The notes under the pieces were generated by a model that had not been told where the DNA came from, ran no database searches, and saw nothing but the letters and a program-made list of their open reading frames with translations. DNA of 64,000 nt. Origin: Rugosimonospora africana (GTDB taxonomy: Bacteria > Actinomycetota > Actinomycetes > Mycobacteriales > Micromonosporaceae). The stretch lies in NCBI RefSeq assembly GCF_016862975.1, contig NZ_BONZ01000073.1, positions 1-64,000 on the forward strand. The letters are read 5' to 3'. Of this stretch, positions 1 to 64,000 are shown piece after piece (within the stretch, counting starts at the first letter, position 1; every line of letters begins with the position of its first letter). A program made the position numbers and the translations under genes.

Positions 1-21
1 GCGACGACTCCAAGGAGGGTC

Positions 22-2601
22 ATGCAGAACGAATCCCCGCAGGTGTCCCGGCGCTCGGTGTTGGGCGCGGGTGCCGGCGCCGCGGTTGGCGCCACAGTCG
101 GTGCCGCCGTCGGCGCCACGGTCCTGGGCACCGCGGTCACCGCAACCCCCGCGGCGGCGAGCCCGGCTGGCGCGTCCGGTTCGGCTGCGACATCCGCCGC
201 GACGTCCGGCGCGGACCACGGCTCGGTACGGCTGCTGCTGGACGGCGCACCGGCGCTGGTCGGCACGTACGGATTCCTCACCGACGTGAGCACCGTCGTG
301 CTGGACAACGGCCTGATCCGGTTCACCTTCGGGCGCGACGACGCCGCGGCCGGCGTGCTGACCGGCTGGACCGACGTGTCCATCACCGTGCAGTCGGTCG
401 TCGTGAACGGTCGGGAACTCGCGCACAACCTCAACGGCGTCGACCCCCGCGACCCCGACCGGGCGCACTCGTTCTACGTCGACGCGGGCGGCGGAAAGAG
501 CCGCCTGGTCTGCTCGCAGATCGCGGTGCTGCGCGTCGAGCGGGAACTGGTCGAGGTCGCGTTCGTGGACACCACGAGCGCCACGCTGCGCCACGAACAC
601 CACCTCATCATGCGGGCGGGCAAGCGCGGGCTGTACGGCTACAACATTCTCACCGCGGTGACCAGTACCTCGATCAGCGAGGTTCGGATGAACACCCGCT
701 GGGACCGGTCCATCTTCGACCACTCGTACAACTGGGAGCGGGGCAAGGGCCAGCAGCCCACGTACGCGTACCTGGCGACGCAGACCAACGTGCAGGACGA
801 GACGTGGATCGTCGACGGCGTCAACAACCCGGGCCTTCCGTCGCCGGACAGCAACTCCGGCAACCTGCCGGCGGGCAGCGTCTACACGAAGTACCACTGG
901 TCGCTGTACCACCACGAGAACCCCATGTTCGGCCACTACGGCAACGGGTTCGGCGTCTGGTTCACCCCGCTGGGCGGGGTCACCGACCAGACGCTGGCCG
1001 GGTTCTACGGCGTCGGGCCGCAGCATCAGGACCTGGCGATCCACCAGGACGCGCTGATCCTCAACTACTTCGGTGCCAACCACTACGACCTGCCCGGCTA
1101 CCACCTCGACGCCGGCTACCGCCGGCTGTACGGGCCGTGGTTCACCTACGTCACCACCGGCGCTGCCGACGACCCGGACGCGATGATCGCCGACGCGGCC
1201 ACCACCGCCCGCGCCGAGATCGCCGAGAACCGGGGCGGATCCGCCTGGATCTCCGATCCGCTGTATCCGGCGCCGGCCGAGCGCACCACGGTCACCGGCC
1301 GGGTACGCGTCGCCGACGGCCGCCCCGCCGGCAACCTGTGGGTACTGCTGTCCACGCAGGTCGCCACCGACGTCTACACGATCCACGAGCCGACCTACTT
1401 CGTGCGTACCGAGCCGGACGGCACCTTCACGCTGCCCGGCATCCCGCCGGCCTGGCAGGCCGGTACCACCGACCCGGCCACGTACACCCTGTACGTGTTC
1501 TCCGCGGACGGCTCCATCACGGACCAGTACCAGCGGACCGGCATCACGGTCAGCGGCAGGAAGCAGAACCTCGGCACGATCACCTGGGCGCCGGCGAACC
1601 GCACCTTCCTCTGGCAGATCGGCACCGCGAGCCGCACCGGCGGCGAGTACGCGCTGGCCACCAAGCCAGCCACCGAACCGGCCAGAGAGTCGGCCACGTT
1701 CGCCACCCCGCGCGCCTACGAGAAGCACACTCTGGTACCCGCTCAGCTCACCTTCACCGTCGGCGAGAGCTGGGAGCCGACCGACTGGTACTACGCCCAG
1801 ACGGCGGCGGGCACCTGGACGATCAGATTCAGCGTGGACCGCCCGTACGCCGGCACCGGGTACCTGACCGTGTCCACCTCGTTCCAGCAGGGCGCCGCGC
1901 CGACGGTCGCGCTCAACGGCGACGCGTCGGTCATCACCGGTACCCTGCCGGACAACGACGCCCTGGACGGCAACCGGCTCGGCGGCACCCTCGGGCGGCA
2001 GGCCGACCGCAGCGGGTACCCCCGCCTGGCCACCCTGACGTTTCCGGCGTCGAGCCTGGTCGTCGGCGAGAACACCATCACGTTGACCCGCGACGCGGGC
2101 CCGTCGGCCGGCAACGGCCTGACCGCGGGCAACGGCCTCGGCTGGGACACCTTCGTCCTGGAAGTCGACGAGGCTGTCCCGGAGGTCGACGAGGACGCGG
2201 CACCGGCCCCCGCCCCGCCACTGGCACCGGCCCCGCCGCCGGCACCGGCGAAGCTCTCCGGCTCCGTCGTGCGCATCAGCGGGCCGCGCGACGACACCGA
2301 GATCACCCTGAAGATCGCGAATCACGGGCACGGCCCGGCGAACGACGTCCGTGTCACCGGGCTCACGCAGAAGCAACCGGCGCTCGGCCGGGGCCACTCC
2401 GGGCCGATCGTCAAGGATCGGGATCCGAACGCGTTCCCGGTACCGGTGGCGGCCACGATCCCGCCCGGCGGGTCGTCGACCATCACGCTGCGCGTCGACT
2501 TCGCGGACGCGCCCGCGCTGCTGCTGCGTGGCGTCACCGTGGGGTACAGCGCGAACGGTGGGCGGGTGACCGGCACCGTCGATATCGACCACCGCTGGTA
2601 G
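22..2601 (+). CDS. Secreted rhamnogalacturonan lyase (PL4 family)
   Basis: Predicted to cleave the rhamnogalacturonan I backbone of pectin outside the cell by beta-elimination. Residues 1-48 are a twin-arginine-type signal (SRRSVLGAG, then a long Ala/Gly stretch). The body has the PL4 layout: an N-terminal beta-rich catalytic part to about residue 410, a carboxypeptidase-regulatory/FnIII-like module (about 424-520) and a jelly-roll carbohydrate-binding module (about 528-715). A Pro/Ala linker then leads to a CARDB/NEW3-like beta domain at the C-terminus. An AGGAGG-like site lies just ahead of the ATG at 22. It converges on the sugar-uptake genes, with a strong hairpin between them. The family call is firm; exact substrate and catalytic residues were not verified. 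Confidence 0.88.
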   Translation: MQNESPQVSRRSVLGAGAGAAVGATVGAAVGATVLGTAVTATPAAASPAGASGSAATSAATSGADHGSVRLLLDGAPALVGTYGFLTDVSTVVLDNGLIRFTFGRDDAAAGVLTGWTDVSITVQSVVVNGRELAHNLNGVDPRDPDRAHSFYVDAGGGKSRLVCSQIAVLRVERELVEVAFVDTTSATLRHEHHLIMRAGKRGLYGYNILTAVTSTSISEVRMNTRWDRSIFDHSYNWERGKGQQPTYAYLATQTNVQDETWIVDGVNNPGLPSPDSNSGNLPAGSVYTKYHWSLYHHENPMFGHYGNGFGVWFTPLGGVTDQTLAGFYGVGPQHQDLAIHQDALILNYFGANHYDLPGYHLDAGYRRLYGPWFTYVTTGAADDPDAMIADAATTARAEIAENRGGSAWISDPLYPAPAERTTVTGRVRVADGRPAGNLWVLLSTQVATDVYTIHEPTYFVRTEPDGTFTLPGIPPAWQAGTTDPATYTLYVFSADGSITDQYQRTGITVSGRKQNLGTITWAPANRTFLWQIGTASRTGGEYALATKPATEPARESATFATPRAYEKHTLVPAQLTFTVGESWEPTDWYYAQTAAGTWTIRFSVDRPYAGTGYLTVSTSFQQGAAPTVALNGDASVITGTLPDNDALDGNRLGGTLGRQADRSGYPRLATLTFPASSLVVGENTITLTRDAGPSAGNGLTAGNGLGWDTFVLEVDEAVPEVDEDAAPAPAPPLAPAPPPAPAKLSGSVVRISGPRDDTEITLKIANHGHGPANDVRVTGLTQKQPALGRGHSGPIVKDRDPNAFPVPVAATIPPGGSSTITLRVDFADAPALLLRGVTVGYSANGGRVTGTVDIDHRW

Positions 2602-2643
2602 CGCCTCGACGAGGCGGCGGCCGAGGCACGGTTGCTCAGCGAA

Positions 2644-2681
2644 ACGCCAGTGGCGCCGGACTTTCCCGGCGCCACTGGCGT
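2644..2681. terminator. Perfect 16-bp stem hairpin between convergent genes
   Basis: The arms at 2644-2659 and 2666-2681 are perfectly complementary (ACGCCAGTGGCGCCGG) around a 6-nt loop. The hairpin lies 43 bp after the lyase stop and before the end of the opposing oxidoreductase gene, so it can serve both strands. There is no U-tract, as is common in actinomycetes. Confidence 0.75.
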
Positions 2682-2819
2682 CTGTCGACTCCGGGTCCGG
2701 CTGCACTGCGGGCGCTGGCGGGCGCTGGCGGCTGGTGGCACAGCCGGCTGGGCCGGCAAGTGCTGGGCCGGCCTGCCGGGCCGGCGGGCGCTGGCCCGGG
2801 CTTGGGAAACGCGCGGGCG

Positions 2820-3947
2820 TCAAGCCCAGGTGGCGCCGGCCTCGGAGAACAGCTCGCCGGCCGCCGCGGCGCGCACGACGAGGTCGGTCACCCCGGCAAC
2901 GGTGACCGGATCGGTACCGGTCAGGTGCGACGCGCCGATCGGCGCCGGTTCCGGGCCATCCAGCAGGCGCTCGGACAGCGCGGTGAACGCCCGGCAGTGC
3001 CGCGGCGGGCAGAGCGGTTCGCGACCGCTGGCGCGCGCGTCCAGCAGGTCGGGCAGCAGGTCGCGGGCGGGCGGCAGGTCAACCCGGATCGCGGTACCGT
3101 CCTGGATCGCGGTACCGTCCCGATCCAGCCACAGCTCGTCCGTCGTGTACTGCCAGCGCAGGGCGCCGTGCTCCCCGGCGGCCACCAGGTACGGCTCGAC
3201 GAGCCGGTCGGCGGCCAGGGTGACGGCGAGGTTGACCGTCAACCCGTCCCGGCGCAGGCGCACGCTGCTGGTGTCGTCGCTCTCGATGTCGTTGGCGTGG
3301 TACAGCTCGGTCTCGAAACCGGCCACCGCCTCCCCGGTCACCCCGGCGATCCGCAGGCAGTTCATCAGCGCGTGCGCGAACGGGTTGGCCAGCGCCCCGT
3401 CGCCGACAGCGGCGCCGTTCAGAAAACGCCGGCCGGCCCAGGGTGCCCGCCGGAAGTAGGCGGGCGGGCGGCTCCAGGCGCCGGCGGCGTACACCTGCCG
3501 CAGCGGCCCGAGCGTGCCGGCGGCGAAGGTCTCGGCGATGCGTTCCGGGGCGTACGAACCCGAGGACTGGAACCCGATCTGGCACAGGCGGCCGAGCCGC
3601 CCGGCCGTCTCGATGAGCGTGTCGAGTTCGTCCAGCCGCACGGTCGCCGGCTTCTCCACCAGGACGTCCGCGCCGGCCGCCATCGCCTGGGTGGCTAGTG
3701 GAAGGTGGGTGGCCGGCGGGGTCACCAGCACCACCACCGCAGGCTGGGTGGCGTCGAGCAGCTTCTCGTACGAGGTGAACAACGGCGCGTCGAGCGCGTC
3801 GAGGATCCGGCCGGAGTCCGCCTGCACGGGCGCGAGGTCGCAGGCGGCGGCGAGCGTGACGGAGCCCGTCGCTGCCAGGCGCGCGATGTTGTCCAGGTGC
3901 CAGCGGCCGTGCCCGTTGACCCCGACCAGGGCCACTCGTGTGCTCAT
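2820..3947 (-). CDS. Gfo/Idh/MocA family NAD(P)-dependent sugar oxidoreductase
   Basis: Likely oxidises or reduces a sugar or sugar acid derived from pectin. The N-terminus (VALVGVNGHGRWHLDNI) is a Rossmann dinucleotide-binding start, followed by the family's EKPATV motif near residue 98, where Lys is the usual catalytic residue. The C-terminal half is the GFO_IDH_MocA C-domain. At 375 aa it has normal family length. Its ATG overlaps the stop of the DUF624 gene by 4 bp (ATGA), so it is the last gene of the transport operon and probably translationally coupled. A short duplicated DGTAI segment sits near residues 272-284. Substrate unknown. Confidence 0.85.
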   Translation of the reverse strand: MSTRVALVGVNGHGRWHLDNIARLAATGSVTLAAACDLAPVQADSGRILDALDAPLFTSYEKLLDATQPAVVVLVTPPATHLPLATQAMAAGADVLVEKPATVRLDELDTLIETAGRLGRLCQIGFQSSGSYAPERIAETFAAGTLGPLRQVYAAGAWSRPPAYFRRAPWAGRRFLNGAAVGDGALANPFAHALMNCLRIAGVTGEAVAGFETELYHANDIESDDTSSVRLRRDGLTVNLAVTLAADRLVEPYLVAAGEHGALRWQYTTDELWLDRDGTAIQDGTAIRVDLPPARDLLPDLLDARASGREPLCPPRHCRAFTALSERLLDGPEPAPIGASHLTGTDPVTVAGVTDLVVRAAAAGELFSEAGATWA

Positions 3948-4675
3948 CGCGTCCTACCCTGCCATGCCGCCCGTTCGGTCGCCGGGGTGGGCTCGGCGTT
4001 TGGCAGGCTGGGCTCGGCGCTTGCCGGGGCGGACTCGGAACGCAGCCTGGCTCGGGCGTGCACGACGCTCACCGCGTACGCCAGCGGACCGGCGACGATG
4101 AGCAGCAGCGCCGGGATGATGGCCACCAGGGTGGCGCACACCGCGGCGGCGAACACCACCAGCGGTACCGCCCACGGTGCCGCGCCCGCCAGCGCCAGCG
4201 CGCCACGAAGGCTGTCCCGTACGCCACCGCCGGTGTGCGCGCGGTCGGCCAGGACCAGCAGGACCAGGCCGGCCGCGCCGGCGGCGATCAGCGCCAGGGC
4301 GAGCCTCTCCAGCCACGCCCCGGGAACGTGTGCCGCACCGGCGAACCGGATGTCGAAGTATCCGGCGGCGCCGATGACGGCCAGCGCGACCTCGGCGATC
4401 AGGCCGGTACGCAGCTGGGTGCGCAGCGCCGCGACGAACGTGGGCAGCAGCTTGGGCTCCTCGTCGCGGGTCCACGCGTCGAAGACGGTCGCGGCGGCCA
4501 GCCACGCCGCCCCGGCGGTGACGACCGGCAGCGAGAACGCGGCCCACAACAGCCCGACCGCCGCGCACTCGGCCGCCAGCCGGCCGTTCTCCAGTGCCCG
4601 CTCCACCCGGCCGCTTGACCGGCCCGTCCACAAACCAGACGGGCGGGCGCGGGGGCCGGCCGGACCCTGACTCAT
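3944..4675 (-). CDS. DUF624 family (YesL-like) membrane protein
   Basis: A 243-aa integral membrane protein with about five hydrophobic segments. The DUF624/YesL family is found beside CUT1 sugar ABC transporters; in Bacillus subtilis yesL heads the rhamnogalacturonan uptake cluster. Its molecular role is unknown. The start at 4675 is the first ATG after the permease stop, with a 5-bp gap. The codons for about residues 11-22 consist of a 34-bp hairpin element also found twice at about 62.3 kb (see findings), so the N-terminus appears to have absorbed a dispersed repeat. The gene overlaps the downstream oxidoreductase by 4 bp. Confidence 0.8.
   Translation of the reverse strand: MSQGPAGPRARPSGLWTGRSSGRVERALENGRLAAECAAVGLLWAAFSLPVVTAGAAWLAAATVFDAWTRDEEPKLLPTFVAALRTQLRTGLIAEVALAVIGAAGYFDIRFAGAAHVPGAWLERLALALIAAGAAGLVLLVLADRAHTGGGVRDSLRGALALAGAAPWAVPLVVFAAAVCATLVAIIPALLLIVAGPLAYAVSVVHARARLRSESAPASAEPSLPNAEPTPATERAAWQGRTR
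4611..4644 (-). repeat. Dispersed 34-bp hairpin element, diverged copy
   Basis: Read on the minus strand this matches the elements at 62269-62302 and 62329-62362 except at two positions. Those two changes are complementary to each other (stem GCCCGTC/GACGGGC here, GCCCGCC/GGCGGGC there), so the 7-bp stem and 9-nt loop are preserved. This copy lies inside the DUF624 reading frame. Confidence 0.7.
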
Positions 4676-4680
4676 CGCGG

Positions 4681-5586
4681 TCACCCCTTCAAGCCGCTGG
4701 TCGCCACGCCCTCGACCAACAGCCTCTGGAACGCCAGGAAGAACAGGAACACCGGTACCACGGACAGCACCGCCATCGCCATCATCGGCCCGTACGAAGA
4801 GAAACCGGCCTGGTCGACGAACAGCGACAGGCCCACCGGCGCGGTGAACTTGCTCGTGTCGTTCAGGTAGATGAGCTGGCTGAAGAAGTCGTTCCAGGTC
4901 CAGATGAAGGTGAAGATGGCGCTGGTGATCAGCGCCGGCCGGGCCAGCGGCAGGACGATGTGCCAGTAGGTCCGGTACGGTCCGCAGCCGTCGAGCTTGG
5001 CCGCCTCGTCCAGTTCGTGCGGGATGCCGCGCATGAACTGCACCATCAGGAAGATGAAGAACGCGTCGGTGGCCAGGAACTTCGGCACGATCAGCGGCCA
5101 GAACGTGTTGACCCAGCCGAGGTCCTTGAAGATGGCGTACTGCGGGACGATCAACACGTGGTACGGCAGCAGCAGGGTGACCACGACGATCGGGAACAGG
5201 AAGCGCCGGGCCCGGAAGCGCAGCCGGGCGAACGCGAACGCGGCCAGCGAGCACGCGAACAGGTTGCCGACCACGGCGGCGATCGACACGATCGCCGAGT
5301 TGAGGAAGAACCGGCCGAACGTGACGCCCGGGTTCCCGGTCCAGCCCTGCGGGTAGTTGTGCAACGTCGGCGAGACCGGCCAGGGCCGGGTCGAGGAGAC
5401 CACCTCGGCCGCCGGCTTGAACGACGTGCCGAGCATCCACACCACCGGGTACACGATGATCAGCACGACGATGACGACCAGCGCATGCCAGAGCCACCGG
5501 GGCATGCCGCGGTGCCGCTGGCCGGCCGGTCGGCGCGCGGCGCGGGTCGTGTTGGCGGTGGCGGACACGGCGGCGGACGCGGTCAT
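4681..5586 (-). CDS. ABC sugar transporter permease (CUT1, MalG-like)
   Basis: Inner-membrane half of an oligosaccharide importer, 301 aa. A cytoplasmic N-terminus with basic residues precedes about six membrane spans. The EAA loop that docks the ATPase is clear near residues 192-216 (ELDEAAKLDG, then HIVLPLARPAL). It follows the MalF-like permease with a 1-base overlap (TGATG), so the two are coupled. The best comparison is YesQ of the Bacillus rhamnogalacturonan importer, by gene order and family rather than measured similarity. No ATPase gene is in the cluster, so a shared MsiK/MsmX-type ATPase is inferred. Confidence 0.92.
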   Translation of the reverse strand: MTASAAVSATANTTRAARRPAGQRHRGMPRWLWHALVVIVVLIIVYPVVWMLGTSFKPAAEVVSSTRPWPVSPTLHNYPQGWTGNPGVTFGRFFLNSAIVSIAAVVGNLFACSLAAFAFARLRFRARRFLFPIVVVTLLLPYHVLIVPQYAIFKDLGWVNTFWPLIVPKFLATDAFFIFLMVQFMRGIPHELDEAAKLDGCGPYRTYWHIVLPLARPALITSAIFTFIWTWNDFFSQLIYLNDTSKFTAPVGLSLFVDQAGFSSYGPMMAMAVLSVVPVFLFFLAFQRLLVEGVATSGLKG

Positions 5587-6545
5587 CAGTGTTCCCCTTC
5601 ATCGGCGTAGAACACGACGGCTCGCGAGGCCCAGAACATCAGTGCCGTCACGATCGCCACCGTGGCCAGCAGTACCCAGGCCATGGCCGAGGCGTACCCG
5701 AACCGGAACGACGAAAAGCCCTCCTGGTACAGGTACAGCGTGTAGAACAGCGTCGAGTCGGCCGGCCCGCCGGTGCCGCCGCTGACGATGAACGCCGGCG
5801 TGAACGCCTGGAACGCGTTCACCGTCTCCAGCAGCACGTTGAAGAAGATGATCGGGGAGAGCATCGGCAGGGTGACGTGCCACCACCGAGCCCACCGCCC
5901 GGCACCGTCGGCGGAGGCGGCGTCGTACAGTTCGCCGGGTACCTGTTTGAGCCCGGCCAGGAAGATGACCATCGGAGCGCCGAACTGCCAACAGGCCAGG
6001 ACGATGATGGTGCCCAACGCCCAGGTGGGATTGTTGATCCAGTCCTGGCCGTGCACACCGACCAGGCCCAGCGCCCCGTCCACCGAGCCGGACTGGCTGA
6101 ACATCGACCGCCAGACCAGCGCCACCGCCACGCTCGCGCCGAGCAGGGACGGCAGGTAGAACAGCGAGCGGTACAGGCCGATGCCGCGCCGCGGCCGGTT
6201 GAGCAGCAGCGCGACGAGAAACGCGATGACCAGCTTGAGCGGTACCGAGATCAGTACGTAGATCAGGGTGATCTTCACGGAGTGCAGGTACCGGGGGTCG
6301 TCGGTGAACATCTTCCGGTAGTTCGCCAGGCCCACCCAGGTCGGTGACTGCAGCAGGTTGTCGTCGGTGAACGACAGGTACAGCGAGTACAGGAGCGGGC
6401 CAACCGTGAACACCGCCAGACCGAGGAACCAGGGCACCAGGAACACGTACGGCGCCATCCCGGCGCCCCCGGCCCGGCGGTGGCGCCACGGGCGGCCGGC
6501 AGTGCCGGTGCCTGGCGACACCTGCGTCAGTGTTGTGGCCGCCAT
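5586..6545 (-). CDS. ABC sugar transporter permease (CUT1, MalF-like)
   Basis: The partner permease, 319 aa. The first span follows MAPYVFLVPWFLGLAVF. The EAA loop reads ELYDAASADGAGRWARWW followed by HVTLPML near residues 212-236. Its stop overlaps the start of the MalG-like permease. The gap to the upstream binding-protein gene is 46 bp, so the three form one transcription unit. The predicted substrate is a rhamnogalacturonan-derived oligosaccharide, inferred only from the flanking lyase and rhamnose isomerase. Confidence 0.92.
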   Translation of the reverse strand: MAATTLTQVSPGTGTAGRPWRHRRAGGAGMAPYVFLVPWFLGLAVFTVGPLLYSLYLSFTDDNLLQSPTWVGLANYRKMFTDDPRYLHSVKITLIYVLISVPLKLVIAFLVALLLNRPRRGIGLYRSLFYLPSLLGASVAVALVWRSMFSQSGSVDGALGLVGVHGQDWINNPTWALGTIIVLACWQFGAPMVIFLAGLKQVPGELYDAASADGAGRWARWWHVTLPMLSPIIFFNVLLETVNAFQAFTPAFIVSGGTGGPADSTLFYTLYLYQEGFSSFRFGYASAMAWVLLATVAIVTALMFWASRAVVFYADEGEH

Positions 6546-6591
6546 CTGTTCCCCTCGGTTGGTTGCTTCACGGTTGGCCTGCTCCCCGCCG

Positions 6592-7896
6592 TCACGAGGT
6601 GATCGAACTCTGGGCCTGCTGCATGAACGCCTTCGCGCCGGCGGACACGCTCTGCTGGCCGGCGGTGACCCCCTGGTAGATGCGGGTCATCGCGGCGAGC
6701 AGGTCGCTGTCACCCTTCGGCGGCGCCGGCGGCGAGGGGATCATGGATGACTGTACCGATGCCTCGTACTCGTAGACCTGCTTGGCCGGACCGGTCGCGC
6801 TGCCGGCCAGCGTGGCGCGGACCTGCGTGTTGGGGAACAGACCGCGACCGGTACCCAGGGCGCCCGCCGCGGCGCTGTCGTTGACCAGGAAGTTCAGCAG
6901 TTCGGCGGCCTCGGTCGGGTGCTTCGACCGGGACGAGACCGACAGCAGCATGGACGGGGCGGCGAACATCCCGGTCTTCCCGTCGACGCTGGGCAGCGGC
7001 AGGATCGCCAACTGGTCCTTGGTGGCGCCGACGTAACTGGCGAACACGCTGTCGTAGTCCCACTCGGCGGTCGCGAGGCCCTTGGCCAGCGGCTCGTCGG
7101 CGGGTACGCCGTTGATGGTCGCGGTCACGTTCGCCGGTGTAGCCGCGCCCGACTTGCTCATGCCGAGCGTGAAGTTCCAGAAGCTCTCCAGGTCGGCCTG
7201 GGTGAAGGCCGGCTTACCGTCCGCGTACATCTGCTTGCCGTGCTGATACTGCCAGGACTGGAAGGCGCCCCACGTGCCGCCGGGGTCGGCCATTCCGGAG
7301 ACCTTGCCACCGGACTTGCTGTGTACCTGTTCGCCCCACGTCTGCAGGTCCTGCCAGGTCCAGGTGGGCTGCGGAGCGGTGACGCCGAGCTGCTGGAGCT
7401 TCGTGGTGTCCACGACGATGACCTGGGTGGTCTGCCCGAACGGGACGGCGATCTGCTTGTTGTCGAACTTGCCGCTGGCGAGGAAGTTCGCATCGATCCC
7501 GTCCAGCTTCAGGGCGCTGCCGTACTTGCCCAGGTCGGCGAGCACACCCTCGCCCGCGTACTGCGACTGGTAGCTGCGGTCGATCTGGAACAGGTCGGGC
7601 GCGTTGCCGCCGGAGACCTGGGTGGCGAGCTTGGTGCCGTACGGGCCGAACGGGGCGTACTGCGTCTTGACAGTGATGGTCGGGTGCTGCTTCACGAACA
7701 GGTCGATCGCGTCCTGCGTGACCTTCGCCCGGGTGTCATCACCCCACCAGGAGAAATTCAGCGTGACCTTGCCGTCGGAGCTGTCCGAACCGCCGGAGGA
7801 ACAGCCGGCGGCCACGAGCGACGCCGCGGCGAAGACGGCCGCGACCCCCAGCAACGTGCGCCGGTGACCACGACCGTGGGCGACGGGAACCTTCAT
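6592..7896 (-). CDS. ABC extracellular sugar-binding lipoprotein
   Basis: Captures the imported oligosaccharide at the cell surface, 434 aa. It has a basic N-terminus, a hydrophobic core and a lipobox (SLVAAGC), so Cys32 should be lipidated, followed by a Gly/Ser linker. The mature part is a type 1 extracellular solute-binding protein (SBP_bac_1). It starts with KVTLNFSWWGDD and has the NAPDLFQID signature near residue 99. A minus-strand AGAGG site precedes the ATG by about 9 nt. It is the first gene of the transport operon, and a LacI-type operator lies 86 bp upstream of its start. Confidence 0.93.
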   Translation of the reverse strand: MKVPVAHGRGHRRTLLGVAAVFAAASLVAAGCSSGGSDSSDGKVTLNFSWWGDDTRAKVTQDAIDLFVKQHPTITVKTQYAPFGPYGTKLATQVSGGNAPDLFQIDRSYQSQYAGEGVLADLGKYGSALKLDGIDANFLASGKFDNKQIAVPFGQTTQVIVVDTTKLQQLGVTAPQPTWTWQDLQTWGEQVHSKSGGKVSGMADPGGTWGAFQSWQYQHGKQMYADGKPAFTQADLESFWNFTLGMSKSGAATPANVTATINGVPADEPLAKGLATAEWDYDSVFASYVGATKDQLAILPLPSVDGKTGMFAAPSMLLSVSSRSKHPTEAAELLNFLVNDSAAAGALGTGRGLFPNTQVRATLAGSATGPAKQVYEYEASVQSSMIPSPPAPPKGDSDLLAAMTRIYQGVTAGQQSVSAGAKAFMQQAQSSITS

Positions 7897-7981
7897 GGTG
7901 TGAACCTCTCGCGTGAAGGGAGCGGGAGAACCCCGGTGGCCAGCGGCGACGCGTGCCGTGCCGCCCGCCGGGAGGCGCTGC

Positions 7982-8003
7982 GAGGATGAAACGGTTCATC
8001 CTC
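7982..8003. promoter_or_regulatory. LacI-family operator candidate, transport operon
   Basis: A 22-bp near-perfect palindrome whose core is TGAAACGGTTCA, flanked by complementary GAGGA and TCCTC arms; only the two positions around the central CG mismatch. Cores of this form are typical LacI-family sites. A -35-like TTGACC for the leftward operon lies at 8011-8016 (read on the minus strand), so binding here should block transcription. Confidence 0.7.
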
Positions 8004-8312
8004 ACTCTGCGGTCAAGTCCGGCTGGCGCCGAGCTTGACGCGAGACGTGTCCGTCGACCGCCGGCGCTGCGACCCGGTGCGGTCGCAGGGCGTTGTCGCA
8101 GCGACCTGATGGGCTCTGGCCTGGGCAGACTGCGCAACGGGCTGCGGGCGGCTCAATTTCTCCGACACCGTGCCGGCCGCGACCCCCGCTCGCGCTCTCG
8201 CGCGCCGAGTGCTGAACGGACTATGCATGGCGTTCCTAAATCGTCGACTGAGTGCTCGCCGGATTGGACCGTACCAACCGCCAACTCACTTGGAAAGCCC
8301 TTTCCCCTTACC

Positions 8313-8341
8313 TTGACAGCACAAAGTGCCGTGTCTACCGT
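8313..8341 (+). promoter_or_regulatory. Sigma-70-type promoter of the rhamnose isomerase gene
   Basis: A consensus -35 TTGACA (8313-8318), a 17-bp spacer and a -10 TACCGT (8336-8341) that fits the actinobacterial TANNNT pattern. It is followed directly by an operator candidate. Confidence 0.65.
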
Positions 8342-8352
8342 TCGAGATCGCA

Positions 8353-8366
8353 CTGAAACGGTCCAG
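8353..8366. promoter_or_regulatory. LacI-family operator candidate, rhamnose isomerase
   Basis: CTGAAACGGTCCAG is an imperfect palindrome sharing the AAACGGT core with the site at 7982-8003. It begins 12 bp after the -10 hexamer, so it covers the expected transcription start. One LacI-type repressor controlling both divergent units is the simple reading. Confidence 0.6.
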
Positions 8367-8525
8367 AGATCCGGGGCCGGACATGGCATCGAGCATGTTC
8401 CATCTCGTCCGCCGGTAGGTCATCCGTCGAGGATCGCCGTCCCGGCCAACGCGACGCAGTCCACCGCGCCCGCCCCGCTTGAGGCCAGCTCGTCCGCGGC
8501 CCCCTTCCGCGAAAGAGACATCGCT

Positions 8526-9839
8526 GTGACTTCGGATAAGCCTGTGACCTCGGCCGAGCCCGTGACCTCGACCGGCTCTGTGACCTCGACCGGTTCTGTG
8601 GCGTCGGCCGGTTCTGTGGCGTCGGCCGGTTCTGTGGCGTCGGCCGGAACTGTCGCGTCGGCCGGAACTGTCGCGTCGAGCGAGCGGCGAGTCGTTGAGG
8701 GCGTGCGCACGCTGCCGGTCGAGCTGCCGTCGTGGGCGTTCGGCAACTCCGGGACGCGCTTCAAGGTGTTCGGCCAGGCCGGCGTGCCGCGTAATCCGTA
8801 CGAGAAGATCGACGACGTAGCGCAGGTACACCGCTTCACCGGTGCGACCCCGTCGGTCGCCCTGCACATCCCGTGGGATCGGGTCGACGACTACCCGTCG
8901 TTGGCCCGCTACGCGGCCGACCAGGGCATCGCCCTGGGCACCATCAACGCCAACCTGTTCCAGGACGACGACTACAAGCTCGGCAGCCTGACCAACCCGG
9001 ACGCGGCCGTCCGGGCCAAAGCACTGGACCACCTCGTCGAGTGCGTCGACATCATGCTGGCCACCGGATCGCGCGACCTGAAGCTGTGGCTGCCCGACGG
9101 CACCAACTACCCGGGGCAGGACAGCATCCGGGCCCGGCAGGACCGGCTCGCGGAGGCGCTGCGGGAGATCTACGCCCGGCTGCCCGCCGACCGCCGGCTG
9201 ATCGTCGAGTACAAGCTGTTCGAGCCGGCGTTCTACACCATGGACATCCCGGACTGGGGCGTGTCGTACGCGCACTGCCTCTCGCTCGGCGACCGGGCCA
9301 TGGTGTGCGTCGACACCGGGCACCACGCGCCCGGTACCAACATCGAGTTCATCGTGGCCTTCCTGCTGCGGGCCGGGAAACTCGGTGCCTTCGACTTCAA
9401 CAGCCGGTTCTACGCCGACGACGACCTCATCGTCGGTGCCGCCGATCCGTTCCAGCTCTTCCGCATCCTCTTCGAGTGCGCGTCGGCCGGTGCACTGCGC
9501 GGCGGTGGCGACGTGACGTACATGCTCGACCAGTGCCACAACATCGAGCCGAAGATCCCGGGCCAGATCCGCTCGGTGCTCAACGTGCAGGAGGCCGCGG
9601 CCAAGGCGCTGCTCGTCGACACCGAGGCGCTGACCGCCGCGCAGAACGCGGGCGACGTGCTGGGCGCCAACGCGGTGCTGATGGACGCGTACAACACCGA
9701 CGTGCGACCGCTGCTGGCCGACATGCGGACCGCGGCAGGGTTGGACCCGGACCCGATGTCGGCGTACCTGCGCAGCGGGTACCCGGAGCGGATCGTCGCG
9801 GAACGCGTCGGCGGGCAGCAGGCCGGCTGGGGCGCCTGA
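8526..9839 (+). CDS. rhaI: L-rhamnose isomerase (RhaI type)
   Basis: Converts L-rhamnose to L-rhamnulose, the first step after rhamnogalacturonan breakdown; cytoplasmic. From residue about 60 the protein matches the xylose-isomerase-like TIM barrel of the RhaI family. Recognisable stretches are LHIPWDRVDDY, IVEYKLFEPAFY, VCVDTGHHAPGTN and AFDFNSRFYADDD, which carry the metal-binding Glu, Asp and His residues. The GTG at 8526 has a purine-rich site upstream, giving 437 aa. The first 53 residues are a repeat tail encoded by eight 18-bp units. Several in-frame GTG codons inside them could also start translation, and the conserved protein begins near 8700. Confidence 0.85.
   Translation: MTSDKPVTSAEPVTSTGSVTSTGSVASAGSVASAGSVASAGTVASAGTVASSERRVVEGVRTLPVELPSWAFGNSGTRFKVFGQAGVPRNPYEKIDDVAQVHRFTGATPSVALHIPWDRVDDYPSLARYAADQGIALGTINANLFQDDDYKLGSLTNPDAAVRAKALDHLVECVDIMLATGSRDLKLWLPDGTNYPGQDSIRARQDRLAEALREIYARLPADRRLIVEYKLFEPAFYTMDIPDWGVSYAHCLSLGDRAMVCVDTGHHAPGTNIEFIVAFLLRAGKLGAFDFNSRFYADDDLIVGAADPFQLFRILFECASAGALRGGGDVTYMLDQCHNIEPKIPGQIRSVLNVQEAAAKALLVDTEALTAAQNAGDVLGANAVLMDAYNTDVRPLLADMRTAAGLDPDPMSAYLRSGYPERIVAERVGGQQAGWGA
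8541..8684 (+). repeat. In-frame 18-bp tandem repeat, 8 units
   Basis: Eight units of the form TCTGTGGCGTCGGCCGGT with point variation, encoding repeats such as S-V-A-S-A-G. They sit between the GTG start and the conserved isomerase body. Each unit contains an in-frame GTG. Confidence 0.9.
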
Positions 9840-10017
9840 CCGCGGCGCGCCTTGCTCGCGCGTCTGGCCAGGGCCGTCTGGTTGGGGCTGACCATGGCGG
9901 CTGGCTGGGGCTGACCGGGATGCCTGATCGGGCACCTGGCCGGGGCGTCCGGCCGGGGCTGGCTCCCCCTAACCAGGGCCGGGCGGTTTTGTCGTACGTC
10001 CGTGGCATGCTGCGGCC
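9840..10017. other. Intergenic stretch with degenerate repeats
   Basis: This holds repeats of a GGCTGGGGCTGACC-like unit and no gene. A GTCGTACGT-containing stretch just ahead of 10018 may be the promoter of the acetyltransferase. Confidence 0.5.
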
Positions 10018-10476
10018 ATGGAAGAGGGGCAGTTGCGGCTGGAGCCGGTGACACCTGACAACGTCGGCGCCGCGTGCCGCATGTCGGTGCGCACCGACCA
10101 GCAGGACTTTGTCGCACCGGTGTCGTGGTCGCTGGCCGAGGCTTACGTGAATCCCGACACCGCGTGGCCCAGGCTGGTCTACCGGCATGACGCACCGGTC
10201 GGCTTCGTCATGGGAGCCTTCGATCCGGCTAATGAGATCGCCTTCTTCCGCTGCGGGATCTGGCGACTCAATGTCGCCGCCGACGAGCAGCGCTCGGGCG
10301 TCGGGAGCTACGCGGTGCGTCAGGTGCTGGCCGAGGGCCGCCGTCGTGGCTTCGCGCGTGCCACGGTTCTCTGGGTGCCCAAAGCCGGTGGACCGGGGCC
10401 GTTCTATGAACGGCTCGGGTTCGTGCCGACCGGCGAAGTCTTTCACGGAGAGGTTGTCGGAGCTATCGACCTTTGA
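10018..10476 (+). CDS. GNAT family N-acetyltransferase
   Basis: A single GNAT domain of 152 aa. The acetyl-CoA-binding signature is WRLNVAADEQRSGVGSYAV (about 81-99, the R/Q-x-x-G-x-G/A pattern as QRSGVG), with the late FYERLGFVPTGE strand near 124-135. These make it an acetyltransferase similar to the spermidine/phosphinothricin-type group. No substrate can be inferred. It is followed by a G/T-rich tandem-repeat region rather than another gene. Confidence 0.82.
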   Translation: MEEGQLRLEPVTPDNVGAACRMSVRTDQQDFVAPVSWSLAEAYVNPDTAWPRLVYRHDAPVGFVMGAFDPANEIAFFRCGIWRLNVAADEQRSGVGSYAVRQVLAEGRRRGFARATVLWVPKAGGPGPFYERLGFVPTGEVFHGEVVGAIDL

Positions 10477-10806
10477 CCGCGGGTGACGGGTAGCCCGGGC
10501 TGTTCAGCAGCTTCTGGACGAGGACGCGCTGCTCGTAGATCGCCTCGGCGGTCTTTCGGCTGCGGGGCTGAGCCGGTCCGCCGGGCGGGGTTGGTTGGGC
10601 CGGTCCGCTGGACTGGTGGGCTGGGTTGGTTCGCTAAGCCGGGTTGGCTGGGTCGATCCGCTGGGCCGGTTGGTTGGGTCGGTCCCGCTGGGCCGCGCCG
10701 GCATGGGCTGGTCCGCTGGGCCGGGCTGGTTTGGCCGGCCCGCTGGACTGGTGGGCTGGGTTGGTTGGGACGGGTTGGGCTGGCGGCGGCACGGGGCGCC
10801 GCCAGC
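10477..10806. repeat. G/T-rich degenerate tandem-repeat region
   Basis: About 330 bp without a gene between two convergent genes. From about 10565 to 10790 it is made of interleaved degenerate units (GGTTGGTTGGG, CCGCTGGGCCGG, CTGGACTGGTGGGCTGG). The long open frames across it are composition artefacts. Confidence 0.7.
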
Positions 10807-11490
10807 TCAGCCGAATGCGAGCCGCCGCATACCCAACCGATCCAGCAGTGCCGACTCCTGGCCGTCGATCGGTGCGCGACCGGTCGCCTTCCGGATCAGC
10901 GTGACGGGATCCCCACCGGTCTCGGCGAGCGCGGCGGGCCAGCCCGGCCCGAACAGCATCAGCAGCAGGTGCTGTGCGGCGGCCGGCGTGAGCCACGGCT
11001 GGCACGGCACCGCGTCGGCCACGTCGAGGCCGTGCGCGACCAACTCGACGACCCGGGTGGTAAGAAACTCCGGCAGCAGCATCGCGTCGCCATGCCGGGT
11101 CCGGATCACCCGGTCCGGCGGCTGCTGCTCGCACAGCGGGGCCGCGCCGCGCCAGGTGTCCGCGAACTGCCGGGCGAGCATGGAGACGTCTCCATCGGCC
11201 GCGCGGTCCGAGGCGGTACGCACCCGGTCGGCGTTGGCCGCGCCGCTGAACCGCTCATCGGCACGGTAGTAGCTGATCGCGGTCGTGTCCGGCCGGCCCG
11301 GGGCGGGCGCGGCCACCGCGTCGGGTACCCGGGCGAGCGCGGTGATGACGTGCCCGACCAGTTCGCGTACCCGCCAGGGCACACAGCGGGTCGGCCGCTC
11401 CCAGGCCGCTTCGGGCAGCCCGTCCAGCGCAGCGGCGAACGCGGCGGCCTCGTCGCGCAACGCCGTCAGTACCAAACTGTCGCCGGTCAC
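10807..11490 (-). CDS. Maleylpyruvate isomerase / DinB-fold family protein
   Basis: A 227-aa protein of the mycothiol-dependent maleylpyruvate isomerase (TIGR03083-like, DinB four-helix) superfamily. The N-terminal metal-binding segment includes PTRCVPWRVRELVGHV (about 31-46); a second conserved part is TTRVVELVAHGLDVADA (about 146-162), with the expected metal-ligand His residues. These enzymes use mycothiol; this member's reaction is unknown. I chose the GTG at 11490, which has a GGGGGA site 8 nt upstream. A TTG at 11670 would add 60 Asp/Asn-rich residues from a 9-bp repeat and overlap the upstream gene. Confidence 0.75.
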   Translation of the reverse strand: MTGDSLVLTALRDEAAAFAAALDGLPEAAWERPTRCVPWRVRELVGHVITALARVPDAVAAPAPGRPDTTAISYYRADERFSGAANADRVRTASDRAADGDVSMLARQFADTWRGAAPLCEQQPPDRVIRTRHGDAMLLPEFLTTRVVELVAHGLDVADAVPCQPWLTPAAAQHLLLMLFGPGWPAALAETGGDPVTLIRKATGRAPIDGQESALLDRLGMRRLAFG

Positions 11491-11560
11491 GCCGGAGTCC
11501 CCCTGCCTGTGCCCGCCACCGTCGGTGTCACCATCACTGCCACTGCCACCGTTGGTGTCA

Positions 11561-11624
11561 TCGTCGTTGTCGTCGTTGTCGTCGTTGTCGTCGTTGTCGT
11601 CGTTGTCGTCGTTGCCGCCGTTGT
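11561..11624 (-). repeat. 9-bp tandem microsatellite, about 7 units
   Basis: Perfect TCGTCGTTG units on the plus strand lie between the DUF2332 gene and the preferred start of the maleylpyruvate-isomerase-like gene. If the upstream TTG start were used they would encode Asp-Asp-Asn repeats. Confidence 0.9.
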
Positions 11625-11647
11625 CGCTGTCATCGGCGCTGCCATCG

Positions 11648-12739
11648 TCACGGCCCGGCTTCGCCGCCAAGGCGGGCCCGGGCTGCCGGAGCGTTCGCTG
11701 TCGGTGCGTTCGCTGTCGGTGCTTCCGCTGTCGGCGCCCCAGCTATCGGTGCTTCCGCTGTCGGCACGTCCGTTGCCAGCGCCTTCGCCGCCGGGAGCCC
11801 CGCCGTGGCAAACCACGCCATCGCCTGCCCATGCGCACGGGTCCAGGCCAGCGGCACCCCGTCCAGCGCGAGCACATTGTGCAGCATCTGGTCCGGTGGT
11901 CGGGGCAGCCCGTCGAAGCCCAGCACCTCCGGCTCCTCGACGGCGACCCAGTGCCCGGCCAATCCCCGGACGGTCTCGGTGAACCGTTCCCGGCGCTCGG
12001 CCGGCACCTGGTAGAGCACCGACGTGTGGAACACCACGAGCGTCGCGCCGGCCGGCGCCCTAGCGGCCAGGGCCGGAAGGTCGTCGACCAGGTCGCCGCG
12101 TACCAGCAGGGGTGGATCCGCCGCAGCGACGGCGGCGGCCTCGCGCAGCCGCACCCGGCGGTGGGCGTGCTCGGGCCAGATGAGCGCGTCCAGCCAGGTG
12201 ACGTCCGCTGGCTCGGTCACGTCGAGCGGGTTCAGGTCCAGGCCGGCCCGCCACACCACCTCGGGCAGCCGTCGCGGCGGCGCGGTGCCGGTGAGCGCGC
12301 AGTCGAGAACCGGTACGCCGTCGCCAACCGTGTAGTCGCCGTACCGATACGAGTAGCGGTCGGGGTAGAGACAGAGGCCGGCCGAGGCGCCGACCTCCAG
12401 CAGCGCCAGGGGCTGCGGCAGCGCGGCGAGTACCGGCAGCAGCAGGGCACACCGTCCGGCCTCGTTGGTCTGGGTCGCCCGGGTACGCACTTCCGCCTCG
12501 ACGGCTGGCCAATTAGCGACCGTGAAATCGTGGAACGCGGCCGGATCGTCGACCGGGCCGCCGAGGAACCGGACGACGCCGAACAGCAGGTTGGGCTGCT
12601 GCTTGGCCGGCGGCAGAGTGGCGAGCAACGCCAGCAGTTCCTCGTCCTGGCAGACGGCCAGCGACAGGCGCTCGTACGTGGGCGAGACCCCGCGCGCTTC
12701 TCGCGTCGCGAATTCGGCGTGCCTGTTCGCGATGGTCAC
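11648..12739 (-). CDS. DUF2332 family protein
   Basis: A 363-aa protein of the DUF2332 family, common in actinomycetes and of unknown function. Conserved stretches are LLEVGASAGLCLYPDRY (about 110-126), a glycine-rich methyltransferase-like motif, and TLVVFHTSVLYQVP (about 232-245), so a distant SAM-binding fold is possible. The start is a GTG 54 bp from the divergent NUDIX gene, without an obvious Shine-Dalgarno site. The C-terminal 40 residues are a P-T-A-E-A/P-T-A-N-A repeat tail encoded by 15-bp units at 11691-11765. Confidence 0.72.
   Translation of the reverse strand: MTIANRHAEFATREARGVSPTYERLSLAVCQDEELLALLATLPPAKQQPNLLFGVVRFLGGPVDDPAAFHDFTVANWPAVEAEVRTRATQTNEAGRCALLLPVLAALPQPLALLEVGASAGLCLYPDRYSYRYGDYTVGDGVPVLDCALTGTAPPRRLPEVVWRAGLDLNPLDVTEPADVTWLDALIWPEHAHRRVRLREAAAVAAADPPLLVRGDLVDDLPALAARAPAGATLVVFHTSVLYQVPAERRERFTETVRGLAGHWVAVEEPEVLGFDGLPRPPDQMLHNVLALDGVPLAWTRAHGQAMAWFATAGLPAAKALATDVPTAEAPIAGAPTAEAPTANAPTANAPAARARLGGEAGP
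11691..11765 (-). repeat. In-frame 15-bp tandem repeat, 5 units
   Basis: Five units similar to GCGTTCGCTGTCGGT (plus strand) encode the pentapeptide repeat tail of the DUF2332 protein. Confidence 0.9.
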
Positions 12740-12793
12740 TGGCTCATGATTGCATTGCGGAGTGATCCCGGAACAGCGGGGAGGAGGCACAGG

Positions 12794-13261
12794 ATGGGCA
12801 GGACCGACTACTACCGCGATCCTGACGCCCCGGCCCCGAACCTGCTGGTACCCGGTGCCTCGGCGATCGTCACCGACGAGGCCGGCCGCTTGGTCCTGCA
12901 CCGCAGGAGCGACAACGGTCTGTGGGCGCTGCCCGGCGGCGATATGGAACTGGGGGAGTCCGTGGCCGGTACAGTCGTCCGCGAGGTCAAGGAGGAGACC
13001 GGCCTCGACGTCGAGCCGTGGTACGTCGTCGGCGTGTACTCCGACCCCGAGCATGTGTTCGCGTACGACGACGGCCACGTGCGCCAGGAGTACTCGGTCT
13101 GTGTGGCATGCCGGCTGATCGGCGGCGAGCTGGCGATCAGCGACGAGTCGACCGAACTCGGCGTGTTCACGGCCGAGGAGGTCGAAGGGCTGGCCATGCA
13201 CGAACGGATTCGGGTTCGCATCCGCGATTTCCTGGCCGGCGAGCGAGGCGCCGTCCACTAG
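12794..13261 (+). CDS. NUDIX hydrolase
   Basis: Hydrolyses a nucleoside diphosphate linked to another group; 155 aa. The complete Nudix box is at about 47-69: GGDMELGESV followed by REVKEETGLDV, with the REUxEExGU metal-binding core. A strong GAGGAGG site ends 7 nt before the ATG. It is divergent from the DUF2332 gene with a 54-bp gap, so the two may share a promoter region. The substrate cannot be read from sequence. Confidence 0.9.
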   Translation: MGRTDYYRDPDAPAPNLLVPGASAIVTDEAGRLVLHRRSDNGLWALPGGDMELGESVAGTVVREVKEETGLDVEPWYVVGVYSDPEHVFAYDDGHVRQEYSVCVACRLIGGELAISDESTELGVFTAEEVEGLAMHERIRVRIRDFLAGERGAVH

Positions 13262-13903
13262 TTCGCCGCCTCGCCGGATCGCCGCGGGTGTCTCTACGGG
13301 TACGGCCTATCAGGTTCCGCCTATCAGGTTTGGTGGGCTGCTTCGCCGTCCTTGCGACCGGCTCGTGCCATCGCAGCGCCTTCGGACGGCTGTCGAGGTT
13401 GCTGACTGCGGCGGCGGTGGTAGGACAGGTCCGCTTCGTCTCTGTAGAGGTGGGGTTGGTTCGGTAAGTGCTCTTGCCGTCGCCCGTGGTGTGTAGGGCG
13501 TCGGGCGAGGCGGATGAGAGACGGCGCGGTGGCTACGGCTTCCCCGATGGCCACGACCATTTCCCGGTGGCCACGACTTTTCCCGGTGGTCACCTCCCCG
13601 GTGGTTGCGACTGTTCGGCGTCGTTTATTCGCGTCGGTGGTAGTTGCCCCACTGCTGCAGCTGCGGGCCGGAGGTGGCGGCTCCGCTGGACACGTCGACG
13701 CAGCGTCCACTATGGATCTTCATCAGGTTGTACTGGTTGTTCGTCACGGCGACGGCGCGGAACTGCTGGTCGGTGGCGGTGGGCGCGCAGGCGGGGGGAA
13801 CGGTTGGTAGACGCCCACCGCCGCTGGATATAACGGACACCGAATCGTTTGTTGGGAGAGTAGCCTAATTGAAGCCTGACGATTGATTGGGAAGGATGGG
13901 CAC
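13262..13903. other. Long intergenic region holding a ricin-domain remnant
   Basis: 642 bp with no intact gene. The minus strand at 13625-13840 carries a broken ricin-type lectin domain. The final 60 bp ahead of the sigma-factor gene are AT-richer and probably promoter. The left part has short GTGGCCACGA repeats (about 13545-13600) and nothing else I can assign. Confidence 0.6.
13625..13840 (-). pseudogene. Remnant of a ricin-type beta-trefoil lectin domain
   Basis: A 71-codon minus-strand frame whose last two thirds (13634-13780) read as one repeat of a ricin lectin domain. The pieces QQFRAVAVTNNQYNLM, HSGRCVDVSSG and PQLQQWG align with the lectin of the pectate lyase 2.5 kb away (VYNLVNVNSGLCVDVPSG, LRLQQWG). 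There is no signal peptide, no catalytic domain and only one of three trefoil repeats. It is best read as the leftover of a second lectin-bearing secreted enzyme, perhaps a partial duplication of the neighbour. Confidence 0.7.
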
Positions 13904-15208
13904 ATGGGAACCGTCGCCGATGCTGCCCCCGGGGCCGATGCGGCCGATGCCGCCGATGACCCCGCCGCTGAAGCCGATGCCGATGTCGCCCACGCCGCTG
14001 ATGCCGATGTCGCCCACGGCGCCGATGCCGCGCTCGTCCGGGCGGCGCGGGCCGGTGACGACAAGGCGCTGGCCGACCTGTTCGCCGGGCACCTGCCGCT
14101 GGTGTACAACGTCGTCGGCCGAGCGCTGAACGGTCACCCGGACACCGACGACGTGGTACAGCAGACCATGCTGCACGCCATCCAGGGGTTGCCCGGCCTG
14201 CGCGAGCCGGAGCGGTTCCGTGCCTGGCTCATCTCCATCGCGTACCGCCAGGTCCACGACCTCGGCCGGATGCGGGGCACCGCGCTGGTCCGGCAGCGCC
14301 CGCTGGACGCCCACGCGGAGGCCGCGCGCCCGGTCGACGACTTCGCCGAGGCGACCATTGTGCGGCTGGGCCTGTTCGGCGAGCGCCGGGAGATGGTCGA
14401 GGCGAGCCGGCTGCTCGGCGCCGACGGCCAGCGGGTACTCGCGCTGTGGTGCCAGGAGGTCGCTGGCTCGCTCACCCGTGCCGAGGTCGCCGGCGCACTC
14501 GGCCTGAGCGTGGCGCACACCGCCGTGCGTATCCACCGGGTGAAGAGGCAGCTCGACCTGGCCCGCACCGTGTTGCGGGCCTGGCGGGCGATGCCGCGCT
14601 GTCCGCGCCTGGACGCGGCGGCACGCGGCTTCCCCGACGGCTTCCCGGGCGGCGTGCCCAGCGGCTTGCCCAGCGGCTTCCCCGGCGGTGACGATCCGGG
14701 CCGGCTGCGGCGGCTCGGCCGGCACATCAAGGGCTGCGAGGTGTGCGGCCGAGCCGGACGCGACCTCGTCCCGGTCGAGCGGCTGTTCGCCGGAATCGCC
14801 TTCCTACCGGCGCCGCTGCGCTTGTCCGGCAAGCTGTCCGCGCTCCTCGGTGCGGCCGGCCCGACGTCCACGATGCATTCGGCGGGCCGGCCCGGCCCGC
14901 GACGCGAACCGGGCCGGCGGGCTGGCTACGGGTACCGGCCGTCGATCAAGCCGTCGACGTACTTCTCCACGTTCGTGTACCCGGTGTGGTCGAAGTCGCC
15001 GGTCGCGTCCGCCGCGCTGTTCGGGTTCAGCCCGTGCCGGGTCTCCCAGGAGTCCGGCATGCCGTCGCGGTCGGTGTCGGCCGGCGCGGTACCGCCGCTG
15101 ATCGTGCCGTACCCGTCGTTGCCCAGGCCGGTCGCCGTCTGGTGGCTCCACAGGTCGCCCGCCGTACCCAGCGACGTGACGTTCCCGATCACGTTGGCGT
15201 CCACCTGA
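13904..15208 (+). CDS. ECF-like sigma-70 factor with C-terminal extension
   Basis: An alternative sigma factor. Region 2 spans about 53-117 (LADLFAGHLPLVYNVV, then DTDDVVQQTMLHAI and RAWLISIAYRQ). Region 4 spans about 160-225 with the helix-turn-helix near TRAEVAGALGLSVAHTAVRIHRVK. A Gly/Phe/Pro repeat linker (about 241-260) is followed by HIKGCEVCGRAGRDLVPVERL, a His-Cys-Cys zinc-finger-like segment common in ECF factors with fused C-domains. No stop appears until 15208, so the last 94 codons run antisense through the end of the pectate lyase gene. The tail beyond about residue 340 is probably not a functional domain. The start at 13904 has GAAGG upstream; 13883 is an alternative. Confidence 0.75.
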   Translation: MGTVADAAPGADAADAADDPAAEADADVAHAADADVAHGADAALVRAARAGDDKALADLFAGHLPLVYNVVGRALNGHPDTDDVVQQTMLHAIQGLPGLREPERFRAWLISIAYRQVHDLGRMRGTALVRQRPLDAHAEAARPVDDFAEATIVRLGLFGERREMVEASRLLGADGQRVLALWCQEVAGSLTRAEVAGALGLSVAHTAVRIHRVKRQLDLARTVLRAWRAMPRCPRLDAAARGFPDGFPGGVPSGLPSGFPGGDDPGRLRRLGRHIKGCEVCGRAGRDLVPVERLFAGIAFLPAPLRLSGKLSALLGAAGPTSTMHSAGRPGPRREPGRRAGYGYRPSIKPSTYFSTFVYPVWSKSPVASAALFGFSPCRVSQESGMPSRSVSAGAVPPLIVPYPSLPRPVAVWWLHRSPAVPSDVTFPITLAST

Positions 15209-16809
15209 TCGCGGGGCATCGCGCCGGAGTGCGCTACCACGTTGGCGTACGCGCTCGCCGCGCTGACCGCCGGAATGCCGGCCGTCAGCGGGGACCACGG
15301 GCTGGACAGCGCGGTCGCGCCGCCGCCGAGCCCCAGTGCCGAGCCGTTCAGGCTGCCGTCCCGGTTGCTGTCCAGCAGGTTGCCGCTGTTGTAGACGGTC
15401 TGGTTGCCCATCTGGTAGTACGCGTTGCCGGCGCTGGTGGTCCGAGGCCCGGTGATGAAGTAGTTGCCGATCACGTCGTGCGTGAAGTGCCCGCTGGAGT
15501 TACCGGCGGTGTAGCCGGCCTGGTAGTCGTACACCACGTTGTTGATGTACTCGGTGTTCGCCTTCGCCAGGGGACACCGGTTGTGGGCGTTGGCGAACAG
15601 GTTGTTGTACCAGGTGTACGGGCCGGTCTCGGTGTGCGCCGCGAACTGCTGGCCGATCGGGTCCGCGTCGATCGAGTACTGCACCGTGATGTTCGTGGCG
15701 CCCACGCTGTCGACGTTGTTCCACTGCGCGAACTCGATGGACACGTGGTCGAAGATCATTTTCGTGGTGTCGAGCAGGTTGATGCCGCTCTTCTCGTTGT
15801 CCGGGTCCAGGTCGCCCTGGCGGAACCGCACGTCGCGGACGATGTCGTTGCTCGAGTTGGCGAACGACACCTCGCGGCCCATGATGCCGATCCCGCCACC
15901 CGGCGCGGTCTGCCCGGCGATGGTCAGGTTGCTCTTCGCCGAGACCGGCGAGGACAGGTTGATGTACCCGCCGACGTCGAACACGACGATCCGGTTCGAG
16001 CCGCTGACCGCGTCCCGGAACGAGCCGGTACCCGAGTCGTTGAGGTTCGTCACGTGGTACACCGTGCCGCCCCGCCCGCCGGTGGCGCTGGCACCGTAGC
16101 CCACTGCGCCCGGGAAAGCCACGACCGGCCCGGAGGGAGGCTGAGTCGTGGGTGTCGTCGTCGGTGTCGTGGTCGGTCCGGACGTGGGAGTCGTCCCGGC
16201 GACCGGGTTGAACGACCACTGCATGCGGGAGATGTCGGAGCAGGTCTCCTGGACGATCGGGTTGTTGCCGGCGGTGGAGCCGTCCAGATCGCTGACGCAC
16301 AGGCCGGTGCCGGCGCTGACCACGCGGTACTTGCCGGCCGCCGCGCCGGACGCGGTGAACGTCCACTGCTGGTTGGTCTGGCCGGCCCCGCAACCCCACT
16401 GCTGCAACCGCAGGCCGGACGTGCCCGCCCCGGACGGTACGTCGACGCACAGCCCGCTGTTGACGTTGACCAGGTTGTATACGCCGGAACCGACCTGCAC
16501 CACGCGCCACTGCTGCCGGGTGGCGGACTGCGAGCACGCCGCCTGCTGGAGCAGCGCGCCGCCGGCCGTGGAGCCGGACACCACCTCGACGCACTTGCCG
16601 CTGGCACCCGCCGCGAGTTCGTACACGCCGCCGCCCACCGGAGTGCTCGCCGCCGCCGACAGCGCCTGTGACGACAGCGCCTGCGAGGGCAGCGCCGCCG
16701 CCACCACCGCGGCCGGTACCGCCACGACCGCGACGGCGACCGCCGCCAGGCTCCACACTCTGGCCCGGGAACGCACCCGGTCTGTTCGAGACCTCGCCTG
16801 TCGAGACAT
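14926..16809 (-). CDS. Secreted pectate lyase (PL1-like) with ricin-type lectin
   Basis: A 627-aa secreted enzyme that should depolymerise pectin. After a Sec signal (about 15-50, ending in ALPSQALS) come a ricin beta-trefoil lectin (about 54-193, with three Q-x-W blocks: RQQWRVV, NQQWTF, RMQWSF) and a Thr/Pro linker. The right-handed beta-helix pectate-lyase domain follows (about 216-540), with SNLTIAGQTAPGGGIGI, DIVRDVRFRQGD and FDHVSIEFAQWN as family landmarks. The C-terminus holds a thrombospondin-3-like calcium loop (DTDRDGMPDSWE). A GAAGGA site precedes the ATG. It converges on and overlaps the sigma-factor frame by 283 bp. Confidence 0.88.
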   Translation of the reverse strand: MSRQARSRTDRVRSRARVWSLAAVAVAVVAVPAAVVAAALPSQALSSQALSAAASTPVGGGVYELAAGASGKCVEVVSGSTAGGALLQQAACSQSATRQQWRVVQVGSGVYNLVNVNSGLCVDVPSGAGTSGLRLQQWGCGAGQTNQQWTFTASGAAAGKYRVVSAGTGLCVSDLDGSTAGNNPIVQETCSDISRMQWSFNPVAGTTPTSGPTTTPTTTPTTQPPSGPVVAFPGAVGYGASATGGRGGTVYHVTNLNDSGTGSFRDAVSGSNRIVVFDVGGYINLSSPVSAKSNLTIAGQTAPGGGIGIMGREVSFANSSNDIVRDVRFRQGDLDPDNEKSGINLLDTTKMIFDHVSIEFAQWNNVDSVGATNITVQYSIDADPIGQQFAAHTETGPYTWYNNLFANAHNRCPLAKANTEYINNVVYDYQAGYTAGNSSGHFTHDVIGNYFITGPRTTSAGNAYYQMGNQTVYNSGNLLDSNRDGSLNGSALGLGGGATALSSPWSPLTAGIPAVSAASAYANVVAHSGAMPRDQVDANVIGNVTSLGTAGDLWSHQTATGLGNDGYGTISGGTAPADTDRDGMPDSWETRHGLNPNSAADATGDFDHTGYTNVEKYVDGLIDGRYP

Positions 16810-16997
16810 CGCCTCATCCTTCTGTCCGCCGACTGTCAACGGCCGCTCCCCGTACGGCCGGAGACCCGCCGCGCTGCGGGCCACACCGCAGTAGACGGTC
16901 CGGGGACGGCGCGGATTACCGATAACGGTGCGGAAAGTGGCCGACGGGCCCGACGCGTCTCCGCCGACGGTCAGGCGCGCCGTGACCCACGCCTCCG
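16810..16997. other. Intergenic region upstream of the pectate lyase
   Basis: 188 bp between two leftward genes. It should hold the pectate-lyase promoter, but I see no clear -35/-10 pair and no CGGTT-type LacI operator like those near the rhamnose genes. Confidence 0.4.
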
Positions 16998-18209
16998 TCA
17001 CTCGGGGTTGGTCGGGCGCTGCCGGTGACTGGTCGCGTTGCTGGCTCTCGACCGGACCCGCAGCTGATCGGTGATCGCGATGCCCAGCAGCACGGCCGCG
17101 GCGTACGCCGCGACGCCCAGCGGGGGCAGAAACAGGATCACGGGGGGAGCCGCCACGATCAGGAACGCCAGCCAGAAGACCCGGGTCCAGGACCAGCGGT
17201 CGAACACCTCGTACTCGAACGTGATCCGGCCGATCATGAACAGCGCGGGACCACCGATGATGACGCCGCCCCACCCCAATGGCGTGTCCCCCGTCGGCCG
17301 CGGGATGACCAGGTCGAAACCGGCTGCCATGGTGATCACCCCAGTCACCATGGTCAGGTGGGTGTACGGCGCCCAACGCGCGGACCGCCCGGGGCTGCGT
17401 ACGGTCACCATCTGCAGGATCGAGCCGGCCCGGTTCACGTAGATCTGCCACAGCACCACGGTGGTGACGAACGCGGTCAGCGCGGCCAGGGTGTGCATCC
17501 CGGTGCGCGGCACGCGGCTGTATCCGAGGATCGCGACCAGGATCATGTCGCCCAACGCAAGGATCATGAACTGCTGGTAGCGCTCACCGAGGTGCTCGCC
17601 GGCCTGGTCGTACTGCTCCTTGGGTACCCGGCCGATCCACGGCGTCGGGTAGCGGAGGCCGCCGGAGACATAATCCACCGCCAGCGCCACGCCCCACAGG
17701 ATGAACCGGGTCCGCTCACCGGACAGGCCGCCGATCAACCACGGTACGGAGGTCAGGGAGAACCAGAACAGGAACCGCCCGGCGCGCTGGGCCGCGACGC
17801 GCTCGCGCCGGTACAGCACGGACACCAGCAGGACCCCGCGCCCGAGGTGGATGGCCACGTTGGACACCGCGAACACGAGCCCGGACTTCCCGAACGCGTT
17901 CGGCGTGGCGACCGCCATCTGGCTGATGCCCAGCATCACGCCGGCCAGCACCACCTGGATCGGCCGTTGCTGAGGATCGTAGAAGTCGGTCACCAGCGCG
18001 GTGATGGTCCAGATCCACCAGATGGCCATCAGCGGCAGGATGGCCTTCGCGGCACCGGACCAGGTCGGTTCGCGGCTCAGCGTCAACGAGGTCAGCGCGA
18101 GCGCCCCGACGAACACCAGATCGAAGAACAGTTCCAGCAGGGTCGCCCGCTGCGGCCCGCCGCCCGCACCGCGGCGCAGCGGTGGCGGCTCGACGCTGCC
18201 CGGTCTCAT
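16998..18209 (-). CDS. Low temperature requirement protein A (LtrA) family
   Basis: A polytopic membrane protein of 403 aa. The family's opening motif is present: ATLLELFFDLVFVGALA (about 22-38). At least ten hydrophobic spans follow, and the conserved GERYQQFMILALGD segment is near 205-218. LtrA proteins were named from a Listeria cold-sensitive mutant, and their biochemical activity is unknown. It stands alone between two non-coding stretches. The ATG at 18209 lacks a strong Shine-Dalgarno site. Confidence 0.85.
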   Translation of the reverse strand: MRPGSVEPPPLRRGAGGGPQRATLLELFFDLVFVGALALTSLTLSREPTWSGAAKAILPLMAIWWIWTITALVTDFYDPQQRPIQVVLAGVMLGISQMAVATPNAFGKSGLVFAVSNVAIHLGRGVLLVSVLYRRERVAAQRAGRFLFWFSLTSVPWLIGGLSGERTRFILWGVALAVDYVSGGLRYPTPWIGRVPKEQYDQAGEHLGERYQQFMILALGDMILVAILGYSRVPRTGMHTLAALTAFVTTVVLWQIYVNRAGSILQMVTVRSPGRSARWAPYTHLTMVTGVITMAAGFDLVIPRPTGDTPLGWGGVIIGGPALFMIGRITFEYEVFDRWSWTRVFWLAFLIVAAPPVILFLPPLGVAAYAAAVLLGIAITDQLRVRSRASNATSHRQRPTNPE

Positions 18210-18586
18210 CGAGCGGCCGGGCGCTCACCGCTGGCATCCGCGCCGTCCCGGTGCGAACGCGGGTCCCGGCGCGGACGGCCGCGCCGGGCGAAGAGCTCGG
18301 CCGGACACACATGTCTACCGTCGCAGATCCGCGATCGAGACGTGGGCAACCCTCAGAGGCGGTCGACGGCCTCCGGATGCCCGCGGCGACCCAGCTGCGA
18401 GGTTCGGCTGCGAGGTTCGGCTGCCGCTCGGTTGCTACCCCCGCTGCGACACCGCGGCGACTCCGCCGTGACTCGGCTGCGACGCGGCGGCGGCTCTGCG
18501 GCGGCTCTGCGGCGGCTCGACAAGATGAGCCATGACTCACTATCGTACGTTCATGAGTCATCACTCACTTTAGGAGGCTTGGTGCC
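18210..18586. other. Intergenic region with GC repeats and an operator-like site
   Basis: 377 bp between divergent genes. The left two thirds contain short tandem units (GCTGCGAGGTTCG at about 18395-18425, GGCGGCTCTGC at about 18488-18515). The right end carries inverted repeats and a good ribosome-binding site for the SnoaL-like gene. No coding region is supported. Confidence 0.6.
18532..18567. promoter_or_regulatory. Overlapping inverted repeats, putative repressor operator
   Basis: ATGACTCA (18532-18539) and TGAGTCAT (18554-18561) form a perfect inverted repeat with a 14-bp spacer. The right half also pairs with ACTCA at 18563-18567. The site ends just before the TAGGAGG ribosome-binding site of the next gene, where a TetR- or MarR-type repressor would be expected. 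No such regulator gene is next to it. Confidence 0.6.
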
Positions 18587-18991
18587 GTGAACCGCACGCC
18601 CCGTGACGTGTTCCAGCGGATGCGGCAGGAGTGGATCGGCCTGCCAGCCCAGCTGACCGGCGATCTCTTCGCCGACGACGTGGTCATCGAGACACCGTTC
18701 GCCCCGCCGGGTCACCCGACCAGGATCGAGGGCAAGCAGTCGTTCCTCGACTTCGCCAATCCGCGACGCGCGGAGTTCCCGGTCCGCTTCGATGGGTGCC
18801 GCACCGTCGCCATCCACGACACCGCCGACCCGGCCACCATCGTCGTGGAGTACGAGCTGACCGGCACCTCGACTCGAACCGACCGGACCGCCACCGCCAC
18901 CTTCATCGGCGTATTGACCGTTCGTGAGGGCAAAGTCACGCTCTGGCGCGAGTATCAGAACGCCGCGGCGATTCAGCAGGCCCTGGCGTAG
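18587..18991 (+). CDS. SnoaL-like / NTF2-fold protein
   Basis: A 134-aa protein of the nuclear transport factor 2-like (SnoaL) superfamily, a cone-shaped fold used by small isomerases, cyclases and ligand-binding proteins. Recognisable parts are the N-terminal helix ending in LFADDVVIETPFAPPG (about 24-39) and the C-terminal strand FIGVLTVREGKVTLWREYQN (about 106-125). The GTG start has TAGGAGG 9 nt upstream. The zinc alcohol dehydrogenase follows after 64 bp on the same strand, so both may respond to the same operator. Substrate unknown. Confidence 0.78.
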   Translation: MNRTPRDVFQRMRQEWIGLPAQLTGDLFADDVVIETPFAPPGHPTRIEGKQSFLDFANPRRAEFPVRFDGCRTVAIHDTADPATIVVEYELTGTSTRTDRTATATFIGVLTVREGKVTLWREYQNAAAIQQALA

Positions 18992-19055
18992 CCGGGCGGG
19001 GACCGGGGCGCGACGTAGGCTGGTGGTCGAATCCCGCATCGACGATGGAGTACTC

Positions 19056-20105
19056 ATGCGCGCGACCCTCATTCACGGACCCCGCGACATCCGCCTGGAA
19101 GACGTCGACGATCCGCGGATCCAGCAACCGACCGACGCGGTGGTGCGGGTCGTGGCCGCGTGCGTGTGTGGCTCGGACCTGTGGCCGTACCGGGGCGTCC
19201 GGCGGCTGACCGCGCCGCGGCGCATGGGGCACGAGTTCGTCGGCGTGGTGGAGCAGGTCGGGGCCGAGGTGGCCACCGTGCGCCCGGGTGACTTCGTGAT
19301 CGCGCCGTTCGTGCTCAGCTGCGGCACCTGCGCCCACTGCCGCAACGGCATCACCACCTCATGCGAGCGCGGCGGGGCCTGGGGTGCGCCCGACCGCGAC
19401 GGGCTGCTCATCGACGGCGGCCAGGGCGAGTACGCCCGGGTCGCTCTCGCGGACGGGACGCTGGTCGCGGTTCCCGGCACGCCGGATTCGGCGATGGTAC
19501 GGGGACTGCTGACCCTGTCGGACGTGATGGGCACCGGGCACCACGCGGCGGTCTCCGCGCACGTGCGCCCGGGCAGCACCGTGGCGGTCGTCGGTGACGG
19601 CGCGGTCGGCCTGTGCGGGGTCATCGCGGCCAAGCGCCTCGGCGCGCAGCGCATCGTGATGTTCTCCCGGCACGTGGCGCGCCAGAAGCTTGCCATGGAC
19701 TTCGGCGCCACCGACATCATCGACCAGCGGGGCGCGGACGGCGTGGCCCGGCTGACCGAACTGCTCGGTGGCATCGGCGCGGACGCGGTGCTGGAGTGCG
19801 TGGGTACCAAGGAGTCGATGCAGCAGGCCATCGACTCCAACCGCCCGGGCGGGTACGTCGGCTACGTCGGCGTCCCCGCCGGCGGCCCGGAGTTGCCGAT
19901 CGGGCAGCTGTTCTCCAACAACATCAACGTCGCCGGCGGCGTGGCGCCGGTGCGCACCTACCTGCCGGACCTGCTCGGCGAGGTGTTGGACGGCACGATC
20001 GACCCGGGCCGGGTCTTCGACCTGGAATTGCCGCTGTCCGAGGTGGCCGAGGCGTACGCGGCCATGGATGAGCGGCGCGCCATCAAGTCGCTGATCCGCC
20101 CCTGA
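19056..20105 (+). CDS. Zinc-dependent alcohol dehydrogenase family protein
   Basis: A medium-chain NAD(P)-dependent dehydrogenase, 349 aa. Catalytic zinc ligands are visible as Cys in ACVCGSD (about 37) and the GHE motif (about 60-62). The structural zinc loop has all four cysteines (CGTCAHCRNGITTSC, about 91-105). The Rossmann motif VVGDGAVGLCG starts near residue 174. Full family length. GGAG lies 6-7 nt ahead of the ATG. It is followed by a hairpin terminator. It probably works with the SnoaL-like protein upstream, but the reaction is not inferable. Confidence 0.88.
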   Translation: MRATLIHGPRDIRLEDVDDPRIQQPTDAVVRVVAACVCGSDLWPYRGVRRLTAPRRMGHEFVGVVEQVGAEVATVRPGDFVIAPFVLSCGTCAHCRNGITTSCERGGAWGAPDRDGLLIDGGQGEYARVALADGTLVAVPGTPDSAMVRGLLTLSDVMGTGHHAAVSAHVRPGSTVAVVGDGAVGLCGVIAAKRLGAQRIVMFSRHVARQKLAMDFGATDIIDQRGADGVARLTELLGGIGADAVLECVGTKESMQQAIDSNRPGGYVGYVGVPAGGPELPIGQLFSNNINVAGGVAPVRTYLPDLLGEVLDGTIDPGRVFDLELPLSEVAEAYAAMDERRAIKSLIRP

Positions 20106-20596
20106 CCGATCCGGACGGACGTTCGCCCCAGCTGCGAGGCTACCGGGGCGAACGGTCCGGGCGTCATCGGTAGCCAGCCGGTGTGCCCGCGGAGCGGAGA
20201 TCGGGTGCCCGGGGGCTGGTCTGGGTCGTGGCGCGGTGCCGGACGCGCCGAGCCGGACTGGCCGAGCCCGACCGGTCGAGACGTGCCGCCCTGATCGGCG
20301 GTCACCAGCAGCCCGGCGAGCAGCAGAACGCCGAAGAAGACAACGAACACGCCGCGACCCGTGGCGATCGCGATGACGGCAACCGCCAAGAACAGGAGCG
20401 CGCAGGCCGACCTGGTCGGCCCTATGCGCTGCGCTGCCATCGACAGGGCGAGGATCGCCGCCGCCGGCCATACCCAGGGGGTTGGGCGAGCCAGCGCGGC
20501 CGCCAGCCGGTTCCGCGATCGCCGCTCGGTGGATCGATCACACACCGGAAGACTGTAGGCGCGGTCCCGGCCGGGATGGGACCATGCCTTCGACAT
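19958..20596 (-). CDS. Hypothetical small membrane protein
   Basis: Not recognised. The ATG at 20596 opens a 212-codon frame whose residues 37-98 form two to three membrane spans (WPAAAILALSMAAQ, SACALLFLAVAVIAIATG, VFVVFFGVLLLAGLLV). The hydrophobic part looks real and is divergent from the zinc-ribbon gene with a short shared promoter gap. The C-terminal half is Arg/Pro/Ser-rich and runs antisense through the terminator and the last 148 bp of the dehydrogenase gene. The natural protein may therefore be shorter, or the frame partly spurious. Confidence 0.4.
   Translation of the reverse strand: MSKAWSHPGRDRAYSLPVCDRSTERRSRNRLAAALARPTPWVWPAAAILALSMAAQRIGPTRSACALLFLAVAVIAIATGRGVFVVFFGVLLLAGLLVTADQGGTSRPVGLGQSGSARPAPRHDPDQPPGTRSPLRGHTGWLPMTPGPFAPVASQLGRTSVRIGQGRISDLMARRSSMAAYASATSDSGNSRSKTRPGSIVPSNTSPSRSGR
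20111..20160 (+). terminator. Hairpin after the alcohol dehydrogenase gene
   Basis: GTTCGCCCC (20121-20129) pairs with GGGGCGAAC (20145-20153). The outer CCGGAC/GTCCGG segments extend the stem across a small bulge. It begins 5 bp after the stop codon. Confidence 0.65.
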
Positions 20597-20644
20597 CGGG
20601 TCGTCAATGCTGGTTCTGAGCAGCCAGGTCCGGAGGCGTCGGTG

Positions 20645-20962
20645 GTGGTTCGTCGGGGTCAGCGAGCTGTCGCGAAGTCCGCCGGTCGATGGACTCTGGT
20701 CGTGCTTCTCGTGGCCGGCACCCTGAGGAACGGGCCGGGCTACGTGCCCTGGGGCGCTCCGAACCGTCGCGTATCGCGTCCCGCTTGCCCCAGCTGCGGC
20801 GACCCCTCCGAATACCTTGGCGACGACAGATACCAGTGCCTCGTGGCGCGGCATCCTTTCGTGGCCAAGCGGTGTCCGGAATGCCGAGGTTGGCTCACCC
20901 GTCGGGGCAACGGCGCGTGGTACTGCCTGACTCCGGAAGATCACGGCGGCCCCGCCCGATGA
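20645..20962 (+). CDS. Small zinc-ribbon membrane-anchored protein
   Basis: A 105-aa protein with a short hydrophobic N-terminal segment (about 16-23) and six cysteines arranged as two C-x2-C knuckles, each followed by a later single Cys: CPSC near 42, Cys near 57, CPEC near 70 and Cys near 86. This is a double zinc-ribbon layout. The start is one of two consecutive GTGs (20642, 20645) with GGAGG at 20632-20636. Its stop overlaps the ATG of the next gene by 4 bp (ATGA), so the two are coupled and probably work together. No family name recognised. Confidence 0.6.
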   Translation: MVRRGQRAVAKSAGRWTLVVLLVAGTLRNGPGYVPWGAPNRRVSRPACPSCGDPSEYLGDDRYQCLVARHPFVAKRCPECRGWLTRRGNGAWYCLTPEDHGGPAR

Positions 20963-22017
20963 CATCGACCGGCGTCTCCGAGACCGCGACGGGCGCGGCA
21001 TCGATCGGCAAGTACTTCGTTGCCGTGAGTCTGGTGCCGTCCACTGTCCTCACCGCCTACCTGTCGCTGCTCGTGAAGAGCACCCGGCACTCCGGCGTCG
21101 AGTTCGTCGCGGCGGTCAGGTCGCTCGACCTCAGGGACGCCGCGATCTTTGGTATCGCCAGCCTGCTCCTCGCGCTGGCCTTCCATCCCCTGCAGTACGC
21201 GCTGGTGCAGCTCTTCGAAGGCTACTGGGGGACGTCCAGGCTCGCTGTCCGCCTTGCGGTCGTGGCGATCGGCCGCCATCGCACGAAGAGGGGACAGCTC
21301 GACGATGAGTGGAGGCGAGGGGCGGTACGACGGGACGACGCGATCGGGCCGGTCTTTATGGGGCAGGAGGCGAGGCGCCTGCTCAACGGTTACCCGAACG
21401 ATCCCGGTCGGGTACTGCCGACTCGGCTGGGCAATGTGCTCAGACACTACGAAGGTCTGGCTGGCGCCGCGTACGGCATCGAGTCGATCTCCTCCGCACC
21501 GCGTATCGCGATGGTGGCCGAGGAGCGGGAGCTCAACTACCTCGAGAACCAACGGATCCAACTGGAACTGGCGGTCCGCGCCTCGTTCCTGAGTCTAGTG
21601 GCGTGTGCCGCGACGGTGATACTGATGTGGCGTCACGGCTCGTGGATGTTGCTCGCCATCGTGCCGTACACGGTCGCGTACCTGTCCTATCGCGGGGCGA
21701 TAGTCATCGCGCACGAGTACGGCGCCGCACTTGCCACCCTGATCGACCTCAACCGCTTCAAGCTGTACGACCGGCTCCACCTGCCACCGCCGCGAAATCT
21801 CGCCGAGGAACGGCAGCGCAACGAGACCCTCATGGAGTTGTTCCGGCTGGATGACATGGAGATGGCGGCGAGGACCGAAGCCTCGCTGGACTACGCCACG
21901 CCGACGACCGGCTCCGCGGCGACCCCAGATCCCTCACCCGCTGAGGCGACCGTGCCCGCGGGGCGGGCCACGGGCGAGACGGTGGAGCGGGAAGGCGCCG
22001 GGGACGGCGCGGCATAG
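20959..22017 (+). CDS. Hypothetical membrane protein, zinc-ribbon partner
   Basis: 352 aa, not assigned to a family. Two N-terminal spans (about 14-30 and 55-80) are followed by a cytoplasmic region of about 120 residues with a coiled stretch (EERELNYLENQRIQLELAVRA). Two more spans lie at about 211-250, and a Pro/Ala/Glu-rich tail is disordered. The four-helix layout with a large charged loop resembles a sensor or scaffold rather than a transporter. The start is fixed by the ATGA overlap with the zinc-ribbon gene. Confidence 0.65.
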   Translation: MTSTGVSETATGAASIGKYFVAVSLVPSTVLTAYLSLLVKSTRHSGVEFVAAVRSLDLRDAAIFGIASLLLALAFHPLQYALVQLFEGYWGTSRLAVRLAVVAIGRHRTKRGQLDDEWRRGAVRRDDAIGPVFMGQEARRLLNGYPNDPGRVLPTRLGNVLRHYEGLAGAAYGIESISSAPRIAMVAEERELNYLENQRIQLELAVRASFLSLVACAATVILMWRHGSWMLLAIVPYTVAYLSYRGAIVIAHEYGAALATLIDLNRFKLYDRLHLPPPRNLAEERQRNETLMELFRLDDMEMAARTEASLDYATPTTGSAATPDPSPAEATVPAGRATGETVEREGAGDGAA

Positions 22018-22052
22018 GTCCGCGACGGCCCCGGGTCTCCGGTCGGCGAGCG

Positions 22053-22820
22053 CTACTGCAGCATGGCGCAGACCGGTGACAGCAACGCCCAGCCGATCAG
22101 CGCCGTGTGCCGGTCGAGTGAGGTGTCCGCGTGGGACAGCGCCCGCGGGTCGTCGCGGATCTCCCACAGCCGCTTCGCGTCGCACCAGGCGATGTCGCGG
22201 GCGACCTCCACGGCGCGGTCCTCGTACCAGTCGTCGAACGGGCCGTTGAGCCGGTCGACGACCAGCTGCCAGGTGCTCAGGTAGCCCCGGCGCAGGTGCG
22301 GGATCTTCTCGTAGAAGATGTCGTTGACGTGCAGGTAGTCCTGGTGCTGGTCCTCCGACGTGGAGTCGGTGGACAGCAGCGTCCAGGTGCGGATCAGAGC
22401 GAACGGCAGGTCGTAGTTCACGTGGGCGTTGACTCCGGCGACCGCGGCCGGCAGCGAGCGCACGTTCGTGTTGTTCAGCTGCCGGCACAGTACCTGCCAG
22501 GAATGCGGCGTCTGCGGCGACGACTGCCCCCACAGGCGCATCGCGTTGAGATACCGCTTGGCGAACTCGACGTCGAGCACGGTCAGGAACTCGGAATCGC
22601 GGAACGCGCCGTTGTTCAGGTGTTCCAGGACCGTACTGGTGATAGTCCAGTACAGGTGGTTGAACGCGGCGACCGGGTTCTCGTCGTCCTCGGGGGTGGC
22701 CTTGTTCAGGAGGACCTGCAGGTCCCCGAGCTGGGCGACGACATCGGCGACGTCCTGCGGGGTCCGAGAGAGCACTTCGGTGATCTCCCCTTGCACCGTT
22801 CCCCAGACTGACCCAGACAT
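22053..22820 (-). CDS. DUF5995 family protein
   Basis: 255 aa, cytoplasmic, mostly helical. The layout matches the actinobacterial DUF5995 family: NHLYWTITSTVLEHL (about 50-64), FLTVLDVEFAKRYLNAM, VNAHVNYDLPFAL and HVNDIFYEKIPHLRR with conserved His/Asp/Asn, suggesting a metal-binding helical bundle. Function unknown. GGGAGGAG precedes the ATG at 22820. It stands alone, convergent with the membrane protein gene. Confidence 0.7.
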   Translation of the reverse strand: MSGSVWGTVQGEITEVLSRTPQDVADVVAQLGDLQVLLNKATPEDDENPVAAFNHLYWTITSTVLEHLNNGAFRDSEFLTVLDVEFAKRYLNAMRLWGQSSPQTPHSWQVLCRQLNNTNVRSLPAAVAGVNAHVNYDLPFALIRTWTLLSTDSTSEDQHQDYLHVNDIFYEKIPHLRRGYLSTWQLVVDRLNGPFDDWYEDRAVEVARDIAWCDAKRLWEIRDDPRALSHADTSLDRHTALIGWALLSPVCAMLQ

Positions 22821-23065
22821 CGCACTCCTCCCGTTCGTCGCCGGCACTCTCCTTCGCCGGCACTGTCTGCCATGGCCCTGTCCGCCGCTGGCACTGCCCG
22901 CGATGGCACGGTCCGCCATGGCACTGTCCGCCACCGCGGCCCATGCCGCAGGATTCCAGCCCGAACCGGCTTCCGGCATCCCGATATCGACCTGTGTCGG
23001 AAACCCGAACCGTGTGCGGTCCGGTACCCGACCGGTTCGAATCCACCGGTCACCCGAACCTACGC
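22821..23065. repeat. Intergenic 15-16 bp tandem repeats
   Basis: From about 22840 to 22945 a GCCATGGCACTGTCC-type unit repeats five or six times with variation and irregular period. The rest, to the end of the LuxR gene, is unassigned. A GGTTCGAATCC string near 23034 is not part of a tRNA. Confidence 0.7.
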
Positions 23066-26000
23066 TCAGTGGCCGCGCCGGCTGCGCTCGTAGATGGCGG
23101 TTGCCTGGACCCTGCTGCGGATGCCGAGCTTGTCGAGGATGTGCGAGATGTGCACGCCGACCGTGCGCGGGCTGATGTACAGCTGCTCGCCGATCTCCCG
23201 GTTGGTGTCGCCGGCGGCAACCCGGGCGAGCACCTGGAGTTCGCGCTCGGTCAGCCCGGCGAGTTCGCCGGTTCCGGCCGGCTGTGTTCGGGAGGGCTGT
23301 GTTCCGGCCGGCTGCGTTCCGGCGTGCTCCGGTGAGGGTGGACGCGTCTCGGTTGCCTGCGTGTTGGGCGGCTGCTGGGTGGGTGGCCGCTGGGTGGGCG
23401 ACACCGCCGGCTCGTCCAACGACGTCCGGGCGCGGTCGGCCAACTGCCGGATCTCCTCGATGAACGGTCCGGCTCCCAGCCGTACCGCGGTGCGGTACGC
23501 GTCGCGCAGCACCCGGGCCGCCTCGGCGTTACGGGTACGCTGCCCGAACAGCGCCTCGGCCTGGCGCAGCCGGGCGTACGCGGCCGGGTACGGGTGGTTG
23601 TTGCGCTCCCAGACCGCGGCGGCTCGCTCCCACGCGGCCGGTTCGGACCGCCCCTCGACCCGGCTGATCTCCGCCGCGCACAGCTCCCGGTAGCCGATGA
23701 CCGTCTCGCGTACCGGCTTGGCGGCCGGAGCGCTGTCGCTGCTGATCCGCTCGGCCACGAGCCGGAGCCGGCGGATCGCGTCCGGGTCGGGTGCGGCCGC
23801 CCCGGTGCTGCGCGCTTCGGCCTCCGCGCGCAGCCCGTGCCACACCAGCGGCGCCTGGAGCCACACGTCGTCGGACCGGCTCTCGGCCAGGTCGAGTCCC
23901 TGCCGTACCGCCTCCCGGGCCTGGTCCGGACGGCCGCGCCACATCATCAGGCCGGCCCGGAGGGTGAGCAGCGGCAGGACGTGCCGGGCTCCGCCACCGG
24001 CGGCCAGCAGGGTGTCGGTCGCCTCCAGGTCGCGCTCGGCGGCGTCCAGGTCGCCGCGGCCGACCCGGATGCGGCAGCGGGCCAGCAGCAGCTCGACGGC
24101 CTCCGCGCCGGCTGGCCGGTGCCGCAGCGCCGTGGTGATGATGTTCTCCGCCTCGCTCCACTCGCCGAGCCGGAACAGCCCGTTGGAGGCGACTGCCAGC
24201 AACCGGCTGCCGTACGTGCGGCCCAGCCCCAGGCGCTCGACGTAGTCCGCGCCGCGCCGGGCGACCTCCACGCCGTCCTCCAGCTCATTGAGGGGCCCGG
24301 TCAGCAACTCGGCCAGGTGCAGGTACGCGCGCGCGATGTCGACCGGGCCGCCGAGCCGTTCCGCGGTCGCCAACGCCTCCCGTACCGTCGCCAGGCCGGC
24401 CGCCGGATCGTCGAGGTACGCCTGGCTGAAGCCGAGCACGGCACCGGCGAGTACCAGCGACGAAGCCGGGTCGTCGATGCTCCGCGCCACCTCCAGCGCC
24501 CGGGCGGCCCGGCGCCCCGCCTCCGCGTACCGGCCGAGCTGGAGGAGCAGTTCCGCGCTGTGCGCGGCGGCGATCGCGGTGTCCTGCGCGGTGCGCTGGT
24601 CGCCGGCCAGTACGCGTTCGTACTCGACCTCGGCCTCGGTCGGCCGACCGAGCGCGGCCAGATACCGGGCCACCCGGATGTGCAGCCGGCTGGGGCTGAT
24701 GCCCGAGCCGCTGGCCTCCGGACGGCCCAGCAGGGCCAGCGCCTGCTCGTGTTCCCCGCACCGGTGTGCGGCCTCGGCCGCGCGCTGGTACAGCGAGGCC
24801 ACCGTGATCTCCGCCCGGTCGGTGGTGTTCAGCCCATCGGCCAGCTCCAACGCGTCGGCCCAGTGATCGAACGCCTCGGCGAAGCCGTGCAGCCGTTCGG
24901 CCTCCTCGGCAGCCGCGACGGCCGCCCGCAACGCGCGGATCCGCTCGCCGGCCATCCGCCAGTGGTGGGCCAGCCGCGCGTTGCGCATCTGCCCGCCGGG
25001 CAGGTCGGACAGCGCCTCGGCGTACCTGCGGTGCCAGCCGGCCCGCTCGCCGGGCAGCAGGCCGGGCTCCAGCACCTCCTTGATGAGCCGGTGCCGGAAC
25101 CGGTACCCGTCCTCGCCGGCCACCAGGATCCGCTTGTCCACCGCCGTACGGGCGGCCCCGATCAGCGGGTCCTCGGGGAGGTTGACGACCCGCGCCAGCA
25201 GCTCGTGCTCGACCGGCTCGACCGCCGCCGCGACCGCGGTGACCACCCGACGCGCCGGTTCCGGTAGCGCGCCGACCCGGGCGAAGACCATTTCCCGCAG
25301 CGTGTCGGACAGCTCGACGCGGCCGTCCCGGGCGCCCCGCGCCAGCTCCTCGACGAAGAACGGGTTGCCGCCGCTGCGTACCCACACCAGCTCCAGCGCG
25401 ACGGGGTCCAGCGGCCGGCCGGCGACGGCGGTGGCCAGCGCCTCGGTCTCGGCCCGGTCCAGCGGCGACAGCTCCAGCACCCGGACCGACCGCAGCCGGC
25501 GCAGCTCGGACAGCATCTGGCGGAGCGGATCGGTGCCCAGCACGGTCTCGGTCCGGACCGCGCCGAGCACCAGCAGCCGCACGCCACCGAGACCGGCCAG
25601 CAGGTAGAGCAGTAGTTGCCGGGTGCTCCGGTCGGCCCACTGCAGGTCGTCAACGGCCAGGACCAGCACCCGGCCCCCGGCGACCGCGGCCAGCCCGCGC
25701 GAGACCCGCTCCAGCAGTGCCCCGGCGCCGTCCGGGCTGATCGCCGTGCCGTCCAGGATCTCCATCAGCTCGTGTACCGCGGCCGACGCAGCAACCGCCG
25801 CGGCAACCGATGTCTCGGCCCCACCCGTGTCGGCCCCACCCGGCTCGGCCCTACCCGTGTCGGCCCTAACCGGCTCGGCCGCGTGCCGGCGCAGCGCCTG
25901 GCGCAGCGGGTGCAGCGGCGACGCGTCCCCGATGTCCAGGCAGGCGCCCGAGAGCACCACGGCACCGGTGGCGCGCAGCTGGTCGGTCGCGGCGGCCAGC

Positions 26001-26167
26001 AGGCGGGTCTTGCCCACTCCGCTGTCGCCGAGCAGGAACACGGCGGCGCTGTCCCGGCGCTCGACCTCGTCGAGCGCCTCGCGCAGCACGGTGAGATCCC
26101 GGGCGCGGCCGATGAGTGGGACGTCAACCACGTCCACGGACGGTGCAGATTCGGCGAGTGATGTCAA
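23066..26167 (-). CDS. LuxR-type LAL transcriptional regulator with AAA ATPase
   Basis: A large ATP-binding regulator of the LAL/MalT class, about 1033 aa. Near the N-terminus PLIGRARDLTVL leads into the Walker A (LLGDSGVGKTRLLAAA); Walker B is LVLAVDDLQWAD. The middle is a long TPR-like helical array. The C-terminal GerE helix-turn-helix (LTERELQVLARVAAGDTNRE, then SPRTVGVHISHILDKLGI) binds DNA. Two in-frame repeat tracts interrupt it: A-D-T-G/A-E-P-G near 110 and T-Q-P-A-G just before the HTH. The start is uncertain: TTG 26167 with GAGAAG upstream, or GTG 26137. Divergent from the cyclase-ATPase gene. Confidence 0.85.
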   Translation of the reverse strand: MTSLAESAPSVDVVDVPLIGRARDLTVLREALDEVERRDSAAVFLLGDSGVGKTRLLAAATDQLRATGAVVLSGACLDIGDASPLHPLRQALRRHAAEPVRADTGRAEPGGADTGGAETSVAAAVAASAAVHELMEILDGTAISPDGAGALLERVSRGLAAVAGGRVLVLAVDDLQWADRSTRQLLLYLLAGLGGVRLLVLGAVRTETVLGTDPLRQMLSELRRLRSVRVLELSPLDRAETEALATAVAGRPLDPVALELVWVRSGGNPFFVEELARGARDGRVELSDTLREMVFARVGALPEPARRVVTAVAAAVEPVEHELLARVVNLPEDPLIGAARTAVDKRILVAGEDGYRFRHRLIKEVLEPGLLPGERAGWHRRYAEALSDLPGGQMRNARLAHHWRMAGERIRALRAAVAAAEEAERLHGFAEAFDHWADALELADGLNTTDRAEITVASLYQRAAEAAHRCGEHEQALALLGRPEASGSGISPSRLHIRVARYLAALGRPTEAEVEYERVLAGDQRTAQDTAIAAAHSAELLLQLGRYAEAGRRAARALEVARSIDDPASSLVLAGAVLGFSQAYLDDPAAGLATVREALATAERLGGPVDIARAYLHLAELLTGPLNELEDGVEVARRGADYVERLGLGRTYGSRLLAVASNGLFRLGEWSEAENIITTALRHRPAGAEAVELLLARCRIRVGRGDLDAAERDLEATDTLLAAGGGARHVLPLLTLRAGLMMWRGRPDQAREAVRQGLDLAESRSDDVWLQAPLVWHGLRAEAEARSTGAAAPDPDAIRRLRLVAERISSDSAPAAKPVRETVIGYRELCAAEISRVEGRSEPAAWERAAAVWERNNHPYPAAYARLRQAEALFGQRTRNAEAARVLRDAYRTAVRLGAGPFIEEIRQLADRARTSLDEPAVSPTQRPPTQQPPNTQATETRPPSPEHAGTQPAGTQPSRTQPAGTGELAGLTERELQVLARVAAGDTNREIGEQLYISPRTVGVHISHILDKLGIRSRVQATAIYERSRRGH

Positions 26168-26177
26168 TGTCTTCTCT

Positions 26178-26209
26178 GACGTAAAGAGTGTGAGTTTCCG
26201 ACATACGTC
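26178..26209. promoter_or_regulatory. Inverted repeat in the LuxR/cyclase divergent promoter region
   Basis: GACGTA (26178-26183) and TACGTC (26204-26209) are perfect inverted arms 20 bp apart, within the only AT-richer stretch between the two divergent genes. It may be an operator for the LuxR protein itself. Confidence 0.4.
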
Positions 26210-26300
26210 GTTGTACCGATCCCCGCCGGGCGTGCTGCTGGAAGTGTGAGGTCCATCGACTCGACGAGACCCTGAACCACCGCTCGGCGCAGGAGAGAGC

Positions 26301-29300
26301 ATGAACCTTCGCCCACCACGGAGGACCAGGCGTCGAGCGCGAGCTACCGGCTTCCCGGGTGGCCGCCGGCCGCGCCTGACCGGCCTGGCCGTCGTTCGCG
26401 GCTGGGCCCCAGACCGCTGGGCTTCGGACGACGCTGTCCGATTTCTCTCAACTGCTGGTACAACATACCGACATTGTGCCGTCGGTGGCAGCCCCCCGGT
26501 ACCCCCGCTGATACCGACTGGCCTGGAGGAACGGCGAACAATCACGGTGCTCTTCGTCGACATGGTCGGCTTCACCGGGGTTGCTTCCGCGCTGGACCCG
26601 GAGGACGTGCGAGCGCTGCAGTCCGAATACTTCGCGGCCGTCGCCGAGGTGATCCACGGTTGGGACGGCGTCGTCGAGAAGTACATCGGAGACGCGGTGA
26701 TGGCCGTCTTCGGCGTACCGCGATCGGACGGCTACGACGCGTACCGCGCGGTGCGGGCGGGGATGCGACTGCCCGAGGCGGTTAGCCGGCTGAGGCTGCC
26801 CGACGGCCAGCCGGTCCGGGTCCGGGTCGGCATCGCGACCAGCGAGGCGCTGGTCGACCTCGCCGCCGTGGCGACCGGCGGGCAGTGCCTGGTCAGCGGC
26901 GACGTCGTCAACGTGGCCGCCCGGCTGCAGACGGCCGCGACGCCGGGTACGGTCGCGGTCACCGCCGGCACCGAACGGGCGACCCGGACACTGGTCCGGT
27001 ACGAGCGGCTGGGCCCGGCCACCGTCGCCGGCCGGGCCGAGCCGCTCGAGGTCTGGCGGCCGCTCGCCGGTACGGTCTGGGCCGACCCCGCCGACGACAC
27101 CCCGCTGGTGGGTCGCGCCGCCGAGCTGGCCGTGGCCGCCGACCGCATCGGGTACGCGGTCGGTCAGCGGGTACCCCAGCTCATCTCGATCGCGGCAGCC
27201 GCCGGTACCGGGAAGTCCCGGCTGGTACGGGAGCTTCGCCGGCACCCGGGCATCGGCGCCGGCGACGGGGTGCGCTGGCTGATGGGCCGGTGCCTGCCCG
27301 GCGAGAGCCTCGACCGCGCGCTCCACGACCTGGTCGAGCGCGGCGTCGAGTTCGCGGTCACCTCCCGGCCGACCGTGCTGGTCATCGAGGATGAGCACTG
27401 GGCCGGTCTTCCGGTGGCCCGGTTCCTGCGCCGCGTGCTGGCGACGGCGGCGGAGTGGCGCGCGCCGCTGGCGGTGCTCGTCACGTCCCGTGTGGACGGA
27501 ACCGGACTGTCCCGTGTGGACGGACTGTCCCGCGTGGACGGACTCTCCCGCGTGGATGGACTCTCCCGCGTGGATGGGGCCGGACCGTCCCGTGTGGACG
27601 GACGCTCCCGCGTGGATGAGTCCGGGCTGTCCTGTGTGGACAGAGGTACTTGCATGGGTGGGCGCGGACTGTCCCGCGTGGCCGGACCTTCCCGCGCGGA
27701 TGGATCCGCGCTTTCCCGCACCGCGATGGAGTCCGATGCCGTTTCGCGCGGCGCTGCTGTCCGCGGCGCTGTTGTCCGTGACTCGGCTGTCCGCGGCGCT
27801 GCGGTTCGCGATGCCAGGTCGCGCGACGTGCTTGCCAGCGACGCCGGTGCGGCACCGGAGCGGCGGGGAGAGCCAGGTGCCGGGCTGGCGCCGGACTGCC
27901 GGATCGAGTTCGGCGCGCTCACCGACGCCGAGACCGGTCGGCTGCTGCCTCACCTGCTGCGCCGGGCCGGCCTGCCGGTCGCGCTCGCCGGCCGGCTTCT
28001 CCCGCTCGTGCGCGGCAACCCGGGGTACGCCGAAGCATATGTGCAACTGGTCGCCGAGCGCGGCACGCCCGACCGGTACGCCGAGCTGCCGGTACCCGAG
28101 CCGGTGCGGGCTGCCGTGGCCGCCCGGCTCGACCGCCTCCCCGCCGACGAGCGCCGGGCGGTGCTGGCCGCCGCCATACTCGGCAGCACCGTACCGGTCG
28201 AGGCGCTGGCGTACCTGCTGGGCCGCCGGGCCGGCGAGGCGCACGCGCTGCTGCGCCGGCCGCTGCGCTCCGGCCTGCTGACCGCGTCACACGTGCCGGG
28301 CGGTGGCTCCGGGTACGCGTTCGTGGACCCGGCCGTGCGGGCGGTGGCGTACGCCCGGCTGCCGCGCCGGGAGCGGATCGAACACCATCGCCGGGCCGCC
28401 GAGTGGTGGGACGGCCGGCCCGGCGACCGGCGCCACGCCGCCACCGGGCGGGTCCGGCACTGGCTGGCGGTGCTCGACCTGTCCCGCCGGCTGCGCCGGA
28501 ACGCCGGGCGGTACCGCCGCCCGGTCCTGCGGGCGATCGCCGACGCCACCACCTGCCGTGCGCATCCGCGGGCCGCGACCGGGCGAGGGGGCCGGTCTGC
28601 TGTCCGCGGGGGTGGTGGCTGCCGCCGTACCGGGGGGCGGTACGGCGGCGCGATCCCCGTCGGCGCGGTCTCCGGTCGGGCTCTGCGCCTGAGCGGGGCG
28701 GCCCGGCCGCCGCCCGGGCGGCCGGTCGACGGTTTGTCGACGCGCTCCGACGCAGCGGCCAGTACGGGGAACGAGGAGGACGCGCGGATGAGTGGCCACG
28801 ATGGGGCCGGAACCACGGACGCCGGAACGACGGACGGCGCCCTAATGGATGGTGCCCGGACGACGGATGGCGCCCCGACGACAGATGGCGCCCCGACGAC
28901 GGATGGTGCCCCGACGACGGATGGCGCACTAACGGAGGGTGCCCTGACGACGGAGGGTGCCGCCCGCAGCCCGTTCGCCGACATCGACCGGAACTCGCCG
29001 GAATTCGTCGAGATCCTGCTGTCGGCGCTGGAGGCGATGGCGGTGCATCCGGCGATCCAGCGGGTACGCCGGGTGGCGTGGGAGGCATGGAATCCGGCGC
29101 CGGGGGAGCGGCTGCTCGACGCCGGCTGTGGGGCCGGCGAGGTCGCCCGGCAGCTGGCCGGCGAGGTCGCACCGGGTGAGGTGGTCGCGCTGGACCGGTC
29201 ATCGGTGACCGTGGCCGCGGCGGCCGGCAGGCACGACGGCAGCCGGGTCAGTTACGTCGAGGGGGACGTGTCCGCGCTCGACTTTCCGGACGCCCACTTC

Positions 29301-29768
29301 GACGGGGTGCGCTGTGAACGGGTGCTGCAGCATGTTCCGGATCCGGACCGCGCGGTGGCGGAACTGGTCCGGGTCACCAAGCCGGGCGGGCGGGTCTGCC
29401 TGGTGGACACCGACTGGGAGTCGATGACCGTCGACGGGCTGCCGGACGATCTGGTCGCCGCGCTCAAGACGCACCTGTACGGCCGGGTGATGTCCGACCG
29501 GTGCAGCATCGGCCGGACGCTCTGGCGGCGGCTGACCCGCGCGGGTGCGGTGGACCTGCACGCGGTACCGGTCACCTGTCACTTCGCCACCCCGGTCGCC
29601 TCGACGTCGGTGCTGCCGATGTTCGACCGGCAACTCGCGGGGCGGATCGGGATGATTCCCGACGACATGTATGACCCGTGGTTCGCCTCCGTCGACGCGG
29701 CCGCCGCGCGGGGCGAGTTCCTTGCCGCGCTGACTATCTGGGTCGTCGTGGGCACCCGACCCAGCTGA
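26301..29768 (+). CDS. Class III nucleotide cyclase-AAA ATPase ORF, open into a methyltransferase
   Basis: A single open frame of 1155 codons; the first about 830 codons are the cyclase-ATPase. The cyclase homology domain (about 79-245) keeps both metal-binding Asp residues (VLFVDMVGF, KYIGDAVMAVFG) and the Asn/Arg pair (VVNVAARLQ), so it may be active. A P-loop ATPase follows (Walker A AAAGTGKSR near 298, Walker B VLVIEDEHW near 361). Right after VLVTSR the frame holds about 140 residues of repeats (27486-27860). The usual TPR half is missing; after about codon 740 only low-complexity sequence leads, with no stop, into the methyltransferase. CAGGAGAGA precedes the ATG. Real fusion or overlap is undecided. 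Confidence 0.65.
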   Translation: MNLRPPRRTRRRARATGFPGGRRPRLTGLAVVRGWAPDRWASDDAVRFLSTAGTTYRHCAVGGSPPVPPLIPTGLEERRTITVLFVDMVGFTGVASALDPEDVRALQSEYFAAVAEVIHGWDGVVEKYIGDAVMAVFGVPRSDGYDAYRAVRAGMRLPEAVSRLRLPDGQPVRVRVGIATSEALVDLAAVATGGQCLVSGDVVNVAARLQTAATPGTVAVTAGTERATRTLVRYERLGPATVAGRAEPLEVWRPLAGTVWADPADDTPLVGRAAELAVAADRIGYAVGQRVPQLISIAAAAGTGKSRLVRELRRHPGIGAGDGVRWLMGRCLPGESLDRALHDLVERGVEFAVTSRPTVLVIEDEHWAGLPVARFLRRVLATAAEWRAPLAVLVTSRVDGTGLSRVDGLSRVDGLSRVDGLSRVDGAGPSRVDGRSRVDESGLSCVDRGTCMGGRGLSRVAGPSRADGSALSRTAMESDAVSRGAAVRGAVVRDSAVRGAAVRDARSRDVLASDAGAAPERRGEPGAGLAPDCRIEFGALTDAETGRLLPHLLRRAGLPVALAGRLLPLVRGNPGYAEAYVQLVAERGTPDRYAELPVPEPVRAAVAARLDRLPADERRAVLAAAILGSTVPVEALAYLLGRRAGEAHALLRRPLRSGLLTASHVPGGGSGYAFVDPAVRAVAYARLPRRERIEHHRRAAEWWDGRPGDRRHAATGRVRHWLAVLDLSRRLRRNAGRYRRPVLRAIADATTCRAHPRAATGRGGRSAVRGGGGCRRTGGRYGGAIPVGAVSGRALRLSGAARPPPGRPVDGLSTRSDAAASTGNEEDARMSGHDGAGTTDAGTTDGALMDGARTTDGAPTTDGAPTTDGAPTTDGALTEGALTTEGAARSPFADIDRNSPEFVEILLSALEAMAVHPAIQRVRRVAWEAWNPAPGERLLDAGCGAGEVARQLAGEVAPGEVVALDRSSVTVAAAAGRHDGSRVSYVEGDVSALDFPDAHFDGVRCERVLQHVPDPDRAVAELVRVTKPGGRVCLVDTDWESMTVDGLPDDLVAALKTHLYGRVMSDRCSIGRTLWRRLTRAGAVDLHAVPVTCHFATPVASTSVLPMFDRQLAGRIGMIPDDMYDPWFASVDAAAARGEFLAALTIWVVVGTRPS
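27486..27860 (+). repeat. In-frame repeat expansion inside the ATPase module
   Basis: Six- and eight-codon units (S-R-V-D-G-L and variants, then V-R-G-A-A-V-R-D) from 18- and 24-bp repeats. They lie in the loop after the VLVTSR strand and before CRIEFGALTDAE, so the core fold could survive. Confidence 0.8.
28788..29768 (+). CDS. SAM-dependent methyltransferase (UbiE/Methyltransf_11 type)
   Basis: A class I methyltransferase of 326 aa if it starts at the internal ATG 28788, which has a strong GAGGAGGA site 7-8 nt upstream. The fold is clear: motif I LLDAGCGAGEVARQLAG (about 108-124), acidic loop VALDRS, YVEGDVSALDFPD and CERVLQHVPDPDRAVAELVRVTKPGGRVCLVD (motif II/III region). Residues 8-56 are T-T-D-G-A-P repeats from 18-bp units. 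The cyclase-ATPase frame continues into this gene without a stop, so either a fusion or an independently initiated gene is possible. I favour independent initiation. Confidence 0.78.
   Translation: MSGHDGAGTTDAGTTDGALMDGARTTDGAPTTDGAPTTDGAPTTDGALTEGALTTEGAARSPFADIDRNSPEFVEILLSALEAMAVHPAIQRVRRVAWEAWNPAPGERLLDAGCGAGEVARQLAGEVAPGEVVALDRSSVTVAAAAGRHDGSRVSYVEGDVSALDFPDAHFDGVRCERVLQHVPDPDRAVAELVRVTKPGGRVCLVDTDWESMTVDGLPDDLVAALKTHLYGRVMSDRCSIGRTLWRRLTRAGAVDLHAVPVTCHFATPVASTSVLPMFDRQLAGRIGMIPDDMYDPWFASVDAAAARGEFLAALTIWVVVGTRPS
28850..28955 (+). repeat. In-frame 18-bp tandem repeat at the methyltransferase start
   Basis: About six units of the type ACGACGGATGGCGCCCCG, encoding T-T-D-G-A-P, just inside the methyltransferase start. 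Confidence 0.85.
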
Positions 29769-29792
29769 GCGCGGGTCACGGGACGGAAGCGG

Positions 29793-30818
29793 CTACCGGA
29801 CGGGAGCGGTCGACGCGCGGACCTCCAGCCGGGTGGCGAGTTCGACGTGGTGCGACGCCACGGGCTCTCCGGCGCGCAGTCGCATGAGTGTCCGTACCGC
29901 GAGTTCCCCCATCTCCTTCAGCGGTTGGTGCACCGTCGTCAGCGGTGGTGAGGTGGATGCCGCGGCGTACGTGTCGTCGAAGCCGACCACGCTGAGATCC
30001 TCCGGTACCCGCAGCCCGGCGAGCCGCGCGGCCTCCATGACGCCGAACGCGATCTGGTCGGAGCCGGCGAATATCGCCGTCGGCCGCTCCGGCCGGCCCA
30101 GCCAGGTCGACGCCTCCCGGACACCGGTGTCGTAGCTGAACCAGCCCATCGCCTCGATCGGGTCGTAGATCCCGGCCCGGTCCAGGGCTGCCCGGTACCC
30201 GTGCCGCCGCGCCACGGAACAGGCCAGCGTCAGCGGCCCGCTGATGTGGCCGATGCGGCGGTGCCCCAGCTTCAACAGGTGGTCGGTGGCGGCGACACCT
30301 CCGGTGAAGTTCGTCGAACCGATGCTGGTGAACTCCGCACTCGGCAGGTTGACCGTGTCGATGACCACCATGGGCAGGCCCGCCTCGCGGAAGCGGGCGA
30401 TCTGCTCCGAGGTGAGTACCGACGTGACGATGATGATGCCGTCGCGGCCCGAGGCGCTGACCCGCCTGGCCCACTCGCGCGGAGTGTCGCCGGTGTGCCG
30501 CTTCGGGATCACGGTGACGCCCTCGCCGAGGCCGGCGTCGGCGGCACCGTTGATGATTTCGGCCGCGTAGGGATTGAGCAGGTCGTCGAACACGATCTCG
30601 ACGAACCGCTCTTCGCTGCGCGCCCGGCCGGCGACCGGCACGTACCGCAGGTCGCGGATGGCCTGCTCCACCTTCGCCCGAGTGGCCGCGGACACGTCGA
30701 GGCGGCCGTTCAGCACCTTGGAGACGGTGGGCATGCTGACCCCGGCCGCCGACGCGACCGTGGCCAGCGTGGGGCGGCGGGCCGAGGTCGAAATGTTTTC
30801 GGATGCGTCGCTGGCCAC
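29793..30818 (-). CDS. LacI family transcriptional regulator
   Basis: A sugar-responsive repressor of 341 aa. The N-terminal helix-turn-helix (PTLATVASAAGVSMPTVSKVLNG, about residues 16-38) is textbook LacI. The periplasmic-binding-like effector domain follows, with FAGSDQIAFGVMEAARLAG and the dimer segment near VVGFDDTYAA. The GTG at 30818 has AGGAGA 5 nt upstream. Three matching GAAA-N-TTTC palindromes lie at its own start and in the intergenic region shared with the polysaccharide deacetylase, which argues for autoregulation and control of that gene. Their core differs from the operators near the rhamnose genes. Confidence 0.92.
   Translation of the reverse strand: MASDASENISTSARRPTLATVASAAGVSMPTVSKVLNGRLDVSAATRAKVEQAIRDLRYVPVAGRARSEERFVEIVFDDLLNPYAAEIINGAADAGLGEGVTVIPKRHTGDTPREWARRVSASGRDGIIIVTSVLTSEQIARFREAGLPMVVIDTVNLPSAEFTSIGSTNFTGGVAATDHLLKLGHRRIGHISGPLTLACSVARRHGYRAALDRAGIYDPIEAMGWFSYDTGVREASTWLGRPERPTAIFAGSDQIAFGVMEAARLAGLRVPEDLSVVGFDDTYAAASTSPPLTTVHQPLKEMGELAVRTLMRLRAGEPVASHHVELATRLEVRASTAPVR
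30788..30803. promoter_or_regulatory. LacI-type operator 1, inside lacI start
   Basis: TCGAAATGTTTTCGGA on the plus strand is the reverse complement of a CCGAAAACATTTCGA palindrome. It lies just after the GTG start of the lacI gene, a position suited to autorepression. Confidence 0.6.
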
Positions 30819-30927
30819 GGGATCTCCTGTCCGTCGACGTGATGTGCCTAGCTTGCGGTAATTGACCTGGGTGGACAAGGCTTGGGTGGGATTCCGGACC
30901 GGCGGAGCCATCGGATCGGGCGAAGGA

Positions 30928-30943
30928 TCCGAAACATTTTGCA
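30928..30943. promoter_or_regulatory. LacI-type operator 2
   Basis: TCCGAAACATTTTGCA matches the other two sites in the GAAACATTTT core. Its centre is 140 bp from operator 1 and 100 bp from operator 3. Confidence 0.6.
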
Positions 30944-30967
30944 CGCGTACGCCCGTCTATCTGCTTA

Positions 30968-30997
30968 TTGACGCTGTCCGCCGCCGGGTCATAAGGT
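30968..30997 (+). promoter_or_regulatory. Promoter of the polysaccharide deacetylase gene
   Basis: TTGACG (30968-30973), an 18-bp spacer and TAAGGT (30992-30997), followed about 30 bp later by operator 3. Confidence 0.5.
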
Positions 30998-31027
30998 TCG
31001 CGCTATCGACAAGCGTCGCTGCCTCTG

Positions 31028-31043
31028 TCGGAAACATTTTCGA
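31028..31043. promoter_or_regulatory. LacI-type operator 3, before the deacetylase
   Basis: TCGGAAACATTTTCGA is close to a full palindrome. It sits between the predicted promoter and the deacetylase ATG, where repressor binding would block transcription. Confidence 0.65.
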
Positions 31044-31070
31044 CTAAGGGGCGCACGCCAAGGGACGCAC

Positions 31071-31775
31071 ATGGATGACAGCAGGCCCATCGAGACGCCG
31101 GTCACGCGGCTCGCCGATTTCGGTCACCGTGCCGGGCGCGTCGCGCTGACCTTCGACGACGGGCCGCAGCCACCGTGGACCGGCGAGGTCCTGGACATTC
31201 TCGAAGACACCGGATGCCCGGCGACGTTCTTCGTTCTCGGCTCGCAGATTCGCGGCAACGAGCGGACGCTGCGCCGGATGACCGACCTGGGTTGCGCGGT
31301 CGAGGTCCACGCCTGGGACCACATCCGGATGACCGAGCAGGACCCGGAGCAGCGGCGGCGCGACATCGACCGCACCCGCGCGCTGATCCGGGAGGTCACC
31401 GGCCACGAGCCGACCGCCGTGCGGCCGCCGGACGGGCGGGTCAGCGTCGCCGTGCTGGACGCGATCCGGGCCGCCGGTCTGATCCCCGCGTTCTGGAGCG
31501 TGCATGCCCGGGACTGGACGCGGCCGGGAGTCGAGGCGATCGAGAGCGGCGTCAGCTCCGCGCTGGCCGACGGCGCGGTGGTACTCCTGCACGACGGTGG
31601 TGGCGACCGTTCCCAGACGGTCGCCGCGCTGCCCCGCGTCATCAAGGCCATCAGGGACCTGGGCCTGCGCGCCGTGAGCCTGACGCCGGTGACTGCGTCG
31701 CAGACGGTGTCGCCGGCGGTGTCGCCAGGGGTGTCGCCGACGGTGTCGCCGGCTTCCGCCGCGACCGACGAATGA
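31071..31775 (+). CDS. Polysaccharide deacetylase (NodB homology, CE4)
   Basis: Predicted to remove acetyl groups from an amino sugar polymer or related substrate; 234 aa. CE4 motifs in order: TFDDGP (27-32, catalytic and metal Asp), HAWDH (about 82-86, metal His pair), RPPDGR (about 120-125; usual RPPYG has Tyr), WSVHARDW (about 142-149) and LLHDGG (about 169-174, catalytic His). No signal peptide is visible. The last 25 residues are T-V-S-P-A-V-S-P repeats from 12-15 bp units. AAGGGA precedes the ATG. Under likely LacI control, so an inducible carbohydrate role is inferred. Confidence 0.85.
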   Translation: MDDSRPIETPVTRLADFGHRAGRVALTFDDGPQPPWTGEVLDILEDTGCPATFFVLGSQIRGNERTLRRMTDLGCAVEVHAWDHIRMTEQDPEQRRRDIDRTRALIREVTGHEPTAVRPPDGRVSVAVLDAIRAAGLIPAFWSVHARDWTRPGVEAIESGVSSALADGAVVLLHDGGGDRSQTVAALPRVIKAIRDLGLRAVSLTPVTASQTVSPAVSPGVSPTVSPASAATDE

Positions 31776-31951
31776 GCGTGTCGCCGCCCCTTTCGTGCAC
31801 TCGTTGCAGATAGTGAACGCGCGGCTATCCGGAAGCGGCGCTCAAGAGGAACATGATGGCGATCAGAACAGCGGCGAACATTTCGGACGGCTTGGCCCGC
31901 CATGTCGGATTGCACCCGGGAATCGTGGGCAGATCGAAGGGAGCGATCACG

Positions 31952-32764
31952 ATGGACACAGCGGGGCAGGTCAGGCGGCAGAAACCGGCCACCGCCGCCC
32001 GGATGTACGACTACTACCTGGGCGGCATCCACAACTTCCCCGCGGACCGGGAGGCGGCCGATCGGGTGATGGAGCAGTTCCCGATGTTCCCGGTGATCGC
32101 CCAAGCCAACCGCAGGTTCCTGGGGCGTGCCGTGGAGTTCCTGGTCGGCGCCGGCATACGCCAGTTCCTCGACATCGGCTCCGGCATCCCCACCGAGGGC
32201 AACGTCCACGAGATCGCCCAGCTGGCGGCGCCAGACTCCCGAGTGGTCTACGTCGACACCGATCCGGTCGCCGTCGCCGAGAGCCTGGAACTGCTGGAGC
32301 ACAACGAGCTGGCCACCGCGATCCGCGGGGACCTGCGCGAACCGCGGGCGATCCTCGACCATCCGCGGCTGACGAAGCTGCTGGACTTCGACCAGCCGGT
32401 CGGCCTGCTGCTGGCCGCGGTGCTGCACTTCCTGTCCGACGACGCCGAGGCGTACGACTGCGTCGGCCAACTGGTCGACGTGCTGCCGGAGGGCAGCTAC
32501 CTGGTGATCTCCGCCGCGGCCGCGGAGAGCTTCGCACCCGCCGGCAAGCAGACCCAGGCGGTCATCGACGTGTACCGGCAGCGGACCACGACCTCGGCCG
32601 CGTCCCGGAACCACGACGAGATCCAACGGTTCTTCGGCGACCTCGAACTGGTCAAGCCGGGGCTGGTGTGGCTGCACCAGTGGCCCGACCCGACCGCCTC
32701 GTCGGAATTCGACGACGACCCCTCGCGCAGCGGTGAGTGGGCCGGGGTCGCGGTGAAGCGGTAG
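31952..32764 (+). CDS. SAM-dependent methyltransferase (Methyltransf_19 / DUF574 family)
   Basis: 270 aa of a family abundant in actinomycetes, methylating unknown small molecules. Family landmarks: ARMYDYYLGGIHNFPADREAAD (about 14-35), QFLDIGSGIPTEGNVHEIAQ (SAM motif I, about 70-89), VVYVDTDPVAV (motif II) and GLLLAAVLHFLSDD (about 151-164). The ATG at 31952 has GAAGGGA upstream; an earlier ATG at 31853 with GAGGA would add 33 residues. The stop codon TAG is made from the target duplication and first base of a MITE-like insertion. Confidence 0.85.
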   Translation: MDTAGQVRRQKPATAARMYDYYLGGIHNFPADREAADRVMEQFPMFPVIAQANRRFLGRAVEFLVGAGIRQFLDIGSGIPTEGNVHEIAQLAAPDSRVVYVDTDPVAVAESLELLEHNELATAIRGDLREPRAILDHPRLTKLLDFDQPVGLLLAAVLHFLSDDAEAYDCVGQLVDVLPEGSYLVISAAAAESFAPAGKQTQAVIDVYRQRTTTSAASRNHDEIQRFFGDLELVKPGLVWLHQWPDPTASSEFDDDPSRSGEWAGVAVKR

Positions 32765-32927
32765 GCCATGTCTCGAAGTACCTGGCCGGCCTGCGGCGGA
32801 TCCAGACGACGACCGGCGGCGTTGTCGTTTCGTCCGGATACAACACCGGTATCCGGACGAAACGACGCCTTGCCGGACGGCCGCCTGGACCTCGCCTCGG
32901 CTCGACCGAGCACTTCGAGACACGGCC
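32764..32927. mobile_element. MITE-like element with TA target duplication
   Basis: A 164-bp element with no coding capacity. Terminal inverted repeats of 16 bp (GGCCATGTCTCGAAGT at the left; the right end is its complement with one mismatch) are flanked by TA at 32762-32763 and 32928-32929. Inside is a perfect 18-bp stem. The ends and the TA duplication fit a non-autonomous derivative of an IS630/mariner- or IS5-type transposon. Removing element plus one TA restores a stop in the upstream gene. Confidence 0.75.
32824..32866. terminator. Perfect 18-bp stem-loop inside the MITE-like element
   Basis: Arms 32824-32841 and 32849-32866 are perfectly complementary around a 7-nt loop (AACACCG). It lies between two convergent genes, so besides being part of the element it could terminate transcription from both sides. 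Confidence 0.7.
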
Positions 32928-32949
32928 TAGCCGCGGGTTCGCGCCTCGT

Positions 32950-34248
32950 TCAGGCGGACGGGTTCGAGCCGGCCGGTTCGGGTTCGTTCGGCCGGCGGCC
33001 GATGAGCCGATCCGATCCGGCACAGACCAGCGTCGCGACCACGACGAAGCCGACCGCCGCGCGAAGCAGCCGGGTTTCCGCGTAGGCCGCCGGCGAGGCC
33101 AGTCCGGCGCCGGCCGCCACCGCGCCGGAGAGCAGCGCGGCGACCAGCTGCATGAGCCAGGTCCGCCGGACCGCGGCGGGACGGGCGGTGACCGGTAGCC
33201 GGCCGGCGACCTCGCGCAGGGTACCGATGGCCGCGACGACGATCACCAGGGTGCCCGCGACGGCGGCCACCTTCCACGAACCGAAGCCCAGCTCGTACCG
33301 GATGGCCAGTGCCGGTACCAGGAACAGGCCCAACCACCAGGACAGTCCAGTGTCGAGGGTGTCCAGTCCGGAGCCGACCGGCCGGTCCAGCGGCCGGCGG
33401 CGCAGCCGGGTCGCGGTGAACCGGGCGCCGGCGAGCACCGCGACCGCCACGGCGGCCCCGAGCAGGTGGGATCCCGCCCGGCCGAGGCTGTAGAGCAGGA
33501 CCGTGTCGTACATGGCCAGGACCAGGTACCCGAGTGCGGCCGCCGAAGCGGCGAATGCCATCAGCTCGCTCGCGGTACGCGGAGCACCGGCGCCCACCGG
33601 TGCCGAACGGCCGCGGTTCAGCAACGGGAGCAGGATCGCGCACAGGATCCCGGAGATCCCGCGCAGCACCAGGTCCTGCACCCGGTACGGAGTGGGCAGC
33701 GCCCACTCGATGAGGCTGAAGGTGACCGTGTACGCGACGCTGGCCAGCCCGAGTACGGCGGGCGTGGCCAGTTGCCGGTACCGGCGGGGATCCAGCCAGT
33801 TCACCACGGTCAGGTACGACAGCAGCCCAAACGGCAGCTCCAGCAACGACGGTATCCGCAACGCGGTGACCGACAACAGCTGCGCGGCGGGGAAGTGGTT
33901 GGCGAGCGCGACCACCAGCCGGTTGTGGTCGGCGAGCGCGAACCAGCCGTCCGGCACGTCGGCGGCGAGGTCGGACAGGTCCCCGTGCCGGATCCGCAGC
34001 GCGTACACGTTGAAGAGCACCTGGTTGACGACGATCGCCAGGATCACCGCGGCGAGCCACCAACCGGGCCGGTGCCGTCTGAGGGCCCGCTGGCTACTCG
34101 CCTGTTGGCTGTCGGCCTGCTCGCTGCCGGGCGCGCTCGCTGCCGGATCGGGTTCCGGGTCGCGGTGCAGCGACCGCCAGGTCACCGACAGGCCGAGCAG
34201 TACCGTGAGAAGTACGGTCGCGTGCAGGGCCAGCGCTGTGCCGGTCAC
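32950..34248 (-). CDS. Hypothetical polytopic membrane protein
   Basis: 432 aa with about ten to twelve predicted spans, beginning at TALALHATVLLTVLLGLSV. No family recognised and no charged motif suggesting transport, though a substrate-like loop HGDLSDLAADVPDGWFALADHNRL lies near 90-113. A hydrophilic insert at residues 30-60 carries S-Q-Q-A-S repeats. The GTG at 34248 is the first start before the first span; an ATG at 34329 would add 27 residues. It ends opposite the MITE-like insertion. Confidence 0.65.
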   Translation of the reverse strand: MTGTALALHATVLLTVLLGLSVTWRSLHRDPEPDPAASAPGSEQADSQQASSQRALRRHRPGWWLAAVILAIVVNQVLFNVYALRIRHGDLSDLAADVPDGWFALADHNRLVVALANHFPAAQLLSVTALRIPSLLELPFGLLSYLTVVNWLDPRRYRQLATPAVLGLASVAYTVTFSLIEWALPTPYRVQDLVLRGISGILCAILLPLLNRGRSAPVGAGAPRTASELMAFAASAAALGYLVLAMYDTVLLYSLGRAGSHLLGAAVAVAVLAGARFTATRLRRRPLDRPVGSGLDTLDTGLSWWLGLFLVPALAIRYELGFGSWKVAAVAGTLVIVVAAIGTLREVAGRLPVTARPAAVRRTWLMQLVAALLSGAVAAGAGLASPAAYAETRLLRAAVGFVVVATLVCAGSDRLIGRRPNEPEPAGSNPSA

Positions 34249-34463
34249 CGCGGAGTCACATCGATCGATCCGCCGACCACGAGCATGATCTCCACCGACA
34301 TGTCCGGACACTTTACCGGCCACGCGCAAATGCCCGGGGGCGCCGCGGATCCGGATGCGGAACGCCGAGCACGGCCGGGTGGCGAGCCCGGGACGAGCGC
34401 GGCCGGGTGGTCAGCCCGAGGCGAGCGGGCGGGGATCGGCCCGCGTCGGGCGCGGGCCGGCGG
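34249..34463. other. Intergenic region with GGCCGGGTGG repeats
   Basis: 215 bp between two leftward genes. Degenerate units of GAGCGCGGCCGGGTGGTCAG type fill about 34365-34450. No gene seen. Confidence 0.5.
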
Positions 34464-35060
34464 TCAGCCCGCCGAGGCGTTCGAGACCTGGACGGGGCAG
34501 GTGTCGCCGGGCGCCACGGTCAGCTCGTAGTGCCACATCTCGTTGGTGTAAACCTGGCACAGGCCGTAGTCGTTGCCGTGCTGGCTGAGCCAGCTGTCCG
34601 CGTCGGTGGGCCCGACGTCCACCGCCTTGCCGGACACGTGTGTCGACTTATCCGGCGTGTTGACCCATTTGCGGGCTTCCTGCTCGCTGCCGTACGTGAC
34701 GATGGCCTGGTCCAGCAGTGCCTTCTGCAGCCGCTTGCTGCGCCAGCCACTGTCGATCACCATGGTCACGCCGTCCCCGGCGGCGTCCTTCGCGGCCTGC
34801 TGGATCGCCGTACGCAGGGCGGGGTCGAGCTTGCCGATGGCCGGGACGCTGTCGTCGAACGGCGACACCGACTGCCCGTCCGGAATGTACCCGTCAGCGG
34901 CGGTCAGTCCGCCGTCCGCCCGGGCGGGACTGCCCGTGATGGCCGACCGTGCCCGGTTCGCCGCGGCACAGCCGCCCGCACCGGCGGCGAGCGCCGCGAC
35001 GGCGGCGAGGGCACCGGCCGCGCGCCAGAGTCGGGTCGATCGTGATGGCTGGGAACGCAT
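34464..35060 (-). CDS. Secreted M15 (VanY/DacB-like) D,D-carboxypeptidase-type lipoprotein
   Basis: A 198-aa envelope protein of peptidase family M15, whose members trim D-Ala from peptidoglycan stems. The signal peptide ends in a lipobox-like AAGAGGC (Cys31). Zinc-site motifs are present: SGWRS (about 103-107), THVSGKAVDVG with metal His and Asp (about 139-149) and WHYE with the third ligand His (about 175-178). The gene is divergent from a VanR-like regulator, which supports a cell-wall role. The exact specificity (VanX versus VanY type) cannot be told. Confidence 0.8.
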   Translation of the reverse strand: MRSQPSRSTRLWRAAGALAAVAALAAGAGGCAAANRARSAITGSPARADGGLTAADGYIPDGQSVSPFDDSVPAIGKLDPALRTAIQQAAKDAAGDGVTMVIDSGWRSKRLQKALLDQAIVTYGSEQEARKWVNTPDKSTHVSGKAVDVGPTDADSWLSQHGNDYGLCQVYTNEMWHYELTVAPGDTCPVQVSNASAG

Positions 35061-35291
35061 GGCAATCCTTCCGGTCGGGTCGGGCCGGCGCCCGATCTCC
35101 CGACCGCCATCTCAGGGGAGCGCGTGTTGTGGCGGCGTTCACGGATCAGCACACAATTTCGCAACACGGCCGGTGCCTAGACTGGATGATCAGGCGAGTG
35201 ACCAGGCGAAATGGCCGGGTGAAGTGGCTGGGTGAAATGCCCCGGTCAAGTGGTCGGGGCAAATGGTCAGGCGAAACAGCGGGGGTCGAGG
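35061..35291. promoter_or_regulatory. Divergent region, M15 peptidase / VanR-like regulator
   Basis: 231 bp. The right half (about 35190-35275) is a run of degenerate 13-17 bp units of the GGTGAAATGGC(C)CGG type before the response-regulator start. The left half is more AT-rich and should hold the promoters. Confidence 0.5.
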
Positions 35292-35972
35292 ATGCGTGTG
35301 CTGGTGGTCGAGGACGAGGTCTTCCTCGCCGAGGCTCTGCAGGCCGGGCTCCGCCACGAGGCCATCGCGGCCGACGTCGCGTTCGACGGCGACGAGGCGC
35401 TGGAGCGGATCGCGGTCAACGACTACGACGCTGTCGTCCTGGACCGCGACATCCCCGGCACGCACGGGGACATCGTCTGCGCCACCCTGTCCCGGGAGCA
35501 TCCGGCGGTACGGGTCCTGATGCTGACCGCGGCGGGCAGGTTGCGGGACAAGGTCGGCGGGTTCGAGTTGGGTGCCGACGACTACCTCACCAAGCCATTC
35601 GCCTTCGAGGAGCTGATCGTGCGGCTCCGCGCGCTGGCGCGACGCCCGCCGGCCGCCGTGCGCCCGGTGTTGGAGTTCGCGGACCTGCGCCTGGACCCGT
35701 ACCGGCGGGAGGCATACCGTGCCGGGCGCTACCTCAAACTGACCCGGAAGCAGTTCGCCGTCCTGGAGCTCCTGATGCGCGCGGCCGGCGGCGTCGTCAG
35801 CGCCGAGACGCTCCTGGAGAAGGCGTGGGACGAGAATGCCGACCCGTTCACCAGCGCTCCCCGGGTCACCATGTCGACCCTGCGCAAGGTGCTCGGCGAA
35901 CCGGACCTCATCCGTACCGTGTCCGGCGCGGGGTACCGGCTCGCCGCCCCGGAGAAGTCCCATGGCAGCTGA
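35292..35972 (+). CDS. VanR-like response regulator (OmpR family)
   Basis: 226 aa. The receiver domain has the acidic pair VEDE (7-10), phospho-acceptor Asp51 (VVLDRDIPG) and Lys101 (YLTKPF). The C-terminal winged helix contains LTRKQFAVLELLMRAAGGVVS and RKVLGEPDLIRTVSGAGYRL. The wording around HEAIAADVAFDGDEA, LDRDIPG and WDENADPFT is close to actinomycete VanR as I remember it. The ATG at 35292 follows a GAGG-type site. It overlaps the kinase gene by 11 bp. No vanHAX genes lie in the window, so a role in general envelope sensing is as likely as glycopeptide response. Confidence 0.85.
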   Translation: MRVLVVEDEVFLAEALQAGLRHEAIAADVAFDGDEALERIAVNDYDAVVLDRDIPGTHGDIVCATLSREHPAVRVLMLTAAGRLRDKVGGFELGADDYLTKPFAFEELIVRLRALARRPPAAVRPVLEFADLRLDPYRREAYRAGRYLKLTRKQFAVLELLMRAAGGVVSAETLLEKAWDENADPFTSAPRVTMSTLRKVLGEPDLIRTVSGAGYRLAAPEKSHGS

Positions 35973-37254
35973 GTCGCGACCGGTGTTCCGGCCCCGGGTC
36001 AGCGCCCGGCTCCGGCTCACCCTCGGCTACGCGGCGTTCCTCATCGCGGCCGGCGCCGCGACGTTGCTGGGTGTCTACGTCGTCGTGCGGTACGTGCCGA
36101 ACTACCCGCTGACCGCGGCGAACCCGCGCGACACCGGCCCGATCGCGGGGCGCGCTCAGATCCTGGGCACCCTCGTGAAGCTGTCCGGCTACACGCTCGG
36201 TGGGCTGGCGGTGATCGGTCTCGGTGGCGGCTGGCTGCTCTCCGGTTGGGTACTGCGCCCGTTGCGGCGCATCAACGAGGCGGCCGAGATCGCCGCCACC
36301 GGCCGCCTCGACCACCGGATCCGGCTCTCCGGCCGCAACGACGAGTTCCGGCAACTCGCCGACACCTTCGACCACATGCTCGACCGGATCGCCGACGGGT
36401 TCGGCGCGCACGAGCGCTTCGCGGCCAACGCCGCGCACGAACTGCGCACCCCGCTGGCCATCACGGAAACGCTCCTGGACGTCGCCCGCCGCGACCCGGA
36501 CGGGCAGGACCAGCGCGCCCTCATCGAACGGCTGCGCATCACCAACGCCCGGGCGATCCGCCTCACCGAGGCGCTCCTGAGGCTCGCCGACGCCAACGCC
36601 ATCACCGCGGTCGCCGAACCGGTGGACCTCGCCGCGGTCGTCGACGCGGCGGTCGCGGAGCACGCGCCCGAAGCCGACGGGTACCGGGTGACGGTCACGA
36701 CCCGGCTGGAGCGCGCCCCGGTCGTGGGCGACGCCGCGCTGCTCGCTCAACTGGCCGCGAACCTGGTGCAGAACGCGATCCGGCACAACCACTCGCCGGG
36801 CAGCGCGTGGGTGTCCACGCACCACGACCCCCGGCGCCGTTCGGTCACCCTGCGCGTCCAGAACACCGGGGACGTCTACCCCGCCGATGTCGCGGCGCGG
36901 CTGGCCGAGCCGTTCCTGCGGGGTACCGGACGGGCCGGCCGGCCGTCCCGGGACACGGCGTCTCGGGATGCGGCGGGGGGCGGCCGCGGTGCGCCGGCGG
37001 TGCCGGGCCACGGCCTCGGGCTGACCCTCGTCGCCCGCATCACCGAGGTCCACGGCGGCAGGCTCGCGATCGTGCCCAGGAACGGGGGAGGACTCGACGT
37101 CAGCGTCACGCTCCCGGACCGCGACGCGACGCCCGGCAGCCGGAGCGGCGGCTCGGGCCGCAACTCGGGCACGGGCTTGGTTGCCGGCGACACCAGCGTT
37201 CCGGACGCCAGCGCGGCAACCGCCGCGAACGCTTTCGGCGTACGGCTCCGGTAG
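35962..37254 (+). CDS. VanS-like sensor histidine kinase
   Basis: 430 aa. Two membrane spans (about 22-43 and 75-95) bracket a short extracytoplasmic loop of about 30 residues. A HAMP domain (about 96-148) leads to the H-box FAANAAHELRTPLAITETLL with His159. The N-box is LVQNAIRHN and the G-box PGHGLGLTLV. A 20-residue low-complexity stretch (GRAGRPSRDTASRDAAGGG) sits in the ATP lid just before the G-box, and the C-terminal 40 residues are disordered. The tiny sensor loop fits VanS-type or intramembrane-sensing kinases. Coupled to the regulator by overlap. Confidence 0.86.
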   Translation: MAAESRPVFRPRVSARLRLTLGYAAFLIAAGAATLLGVYVVVRYVPNYPLTAANPRDTGPIAGRAQILGTLVKLSGYTLGGLAVIGLGGGWLLSGWVLRPLRRINEAAEIAATGRLDHRIRLSGRNDEFRQLADTFDHMLDRIADGFGAHERFAANAAHELRTPLAITETLLDVARRDPDGQDQRALIERLRITNARAIRLTEALLRLADANAITAVAEPVDLAAVVDAAVAEHAPEADGYRVTVTTRLERAPVVGDAALLAQLAANLVQNAIRHNHSPGSAWVSTHHDPRRRSVTLRVQNTGDVYPADVAARLAEPFLRGTGRAGRPSRDTASRDAAGGGRGAPAVPGHGLGLTLVARITEVHGGRLAIVPRNGGGLDVSVTLPDRDATPGSRSGGSGRNSGTGLVAGDTSVPDASAATAANAFGVRLR

Positions 37255-37550
37255 GCTGTCGCGGCGGGAACGCCGGGGCGCCCGCCGGTCGAGCCTCCCG
37301 GCCGGTCCGCACGACTGGCCGGTCCGCACGACTGGCCGGTCCTAGCGACAGCGGCCCGACGAGCGCCCAACGCGTCGACCAGCGGCTAAGCCCGATCACA
37401 CGCACAAGACCCGACACGCGGAATACCTGACATCGCGCAAGACCGAGCACACGCGCAGACCCAAGTCACACGCGCAAGGACCGGCCACACGGACGAGACC
37501 CGATCACGCGGGCGCGGTTCGACCGCGCGGATTCGGACCCGATCAGGCGG
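37255..37550. other. Intergenic region with degenerate 17-19 bp repeats
   Basis: 296 bp. Two copies of CCGGTCCGCACGACTGG (about 37301-37335) are followed by CACACGCGCAAGACC-type repeats to about 37510. I see no gene and no clear promoter. Confidence 0.6.
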
Positions 37551-38570
37551 ATGCAGAAGGGTGATCGCGGCGAAGTGAACCCGGCGGAGACCGAAGCGAC
37601 CGGAGGTGCCGTCCCGACGGACGGCGGCACCGTGAGCGAGGCGATTCGTGGCGCGGTGACTGACGGAGCGGGCGACAGCGAGACCACCGTGCAACTACCG
37701 GCGGTACCCGCGTCGGACGCCGCACCCGCTGGCGCTGGCGGCGACGGTAACGCTCGCAGTGATGGCGGCGGTGACGCTGGCGGCGACGCTCAAGGTGGCG
37801 CGGACGGTGAGCGGGACGCCGCACCGGCCACGAGATTGCACCGCACGAGGGCGGGGCGTACGGGGCTGGCGCGCCTGCTGTCGGTCGCCCGGCAGGGTCC
37901 GGCGCCGTTCCTTGCCGTGGCGGTACTGCTGGTGCTGACCGCGCTGGGGGCCGTGACGGTCGTGGCGATCACCCGGGGCCCGGAAAATCTGGCGCCGGTG
38001 GATCCGCAGCAACCCGTCCACGCGCTGCCGTCCATGTTCGGCGGCACTGCCGGCGTTCCGGCGGCGGTACCGTCCGTTGTCGCGAGCGGCACGCCGTCCG
38101 CGGTTCCCAGTCGGGTACCGCCGGCGATGCGCTCACCGACCCGCGCGCCCGGCATCCCGGCGGTACCGACCCGTCCCGGCGCGGCGTCGCCGTCACCGCC
38201 CGCTGCACCCACGACGCCGGCTGACGCGCCCACCGAGTGGACGTCGTTGACGGTCGTCGCGACCAAGGCGCTGTTCCGCGGGGACTCGTTGCGGACCAAC
38301 CGCATCCAGTTGGAGATGCGGCAGGACGGCGATCTCGTCATCGTCGACGAGAACGGCACCACCCGATGGCGGTCGGGAACCGCTGGCGCCGGTAGCCAGG
38401 CGACGTTCCAGGCGGACGGGAACTTCGTCGTCTACAACGCGGCGAAGCAGGCGTTGTGGAGCAGTCACACCGAGCGGCACGACGGTGCGGTCCTGGTGCT
38501 GCAGGCCAACGGGGACGTGTGCGTCACCGACCACGGCACGTCGCTGTGGTGCGCCGGGACCGCACACTGA
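37551..38570 (+). CDS. Membrane-anchored B-lectin (bulb lectin) domain protein
   Basis: 339 aa. A long disordered, Gly/Ala/Asp-rich cytoplasmic N-terminus (1-115) precedes one membrane span (about 122-141) and a Pro/Ser/Thr-rich extracellular stalk (about 150-225). The C-terminal bulb-type lectin domain (about 229-339) has mannose-binding-type repeats QxDxNxVxY: QADGNFVVYN is intact, MRQDGDLVIVD and LQANGDVCV are partial. It probably binds mannose-type glycans at the cell surface. It follows the VanRS-like pair but is separated by 296 bp of repeats, so linkage is unproven. Confidence 0.78.
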   Translation: MQKGDRGEVNPAETEATGGAVPTDGGTVSEAIRGAVTDGAGDSETTVQLPAVPASDAAPAGAGGDGNARSDGGGDAGGDAQGGADGERDAAPATRLHRTRAGRTGLARLLSVARQGPAPFLAVAVLLVLTALGAVTVVAITRGPENLAPVDPQQPVHALPSMFGGTAGVPAAVPSVVASGTPSAVPSRVPPAMRSPTRAPGIPAVPTRPGAASPSPPAAPTTPADAPTEWTSLTVVATKALFRGDSLRTNRIQLEMRQDGDLVIVDENGTTRWRSGTAGAGSQATFQADGNFVVYNAAKQALWSSHTERHDGAVLVLQANGDVCVTDHGTSLWCAGTAH

Positions 38571-38601
38571 TTCGCGCTCGTGAATATGCGATGGTTCCCG
38601 C

Positions 38602-39321
38602 ATGTCCGTCATCCACAAGACCACGCTGGTACCCACGAAGCTGGAACTGCTGACCGTCTGGCTGCCGAAGCAGCCGTGGTACCTGGGCACCGCGGGTGAG
38701 CCGCGACTGGCCAAGGTGGGTGGATTCCGCCTCGACGACCCCGAGGGCGAGGTCGGCATCGAGTTCATGGTCGCTGTGGACACCTCGGGGCCGGAACCGG
38801 TCACGTACCACCTGCCGATGACTTACCGTGGTGCGGCGTGCGCGGAGGCGGCGGACGGCCTCATCGGTACGACGGAGCATGGCGTGCTCGGCCACCGGTT
38901 CGTCTACGACGGCACGCACGACCCGGTACTCGTGCGTCAGCTGATCGCACTGATGCAGGGCGAGACGCAGGCGCAGGCGCAGAGCCTGACCGACACGCCG
39001 GACCCGACGGTCCGTCACGCACCGGTGCCCGGCGAGCCCTTCACCGTCGGCGGCTGTGCGGTCATGGACAACGACCGTGCGGGGACGCGGGTCCTTGCCG
39101 CGACCACGGATGCCCGGGGCGGGTCGGCCGGCGTGCGGTTGTGGGTACGGCGAGTGCTCGGGGACGCCGGTACACCGGACGGCGCCACACCGGACGGCGC
39201 CACACCGGACGGCTCCACACCGGACGGCGACGTGCCCGGGCACGTCGTGGTGACCTGGCAGGTGCCGGACGGCGCATCGACCTCCGCGGTCGCCGTCACC
39301 GCGAGCCGCGCCGGCGAGTGA
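38602..39321 (+). CDS. Maltokinase N-terminal cap-like domain protein
   Basis: 239 aa, cytoplasmic. The first 150 residues match a family of actinomycete proteins with a maltokinase N-terminal cap-like domain: TTLVPTKLELLTVWLPKQPWY, GGFRLDDPEGEVGIEFM, TTEHGVLGHRFVYDGTHDPVLV and SLTDTPDPTVR. The catalytic kinase lobe is absent. A T-P-D-G-A repeat tract (15-bp units, 39172-39235) interrupts the C-terminal part. Function unknown. The stop overlaps the start of the P-loop kinase gene (GTGA), so they are co-translated. Confidence 0.7.
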   Translation: MSVIHKTTLVPTKLELLTVWLPKQPWYLGTAGEPRLAKVGGFRLDDPEGEVGIEFMVAVDTSGPEPVTYHLPMTYRGAACAEAADGLIGTTEHGVLGHRFVYDGTHDPVLVRQLIALMQGETQAQAQSLTDTPDPTVRHAPVPGEPFTVGGCAVMDNDRAGTRVLAATTDARGGSAGVRLWVRRVLGDAGTPDGATPDGATPDGSTPDGDVPGHVVVTWQVPDGASTSAVAVTASRAGE

Positions 39322-39860
39322 GGCACTCCGAGCGAGGGCAGGCTGAAGTGGTCCTCTTGTGCGGGATCGCCGGCTCGGGCAAGACCACGTATGCCAAGGA
39401 CCTCGAAACCCGAGGCTACGTGCGCCTGTCCGTCGACGAGGAGATCTGGGACCGCTTCGGCCGTTACGGCGTCGACTATGAGCCCGACGAGTACGAGCGA
39501 CACACGCGAGTGGCGAGGGAGGCCGTGCGAGAACGCATGCTCTCCCTGATTGCCGAGGGCCGGGACGTGGTTGTCGACTCCAGCTTCTGGCAGCGGTCCC
39601 TGCGGCAGGAGTACAAGCAGCTGATCGAGCGGGCCGGCGGGCGCTGGCGCCTGGTCTACCTGCGGGCCGACCCGGAGCTGCTGCGGGGGCGCCTGCGGGT
39701 GCGAGCCGCGCGCTTCGACGCCAATGCCGCGTTCCCGATCACCGAGGAACTGTTCGCCCACTACCTCGACAGCTTTGAGCCACCGTCCGGTGAGGGCGAG
39801 GAGATCGTTCCGGTCAGCGATCACGTCCCGGCCCTGCCCGGCGCAGAGGCTGATCGTTGA
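39318..39860 (+). CDS. P-loop ATPase/kinase (zeta-toxin/CPT-like)
   Basis: 180 aa. Walker A VLLCGIAGSGKTTYAKDLE (about 11-29) and VVVDSSFWQRSLRQEYK (about 76-92), followed by the WRLVYLRADPELLRGRL lid region, place it among small P-loop kinases that phosphorylate metabolites or antibiotics. No antitoxin-like gene is adjacent, so a zeta toxin is unlikely. The GTG start at 39318 overlaps the preceding stop by 4 bp. Substrate unknown. Confidence 0.8.
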   Translation: MRHSERGQAEVVLLCGIAGSGKTTYAKDLETRGYVRLSVDEEIWDRFGRYGVDYEPDEYERHTRVAREAVRERMLSLIAEGRDVVVDSSFWQRSLRQEYKQLIERAGGRWRLVYLRADPELLRGRLRVRAARFDANAAFPITEELFAHYLDSFEPPSGEGEEIVPVSDHVPALPGAEADR

Positions 39861-40414
39861 CCGGAACGTGGGCCGTTCCGCTCTGATCGGCCCGGTGTCG
39901 ATTCCGCCGGTGCCGCACGGATCGAAATGCGTCATTGTGCGGTCCCTGTCGTCGGTTTCCCGGGACGGGCGTTCGACCGCGCCGGCATTCTGGTTCCCTG
40001 TCTGGGAAGCGCCGGGAGGGTGAGGCCGAGAGAGTGAGAATGCCTCACAATCGGCAATTTGCTCAGTAGCATTTACGACAATCAATTGCATTGCCACCGG
40101 CATGCCGGTGCCGCACACTTCTGGCGTCTAGGTCCTGTCCTGCCGATCCCGTCAAGCCGAGGCGATGTCCAGACGTCGATCCGTCGTCCGGGCGTCAGCG
40201 GCGCCGAAGAACGAGGCGCCGCGGTCAAGCGGCCGGGAATCGGCGGCAGAGCCGCAGGACCCTAAGGCCATCTGACGGGGAGGTGGCGGACCATGCGCCG
40301 TTGGGCACGCCCGGTCGTCGTGGCCGCGGAACGTGCGAATGGTCGGAACGTCGTCAGCGATACCGCTTTCCCGGCCGGCGCCATATCCGTGTGCTCTCTC
40401 GAGGAGATACCGCC
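39861..40414. other. 554-bp intergenic region before the binding lipoprotein
   Basis: No supported gene. An AT-richer stretch (about 40030-40095) looks promoter-like. A 16-bp perfect palindrome lies at 40095-40110. From about 40130 the sequence is GC-rich without clear motifs. I looked for a TPP-riboswitch signature because the next gene is NMT1/THI5-like and did not find one. Confidence 0.5.
40095..40110. promoter_or_regulatory. Perfect 16-bp palindrome
   Basis: CACCGGCATGCCGGTG is fully self-complementary and lies just downstream of the AT-rich promoter-like stretch and 300 bp before the binding-protein gene. It is a possible operator. Confidence 0.4.
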
Positions 40415-41407
40415 ATGCTGACCAGGCGACAACTGATGACCGCCGGGGCTTCGGCCGCGGCATTGGCAGTCACCGGATCGTGCGGCAAGTCATCACACTC
40501 CACCCCGCGTCAGGACCGCCCGATCGTCCAGCGGCGCGTGCTCACCGCGTTCGGTACCAATCCCCGCGAGGAGTACTGGCAGGTACCCATCGCCCGCGGG
40601 TACTTCCGGGACGCCGGTTTCGACGTCACCGTCCTCGCCGGCCAGCCCGCCGACTACAACGCGACCACCCTGGCCGCCGGTAAGGCCGACTTCGCCGTGG
40701 TCGAGTACGCCAGCGCCCTGCGACTGAGCGAGAAGTACGACCGGAACTTCCGGATGGTGGCCGCCATCCAGCGGACCACCACGGTGTCGATGGTCAGCCT
40801 GGGCGACGAGGTCACCAAGCCGGTCGACTTGGTGGGCAAGACCGTGGCGACCGCCGCCGGCGCGGCGACGCAGACCCTGTTCCCGTCGTACGCCCGGCTG
40901 GCCGGGTTCGACCCGAAGCGGGTGCGGATCACCAACGCGAACACGCCGCAGTTGCCGCTCATGCTGCAGGCCGGCAAGGTGGCGGCGATCGGCGAGTCCG
41001 CCCTCGACGCGCTCAGCCTCAACGTGCCGGGCAAGACGACGAATGTTCTGCGGTACGACACGTACCTGACGGATCTGTACGGCTCCGTCATCATCGCCCC
41101 CACCGACTACGTCAACGAGAAGCCGGACGAGGTACGCCGGTTCGTGGGCGCGCTGATGAAGGGCTTGCGGGACGCCATCGCCCACCCCGAGGACGCCGGC
41201 CGGTTCATCCACGCCGCGGTCTCCACCGACGCGGCGGACCTGTCCGCCCGTACCATGGCGGCGATGGCGCCCTTCGTGTTCACCGGGCAACTCGACGAGG
41301 AGAAGGTGAACAGGGGCATCGCGCTGCTGCAGGACGCCGGGCTCATCAAGACGAAGCCGACCCCGGCGGACATCGTGCGGTTCGACCTCGTACCGGACGG
41401 CTCGTGA
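40415..41407 (+). CDS. NMT1/THI5-like (SsuA-type) ABC binding lipoprotein
   Basis: 330 aa. The N-terminus has a twin arginine (TRRQLMTAG) and a lipobox (VTGSC), so a Tat-exported lipoprotein. The mature fold is the NMT1-like binding protein: GYFRDAGFDVTVLAG, TTLAAGKADFAVVEYASAL and KTVATAAGAATQTLFPSYA are typical. Family members carry thiamine precursors, sulfonates, taurine or nitrate. No permease or ATPase gene is beside it, so its transporter must lie elsewhere. GAGGAG precedes the ATG. Its stop overlaps the start of the methyltransferase gene by 4 bp, an unusual coupling. Confidence 0.85.
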   Translation: MLTRRQLMTAGASAAALAVTGSCGKSSHSTPRQDRPIVQRRVLTAFGTNPREEYWQVPIARGYFRDAGFDVTVLAGQPADYNATTLAAGKADFAVVEYASALRLSEKYDRNFRMVAAIQRTTTVSMVSLGDEVTKPVDLVGKTVATAAGAATQTLFPSYARLAGFDPKRVRITNANTPQLPLMLQAGKVAAIGESALDALSLNVPGKTTNVLRYDTYLTDLYGSVIIAPTDYVNEKPDEVRRFVGALMKGLRDAIAHPEDAGRFIHAAVSTDAADLSARTMAAMAPFVFTGQLDEEKVNRGIALLQDAGLIKTKPTPADIVRFDLVPDGS

Positions 41408-42300
41408 TGGACGAGACGCTCCTGCCGGCGGCCGGGTACCCGTTCAGCAACGAACACGACCGCTCCCCGGACCACCACGACGCGCTGGCGGACCTGTTCG
41501 ACGACGCCACCTCGCGGTGCGTCAGCGCGCTGCTGCCGGTCCTTTCCGGACTGCGGATCGCGGAGGTCGCCGCGGGCGGCGGCTCGATGGCACACCGGTT
41601 CGCCGACGCGGTCGCCGGCGGCGGCCCCGCGGGGGACGGTCTCGCGGAGGACGGCCTCGTGGACGGCGGTCTCGCGGAGGGCGGCCTCGTGGTCGCGACC
41701 GATGTCAACCCGGCGCTGATCAGGGAGCATCCGCGGGTACTGCCGCGGGCTCACGACATCACCGTCGGTCCGGTGCCCGACGGGCCGTTCGACCTGGTAC
41801 ACGCGCGGGCGCTGTGCAACTGGCTCATCGATCCGCGCGCGGCGGTCGCCAACATGATCCTGTCGCTGATACCCGGTGGCTGGGTGCTGACCGAGGACAT
41901 GGTGCCGGTGGGTGTCGACACGTTCGTGATCGAGGCACCCACCGCCGACGACGCGGCGCTTTTGCGCCGGTTCGAGGCGGCGTACCTCGGCGCGCTGGCC
42001 GAGCGGGGCAACGAACAGGTCTGGCCGAGCCGGGCGGAGGCCGTGTTCCGTGGGTTGGGGCTGCGTGAGGTCCGCACCTCGGTGTACCAGACGCCGTGGC
42101 CCGGCGGCGGCCCCGGATGCCGGATGCTCTCCGCCGCGTCCGCACAGGTACGCGCGCCCATGATGCGCGCCGGCCTGACCGCCGCCGAGTTGGAGCGGGC
42201 CGACCGGCTGCTGCACGACCCGGCGGTGGTGGTGGCCGGCCACGCGTTGCACAGCACCAGCGGCCAGCTCGCCGGACCGGCCCGCGGGCGACAAGGATGA
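41404..42300 (+). CDS. SAM-dependent methyltransferase coupled to a binding lipoprotein
   Basis: 298 aa, class I fold. Motif I is degenerate but placed as expected (LRIAEVAAGGGSMAHRFAD, about 50-68). Motif II is GLVVATDVNPAL (about 95-106), then the acidic PFDLVHARALCNWL and GGWVLTEDMVPVG. A G-L-A-E-D/G-L-V-D-G repeat tract (41636-41695) separates motif I from motif II. It starts at GTG 41404 (or ATG 41407) overlapping the lipoprotein stop. The methylated substrate is unknown. Confidence 0.78.
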   Translation: MMDETLLPAAGYPFSNEHDRSPDHHDALADLFDDATSRCVSALLPVLSGLRIAEVAAGGGSMAHRFADAVAGGGPAGDGLAEDGLVDGGLAEGGLVVATDVNPALIREHPRVLPRAHDITVGPVPDGPFDLVHARALCNWLIDPRAAVANMILSLIPGGWVLTEDMVPVGVDTFVIEAPTADDAALLRRFEAAYLGALAERGNEQVWPSRAEAVFRGLGLREVRTSVYQTPWPGGGPGCRMLSAASAQVRAPMMRAGLTAAELERADRLLHDPAVVVAGHALHSTSGQLAGPARGRQG

Positions 42301-42556
42301 GCCGCGGCCGGCTGCCCGCCGGCCGCTCGCCAACCGCCTGGGTTGTCCGCCGGCTGAGTTGTCCGCCGGCTGGGGTGTCCACCGGCCGGGTGCCCGCCGG
42401 GCGCTCACCGACCGGGGCGCCTTCACCGACCGGGGCCTTCACCGACCGGGGCCTTCACCGACCGGGTGCTCACCGATCGGGTGCTCACCGACCGGGGCGC
42501 CTTCACCGACCGGGGCCCTCACCGACCGGGGCCCTCACCGACCGGGTTCCACCACG
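42301..42556. repeat. Intergenic tandem repeats, 15-16 bp period
   Basis: From about 42400 to 42548 units of CTTCACCGACCGGGGC type repeat nine to ten times, with measured periods of 15-16. It lies between two convergent methyltransferase genes. No coding is supported. Confidence 0.85.
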
Positions 42557-43429
42557 TCAGGGGATCCTGGCCACTCCGCCGTACATCTGGACGTCGGACA
42601 GCAGTGGGCGCGGTTGCGGCTCGTCGTCGTCGCGCCACTGGGCGGTCGGAACGAGTCCCGGTTCGACGAACTCCAGGCCGTCGAAGAATTCGGCGATCGC
42701 GGACCAGGAGCGCATGGCCAGCGTCCCGTGCCGCCCGCTTCCGCCGGTGATCATCTCCGGTGGCACGCCGTCGTAGGTGGCGTGGGAGACGGCCAGGTAG
42801 CTGCCTGAGGGGAGTGCGTCGATCAGGCGTGTGACGATCCGGCGCGGGTTGTCGTCGTCGGTGATGAAGTGCAGGACCGCGATCAGCATCAGCGCCACGG
42901 GCCGGGACAGGTCGAGCGTCGACCGCAGGTCCGGCTGCGCGAGGATCTTTTCCGGATCGCGCAGGTCCGCGTCGATGTACGCGGTCGCACCGTCCGGTGA
43001 GCTGGCCAGCAGGGCGCGCGCGTGCGCCAGTACGATCGGGTCATTGTCCACATACACCACCCGAGCGTCCGGAGCGATGGACTGGGCGACCTGGTGGGTG
43101 TTGTTCGCCGCCGGAATGCCGGTGCCGATGTCGAGGAACTGGCGGATCCCCGCCTCCCGCGCCAGGAACGTGACGGCCCGGGCCAGAAAGCGGCGGTTTT
43201 CGATAGCGGCGGTGCGGATGGTCGGGAACGCCGCCGCGATGGCGTCGCCCGACGCGCGGTCCGCCGCGAAGTTGTCCTTGCCCCCGAGCCAGTAGTCGTA
43301 CCGGCGGGCCGGATGCGGCACCGTGGTGTCGATCCGCGCCGCCGGCCGGTCTTCGGCACGCGACGGGATCTCGTGACCGGTCACCTCGTGGTCGGTCATC
43401 TCGTGGTCGGTCGCAGGATGGTCTGTCAC
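42557..43429 (-). CDS. SAM-dependent methyltransferase (Methyltransf_19 / DUF574 family)
   Basis: 290 aa, a paralogue of the gene at 31952. Shared landmarks: PHPARRYDYWLGGKDNFAADRASGD (about 38-62), FLDIGTGIPAANNTHQVAQS (SAM motif I, about 97-116), VVYVDNDPIVLAHARALL and ALMLIAVLHFITDD. Start GTG 43429 after a GGGGG-rich site. The first 25 residues contain M-T-D-H-E/V-T-G-H-E units from 15-bp repeats. Confidence 0.87.
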   Translation of the reverse strand: MTDHPATDHEMTDHEVTGHEIPSRAEDRPAARIDTTVPHPARRYDYWLGGKDNFAADRASGDAIAAAFPTIRTAAIENRRFLARAVTFLAREAGIRQFLDIGTGIPAANNTHQVAQSIAPDARVVYVDNDPIVLAHARALLASSPDGATAYIDADLRDPEKILAQPDLRSTLDLSRPVALMLIAVLHFITDDDNPRRIVTRLIDALPSGSYLAVSHATYDGVPPEMITGGSGRHGTLAMRSWSAIAEFFDGLEFVEPGLVPTAQWRDDDEPQPRPLLSDVQMYGGVARIP

Positions 43430-43611
43430 AGGATCCCCCCGGGATCGGTCTCAAAATTCGCAACCGACGGTCCATCAACGGCCGACTCATCGTAATCGGC
43501 CCCGCTCGAACGAACCACCCCCGCGCTGCTGGCGGGTCGCTCGTGGTGGGTCGCTGCTGGCGGGTCGTGCCCTGGCAGGTCGTGCCCTGGCGGGTCGTGC
43601 CCTGGTCTGCG
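43430..43611. repeat. Intergenic region with 15-bp repeats
   Basis: GGCGGGTCGTGCCCT-type units repeat about five times at 43520-43605. Upstream of them is the promoter region of the methyltransferase. No gene. Confidence 0.7.
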
Positions 43612-44151
43612 CTACTCTCCGGTCAGCCCGTCGATCGACTCGCGGATGAGGTCCGCATGGCCGTTGTGCCGCGCGTACTCCTCGATCATGTGGACCAGGA
43701 TCCAGCGGAGGCTCGGTGTCCGGCCGTCCGGCCAGCGGCGCTGCGACAACTGGTCGATGCCGCCACCGGCCAGCGCCTGCTCGACCACGGCGCGGGACCG
43801 GGCCACGGCCTCCTGCCAGAGCGTACGGAGCTGCTCGGGTGAATCCTCGGTGGCCGAGTGCCAGTCCCAGTCGCGGTCGGCCTTCCAATCCACGGCGTCC
43901 CACGGAGCCGACCGGTCACGGCCGAGGAACCACCGCGGAAACCACGAGTCCTCGACGTAGGCCAGGTGCTTGAGCATCCCGCCCAGCGTCATCGACGACG
44001 CGGCGACCGTCGTGTTCAGGCCGGAGGCGTCCAGCCCGGCGGTCTTCCACTCCAGGGTCGCGCGCTGGTATTCCAGGAAACCCACCAGGGTGTCGGTGTC
44101 GCCACCGGTGAGCGGAGGTTCCGGGCGGCCCTGGTCGTCCAGGTCGGTCAT
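43612..44151 (-). CDS. DinB superfamily (DUF664) protein
   Basis: 179 aa of the DinB/DUF664 four-helix-bundle family, putative metal- and thiol-dependent enzymes. Metal-ligand His positions appear in MLKHLAYVEDSWFPRWF (about 58-74) and in RWILVHMIEEYARHNGHADLIRE (about 147-169). The start at ATG 44151 gives normal family length; 9 further codons to 44178 are possible. It stands between two repeat tracts. Reaction unknown. Confidence 0.83.
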   Translation of the reverse strand: MTDLDDQGRPEPPLTGGDTDTLVGFLEYQRATLEWKTAGLDASGLNTTVAASSMTLGGMLKHLAYVEDSWFPRWFLGRDRSAPWDAVDWKADRDWDWHSATEDSPEQLRTLWQEAVARSRAVVEQALAGGGIDQLSQRRWPDGRTPSLRWILVHMIEEYARHNGHADLIRESIDGLTGE

Positions 44152-44413
44152 GTGCGGTGAGTCTACCGGCGAGGCCACGGCCCGGCGGTCCCGCGCGCCG
44201 GCCCTCGCACTGCGGGCTCCGCGCTGCGGGCCTTGGGCTGCGCGTTTCGCGCCGCGGGCCTTGGGCTGCGCTTTTCGCGCCGCGGGCCTCCGCGCTGCGC
44301 GTCTTGGCGCCGCAGGCCTTGGGCTGAGTGTTTTGCGCTGCGGGCCCTGGGCTCGGGTTTTGCGCTGCGGGCGTTAGCCGCGTTGTTCGCGCTGCGGGCG
44401 CCGCCAGGTCCGG
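44152..44413. repeat. Intergenic degenerate repeat tract
   Basis: Units of roughly 22-33 bp built on GCGGGCCTTGGGCTGCGC / TTTCGCGCCGCGGG recur at about 44205-44400. Nothing else is seen. Confidence 0.7.
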
Positions 44414-44971
44414 TCAGCCGTCGCCGGCGAGGCGCGCGTGCAGGTGCATGTCGTGCCAGCCGTCCGCGTGGCGGGCCTCGCTCCGTTTCGTCCCCTCGGC
44501 GGCGAAGCCGGCGCGCTGCGCGACCCGGCAGGACGCGGGGTTCGCCGTCGAGTGGTAGACCTCGATCCTGTGCAGCCCGAGCGTGGCGAAACACCACGCG
44601 GTCAGCGCCGACAGCGCCCGGCTGGCGACACCCCGGCCGCGGGCGTGCGGCAGCACCCAGTACGACACCTCGGCCAGCCCATCGCCGAGGTTCACCCGCC
44701 GCAGGCTGATCTGACCGGCAACGGGACCCGCGTCGACATCCGCGTCGAGACCCACGTCGAGCACCGCCCACCCGGCGCCGGTCTCGCCGCGCCACCGCAG
44801 CGGCCAGGCGGCGATCCAGTCCCGGGCCTCGTCCTCGGTCATCGACCGGCAGTGCCAGCGTTGGATGGCGGGATCGGCGTACGCCGCGACGACGGCCGGG
44901 CGGTCGGCTGCCCGCCACGGCCGGAGCAGTACGCCGTCGCCGCGGATCTCGGGTTGGGCCACCGCCGCCAT
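44414..44971 (-). CDS. GNAT family N-acetyltransferase (RimJ/RimL-like)
   Basis: 185 aa of the Acetyltransf_3 type, whose members acetylate protein N-termini or small amines. The opening IRGDGVLLRPWRAADRPAVV and the CoA loop VLPHARGRGVASRALSAL (about 108-125) are typical, followed by RIEVYHSTANPASCRVAQRAGF. The ATG at 44971 lacks a clear Shine-Dalgarno site; GTG 45010 is an alternative. It is the first of three GNAT genes in a row, the third being a close architectural match, so a local duplication is likely. Confidence 0.83.
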   Translation of the reverse strand: MAAVAQPEIRGDGVLLRPWRAADRPAVVAAYADPAIQRWHCRSMTEDEARDWIAAWPLRWRGETGAGWAVLDVGLDADVDAGPVAGQISLRRVNLGDGLAEVSYWVLPHARGRGVASRALSALTAWCFATLGLHRIEVYHSTANPASCRVAQRAGFAAEGTKRSEARHADGWHDMHLHARLAGDG

Positions 44972-45128
44972 CGAGCCGGGCGGCAGCGCCGAAGTCGCGA
45001 GTGACGGCACGAGCCGACTGTAGAGCACCCGATTTCTCCGGCTACGCCGGACTGCACTCGACTGTGCGGGCCCGCTCTCGGCTGTGCCGGACTGCGCTCG
45101 GCTGTGCCGAGCTGCTCTGCCGACCCGG
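44972..45128. repeat. Intergenic 20-bp tandem repeats
   Basis: Units of TCGGCTGTGCCGGACTGCGC type repeat at about 45055-45118. Confidence 0.6.
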
Positions 45129-45599
45129 CTAGGCCAGGCCGCTCTGTGGTACCGGCTCGGGGTGGTGCACCATGACCAGCCGGCGTTCGCCGGGCCCGAA
45201 GTAGTCGTCGACGGTCCGCGCGACGGTGAACCCGGTGGTCTGGTACAGGCTGATCGCCGCGGTGTTCGCCGGATCGACGGTGAGGAGAACGTCCGCGACG
45301 CCACGGGCACGCAGCAGGCTGAGCAGGTCCACCGTCAGCGCCCTGCCGATGCCTGCCCCGCGATGCTTCTTCGCCACGGCCAGCGCGAGAATCCACGCGG
45401 TGGCCCGGTCGGTCGCGATCGCGCCCATCGCGTAACCGGCGATGCCGCCGTCGCCGTCCTCGTACACCCGGAACAGTTCGTCGAAGACGTCGCGCGCCTG
45501 GCGCAGCACGATCGACGTGTAGCCTTGCTCCGCGAAAGCCTCTCGGTCGAGGGCCAGGGTGCTCGCAAGGTCCGTTACCGTGAATGGGCGGATGGCCAT
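45129..45599 (-). CDS. GNAT family N-acetyltransferase
   Basis: 156 aa, a single GNAT domain of the RimI-like type. The CoA-binding loop is LAVAKKHRGAGIGRALTVDLL (about 71-91), and the late motif is DPANTAAISLYQTTGFTVART (about 106-126), both complete. The ATG at 45599 opens the conserved MAIRPFTVTDLAST start. Flanked on both sides by short tandem repeats rather than sharing an overlap with its neighbours. Substrate unknown. Confidence 0.86.
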   Translation of the reverse strand: MAIRPFTVTDLASTLALDREAFAEQGYTSIVLRQARDVFDELFRVYEDGDGGIAGYAMGAIATDRATAWILALAVAKKHRGAGIGRALTVDLLSLLRARGVADVLLTVDPANTAAISLYQTTGFTVARTVDDYFGPGERRLVMVHHPEPVPQSGLA

Positions 45600-45670
45600 G
45601 CCTCATCTTGGCGCATCACCATGCCCCGGTCACGATGCCCGGTCACCATGCCCCGGTCACCATGCCCCGG
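45600..45670. repeat. Intergenic 13-14 bp tandem repeats
   Basis: CACCATGCCCCGGT and CACGATGCCCGGT units alternate from about 45615 to 45700, running into the last codons of the next GNAT gene. The period is not a multiple of three. Confidence 0.8.
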
Positions 45671-46342
45671 TCACGATGGCCGGTCACGATGCCCCAGTTG
45701 CGATGGCCCAGTCACCCGCCAGTGTCGGACGTGCAGGTGGCCTTCCCGCGGAAACGGTGGCCGGGCCGGCAGGATCCGCGCGAAGGCGTAGCCGGTCTTC
45801 TCCGCGACCCGGCACGATGCGTGGTTGTCCACCTGGTGCACGAGCGCCAGCCGGTCCAGGCCGTTGCCGGCGAACGTGCCGAACGCCCAGGCCGTGAGCG
45901 CCTCGACTGCCCGTGGGGCGATGCCCCGCCCGCGTGCGTACCCGGCCGTCCAGTACCCGACGTCGGCGTACCCGTCCATCGAGCCGGCCAGCTTCAGTAC
46001 CACGTTCGCGACCAGCGGGGCGGCCCCGGGATCCGGGCCGTCCTGGAGCACCGCGAAGCTGAACCGCCGGCCGCTGTCCCAGCCGTCCCGCTGTGCCACG
46101 AGCCACCGGGCCGCGTCCTCGTCGTCGCGTACCGGTTGAATGGTGAAGCGGCGCAGCACCGGGTCCCGGTACGCCTCCAGCAGCGGCCCGGCGTCCGCGT
46201 CGGTCCACGGGCGCAGTACCAGGCCCGGGGCGGACCGGGTCGGAGCCGCCCGCAACACAACAGCCCGCAACACGGCGGCCCTCTGGACGGCAGCCCCCTG
46301 GACGGCAGCCCCCTGGACGGCAGCCCGCCGGACGGCAGCCAT
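45671..46342 (-). CDS. GNAT family N-acetyltransferase with repeat N-terminus
   Basis: 223 aa, Acetyltransf_3 type. The domain begins at GLVLRPWTDADAGPLL near residue 38, with the CoA loop YARGRGIAPRAVEAL (about 127-141) and LVHQVDNHASCRVAEKTGYAF. It resembles the GNAT at 44414. Residues 8-32 are A-A-V-Q-G/A-A-V-L-R repeats from 15-bp units. A GTG inside that tract could be the original start. It begins 13 bp after the galactose mutarotase stop, so probably one operon. Substrate unknown. Confidence 0.8.
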   Translation of the reverse strand: MAAVRRAAVQGAAVQGAAVQRAAVLRAVVLRAAPTRSAPGLVLRPWTDADAGPLLEAYRDPVLRRFTIQPVRDDEDAARWLVAQRDGWDSGRRFSFAVLQDGPDPGAAPLVANVVLKLAGSMDGYADVGYWTAGYARGRGIAPRAVEALTAWAFGTFAGNGLDRLALVHQVDNHASCRVAEKTGYAFARILPARPPFPREGHLHVRHWRVTGPSQLGHRDRPS

Positions 46343-46355
46343 CGCGTCCCCGGCC

Positions 46356-47408
46356 TCAGGCGGTGCGGAGTTCGGTCCGGCTGGTGAACGTCTCACCCGG
46401 GAGCAGGACCGTCGTCGGGTAGTCCGGCACGTTGGGGGAGTTGGGGAGGTGCTGCGTCTCCAGGCACACCGCGCTGTGCCGCAGGTGGCGCCGCCCGCCC
46501 GCGTCGGCGAGCGTGCCGTCCAGCTTGTTACTCGTGTAGACCTGGACACCCGGTTCGGTCGTCCACACCTCCAGGCGCCGGCCGCTGGCCGGGTCGGTCA
46601 GCACGGCCGCCCGTGCCAGCCCCTCGTGCGGGCGCAGCACCCAGCAGTGGTCGTACCCGCCCGCGTCGAGCAACTGCTCGTCCGGTTCGCCGATCCGGGC
46701 GCCGAGCGGGTGCGCCGAGGTGAAGTCGAAGGGGGTACCGGCCACCGGCTTGGCCGGCCCGTGCGGGATCGCGGTGGCGTCCGCCGGCAGGTAGTGGTCG
46801 GCGTCGACGGTGAGCACGTGGTCGAGGACGTTCTCGCTGCCGGCCAGGTTGAAGTACGCGTGGTTGGTCAGGTTCAGCACGGTCGGGCGGTCGGTGACCG
46901 CGTGGTAGTCGAGGGCCAGGGTGCCGTCGGCGTCCAGCGTGTAGGTGACCGACACGGTCAGCGTGCCGGGGAACCCCATGTCCCCGTCCGGACTGGTCAG
47001 GGACAGCCGCACCGCGGCCCGGTCCGGCTGGTCGGCGACCGGTTCGACCCGCCAGATCCGGCTGTCGAAGCCGTCCGTGCCGCCGTGCAGGGTGTGGCCG
47101 CGGTCGTTGACCGGCAGCGTGTATTCCTGCCCGTCGAGCGTGAACCGGCCGTCCGCGATCCGGTTGGCGAACCGGCCGGCGACCGCACCGTAGTAGGCGG
47201 TCGCGCCCAGGTACGACTCGGCGTCCGGCGGGGCGAGGACGATCGAACCGGGCTGGCCGGACGAGTCCGGTACCGCGAAGGCGTGCAGGATCGCCCCGTA
47301 CGACAGCACGTCGGCGGTGACGCCGCGCCCGTTGTCCAGCCGCCAGCGTTCGATCGGTTCTCCGCTCGACGTGGTACCGAACGGCAGGCGTTCCACAGAC
47401 CGGCTCAT
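46356..47408 (-). CDS. galM: Aldose 1-epimerase (galactose mutarotase)
   Basis: Interconverts alpha and beta anomers of hexoses in the cytoplasm; 350 aa, full length. Family residues: VAGRFANRIADGRF (about 76-89), NDRGHTLHGGTDGF with the first catalytic-site His (about 100-113), NLTNHAYFNLAG with the second (about 171-182), GYDHCWVL (about 242-249) and the catalytic Glu in CLETQHLPNSPN (about 313-324). A GAGAGGA site precedes the ATG at 47408. It heads a short unit with the GNAT gene. It may help process galactose from rhamnogalacturonan side chains, but it lies far from that cluster. Confidence 0.93.
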   Translation of the reverse strand: MSRSVERLPFGTTSSGEPIERWRLDNGRGVTADVLSYGAILHAFAVPDSSGQPGSIVLAPPDAESYLGATAYYGAVAGRFANRIADGRFTLDGQEYTLPVNDRGHTLHGGTDGFDSRIWRVEPVADQPDRAAVRLSLTSPDGDMGFPGTLTVSVTYTLDADGTLALDYHAVTDRPTVLNLTNHAYFNLAGSENVLDHVLTVDADHYLPADATAIPHGPAKPVAGTPFDFTSAHPLGARIGEPDEQLLDAGGYDHCWVLRPHEGLARAAVLTDPASGRRLEVWTTEPGVQVYTSNKLDGTLADAGGRRHLRHSAVCLETQHLPNSPNVPDYPTTVLLPGETFTSRTELRTA

Positions 47409-47470
47409 GTCATCCTCTCGCGCGTTCCCGTGCCCGGGCCGGTCCAGCGTGCCCGGGCCGGTCCAGCGAA

Positions 47471-48679
47471 TCATGCGCGCGAGGCCGGTGCAACGGAGTC
47501 CGCGGGAACGGTTGCCAAGGCAACACTGGACGGTGAAACGGAGTCCGGTGAAACGGAGCCCAGGGAAACGGTTGCCGGGGCGGTCGCTTCGCTCATCGCC
47601 GCCGGGACGGTGAGGCGGGTCGTCGGGCCGCGTCGTGCCATCAGGATCGCCTGCCCGGTGATGAGCCCGAGCAGCGCGGCGAGCGCCGTCGCGACGGTTC
47701 CCGGTCGCCACCCGGCGCCGGTCATCGAGAGGTACCCGAGCACCGACACCACCATTCCCCGGCCGGTGATCGCGAGCGCGGCGATCAGCGCGTCGTCGCG
47801 GCGGTGGGACCCTCCGGTCGCCAGCGCGCGCAGCAGCCCCAGCGACAGCGCCAGGTACGTCGCCGTGCCGGCGGCCAGCGCCAGGTACCCCGTGCCGGCG
47901 ACCGGCACCAGGAATCCCGCCGCACCGGGCCGAGGTACGGCGGCCACGAGCAGGGCCGCGCCCACCGTCCAGCAGGCCGCGCTCAACCGGCAGGTCCAGC
48001 GCCGGCCGTACCGCACCAGGAAGGTGCGCTTCCCGAACAGCGCGTCGCCACGCACGTCCCGGAAGTCCTTGAGCAGGATCCGGCCGATGAAGCCGACGTA
48101 CAGGCCGCCCAGCAGGGCCAGGTCCGCCGGGTGTACCGGAGACCGGACCGCGAAGATACCCAGCAGGTACGGCACCGCCACGTAGCAGGCCGGCAGCACC
48201 ACCGACGCGACCGCGCCACGGTCGGCGAGCCGTACCGGCCGCAGCGAGTAGCCCGCGCTGCAGGCGAGCCCCGCGACGGTGACCACCATCCCCGGCCAGC
48301 GCAGGGTGCCGCTCGCGGCGAGTGCGAGCACCGCGGATCCGCACGCGATGAGCACCATCTCGCGGCGGTTCGCGGTGCCGGCGACCAGCGGTCGCCGCGC
48401 GTCGCCGGGCAGGTTCACCCGGTCGATGGCCTCGTCGGCGAGGTCGTTGCAGGCCACCGAGAACAGCAGGAACGCGGCCACCACGACCAGCGCGCGGGCC
48501 AGCGCCCAGGTGTCCTGCCCGTGCCCCGCCTGGGCCAGTCCGGTCGCCGTGAACAGCGCGAGCAGCACCATGACCGCCGGCCGGGCGAGCAGGTACAGCA
48601 GGCGCACCCGGCGGCTCAGCGCCCGGAAGCCCAGCGCCCCGAAGTTCGGCGCCCGGAAGGTCGGCACCCGGCGGATCAC
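47471..48679 (-). CDS. UbiA family prenyltransferase
   Basis: An integral membrane enzyme that transfers a prenyl or similar lipid group; 402 aa, about nine spans. The two Mg-diphosphate-binding Asp motifs are intact: VACNDLADEAIDRVN (about 80-94) and LLKDFRDVRGD (about 204-214). It groups by layout with actinobacterial SCO6045-like UbiA proteins, whose acceptor is unknown. The C-terminal 35 residues are S-V-S-P-D/S repeats (15-18 bp units). Its GTG start overlaps the stop of the small membrane protein gene (GTGA). Confidence 0.85.
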   Translation of the reverse strand: MIRRVPTFRAPNFGALGFRALSRRVRLLYLLARPAVMVLLALFTATGLAQAGHGQDTWALARALVVVAAFLLFSVACNDLADEAIDRVNLPGDARRPLVAGTANRREMVLIACGSAVLALAASGTLRWPGMVVTVAGLACSAGYSLRPVRLADRGAVASVVLPACYVAVPYLLGIFAVRSPVHPADLALLGGLYVGFIGRILLKDFRDVRGDALFGKRTFLVRYGRRWTCRLSAACWTVGAALLVAAVPRPGAAGFLVPVAGTGYLALAAGTATYLALSLGLLRALATGGSHRRDDALIAALAITGRGMVVSVLGYLSMTGAGWRPGTVATALAALLGLITGQAILMARRGPTTRLTVPAAMSEATAPATVSLGSVSPDSVSPSSVALATVPADSVAPASRA

Positions 48680-48855
48680 TTGTTGCTCCCGTATGAGTTC
48701 ATCGCCGCGACGAAGGCCACGGCGAATCCGACCAGGGCCAGGCCGGCGACCGCGAACACGATGCCGAAGGCGATGCCGACCACGCTGAGGATCCAGGTGA
48801 GGCTGTTCGTCCTGCCCCTCCGCAGGGGGCGTTCGGGAGGACCGGGATGAGTCAT
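48676..48855 (-). CDS. Small single-span membrane protein
   Basis: 59 aa with a basic N-terminus (RPLRRGRTN) and one long hydrophobic stretch (about 20-50), which may be one or two spans. No family recognised. It overlaps the UbiA gene start by 4 bp, so the two are co-translated and it may be an accessory subunit. The ATG at 48855 is chosen because the preceding 12 codons of the open frame are poorly coding-like; a weak ribosome-binding site leaves leaderless expression possible. Confidence 0.6.
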   Translation of the reverse strand: MTHPGPPERPLRRGRTNSLTWILSVVGIAFGIVFAVAGLALVGFAVAFVAAMNSYGSNK

Positions 48856-48964
48856 ACGGACATTAGGCGCGGCCGGGCCGGTCCGGCGCATCCGTCCGGG
48901 TACTCAGACCGGCTCCCACCAGATACTCAGTCCGGCCCTTGCCGCTGGCCGTCCCGGCGCACTA

Positions 48965-48987
48965 CTGTCCAGTAGACAGGTACGTAC
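48965..48987. promoter_or_regulatory. GntR operator candidate
   Basis: CTGTCCAGTAGACAG (48965-48979) has 5-bp inverted arms around CAGTA and abuts GTACGTAC (48980-48987). It lies 22 bp before the GntR gene, a usual autoregulatory place. Confidence 0.55.
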
Positions 48988-49008
48988 AGATTCGGACAGG
49001 AGCGGTCA

Positions 49009-49713
49009 ATGCCAGCCAGATATCGGGAGGTCGCCGACCGGCTGTCCGAGGAGATCCGGGCCGGGCGGCTGGCAAACGGCCAGCGCCTGCCCGGTGAGGT
49101 CAAGCTCGCCGAGCAGTTCTCGGTCAGCCGGTCGACCGTCCGCCAGGCGCTCGCCTGCCTGCAGGACGCCGGCCTCGTCGAGACGTGGACCGGCGCCGGG
49201 TCCTTCATCACGTACGACGGGGAAGTGCTCAACGAGCGCGTCGGCTGGTCCCGTGCCCTGGCCCAGCACGGCGTGCGGACCAGCACCCGGCTGGTCCGCC
49301 TCGACCGTGTGGCCGACCCGGAACTGGCCGGCGCGCTGAGCCTGCCGGCACCGGACTTCCTGGCGGTGGACCGCATCCGGCACATCGAGTCCGGCAGTGC
49401 CATCTCGTACGAGCGCAGCCGGCTGCCCTGGAGCCCGTCGTTCGAGGCGGTGCTGCGCGACGGTCTGGTCGACGGGTCGCTGTCGCGGACCATGCACCGG
49501 CACGGCATCCACCCGGTCGGCGGCCGGGAAACCCTGTCCCTGGCCAGGCTGGACGCCGACCAGGCCCGGCTGCTGGAACGCGACGAGGGCGCGCCGTTCC
49601 TGCACACCGCCCGCACCGTGTTCGTCGCCGGAGGCGGGGTCGCCGAACGGGTCACCAGCCTGCTCGATCCCGACCACTTCCGCTTGGAAACCACCTTTGG
49701 AGAACTGCGATGA
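49009..49713 (+). CDS. GntR family regulator (HutC type)
   Basis: 234 aa. The N-terminal winged helix (RYREVADRLSEEIRAGRL, then SVSRSTVRQALACLQDAGLV) binds DNA. The C-terminal UTRA domain (about 80-225, with IRHIESGSAISYERSRLPW and ARTVFVAGGGVAERV) senses a small ligand. CAGGAG lies 8 nt before the ATG. It heads a four-gene operon with an ADP-ribosylglycohydrolase-like enzyme, an NCS1 permease and a PfkB kinase, and should repress it until the imported nucleoside-like ligand is present. E. coli YegW sits in an analogous cluster. Confidence 0.9.
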   Translation: MPARYREVADRLSEEIRAGRLANGQRLPGEVKLAEQFSVSRSTVRQALACLQDAGLVETWTGAGSFITYDGEVLNERVGWSRALAQHGVRTSTRLVRLDRVADPELAGALSLPAPDFLAVDRIRHIESGSAISYERSRLPWSPSFEAVLRDGLVDGSLSRTMHRHGIHPVGGRETLSLARLDADQARLLERDEGAPFLHTARTVFVAGGGVAERVTSLLDPDHFRLETTFGELR

Positions 49714-49768
49714 GCGAGCGCCAGCCAGGTGAGCGCGGCGAAGCCGCTCCGACCGTTAGGGGCCGTCC

Positions 49769-50818
49769 GTGAGGGGCCGTGACCGCGCGTACGGCGCCCT
49801 GCTGGGTCTGGCGGTCGGCGATGCCCTGGGGATGCCCACCCAGTACCTGCCCCGGGAGACGATCGCCGCCCGGTACGGCGTGCTCGACGGGTTCCGGCCC
49901 GCCCCCGACGACAACGTGATCAGCCGGGGGCAGCCCGCAGCCCGGGTCACCGACGACACCGACCAGGCGGTCATCCTCGGCCGGCTCCTGATCGACGGCC
50001 GGGGCCGGGTCGACCAGGTGCGGTTCGCGCGGGAACTGCGCGACTGGCACAAGCGGATGGTCGGCGCCGGCTCCGCCGACCTGCTCGGGCCGTCCACCCT
50101 GCGCGCGCTGGACCAGCTCGACCGGGGCGTACCGCCGGAGGAGAGCGGTCGCTGGGGCGACACCAACGGCGCCGCCATGCGCATCGCCCCGGCCGGCATC
50201 GCGTTCTCGGTGCGGCCGCTGGACGAGCTGGTGTCCCGGGTGGCGCAGGCCGGCCGGGTCACCCACAACACCGGCATCGCCATCGCCGGCGCCGCCGCGG
50301 TGGCCGCCGCGGTCAGCGCCGGCATCGACGGCGCCGACCTGTCCGGTGCGCTCGACATCGCGGTACGGGCGGCCGAGATCGGCGGGCGTCTCGGGCACTA
50401 CGTCGCCGGTGCCGACGTGGCCAGCCGGATCGCCTGGGCGCGCGGACTGGTCGCCGGCCGCGACCCCGGCGAGGCGCTGGACCTGATCTACCGCCTGGTC
50501 GGCGCGGGCGTCGCCACCCAGGAGGCGGTACCGGCCGCCCTGGCCATCTGCTCGTTGTTTCCCGGCGACCCGTTCGCGGTCACCCGGTACGCGGCCAGCC
50601 TGGGCGGCGACTGCGACACGATCGCGGCCATCGCCGGCGCGGTCTCCGGCGCGGTGTACGGCGCCGGCAGGTTCCCCGCGACGATCGTCGAGCAGCTCAC
50701 CGCCGCCAACCCCGACCTGCACCTGTCCGATCTCGCCGACCGGCTGCTCGGCCTGCGCGGCGGCACCGATGCCCGGCCCGATCCCGGCGGTACGCCGCCC
50801 GAGCCGGGCCTCGGCTGA
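49769..50818 (+). CDS. ADP-ribosylglycohydrolase family enzyme (YegU-like)
   Basis: 349 aa. All hallmark metal-binding motifs of the ARH fold are present: GALLGLAVGDALGMP (about 9-23), VTDDTDQAVILG (about 60-71), RWGDTNGAAMRIAPAG (about 129-144) and SLGGDCDTIAAIAGAVSGAV (about 277-296). These enzymes hydrolyse N-glycosidic ribose bonds using two Mg ions. Placed between a regulator, a base/nucleoside permease and a ribokinase-type kinase, it more likely cleaves a small N-riboside than ADP-ribosyl-protein. The GTG at 49769 follows the GntR gene by 55 bp. Confidence 0.9.
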   Translation: MRGRDRAYGALLGLAVGDALGMPTQYLPRETIAARYGVLDGFRPAPDDNVISRGQPAARVTDDTDQAVILGRLLIDGRGRVDQVRFARELRDWHKRMVGAGSADLLGPSTLRALDQLDRGVPPEESGRWGDTNGAAMRIAPAGIAFSVRPLDELVSRVAQAGRVTHNTGIAIAGAAAVAAAVSAGIDGADLSGALDIAVRAAEIGGRLGHYVAGADVASRIAWARGLVAGRDPGEALDLIYRLVGAGVATQEAVPAALAICSLFPGDPFAVTRYAASLGGDCDTIAAIAGAVSGAVYGAGRFPATIVEQLTAANPDLHLSDLADRLLGLRGGTDARPDPGGTPPEPGLG

Positions 50819-50832
50819 ACAAGGGAGTCGTC

Positions 50833-52443
50833 ATGTCCACTCCACTCTCCGAGGAAGTCCTCACCACCGGGGTCCGCGCCGACCGCCCGGGCAGCATCGA
50901 GACCCGGGGCATCGAGCCGGTACCCGACAGCGAGCGCGGCGGCGGCGCACTCGGCCTGTTCTGGACCTGGTTCGCGGCCAACATCGGCGTCATCGGCATC
51001 ACCGAGGGCGCCGCACTGGTCACCTTCAAGGGCCTGAACGCCTGGCAGGCGCTCGTCGCCGCGCTGGTCGGCTCGGCGATCTCGTTCCTGCTCGTCGGCC
51101 TGCTGTCCATCACCGGCAAGCGCGGCGGCGCGCCCGGACTGACGCTGTCCCGGGCGGTGTTCGGCACGCACGGCAACGTCGGCCCGACCATCGTGTCCTG
51201 GCTGACCTTCGTCGGCTGGGAGACCATCACCTGCACCACCGCCGCCTACGCGCTGGTCGACCTGCTGGGCAGGGCCGGGCTGCGCAGCGGCGACACGCTC
51301 ATCGTGATCACCCTCCTGGTGACCGTGGTGATCGCCGCGTCGGTGGGCCTGTTCGGCCACGCCACCATCATGTGGGTACAGCGCTGGCTGACCTGGATCT
51401 TCGGTACCCTCACCCTGGTCGTCATCGGATTCCTGATCGACAAGGTGCACTGGCACCAGGTTGCCCACCAGCACCCGGGTTCGGCCGCCGCGCTGATCGG
51501 CGCGATCGGCTTCATCGCCGCCGGCACCGGCATCGGTTGGCTGTCGGCCGGCGCGGACTACGCCCGCTACCTGCCCCGGCGGGTCCGCGGCTCGGCGCTC
51601 GTATCGGCGACCACGATCGGTTCGGTTCTCCCGCTGACCGTCATCGTCACGATGGGCGCCCTGCTGGCGGTCAGCGATCCGTCGCTGGCCAGCGCGAACG
51701 ACCCGGTGGCCGCGATCGGCGGGCCGCTGCCCGGCTGGCTTTCGGTGCCGTACCTGATCGTCGCGGTGATCGGCCTGATCGCCAACGCCGACCTGTCGAT
51801 GTACTCGTCCGGGCTCAACCTGATCACCGCGGGCATCCGCATCCGGCGTACCGCCGCGGTCGCCGTGGACGCCGTACTGATCGTGGCCGGTGGCCTCTAC
51901 ATCACCGTCATCGCGAAAAACTTCTACGGCACCTTCACCACGTTCCTGACCCTGCTGGCCATCCCGATGACGGCCTGGGCGGCGACCATCGGCATCGACA
52001 TGATCCGCCGGCGGGAGTTCGACCGGGAGGCGCTGCTGGACCGGCGGCGCGGTAGCCGGTACTGGTACACCGGCGGGATCCGCTGGGTAGCGCTGCTGCC
52101 CTGGCTGCTCGGCATCGCGATCGGGCTGCTGTTCACCACCGCGTCCAACGGGCAGGACGTCTGGTTCTCCGGCCCGTGGGCGGGCACCTGGCTGGGCGTC
52201 AACGGTCTGGGCTGGCTGGCCTCCGGCGCGGTCAGCGCCGCGCTGTACGCCGTGCTGGGACTGCGCTCGGCCGCCGGCGGCCTCTCAGTCGACGGCCTCT
52301 CCGCCGGCGCGGGAACGTCCGGCGCGGGGACGTCCGGCGGACCGGTGCTGGCACCGGCCTCCGCGCCAGCGGGTGCGTCCACGCCAGCGGGTGGGCCGCT
52401 GCCGGCCGGCGGTCCGGTGCCGAACGCCGGGACCGACCGGTGA
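50833..52443 (+). CDS. NCS1 family nucleobase/cytosine-type permease
   Basis: A 536-aa membrane carrier with about 12 spans, of the cytosine/purine/uracil/thiamine/allantoin (NCS1) family. After a hydrophilic N-terminus the first span is FWTWFAANIGVIGITEGAAL, followed by the family segment GLTLSRAVFGTHGNVGPTIVSWLTFVGWETI (about 97-128). The last 60 residues are Gly/Ala/Pro/Ser repeats in place of a normal tail. It begins 14 bp after the ADP-ribosylglycohydrolase gene with an AAGGGAG site. E. coli uses an MFS-type carrier (YegT) in the comparable place, so this is a different importer for a likely similar substrate. Confidence 0.88.
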   Translation: MSTPLSEEVLTTGVRADRPGSIETRGIEPVPDSERGGGALGLFWTWFAANIGVIGITEGAALVTFKGLNAWQALVAALVGSAISFLLVGLLSITGKRGGAPGLTLSRAVFGTHGNVGPTIVSWLTFVGWETITCTTAAYALVDLLGRAGLRSGDTLIVITLLVTVVIAASVGLFGHATIMWVQRWLTWIFGTLTLVVIGFLIDKVHWHQVAHQHPGSAAALIGAIGFIAAGTGIGWLSAGADYARYLPRRVRGSALVSATTIGSVLPLTVIVTMGALLAVSDPSLASANDPVAAIGGPLPGWLSVPYLIVAVIGLIANADLSMYSSGLNLITAGIRIRRTAAVAVDAVLIVAGGLYITVIAKNFYGTFTTFLTLLAIPMTAWAATIGIDMIRRREFDREALLDRRRGSRYWYTGGIRWVALLPWLLGIAIGLLFTTASNGQDVWFSGPWAGTWLGVNGLGWLASGAVSAALYAVLGLRSAAGGLSVDGLSAGAGTSGAGTSGGPVLAPASAPAGASTPAGGPLPAGGPVPNAGTDR

Positions 52444-53393
52444 GCGCGCCGCGGCCCGGCCGGCTGCTGCTGGTGGGCAGTGTGCTGGTCGACATCCGGA
52501 TGGCGGTACCGGCGCTGCCCGAGCGCGGCGGCGACCGGTTGGCCGACCGTACCGACGTGCAGACCGGCGGCGGCTTCAACGTCCTGGTCGCGGCGGTACG
52601 CAACGGGATGCCGGCGGCGCTGGCCGGTCGGCTCGGAGCCGGGCCGTTCGGCCGGCAGGCCCGCGAGGACCTGGACGCCGCCGGCATCCCGGTGCTGCTG
52701 GACGCCGACCCGAACGCGGACACCGGGTTCTCGGTCACGCTGATCGAGCCGGACGGCGAGCGGACGTTCGTCACCAGCCCGGGCGCGGAGTCGGTGCTCA
52801 CCGCCGAGCGGCTCGCCCCGGTCGAGGCCCGGCCGGACGACGCGGTCTACGTGTCCGGGTACGACCTGTGCTACCCGCGCAGCGGGCCGGCCATCGCCGG
52901 ATGGCTGCGCGGGCTGCCACCCTCCGCGCTGCTGGTGTTCGATCCCGGCCCAGTGCTCGACCAGATCCCCGCCGGCCCGCTGGACGCCGTGCTCGCCCGT
53001 ACCGACGTGTTGACCCTCAACCAGCGCGAGACCGCGCTGCTGGCGGCAACCGACGACCCGGCCGCCGCGGCGCGCACGCTGGCCGCCCGGCTGGGCAGGG
53101 CGGGCTCGCTCATCGTGCTGCGTCGGGGTCCCGCGGCGACCGTGGCGGTGTGGACCGCGCGGCCGGGGGAGTTGCTGCGGGTACCGGTGCCGGCGGTGAC
53201 CGCGGTGGACACCACCGGGGCCGGCGACACGCACACCGGGGTGCTGATCGCGGCACTGCACGCGGGCCACGACTGGCCGGAGGCGCTGCGCCGGGCCGGG
53301 GTGGGCGCGGCCATCTCGGTCACCCGGGACGGCTCGGCGACGGCGCCCGCGGGCGCCGACATCGACGCGTTCGAGGTGTCCTCACGCCGGTAG
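52440..53393 (+). CDS. PfkB family sugar kinase (ribokinase type)
   Basis: 317 aa. PfkB signature 1 is QTGGGFNVLVAAVRNG (about 40-55). Signature 2 is DTTGAGDTHTGVLIA (about 257-271), whose Asp in GAGD is the catalytic base. The GTG start overlaps the permease stop by 4 bp. It is expected to phosphorylate the ribose or riboside released by the ADP-ribosylglycohydrolase-like enzyme. No nucleobase-processing enzyme is in the operon, so the fate of the base is open. Confidence 0.9.
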   Translation: MSAPRPGRLLLVGSVLVDIRMAVPALPERGGDRLADRTDVQTGGGFNVLVAAVRNGMPAALAGRLGAGPFGRQAREDLDAAGIPVLLDADPNADTGFSVTLIEPDGERTFVTSPGAESVLTAERLAPVEARPDDAVYVSGYDLCYPRSGPAIAGWLRGLPPSALLVFDPGPVLDQIPAGPLDAVLARTDVLTLNQRETALLAATDDPAAAARTLAARLGRAGSLIVLRRGPAATVAVWTARPGELLRVPVPAVTAVDTTGAGDTHTGVLIAALHAGHDWPEALRRAGVGAAISVTRDGSATAPAGADIDAFEVSSRR

Positions 53394-53595
53394 CGCCGGG
53401 AGTAGCGCCGGCAGGGGACGCCGTGCGGCAGCGCCGTGCGGCAGCGTCGTCGTGTGGCAGCGGTGTGACAGCGTCGCCGTGCGGCAGCGCTGCGCGGCGG
53501 CGCCGGGTCGGCGCCGACGGCTCGCGGGTCCGCTTTCGGTTGCCGGGGCCACTATCCTGGCGTGTGCGCAAGTCCGTCCAGCGGGAAGGGTCGCC
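53394..53595. repeat. Intergenic repeats between kinase and mycosin genes
   Basis: GTGCGGCAGCG-type units of about 11-13 bp repeat from about 53420 to 53505. An AT-poor promoter-like region and a GGGAAGGG site follow. Confidence 0.6.
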
Positions 53596-54783
53596 GTGGC
53601 CAGCAGCCGGGTGTTGCGATGGGTCGGCCTGCTGGGCGTCGCGCTCGCGCTGCCCGTGCTGGTGCCGCCGGCCGCGCCCGCGGTCGCGGCCGACCAGTGC
53701 CGGCCACCCGCGACCGCCCGGCTCACCCAGCGGTCGTGGGCGCAGAACCGGCTGGACGTCGAGCGGGTCTGGCCGCTGACGACCGGGCTGGGCCAGCGGG
53801 TCGCCGTCGTGGACACCGGGGTGGACGGGAAGCACCCGCAGCTGCGCGGTCACGTCACCACCGGGTACGACGTGCTGACCAACACGTACGACGGCGACTC
53901 CGACTGCCACGGGCACGGCACCTTCGTCGCCGGCATCATCGCCGCACAGCCAGCGTCGGGCATCGGCTTCACCGGGGTCGCGCCGGGCGCGACGGTTGTG
54001 CCGATCCGGGAGACCAACACCGACACGGTGGCCGTGGACGACCTGGCCAATGCGATCTCGGCGGCGGTCCAGTTCCCGGGGGTCGACATCATCAACGTGT
54101 CGACCACCACCACGGGCGACGATCCGCGGCTACGCGCGGCGGTCAACCGGGCCCTCGCCGCGAACATCGTGGTGGTGGCCGCCGCCGGCAACGACGCGCA
54201 GAACGGCGACGCGGCCAAGTATCCGGCCGTGTACCCGGGCGTGCTCGCCGCCGGCGCGATCGACTCGGCCGGCAACCGGGCCGGCTACTCGGAGACCGTC
54301 GGCATCGGGGTGGTGGCGCCCGGCCAGGATCTGATCAGCACCGGGGCCGGCGGCACCGGGCTGGTCGCCAGCGCGCAGGGCGGCACGAGCTTCGCGGCGC
54401 CGTATGTGGCCGGGGTGGCGGCGCTGGTCCGGGCGTACCACCCGAACCTGTCCGCCGCCCAGGTGGTGCACCGGATCGAGGCCACCGCCGACCATCCGGC
54501 CGGCGCGCTGCCCGACCGGCAGTTCGGCTGGGGCGTGGTGGACCCGTACGCGGCGGTGACCGCCGTACTGCCGGAGGAGGGGCAGCAGCCGCTGGCGGCG
54601 CCGTCCCGGTCACCGGTGCCGCTGGCCGCGCCGGCCGGGCCGGCCGAACCCGATCGGTCAGGCACGGCGTACGCGCTGGCCGGCGCGGCGCTCGGAGTGG
54701 TGCTGCTGGGCGGCGCGACCGCGGTGCTGATCCCGCTGGGCCGCCGCCGTGGCTGGCGCTCGGCGCTGCGCGACGCCCGCTGA
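53596..54783 (+). CDS. mycP: Mycosin: type VII secretion subtilisin-like protease
   Basis: A membrane-anchored S8 serine protease of the ESX system, 395 aa. Signal peptide about 8-34. The catalytic triad is complete: Asp in AVVDTGVDG (about 75), His in CHGHGTFVAG (about 107) and Ser in GGTSFAAPYVAG (about 273). A C-terminal Pro-rich linker leads to one membrane span (about 360-383) and a basic cytoplasmic tail, the mycosin layout. The GTG at 53596 follows GGGAAGGG. It converges on eccC with a 24-bp gap. Confidence 0.92.
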   Translation: MASSRVLRWVGLLGVALALPVLVPPAAPAVAADQCRPPATARLTQRSWAQNRLDVERVWPLTTGLGQRVAVVDTGVDGKHPQLRGHVTTGYDVLTNTYDGDSDCHGHGTFVAGIIAAQPASGIGFTGVAPGATVVPIRETNTDTVAVDDLANAISAAVQFPGVDIINVSTTTTGDDPRLRAAVNRALAANIVVVAAAGNDAQNGDAAKYPAVYPGVLAAGAIDSAGNRAGYSETVGIGVVAPGQDLISTGAGGTGLVASAQGGTSFAAPYVAGVAALVRAYHPNLSAAQVVHRIEATADHPAGALPDRQFGWGVVDPYAAVTAVLPEEGQQPLAAPSRSPVPLAAPAGPAEPDRSGTAYALAGAALGVVLLGGATAVLIPLGRRRGWRSALRDAR

Positions 54784-54807
54784 CCCTACTGCCCGCTGAC
54801 CCGGGCT

Positions 54808-57800
54808 TCAGAGCGCTTTCGCGGTCTGTACCAGCCGGGTGCCGTGCCGCCGGTGGTGCAGCCGGCCCCGGCCCGGGACCAGCCGCATGGGCGCGACGTT
54901 GCCGATCAGCGGCCCCTCCTCGGGGCTGCCGGACAACACGATCCCCGGGGTGCCCAGCTCGCGCAGGCGCTGCAGGACCGGCTCGTACATGGACCGGCCG
55001 GCACCACCGGTGGCCCGGGCCAGTATCACGTGCAGGCCCAGATCCCGGCTCTGCGGCAGCACGTCCAGCAGCGGCTGCAACGGGCTGCCGGTCGGCGTGA
55101 CCAACAGATCGTAGTCGTCGACCAGCAGGTACAGCTCGGGTCCGGTCCACCAGCTGCGGTCGCGGAGCTGTTCCGGAGTGACGTCCGGGCCCGGTACCCG
55201 CTGAAGCATCGCCTCGCGGACGTCGCGCACGGTCGACTCGGCCGACTGCACCGAGTGCGCGAACGCGATCAGGTGGCTGGATGGTACCGCCTCCAGCAGC
55301 GTGCGCCGGGTGTCGATCACGATGATCCGGGCCCGGTCCGGCGGCATGGTGCGGACCACCTCGGCCGCGACGGTGCGCAGCAGGTTGGACTTGCCCGACT
55401 CGGTGTCGCCGAAGATGAGGAAGTGCGGATCCTGGGTGAAGTCGAGCGTCGCCGGGCCGAGGTCCTCGCCGGACAGGCCGATCGCCAGCCCCGCCGCGCC
55501 CGCCGGTACCGCGGCCTGAAGCTCGGCCAGCGGCAGCAGTTCGGGCAGCAGCCGCACGGGCGGGGCCGGCGCTCCGGGCCAGGTGCTGGCGACCGAGTCG
55601 ACCAGCGCCCGCACCCCGTCGGCCAGATCGTCCACAGTGGACTTGTCGTCGAGCCGGGGCAGCGCGGCGAGGAAGTGCAGGTTTTCCTTGATGATCCCGC
55701 GCCCCGGTACGCCGGCCGGGACGTTCGCCGCGGCGTGCCGGTTGACCTCCGACTCGAACGGGTCGCCCAGCCGCAGCTCGTAACGGGTGCCGATGGTGTC
55801 CCGCAGCGCGGGGCGCAGCTCCGCCCAGCGGCCCGCGGTCAGCACCACGTGCACGCCGTAGGACAGGCCGCGCACGGCGAGGTTGGTGATCGCCGGTTCC
55901 AGCGCCTCGTACTCTCCGCGCAGGATGCCCCAGCCGTCCACCACGAGGAACACGTCGCCGTACGGGTCGTCGTCCGGCCGCGCCCGCCGGTATGCCGCGA
56001 CCGAGTCGATGCCCCGCTCGGCGAAGGTCTTCTCCCGATCGGTGAGCAACGCGGTCAGCTCGGCGACGATCCGCCGGACGAGATCGGTCTGCAGCCGGGT
56101 GGCCACCGCGCCGACGTGCGGCAGGCCGGCGATCGAACCGAGCGCACCACCGCCGAAGTCCAGGCCGTAGAACTGTGCCTCGCGCGGCGTGTGGCACAGC
56201 GCGAGACCGGTGATCAGGGTGCGCAGCAGGGTGCTCTTGCCGCTCTGCGGTGCGCCGACGATGACCACGTGGCCGGCCGCGCCGGACAGGTCGGCGGCCA
56301 GCGGCGCGCGGCGCTGCTCGAACGGCAGGTCGACCTCGCCGAGCGGTACCTGCAGCCGGCCGTGCAGCCGGGCATCGGTGCACAGCCCGCGGTCCGGGTC
56401 GAGGTGCAGGTTGGGCAGCAGGGCGCCGATCGTGGTCGGCGCACCCAGCGGGGGCAACCACACCTGGTGCGCCGGACCGCCCTGCCCGCGCAGCCGGGCC
56501 ACGACCAGATCCAGCACGCGTGGCGCGCCGGCGGTCTCGGCGGCGGGCGCGGCCACCGGCGCCGGCTGCTGGGCCGGCTCGGCGAGCGGGATCTCGTCGA
56601 CCACGTACGGGACGAGGTGCCTGGGCACCTCCCGCCGGACCTGCTCCACTGTGGACGGCTGCTCGTACGGGCCGGAGACGTACGCGGCCTTGAACCGCGT
56701 CATCGACGTCACGTCGAACTTGAGGTACCCGTGTCCGGGCTCGCTGGGCAGCGTGTGCGCGTCCGGTACGCCGAGCACCGTCCGGCTCTCGCTGGCGGAG
56801 AACGTCCGCAGGCAGATCCGGTATGACAGGTGGGTCTCCAGGCCGCGCAGCCGCCCCTCCTCCAGCCGCTGCGAGGCGAGCAGCAGGTGGACGGCGAGAC
56901 TGCGGCCGAGCCGTCCGATCATCACGAACAGCTCGGCGAACTCCGGCTTCTGGGTGAGCAGCTCGGTGAACTCGTCGACCACCACGAGCAGGCTGGGCAG
57001 CGGGGTCAGCGCCGCCCCCTGGGCCCGGGCCCGCTCATAGTCGAGCACCGAGCTGAAGTTTCCGGCCGCGCGCAGCAACTCCTGCCGCCGGACCATCTCG
57101 CCGCGCAACGCATCCTGCATCCGATCGACCAGCGGCAGTTCGTCGGACAGGTTGGTGATGACCGCGGAGACGTGCGGCAACTCCTCCAGGCCGAGGAACG
57201 TGGCACCGCCCTTGAAGTCGGCCAGCACGAAGTTGAGCTGCTCAGGCGAGTGCGTGATGGCCAACCCGAGCACGAGGGTGCGCAGCAGCTCGCTCTTGCC
57301 TGAACCGGTCGCGCCGACGACCAGTCCGTGCGGGCCCATCCCGCCCTGCGCGGCCTCCTTGATGTCCAGTTCGATCCGGGCGCCGTCCTCGCCGACCCCG
57401 ATCGGCACCCGCAGCCGGTCGCGGTTGGCGCGCGGCTGCCAGACCGTGCCGGGGTCCAACGCCCGCAGGTCGCCGGTGCCCAGCAGCGCCGGCAGGTCGT
57501 ACCGGGTGGACAGTGGCGCGCCGTCGTCGGCCTGCGTGCCGCTGATCCGCAACGCGGTGAACTGCCGGGCCAGCGCGTCCACCTGGGCGAGGGACAGCCG
57601 GTCCGGGGCGCCGACCGCGGTGCTCCTCTCCTCGCCCCCGCCGGTCGGCCGGGTCACCCGCTCGATGGTCTCCGCGCTCACCCGCAACCGCAGCACGTGC
57701 TGGTCGGTCGCCCGGCCGAGGATGCCCTGCACGTCCAGTACCGTCACGCCCTGCGCGTCACCGACCGCGAGCTGGCAACCGAGCGGCACCCGGCCGCCGT

Positions 57801-58755
57801 CGAGGACGACGAGCACGTGCGCCCGGTCGGAGCCGGCACCCGGCCGGAACCGGGCCCGCTCGGCCAGATCCTCACCGAGCAGCGCCTCGATCTGGCCGAG
57901 ATCGTTGCGCACCATGCGGATCGGACCGGCGGCGTCGCGCCGCTGCGGGTGCAGCGCGTGCGGCAGCCACTTGACCCAGTCCCACGCCGCGATCCGGCCG
58001 GTGTCCGCGCAGATCGCGACGCGCAGGTCCTCGGGGGAGTGGAACGTGGCCGCCTGGGCGAGCATGGCCCGGACCAGTCCGCTGACCGCCTCCGGTTCGC
58101 CGTCGAACGCGACCCGCGCGTAGTTGCGCAGCGCCACCGCGATCGGCATCTCCGGCACCGTGTTGTGCGCGCCGACGAACCGGCGCAGCGCGCCGGCCGA
58201 GATCGGATCCAGGTCTTCGATCGGCTTGGTCTCCGGTGGCACCAGCCGGACCGCCAGCCGTTGCGATCCGGTGGCGACCCGGACATCGGCGAAGTCGGGA
58301 TCGCCGGGGCGCCGCTCCCAGCGCCGGGCGCTCATCGCGAATGACCACAGGCTGTCCGGGTCGGGATGGTTCCACAACTGCGCCTCGCGCTGCTTGGCGC
58401 CCGCGTCCCGGATCCGCTTGCGGGCCTGGGTCAGGTAACGCAGGTAGTCGCGGCGGTCGCCGTCCAGCTTGCGGCCGCGGTCGCCGCTGTTGCGGCCGAA
58501 CTGGCTGACCACCATGCCGAACGAGGACAGCCCGTACATCGCGCTGGCCGCGTAGGTCAGCGGGGTGGCGCCCGGGCCGGCGTACATGAAGACCATCGCG
58601 CCGGCCCCGCCGATCATCGGCAGGTACAGCAGGTACTGGCCGACCCCGCCGCTGGCCGCCTCGGCCATGTCCGGCGGCGGTTCCAGCATGAACTCGCCGT
58701 GCGGGGCCTGGGGTCCGGCCTGGCGCGGCAGGCGTCGCGGCGGCGTGGCGTTCAC
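54808..58755 (-). CDS. eccC: EccC, type VII secretion ATPase (FtsK/SpoIIIE type)
   Basis: The motor of the ESX secretion machine, 1315 aa with EccCa and EccCb fused. Two N-terminal spans (about 38-78) and a DUF/stalk region precede three ATPase domains. Their Walker A motifs are GATGSGKSELLRTLV (about 480), GAPQSGKSTLLRTLI (about 842) and GDTESGKSNLLRTVA (about 1112); the first has Walker B LVVVDEFTELL. The presence of a Lys in all three P-loops suggests none is obviously dead. Start GTG 58755. It is divergent from eccD across 164 bp. Confidence 0.94.
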   Translation of the reverse strand: MNATPPRRLPRQAGPQAPHGEFMLEPPPDMAEAASGGVGQYLLYLPMIGGAGAMVFMYAGPGATPLTYAASAMYGLSSFGMVVSQFGRNSGDRGRKLDGDRRDYLRYLTQARKRIRDAGAKQREAQLWNHPDPDSLWSFAMSARRWERRPGDPDFADVRVATGSQRLAVRLVPPETKPIEDLDPISAGALRRFVGAHNTVPEMPIAVALRNYARVAFDGEPEAVSGLVRAMLAQAATFHSPEDLRVAICADTGRIAAWDWVKWLPHALHPQRRDAAGPIRMVRNDLGQIEALLGEDLAERARFRPGAGSDRAHVLVVLDGGRVPLGCQLAVGDAQGVTVLDVQGILGRATDQHVLRLRVSAETIERVTRPTGGGEERSTAVGAPDRLSLAQVDALARQFTALRISGTQADDGAPLSTRYDLPALLGTGDLRALDPGTVWQPRANRDRLRVPIGVGEDGARIELDIKEAAQGGMGPHGLVVGATGSGKSELLRTLVLGLAITHSPEQLNFVLADFKGGATFLGLEELPHVSAVITNLSDELPLVDRMQDALRGEMVRRQELLRAAGNFSSVLDYERARAQGAALTPLPSLLVVVDEFTELLTQKPEFAELFVMIGRLGRSLAVHLLLASQRLEEGRLRGLETHLSYRICLRTFSASESRTVLGVPDAHTLPSEPGHGYLKFDVTSMTRFKAAYVSGPYEQPSTVEQVRREVPRHLVPYVVDEIPLAEPAQQPAPVAAPAAETAGAPRVLDLVVARLRGQGGPAHQVWLPPLGAPTTIGALLPNLHLDPDRGLCTDARLHGRLQVPLGEVDLPFEQRRAPLAADLSGAAGHVVIVGAPQSGKSTLLRTLITGLALCHTPREAQFYGLDFGGGALGSIAGLPHVGAVATRLQTDLVRRIVAELTALLTDREKTFAERGIDSVAAYRRARPDDDPYGDVFLVVDGWGILRGEYEALEPAITNLAVRGLSYGVHVVLTAGRWAELRPALRDTIGTRYELRLGDPFESEVNRHAAANVPAGVPGRGIIKENLHFLAALPRLDDKSTVDDLADGVRALVDSVASTWPGAPAPPVRLLPELLPLAELQAAVPAGAAGLAIGLSGEDLGPATLDFTQDPHFLIFGDTESGKSNLLRTVAAEVVRTMPPDRARIIVIDTRRTLLEAVPSSHLIAFAHSVQSAESTVRDVREAMLQRVPGPDVTPEQLRDRSWWTGPELYLLVDDYDLLVTPTGSPLQPLLDVLPQSRDLGLHVILARATGGAGRSMYEPVLQRLRELGTPGIVLSGSPEEGPLIGNVAPMRLVPGRGRLHHRRHGTRLVQTAKAL

Positions 58756-58919
58756 GGCTTAGCGGCCCCGTTCTGTGCGTCGGCCCGTCGATGCGGTGTC
58801 GAGGGTATCCGGGCGGCGCGCGTCTCCGATAGTGTTCCCGCCGACCGTGCGTGATGGCGGCCCAACGGCTTGTCAGGGGGTTTCGGTGAGCGTGGGGTTT
58901 CGATGAGCGTGGGGTTTCA
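58756..58919. promoter_or_regulatory. Divergent eccC/eccD region with triplicated start
   Basis: The right end (58881-58922) consists of tandem 17-bp units, each containing GGGGTTTC and a start codon. These create two 6-residue open frames (58886-58906 GTG..TGA and 58903-58923 ATG..TGA) before the eccD ATG, each coupled to the next by an ATGA overlap. Confidence 0.75.
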
Positions 58920-60305
58920 ATGAGCGTCGAACCGGCGGCGGACCTGTGCCGGGTGACGTTGGTCGGCATCCGGGGCCGGTTCGACGTGGCGTTGCCGGCG
59001 AGCGTTCCGCTGGCATACCTGCTGCCGACGCTGCTGCGCCAGGCCGGCGAGAACATGGCCGACGCCGGCGTCGGCCACGGCGGCTGGGCGCTGCAACGGC
59101 TGGGCGGTTGGCCGCTGGACACCGGGCAGAGCGCCGCCGCGCTAAGCATCCAGGACGGCGAGGTGCTGTATCTGCGCCCGCGCCGCAGCGAACTGCCGCC
59201 GCCGGTCTTCGACGACGTGGTCGAGGCGATCGGCTGGACGCTGGCCGAACGCACCCAGCGGTGGAACGCCGCAGCGACCGGCCTGGCCGGACTCGTCGCC
59301 ACCGGTGTGCTGCTCGGCGCCGGAGTCGGCGTCCTGCTGCTGTCCGGCCCGCCCTGGCACCTGGCCACCGCCACCGCCGGCCTGGCCGCGCTGCTGCTGG
59401 TGCTGGGTGCCGGCGCGTTCTCCCGCGCGGTCGGCAACGCCCCGGCCGCGACGCTGTTGGGGTGCGCGGCCGTCCCGTACGCGTTTCTCGCCGGGGTGTG
59501 CGCACTGCTCGGCAACGACCCGGTGACCCGGCTGCGCGGCCCGGCGCTGCTGGCCGGTGCCAGCATGGCGCTGGTCGCGCTGCTGCTGGCGATCGGCGCG
59601 GTCGGCGGTGGCGAACCCGCGTTCCTGGGTGCCGCGCTGGTCACCGTGGTGCTGTTCGTCGCCGGTGCGGCGGCCGACCACACCTCGGCCGCCGGCGTCG
59701 CGGCACTCGCCCTCGGCCTGGTCTTCCTCGCCGGTCCGATGGTTCCCGGCATCGCGTACCGGCTGGCCCGCCTGCCCGCGCCGTTCCTGCCGGCCAGCGC
59801 GGAGGACCTGCGCCAGGCGAGCACCACGCTGCCCGGCGCCCAGGTCACCGAGCGGAGCCTGATCGCCGACCGGTACGTGACCGCGCTGCTGGCCGGCATC
59901 GCCCTGGTGATCGCCGGATCGGTACCGTTCCTTGCCGCGGCACCGGGCTGGGCACCGTCCACACTGGCCGGTGTGTCCGCCGCCCTCGCCCTGCTGCGCA
60001 CCCGGCCGTTCACCGGCCGCGCGCAACGGATCTGGCTGCTGTTCGCCGCGCTCGCCGCGACCGGCGGCTTCATCACGCTGCTCGCCACCCACCTGACCAG
60101 CAGGCCGGGCCGGGCCGGGCTGGCCCTGGCCGCGCTGATCGCCGCGTTCGTGGTCACCGGCCTCACCGCGCGGCCCACCCGGGAACCCTCGCCGCCGCGG
60201 GCCCGGTTGCTGGACATCGTGGAAATCGTCGTCGCCGTGGCCACCGTGCCGCTGGTGCTCTCGGTCCTCGGCGTCTACGCCTACCTCCGCTCGGTGGTCG
60301 GCTGA
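58920..60305 (+). CDS. eccD: EccD, type VII secretion membrane channel component
   Basis: 461 aa. A ubiquitin-like cytoplasmic N-domain (about 1-95, beginning CRVTLVGIRGRFDVALP and ending EVLYLRPRRSELPP) is followed by eleven or so membrane spans, the standard EccD layout that lines the ESX pore complex. The ATG at 58920 is the third of three tandem start-codon repeats; earlier ones are closed by stop codons after six residues. It is followed by eccB with a 2-bp gap. Confidence 0.92.
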   Translation: MSVEPAADLCRVTLVGIRGRFDVALPASVPLAYLLPTLLRQAGENMADAGVGHGGWALQRLGGWPLDTGQSAAALSIQDGEVLYLRPRRSELPPPVFDDVVEAIGWTLAERTQRWNAAATGLAGLVATGVLLGAGVGVLLLSGPPWHLATATAGLAALLLVLGAGAFSRAVGNAPAATLLGCAAVPYAFLAGVCALLGNDPVTRLRGPALLAGASMALVALLLAIGAVGGGEPAFLGAALVTVVLFVAGAAADHTSAAGVAALALGLVFLAGPMVPGIAYRLARLPAPFLPASAEDLRQASTTLPGAQVTERSLIADRYVTALLAGIALVIAGSVPFLAAAPGWAPSTLAGVSAALALLRTRPFTGRAQRIWLLFAALAATGGFITLLATHLTSRPGRAGLALAALIAAFVVTGLTARPTREPSPPRARLLDIVEIVVAVATVPLVLSVLGVYAYLRSVVG

Positions 60306-60307
60306 CC

Positions 60308-61759
60308 GTGGTTTCCCGACGCGACCAGTTCCAGGCGTACCGGTTCCTCGCCCGGCGACAGACCGCGGCCCTGTTGCGCGACGACTACGACTCCGCCGAG
60401 GGCCCGCTGCGCCGGATGTCCAGCGGGGTCACCGCGAGCATCGCCGTCGCGGTGGTGGTGCTGGCCGCCGTCGCGCTGTTCGGCGTGGTCCGCCCCGGCG
60501 GCGGCGCGTCCTGGAAGGACGGCAAGTCCATCATCGTGGAGCGGGAGACCGGCACCCGGTACGTGTACCGCGGCGGCACCCTCCACCCCGTGCTCAACTA
60601 CGCCTCCGCCCTGCTCGTGTTGCGCGGAGGCGGCCTCGTCGAGGTCTCCCGCGGCGACCTCGGGCACACCCCACGCGGCGCCCCGATCGGCATCCCCGGT
60701 GCCCCCGACTCCCTGCCGGCGCCGGCCGACGTGGTGAAGAACGGCTGGACCGCCTGCTCGGCGCCGGCCACCGATCAGACCGGCACGCCGCACCCGATCG
60801 TCAAAGTCAGCACCGGCCGGCCGCCCGGCGGCAGCCCGCTTCCGCCCGGCGGTGGTGTCCTGGTCAGCGACGCCGAGCACGACGAGTTCCTGATCTGGAA
60901 CGGCTCGCGGCTGCGCCTCGCCGCCGACAGCTACGTGCCGGCCGCCCTCGGCTACGCGGCCGTACCGCCGCTGCCCGTCGGAGACGCCTGGGTCAACGCG
61001 GTACCCCAGGGGCCCGACCTGGCCCCTCCCACGATCCCGGGCGCCGGCTCGACCGGCCCGGCCATCGGCGGCCGGCCCAGCACCGTCGGCCAGCTGTTCC
61101 GGATCGGGGCCGGACCGACCGGGTACGTGATGCTCGGCGACGGGCTCGCCCCGATCAGCGCGCTCCAGCTGACCCTGTTGCTGTCCAGCCCGGCCAGTGC
61201 CGCCGCGTACCCGGACGGCCGGGTCACCGCGTTGCCGCTGACCCAGCAGGACCTGACCGCGACGCCACGGTCCGCCACGTCACCGGCGACCACCAGCCAG
61301 CTGCCCGCCCAGCCACCCCGGCTGGTCGACACCGGTACCACCGCCGTCGCGGTCTGCGCGTCGGTCACCGACGCCAACCAACCCCCGGCGGTGTCCACTG
61401 TGCCCACTCCGGTGCAGACCCTCACCGGTGTGCCACCGGTGGCCGTCGACGGCCTCGGCACGCCGGTCGCGGACGGGTTCGCCATCCCGCCCGGGCACGG
61501 CGCGGTGGTCCGCGCGCTGCCCGCGCAGGGCGTGACCACCGGAACCGTGTACCTCATCACCGATCTCGGCGTGAAGTTCCCGGTCGCCGGCACCGGAGTG
61601 CTCGGCGACCTCGGGCTCAAGGACGTGTCGCCGGTGCCGGTACCGGTCGGCATGCTGGCCCTGTTCCCGACCGGACCGACGCTGGCGGAAGATGCCGCGG
61701 CGCTGACGCAACCGTTCGGCCCAAGCCAGCCGTCCCCTAAAACAAGTACGATTCGATGA
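60308..61759 (+). CDS. eccB: EccB, type VII secretion core component
   Basis: 483 aa. The diagnostic N-terminus VSRRDQFQAYRFLARRQTAALLRDD is followed by one membrane span (about 42-62) and a large extracytoplasmic repeat domain with two conserved cysteines (GWTACSAP and AVAVCASVTD) expected to form a disulfide. The GTG start lies 2 bp after the eccD stop. Together with EccC and EccD it builds the membrane complex. No eccE gene is in the window. Confidence 0.93.
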   Translation: MVSRRDQFQAYRFLARRQTAALLRDDYDSAEGPLRRMSSGVTASIAVAVVVLAAVALFGVVRPGGGASWKDGKSIIVERETGTRYVYRGGTLHPVLNYASALLVLRGGGLVEVSRGDLGHTPRGAPIGIPGAPDSLPAPADVVKNGWTACSAPATDQTGTPHPIVKVSTGRPPGGSPLPPGGGVLVSDAEHDEFLIWNGSRLRLAADSYVPAALGYAAVPPLPVGDAWVNAVPQGPDLAPPTIPGAGSTGPAIGGRPSTVGQLFRIGAGPTGYVMLGDGLAPISALQLTLLLSSPASAAAYPDGRVTALPLTQQDLTATPRSATSPATTSQLPAQPPRLVDTGTTAVAVCASVTDANQPPAVSTVPTPVQTLTGVPPVAVDGLGTPVADGFAIPPGHGAVVRALPAQGVTTGTVYLITDLGVKFPVAGTGVLGDLGLKDVSPVPVPVGMLALFPTGPTLAEDAAALTQPFGPSQPSPKTSTIR

Positions 61760-61934
61760 ATCCACATGAACGTTCGCGATGCCGCCGGTGACCGTGTGCT
61801 ACACATCTGTCGGCGACACCTCGGCGACAACGGTGCTCGACGGCATCCGTGCTCGGCAACGTCCGTGCCCGGTGACATCCGTGCCCGGTGGCATTCGTGC
61901 TCGGCGATCCTCGACGGGATGAGGGGACAGGAAG
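61760..61934. repeat. Intergenic 16-bp repeats before the first WXG100 gene
   Basis: Four units of GTGCCCGGTGACATCC type at about 61850-61913, then a GAGGGGACAGGAAG ribosome-binding site. No gene. Confidence 0.7.
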
Positions 61935-62261
61935 ATGGCGGGCGAAACCAGCGCGCAAACCTCGGCCATGGCCGAGGCGTCGCGCCACGTCGACAACGCG
62001 GGGCAGGCACTCGCCACGATCCGCGGCAACATCCAGCAGTCCATCGCGGCCACCTCCAGCGGCTACACGTCGGCCGCGGCGACCCTGTTCCGCAACACGA
62101 TGACCGAGTGGGACGGCGACTTCCAGAAAATCATCGGTGGCCTGGAACGGATCCGTGAGGCGCTGACCCACACCGCCAAGCAGTACGAGGCGACCATGGA
62201 GCAGGAACGCCAGAGCGCCAACCAGATCGCCTCGCTGCTCAACGGCGGCGGTGGGATATAG
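61935..62261 (+). CDS. WXG100 family protein (EsxB/CFP-10-like)
   Basis: A 108-aa helical-hairpin substrate of the ESX system. The turn motif is present as TEWDGDF (W-x-G, about 53-59) between two amphipathic helices, and no signal peptide is seen. It is likely to dimerise with the second WXG100 protein 146 bp downstream. Family proteins carry a C-terminal Y-x-x-x-D/E export signal; KQYEATMEQE near 82-91 is a candidate. Confidence 0.88.
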   Translation: MAGETSAQTSAMAEASRHVDNAGQALATIRGNIQQSIAATSSGYTSAAATLFRNTMTEWDGDFQKIIGGLERIREALTHTAKQYEATMEQERQSANQIASLLNGGGGI

Positions 62262-62406
62262 CCGGCAAGCCCGCCTGGTTTGTGGGCGGGCCGGTCAAGC
62301 GGCGTAGCCGTCAAAATGTGGCCGCCAGGCCCGCCTGGTTTGTGGGCGGGCCGGTCAAGCGGCGTAGCCGTCGGAAAGTGGCCGCCAGATACCAGAGGAG
62401 CCTGAC
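62262..62406. repeat. 60-bp tandem duplication with hairpins between the esx genes
   Basis: Two copies with a 60-bp period (62262-62321 and 62322-62381), differing at a few positions. Each contains the 34-bp hairpin element (62269-62302, 62329-62362) with a 7-bp stem GCCCGCC/GGCGGGC. The pair could act as an attenuating or stabilising structure between the two WXG100 genes. A third, diverged copy is in the DUF624 gene. Confidence 0.85.
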
Positions 62407-62706
62407 ATGACCGACCCGGGATTCCTGAAGATTCAGTACGAGACGCTGCAGCAGGCCGAAACGGACCTCGGCGTCGCATACACGGCGGCCAAGTCGGCGA
62501 TCGACGAACTGCGAGCGAAGCTCGACCAGAGCCTGAGCCAGTGGACCGGTGACGCCCAGCAGGCATATGTGCAGGTGAAGTCGGACTGGGACAAGGCGTT
62601 CGCGCACATGGCCGAGGTACTCGCCAAGGCGCAGGTGCACATGGGCAACGCCCACGAGATGTACCAGCAGGTCGAGCGCCAGAACACCAGCATCTGGCAG
62701 GGCTGA
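62407..62706 (+). CDS. WXG100 family protein (EsxA/ESAT-6-like)
   Basis: 99 aa, two helices with the turn SQWTGDAQQAYVQ (W-x-G, about 47-59). CAGAGGAG precedes the ATG. The C-terminal helix is rich in Met/His/Gln. It is the probable partner of the upstream WXG100 protein and is secreted as a pair through EccB/C/D. Confidence 0.9.
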   Translation: MTDPGFLKIQYETLQQAETDLGVAYTAAKSAIDELRAKLDQSLSQWTGDAQQAYVQVKSDWDKAFAHMAEVLAKAQVHMGNAHEMYQQVERQNTSIWQG

Positions 62707-62732
62707 GGAGTTCCGCTGGAAGGGGGTGAGCA

Positions 62733-63140
62733 ATGGCTGGCGGGGTGACCTTCAATCCTGAAGATCTCAAGACCTTCCGGGACAACCTCAACGACCTGCT
62801 GACCGCCATCAGAGGGGACACGGTGCTCACCGAGCATCTCAATTCGGTGGCGCCGGGCCCTGTCGACTTCGGTGAGCACATCGCCGGGTTCGACTCCGCT
62901 CAAGACTTGGCAGGGTTGTACAACGATCAGTACACCGGCTTCCAGAAGAACTTCGAGTCGTTCAAGTCAGCCTTGGAGGTCCTCGCCGAAGCGGCGGACA
63001 GGATCGCGACCAACTACGAGAATGCCGCGAATGCCGACGCGGTGAGCGCTCAGTCCGTCGACGATGCCTTCGACACCGCGCCGGTGTCACAGCCCCAAGC
63101 GCAGGCCCAAACGCAGACGACCACGCAATCGACATCGTGA
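62733..63140 (+). CDS. ESX-locus helical protein, putative type VII substrate
   Basis: 135 aa, not firmly assigned. It is largely alpha-helical (about 8-30 and 55-100), without a W-x-G turn but with YTGFQKNFESFKSALEVLAEAADRIATNYENA, which resembles the second helix of type VII targets. The C-terminal 25 residues are Gln/Thr-rich (Q-A-Q-A-Q-T-Q-T) and disordered. GGGGTGAG lies just ahead of the ATG. It sits between the WXG100 pair and a larger WXG-type protein, so a chaperone or co-secreted partner role is inferred. Confidence 0.65.
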   Translation: MAGGVTFNPEDLKTFRDNLNDLLTAIRGDTVLTEHLNSVAPGPVDFGEHIAGFDSAQDLAGLYNDQYTGFQKNFESFKSALEVLAEAADRIATNYENAANADAVSAQSVDDAFDTAPVSQPQAQAQTQTTTQSTS

Positions 63141-63177
63141 CAACGTTCCGGCGCCGTCCGGTTGAAGAAGGTCCGAA

Positions 63178-64000
63178 ATGCCTACGTCCTTTGGTGTCTC
63201 AGACAATGTCACCGATCCGAAGCAGCTCGACGCCTTCTTCCACGGGTTGGACTCCAGAATCGAGGCGATGAACACCGCCACCACCAACTGGTCGAGCATC
63301 GCCCAGGCGTTGATGAAGTACGTGACCGGACGCTCGCCATCGGACAAGAGCGCATTCGACGGGATGCTCGCCGCGGCGATGACGAACTGGACTGGGGACG
63401 CCGCTGAGGAGTTCCACCAGAAGGCGATGGCGGTCCGGGACTTCGGGCTCAAGGCGGCCGCCAACGCTACCGGTCAGGTCAACGCCATCGTGCATCCCGT
63501 GCCGGCGAGCGAGTCCTACCTTCTACCCAACAACCCGGACTTCATGGGCGCCACCGACGTGACGCACCAACTGCTGCTCACCACGCAACAGAACTACCAG
63601 CAGTGCGGCGACATGTGGAACAAGTGGTGCGCGAGGATCGCCACGATCATGCGGTACATGTGGGCGGCTGTCGGCGACAACTACCTGGCCCAAGGCTCCA
63701 CGGTCGTCGTCCCGAGTTACTACGAGTTTCTCAACGGTGCCGTGGTCAACATGGACCAGAACTACCAGTTCTCCCATGCCGGTGGCGCCTCAGCGCACCT
63801 CCAGATCACCGACGGCGGTAATGAATACCAGAACGTCTGGTACTACACAAGCAAGGACGGCCACTACGCCGGACTGGTGCTCGGCTGGACTGTCTGGCGT
63901 ACCGATGACCGTGTCGACGGCGAGCACGCGAGTAACTTCTCGAAGGCCATGCGGCCCACCGAGTGGTACAAGCAACTCACCAGGTTGGTCCAGGATCTCG
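63178..64000 (+). CDS. WXG-type secreted protein, 3' end beyond window
   Basis: At least 274 codons, open at the window edge. The N-terminal part is helical with a W-x-G turn at NWTGDAAEEFHQKA (about 73-86), typical of long type VII substrates. A central helical stretch (QNYQQCGDMWNKWCARI) follows. From about 180 the sequence becomes strand-rich with many Tyr/Asn/Gly (SYYEFLNGAVVNMDQNYQFS) and matches no domain I recognise. A toxin or enzymatic domain may follow outside the window. ATG at 63178 with GAAGAAGG upstream. Confidence 0.75.
   Translation, partial: MPTSFGVSDNVTDPKQLDAFFHGLDSRIEAMNTATTNWSSIAQALMKYVTGRSPSDKSAFDGMLAAAMTNWTGDAAEEFHQKAMAVRDFGLKAAANATGQVNAIVHPVPASESYLLPNNPDFMGATDVTHQLLLTTQQNYQQCGDMWNKWCARIATIMRYMWAAVGDNYLAQGSTVVVPSYYEFLNGAVVNMDQNYQFSHAGGASAHLQITDGGNEYQNVWYYTSKDGHYAGLVLGWTVWRTDDRVDGEHASNFSKAMRPTEWYKQLTRLVQDL

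Follow-up and report, generated by a model that had tools for sequence, protein, structure and literature searches.

The window analyzed here, a 64,000-nucleotide stretch of DNA from Rugosimonospora africana, carries a genuine operon of an arrangement common among bacteria, in which genes for a GntR regulator, an ADP-ribosylglycohydrolase (ARH)-fold enzyme, an NCS1-family permease and a PfkB kinase follow one another at spacings of 55, 14 and -4 bp (Table 1). On balance, we favor the view that this operon salvages a riboside and that the ARH stands in for a nucleoside hydrolase; the putative cargo is most likely a small, ribose-containing compound.

The operon and its products

The arrangement is retained across distant phyla and is therefore not a product of chance. 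A codon-usage gene caller trained on the operon's genes returned the same four ORFs, in agreement with the coordinates and spacings of the original prediction, and the Pfam matches of all four proteins exceed the curated cut-offs.

Table 1. Positions of the operon's genes, motifs and putative operator in the window.
Feature	Positions	Strand	Remarks
Putative operator TGTCCAGTAGACA	48966..48978	.	Palindrome spanning -43 to -31 relative to the start of GntR; compare relatives' TGT..ACA sites
GntR/HutC-type regulator, 234 aa	49009..49713	+	PF00392 + PF07702; 31% identity with E. coli YegW/GgaR (198 residues aligned)
ARH-fold hydrolase, 349 aa, GTG start	49769..50818	+	PF03747, 214.3 bits; AlphaFold2 pLDDT 92.6; fold match MJ1187
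Gln25 codon	49841..49843	+	Position of the ARH1/ARH3/DraG catalytic Glu; Q in window and 80/80 relatives
Metal-ligand motif TDDT, residues 61-64	49949..49960	+	Invariant in 81/81, window included
His166	50264..50266	+	Judged by motif, the ARH His that contacts pyrophosphate; H in 80/80 relatives
Metal-ligand motif GGDCDT, residues 279-284	50603..50620	+	D281, D283 and T284 invariant in 81/81
NCS1-family permease, 536 aa	50833..52443	+	PF02133 (Transp_cyt_pur), 180.7 bits
PfkB/ribokinase-family kinase, 317 aa, GTG start	52440..53393	+	PF00294, 125.8 bits; model pLDDT 92.2; ribokinase fold
Kinase motif GGGFN	52566..52580	+	One residue fewer than ribokinase GGKGAN
Catalytic GAGD, residues 260-263	53217..53228	+	Invariant in 30/30 aligned

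The regulator has both domains of the HutC type to which it had been assigned (GntR, 71.9 bits; UTRA, 50.3 bits, each above its Pfam cut-off), and it would repress the operon until the substrate, or an intermediate, releases it. A site originally placed at 48965-48987 contains the palindrome listed in Table 1. TGT..ACA palindromes with all five outer positions paired, the counting threshold, stand upstream of the GntR gene at 12 of 53 loci, against a mean of 1.0 and a maximum of 5 in shuffles, although four of these are identical Amycolatopsis sites and the 12 are not all independent; the window's putative operator, with four of five positions paired, falls under the threshold and is not one of them.

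PF03747 (ADP_ribosyl_GH, gathering score 26.2) is the only Pfam model matched by the hydrolase at 1e-3, and a nucleoside hydrolase model is matched by none of the four proteins at that threshold, so that the operon is not of the type defined by a nucleoside hydrolase-family enzyme. Scores against the models of DraG (TIGR02662, 89.6 bits vs an NCBIfam cut-off of 337.05) and Tri1 (69 vs 490, far under) are too low for membership, and the nearest solved fold is that of MJ1187 (Z 39.7), with ARH3 and DraG at about 36. Both two-metal ligand motifs of the family, TDDT and GGDxDT, are present in the window and its 80 relatives, and the attribution of "all metal motifs" to this enzyme is thus correct for the Asp/Thr ligands; it overlooked the nearby catalytic glutamate (Glu25 in hARH1, Glu33 in LchARH3), which is Gln25 in 81/81 sequences, an equivalence taken from an alignment with DraG and MJ1187. 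The same position holds Glu in YegU and in the rows for Pantoea, Lactiplantibacillus, Listeria, Enterococcus and the PnrA-linked locus; of six own-genome paralogs that were aligned and lie outside the module clade, five have it too. Two papers describe this glutamate as absolutely conserved and set out its role (PMC6309922; PMC8319183), and its exchange for Ala severely reduces the activity of human ARH3 (PMC8319183); a search of a third paper for the residue gave nothing (PMC8141533). In an alignment with DraG and MJ1187, His166 falls on their TH motif, and this motif suggests that it corresponds to ARH1 His163 and ARH3 His168, for which contact with a pyrophosphate has been described.

The permease remains below the NCBIfam NCS1 model (TIGR00800, 101.6 vs 353.1 bits), and a sequence search at 1e-3 returned no solved relative. 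The kinase, whose catalytic GAGD was found as predicted, likewise remains below the ribokinase model (TIGR02152, 100.1 vs 299.65 bits, NCBIfam). Ribokinases are nevertheless its nearest relatives by profile as well as by fold: its model is closest to the ribokinase of E. coli (Z 37.2, with an rmsd of 1.9 across 294 residues), ahead of aminoimidazole riboside kinase (Z 33.9) and pseudouridine kinase (Z 33.0).

One module with several carriers

The same kinase lies next to the ARH in 76 of the 80 relatives retrieved, once as a gene fusion. Three of the other four are cut by contig ends, and the last, L065, has no recognizable PfkB in the stretch examined. In the kinase tree, a 38-row clade (99/99) unites seven YegV-type with 31 window-type kinases and excludes the 17 further PfkBs from the same genome that were included. 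The ARH tree, the weaker of the two on account of six very long-branched outgroup rows, contains a 45-row clade with YegU (89/79), or 46 rows with Yersinia (98/86). The window kinase thus belongs to the YegV clade and its ARH to the YegU clade, while the carrier is NCS1 (PF02133) instead of the MFS nucleoside H+ symporter of yegTUV-type modules. One clade for each enzyme makes a single module with exchanged carriers the simpler account, and the module probably arose once and exchanged carriers afterwards; the proposal that it was assembled at least twice is not supported by the two trees, with the caveat of the long ARH outgroup branches.

The carriers beside module ARHs are of the NCS1, MFS nucleoside symporter, PTS or either of two ABC types. 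NCS1 carriers are found in 64/80 loci, and two Planosporangium loci have a purine nucleoside phosphorylase gene adjoining the permease (one profile-scanned). The Pantoea module has a PF03825 nucleoside H+ symporter, and a PnrA-like ABC carrier (PF02608) accompanies one ARH, with no PfkB recognizable in the stretch examined. A PotD-like ABC carrier (119.7 vs a PotD model cut-off of 582, far under) is present in 6/80 loci, five of which also contain an MGH1-like glycosidase gene (one of the five profile-scanned). Finally, single records of Listeria and of Enterococcus raffinosus place the ARH immediately after a beta-glucoside-type PTS, with EIIA, EIIB and EIIC confirmed in the latter. No PfkB is annotated in either locus, and none was retrieved at 1e-3 from the 14.8 and 16.8 kb searched, while the same search detected the annotated kinases of two control loci. 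The Listeria locus presumably resembles bvrABC; a literature search for it gave no Listeria paper among the matches listed.

Proposed riboside salvage and its alternatives

In the pathway that we favor, the NCS1 permease would import a small riboside, as its family and the carrier swaps suggest; the ARH-fold enzyme, whose fold and metal ligands are shown here, would then use a two-Mg site to hydrolyze the bond to ribose C1; and the PfkB kinase would supply the phosphate, the sugar leaving as ribose 5-phosphate. The import and breakdown of a riboside, as originally inferred, is consistent with a co-inherited, even fused, ARH-PfkB module that has nucleoside-type carriers elsewhere. Riboside salvage is further supported by the single kinase clade and the 76/80 kinase linkage, the likeness of the kinase to ribokinase, the Planosporangium phosphorylase neighbor, an analogous operon in Corynebacterium glutamicum, and the cleavage of alpha-NAD+, an N-riboside, by human ARH1 and ARH3 in vitro (PMC9738213). 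Against it stand the kinase's score under the ribokinase cut-off and its GGKGAN motif short by one residue, the loci with a PotD-like carrier and an MGH1-like glycosidase, which are unlike nucleoside use, and the L065 and PnrA-linked loci with no recognizable PfkB. Common nucleosides are beta, which also counts against salvage, given that the linkages cut by ARH1 and ARH3 are alpha (PMC9738213). A further objection is that the sole related experimental study found ties YegW to ADP-glucose; no measured activity of any module member was found in the literature examined, and, among the matches listed, titles and abstract openings of openly licensed papers yielded no other work on the module. A genome announcement reportedly names the three yeg genes (PMC10652928).

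The order of the two reactions is nearly balanced. Cleavage before phosphorylation of free ribose is slightly favored, because the kinases are nearest ribokinases in sequence and fold rather than riboside kinases. The reverse, in which the kinase would phosphorylate O5 of the intact riboside and the ARH would then hydrolyze a riboside 5-phosphate, is nearly as likely and a serious contender at rather less than even chances; pseudouridine kinase and glycosidase provide a precedent for phosphorylating first. The two Firmicute loci with a PTS and no kinase point in this direction, since a PTS is carrier and kinase at once and a PTS-linked ARH should meet a phosphorylated substrate, but the branch that carries these ARHs is long (2.18), and they may have another substrate. 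The retention of His166 in 80/80 relatives would suit a phosphorylated substrate too, although it may simply reflect ADP-ribose binding in the superfamily. The kinase pocket is unlike that of ribokinase, with Leu in the window at the position of Asn14 and Lys43 deleted; on the other hand, no PfkB was found near the PnrA-linked ARH in the stretch examined, and ABC systems leave their cargo unphosphorylated.

Other readings replace the substrate. That the hydrolase cuts a different glycoside, such as an O- or N-glucoside, ribose being our assumption, is rather unlikely: the MGH1-like genes of five ABC-type loci (one scanned), which are related to alpha-glucosidases, and the beta-glucoside-type PTS of two Firmicute loci would fit, while the kinase is nearest ribokinase, several loci have nucleoside-type carriers, and the characterized ARHs act on ribose. 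A role in handling ADP-glucose or another sugar nucleotide, with an effect on glycogen, has been proposed for E. coli yegWTUV, where ADP-glucose relieves the binding of GgaR/YegW to the yegT promoter and a ggaR deletion raises yegTUV mRNA about 30-fold (PMC10819704). We regard it as quite improbable here, as section 3.6 of that paper gives glucose and ADP as the only alternatives tested and makes no mention of a nucleoside, ribose or ADP-ribose, and no glycogen or sugar-nucleotide gene family is prominent among the recurrent neighbors in 80 loci, a family being given for a minority of them. Least probable is a DraG/ARH3-like reversal of protein or nucleic-acid ADP-ribosylation beside an incidental kinase; PF03747 and the fold would allow it, but the kinase is linked in 76/80 and co-inherited, the glutamate whose change to Ala cripples human ARH3 (PMC8319183) is replaced, and the scores lie far beneath the DraG and Tri1 cut-offs.

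A more specific and unlikely proposal is that the Gln-type ARHs are a dedicated class of free-riboside hydrolases without an acid/base Glu, dispensable with a leaving group that is an N-base either cationic or readily released, and that the whole module, yegTUV included, salvages a pyridine riboside (nicotinamide or nicotinate riboside, perhaps alpha). An ADP-ribosylhydrolase would in that case have become an enzyme of vitamin or carbon-source use. Plasmids hint weakly at such a substrate, in loci outside the window's own clade. On Pantoea plasmids, the module adjoins nicotinate-degradation-like genes in nine of 15 module-bearing records (eight P. dispersa and At-9b), which looks like one insertion; of these genes, the record names the dioxygenase alone for a pyridine. 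Two L. plantarum records have NrtR-like, nicotinate phosphoribosyltransferase and nicotinamidase-like genes, followed by the module. Within the gap is a segment of some 105 bp, present in 28/28 other listed records (143 match overall) and mostly annotated, among the matches listed, as a DUF87 protein; no operator common to both cassettes was found, and the two were probably joined by recombination. A tblastn search with these nicotinate-related proteins retrieved no homologue from the 80 loci at 1e-8. A pyridine riboside was rejected as the main reading. An isochorismatase-like accessory gene, present in 19/80 loci and in L093 and L094 (21 in total), was rejected as a nicotinamidase. Its best solved matches include nicotinamidases and its D-K-C triad is kept, but the positions of the metal ligands, D-x-H ... 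H in nicotinamidases and visible in an aligned solved one, are replaced.

Known systems and significance

ARH enzymes have been studied as erasers of ADP-ribosylation, and riboside salvage, if true, would widen the roles of the fold and suggest, for the orphan operon yegTUV of E. coli, a function open to testing. The carrier-swapping operon family spans four phyla, plasmids included, and the contrast between its glutamate and glutamine branches would let the purpose of the catalytic Glu be tested in nature's own variants.

The closest counterpart is E. coli yegT-yegU-yegV with yegW, whose regulator, ARH and kinase are homologous to those of the window (31, 36 and 30.5% identity), with adjacent ARH and kinase genes of the same clades. 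It differs in its MFS carrier, a nucleoside:H+ symporter (YegT; PMC10819704), in a regulator gene that is convergent at the opposite end, in the catalytic Glu kept by YegU, and in the YegV motif GGCALN, against GG-GFN in the window. Among ARH-fold enzymes, MJ1187, a ribosylglycohydrolase of Methanocaldococcus (1t5j), is 34% identical to the window ARH and has the catalytic Glu; ARH1, ARH3 and DraG share the fold (Z about 31-36), the Asp/Thr metal ligands and the TH motif, but have Glu where all 81 sequences have Gln, and the window ARH is encoded in a permease-kinase operon. Pseudouridine kinase and glycosidase likewise pair a PfkB kinase with an enzyme cutting at ribose C1, the comparison here being one of kinase folds alone; the glycosidase belongs to another glycosidase family. 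Bacteroides rus is a ribose locus, on which a search of openly licensed papers gave nothing. The uridine operon of C. glutamicum, known as uriR-rbsK1-uriT-uriH, has by description the same functional set of repressor, carrier, N-ribohydrolase and ribokinase-family kinase. Its published description lists a ribokinase, a uridine transporter, a uridine-preferring nucleoside hydrolase and a local repressor (PMC3146418); where that operon employs a nucleoside hydrolase, the window has an ARH-fold enzyme.

Organization and distribution of the module

The observed linkage of an ADP-ribosylglycohydrolase-fold enzyme (ARH; PF03747) to a PfkB kinase is solid, and it extends further than the original prediction had it. 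The coordinates of the four predicted genes proved exact, each product passes its Pfam cut-off, and remeasurement gave the same spacings of 55, 14 and -4 bp. The contig that carries the operon (C73) is one of 219 in an 11.1 Mb genome. A divergent UbiA-family gene lies 5′ of the operon, and a subtilase gene (202 bp away) and then an FtsK/SpoIIIE-type ATPase gene on the opposite strand lie 3′; the operon end was therefore taken at 53393. By resemblance, this subtilase/ATPase region looks like type VII secretion genes (mycosin, EccC-like).

Coordinates of the window operon, its 3′ neighbours and selected related loci
Feature	Location	Strand	Remark
GntR/UTRA regulator	window 49009-49713	+	
ARH	window 49769-50818	+	
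NCS1 permease	window 50833-52443	+	
PfkB kinase	window 52440-53393	+	
Subtilase-family protease	window 53596-54783		adjoins operon 3′
Large FtsK/SpoIIIE ATPase	window 54808-58689	opposite	three matched stretches
Second copy, same genome	L090, G000:C107:1000-17000		order GntR-ARH-NCS1-PfkB, all overlaps -4 bp
ARH-PfkB fusion, Arsenicicoccus piscis	L023 6821-9130		single 769-residue ORF
Decayed ARH copy	L092, G036:C1:5083734-5084708		65% identical; in-frame stops (1 TAG, 1 TAA)
Listeria locus	L139 5084-8927		consecutive genes for PRD regulator, beta-glucoside-type PTS and ARH, then catalase gene
Yersinia frederiksenii plasmid locus	L145 5150-11726		row of GntR, ARH, SIS-domain protein, PfkB kinase, phytase-like esterase, UshA-type 5′-nucleotidase

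When the window ARH was used to scan 84,980 species genomes with six alternative patterns (one containing Gln at position 25), at least 545 stretches were confirmed, and the best 80 of them were analysed. Within these best 80, a PfkB gene lies directly downstream of the ARH gene in 75, and the count of linked pairs rises to 76 once the fusion in A. piscis is added. The locus stops at a contig end in L036, L075 and L081, and no recognisable PfkB was found in the 15 kb of L065. An NCS1 gene within 5 kb (64/80), a same-strand GntR gene nearby (60/80) and a PotD-like ABC system (6/80) were also recorded; in L025, ARH and NCS1 read as a single ORF. Of 57 adjacent GntR-ARH pairs, 33 share a 4-bp overlap. 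These 80 come from Actinomycetota, Pseudomonadota, Chloroflexota and a single Bacillota assembly, and an ARH-permease-kinase set is present on Lactiplantibacillus and Limosilactobacillus plasmids. Distribution is patchy: counting the own genome, a close ARH (E ≤1e-60) occurs in 5 of 41 relatives and in at least 3 of 296 phylum genomes (a lower bound, with 7 candidates scored per genome). In three Acidimicrobiaceae loci (L038, L047, L056), the ARH-PfkB pair is divergent from a gene for NAD(P)H-hydrate repair (with YjeF_N and dehydratase domains in L038, the locus scanned), and a second PfkB and an NCS1 gene lie nearby.

Five of the nine PF03747 places in the own genome sit in four PfkB-containing clusters, on C73, on C107, on C102 (a tandem pair of ARHs) and on C21 (where one small gene intervenes). 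The ARH on C107 is 54% identical to that of the window. Those on C102 (L126) and C21 (L127) are only distantly related and share their clusters with ribokinase-like PfkB genes and with genes for sugar-type ABC binding proteins; the ARH-PfkB linkage extends past the subfamily of the window ARH. The C102 cluster additionally holds a CoA-transferase family III gene.

A TGT..ACA palindrome stands 5′ of the GntR gene in 12 of 53 loci (shuffle mean 1.0, maximum 5), these loci not all being independent, as four share the same Amycolatopsis site. Two loci from Streptomyces and three from Chloroflexota have the identical palindrome TGTCTAGACA. The threshold was missed by 41 loci, including the window, whose palindrome TGTCCAGTAGACA has 4 of 5 pairs. 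Such recurrence would fit autoregulation. The related E. coli repressor GgaR/YegW acts on yegTUV (PMC10819704).

A probable single ARH-kinase module with exchanged carriers

Identity to the corresponding window proteins is 36% for E. coli YegU, 30.5% for YegV and 31% for YegW. In the 57-row kinase tree, module kinases form a 38-row clade (99/99; 7 YegV-type and 31 window-type) that excludes one other Mesorhizobium PfkB, the Yersinia PfkB and 17 other own-genome PfkBs, taken from 26 such places (some of them fragments) and without the C102 kinase. In the ARH tree (52 rows), a 45-row clade (89/79) unites window-type ARHs with YegU and the Lactiplantibacillus, PnrA-linked and PTS-linked proteins, and a 46-row clade that includes Yersinia has values of 98/86; the six outgroup paralogs are on very long branches, and the node is weaker. 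These clades do not support the earlier proposal that the functional set was assembled at least twice, and the simplest reading of the trees is one ARH-kinase module that has exchanged its carriers. Those carriers are NCS1 (the window and relatives), an MFS nucleoside symporter (E. coli YegT and Pantoea), a PotD-like ABC system (119.7 bits versus the PotD cut-off of 582), a PnrA-type ABC system adjoining an ARH 43% identical to that of the window, and a beta-glucoside-type PTS directly 5′ of the ARH in single records of Listeria and Enterococcus. No PfkB was found near the PnrA-linked ARH in the locus stretches searched, or near the PTS-linked ARHs (one Listeria, one of five E. raffinosus records). 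We take the Listeria locus to resemble bvrABC. Both the kinase and the ARH of the Yersinia plasmid locus fall outside the main module clades.

A Glu-to-Gln change in the ARH active site

The ARH model (pLDDT 92.6) superimposes on MJ1187 with Z 39.7 (rmsd 2.2 over 300 residues) and on ARH3 and DraG with Z of about 36. As predicted, all metal motifs are present: ligands D62, D63, T64, D281, D283 and T284 are invariant in the window and the best 80 of at least 545 relatives. The most useful new fact is a Glu-to-Gln change. Position 25 is Gln in the window and in all of these 80 (a set somewhat biased by the Gln in one scan pattern), as well as in plasmid ABC-type and Paraburkholderia relatives, whereas DraG, the Thermus protein and MJ1187 have Glu at the equivalent position. 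Glu is likewise found in YegU, Pantoea, Plesiomonas, Lactiplantibacillus, Limosilactobacillus, Listeria, Enterococcus, PnrA-linked and Yersinia rows and in five of the six paralogs of the own genome that lie outside this clade of modules, so that the derived state is probably Gln.

In human ARH3, the E41A substitution severely reduces activity (PMC8319183). For alpha-NAD+, an N-glycoside, the authors suggest that initial nucleophilic attack is superfluous, and they regard contact between Glu41 and the pyridine amide as feasible (PMC8319183); by analogy, Gln at position 25 would be compatible with an N-riboside substrate. The E41A enzyme was chosen for crystallization, the alpha-NAD+ complex included, since it prevents cleavage while crystals form (PMC8319183), which speaks against Glu being dispensable. 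An alpha-riboside is a candidate substrate, because ARH1 and ARH3 cleave alpha-NAD+ and not beta-NAD+ (PMC9738213).

Substrate and order of reactions

The riboside salvage originally predicted stands as the best explanation for the module, as a putative and unproven function, and the substrate pointers are mixed. Nucleoside-type carriers beside module ARHs are one such pointer, and a purine nucleoside phosphorylase gene adjoins the permease gene in two Planosporangium loci. The isochorismatase-like gene in 19 of the best 80 loci (of at least 545) encodes a cysteine hydrolase that has a D-K-C triad, as might be expected if the base carried an amide or ureido group. In L011, L012, L013, L015 and L043, the PotD-like ABC variant has an MGH1-like glycosidase gene after it (PF22422 by a scan of L015). 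Nicotinate genes adjoin the module on Pantoea and L. plantarum plasmids and would fit a pyridine riboside, but these neighbourhoods look like late juxtapositions, both modules belong to the Glu branch, and a search found no nicotinate genes near the 80 window-type loci (best 80 of at least 545). In the single experimental study found on a relative (PMC10819704), ADP-glucose elicited a response from GgaR/YegW and neither glucose nor ADP did so; nucleosides and ribose do not come up in its section on this response.

Cleavage followed by phosphorylation is put slightly ahead of the reverse order, as the module kinase is nearest to ribokinases by profile, and the fold of the window kinase is nearest to E. 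coli ribokinase (Z 37.2; aminoimidazole riboside kinase scores 33.9 and pseudouridine kinase 33.0). Phosphorylation before cleavage would agree with the PTS of the Listeria and Enterococcus loci, which replaces both carrier and kinase, with the TH-motif His kept in 80/80 ARHs (best 80 of at least 545), and with the ribose pocket motif, GG-GFN in the module kinase versus GGKGAN in ribokinase. Beyond the kinase itself, cleavage first is favoured over that order by the uridine operon of C. glutamicum, which shares its gene set with the window module (PMC3146418). Functionally, the module would be a variant of nucleoside/riboside salvage operons, with an ARH-fold hydrolase.
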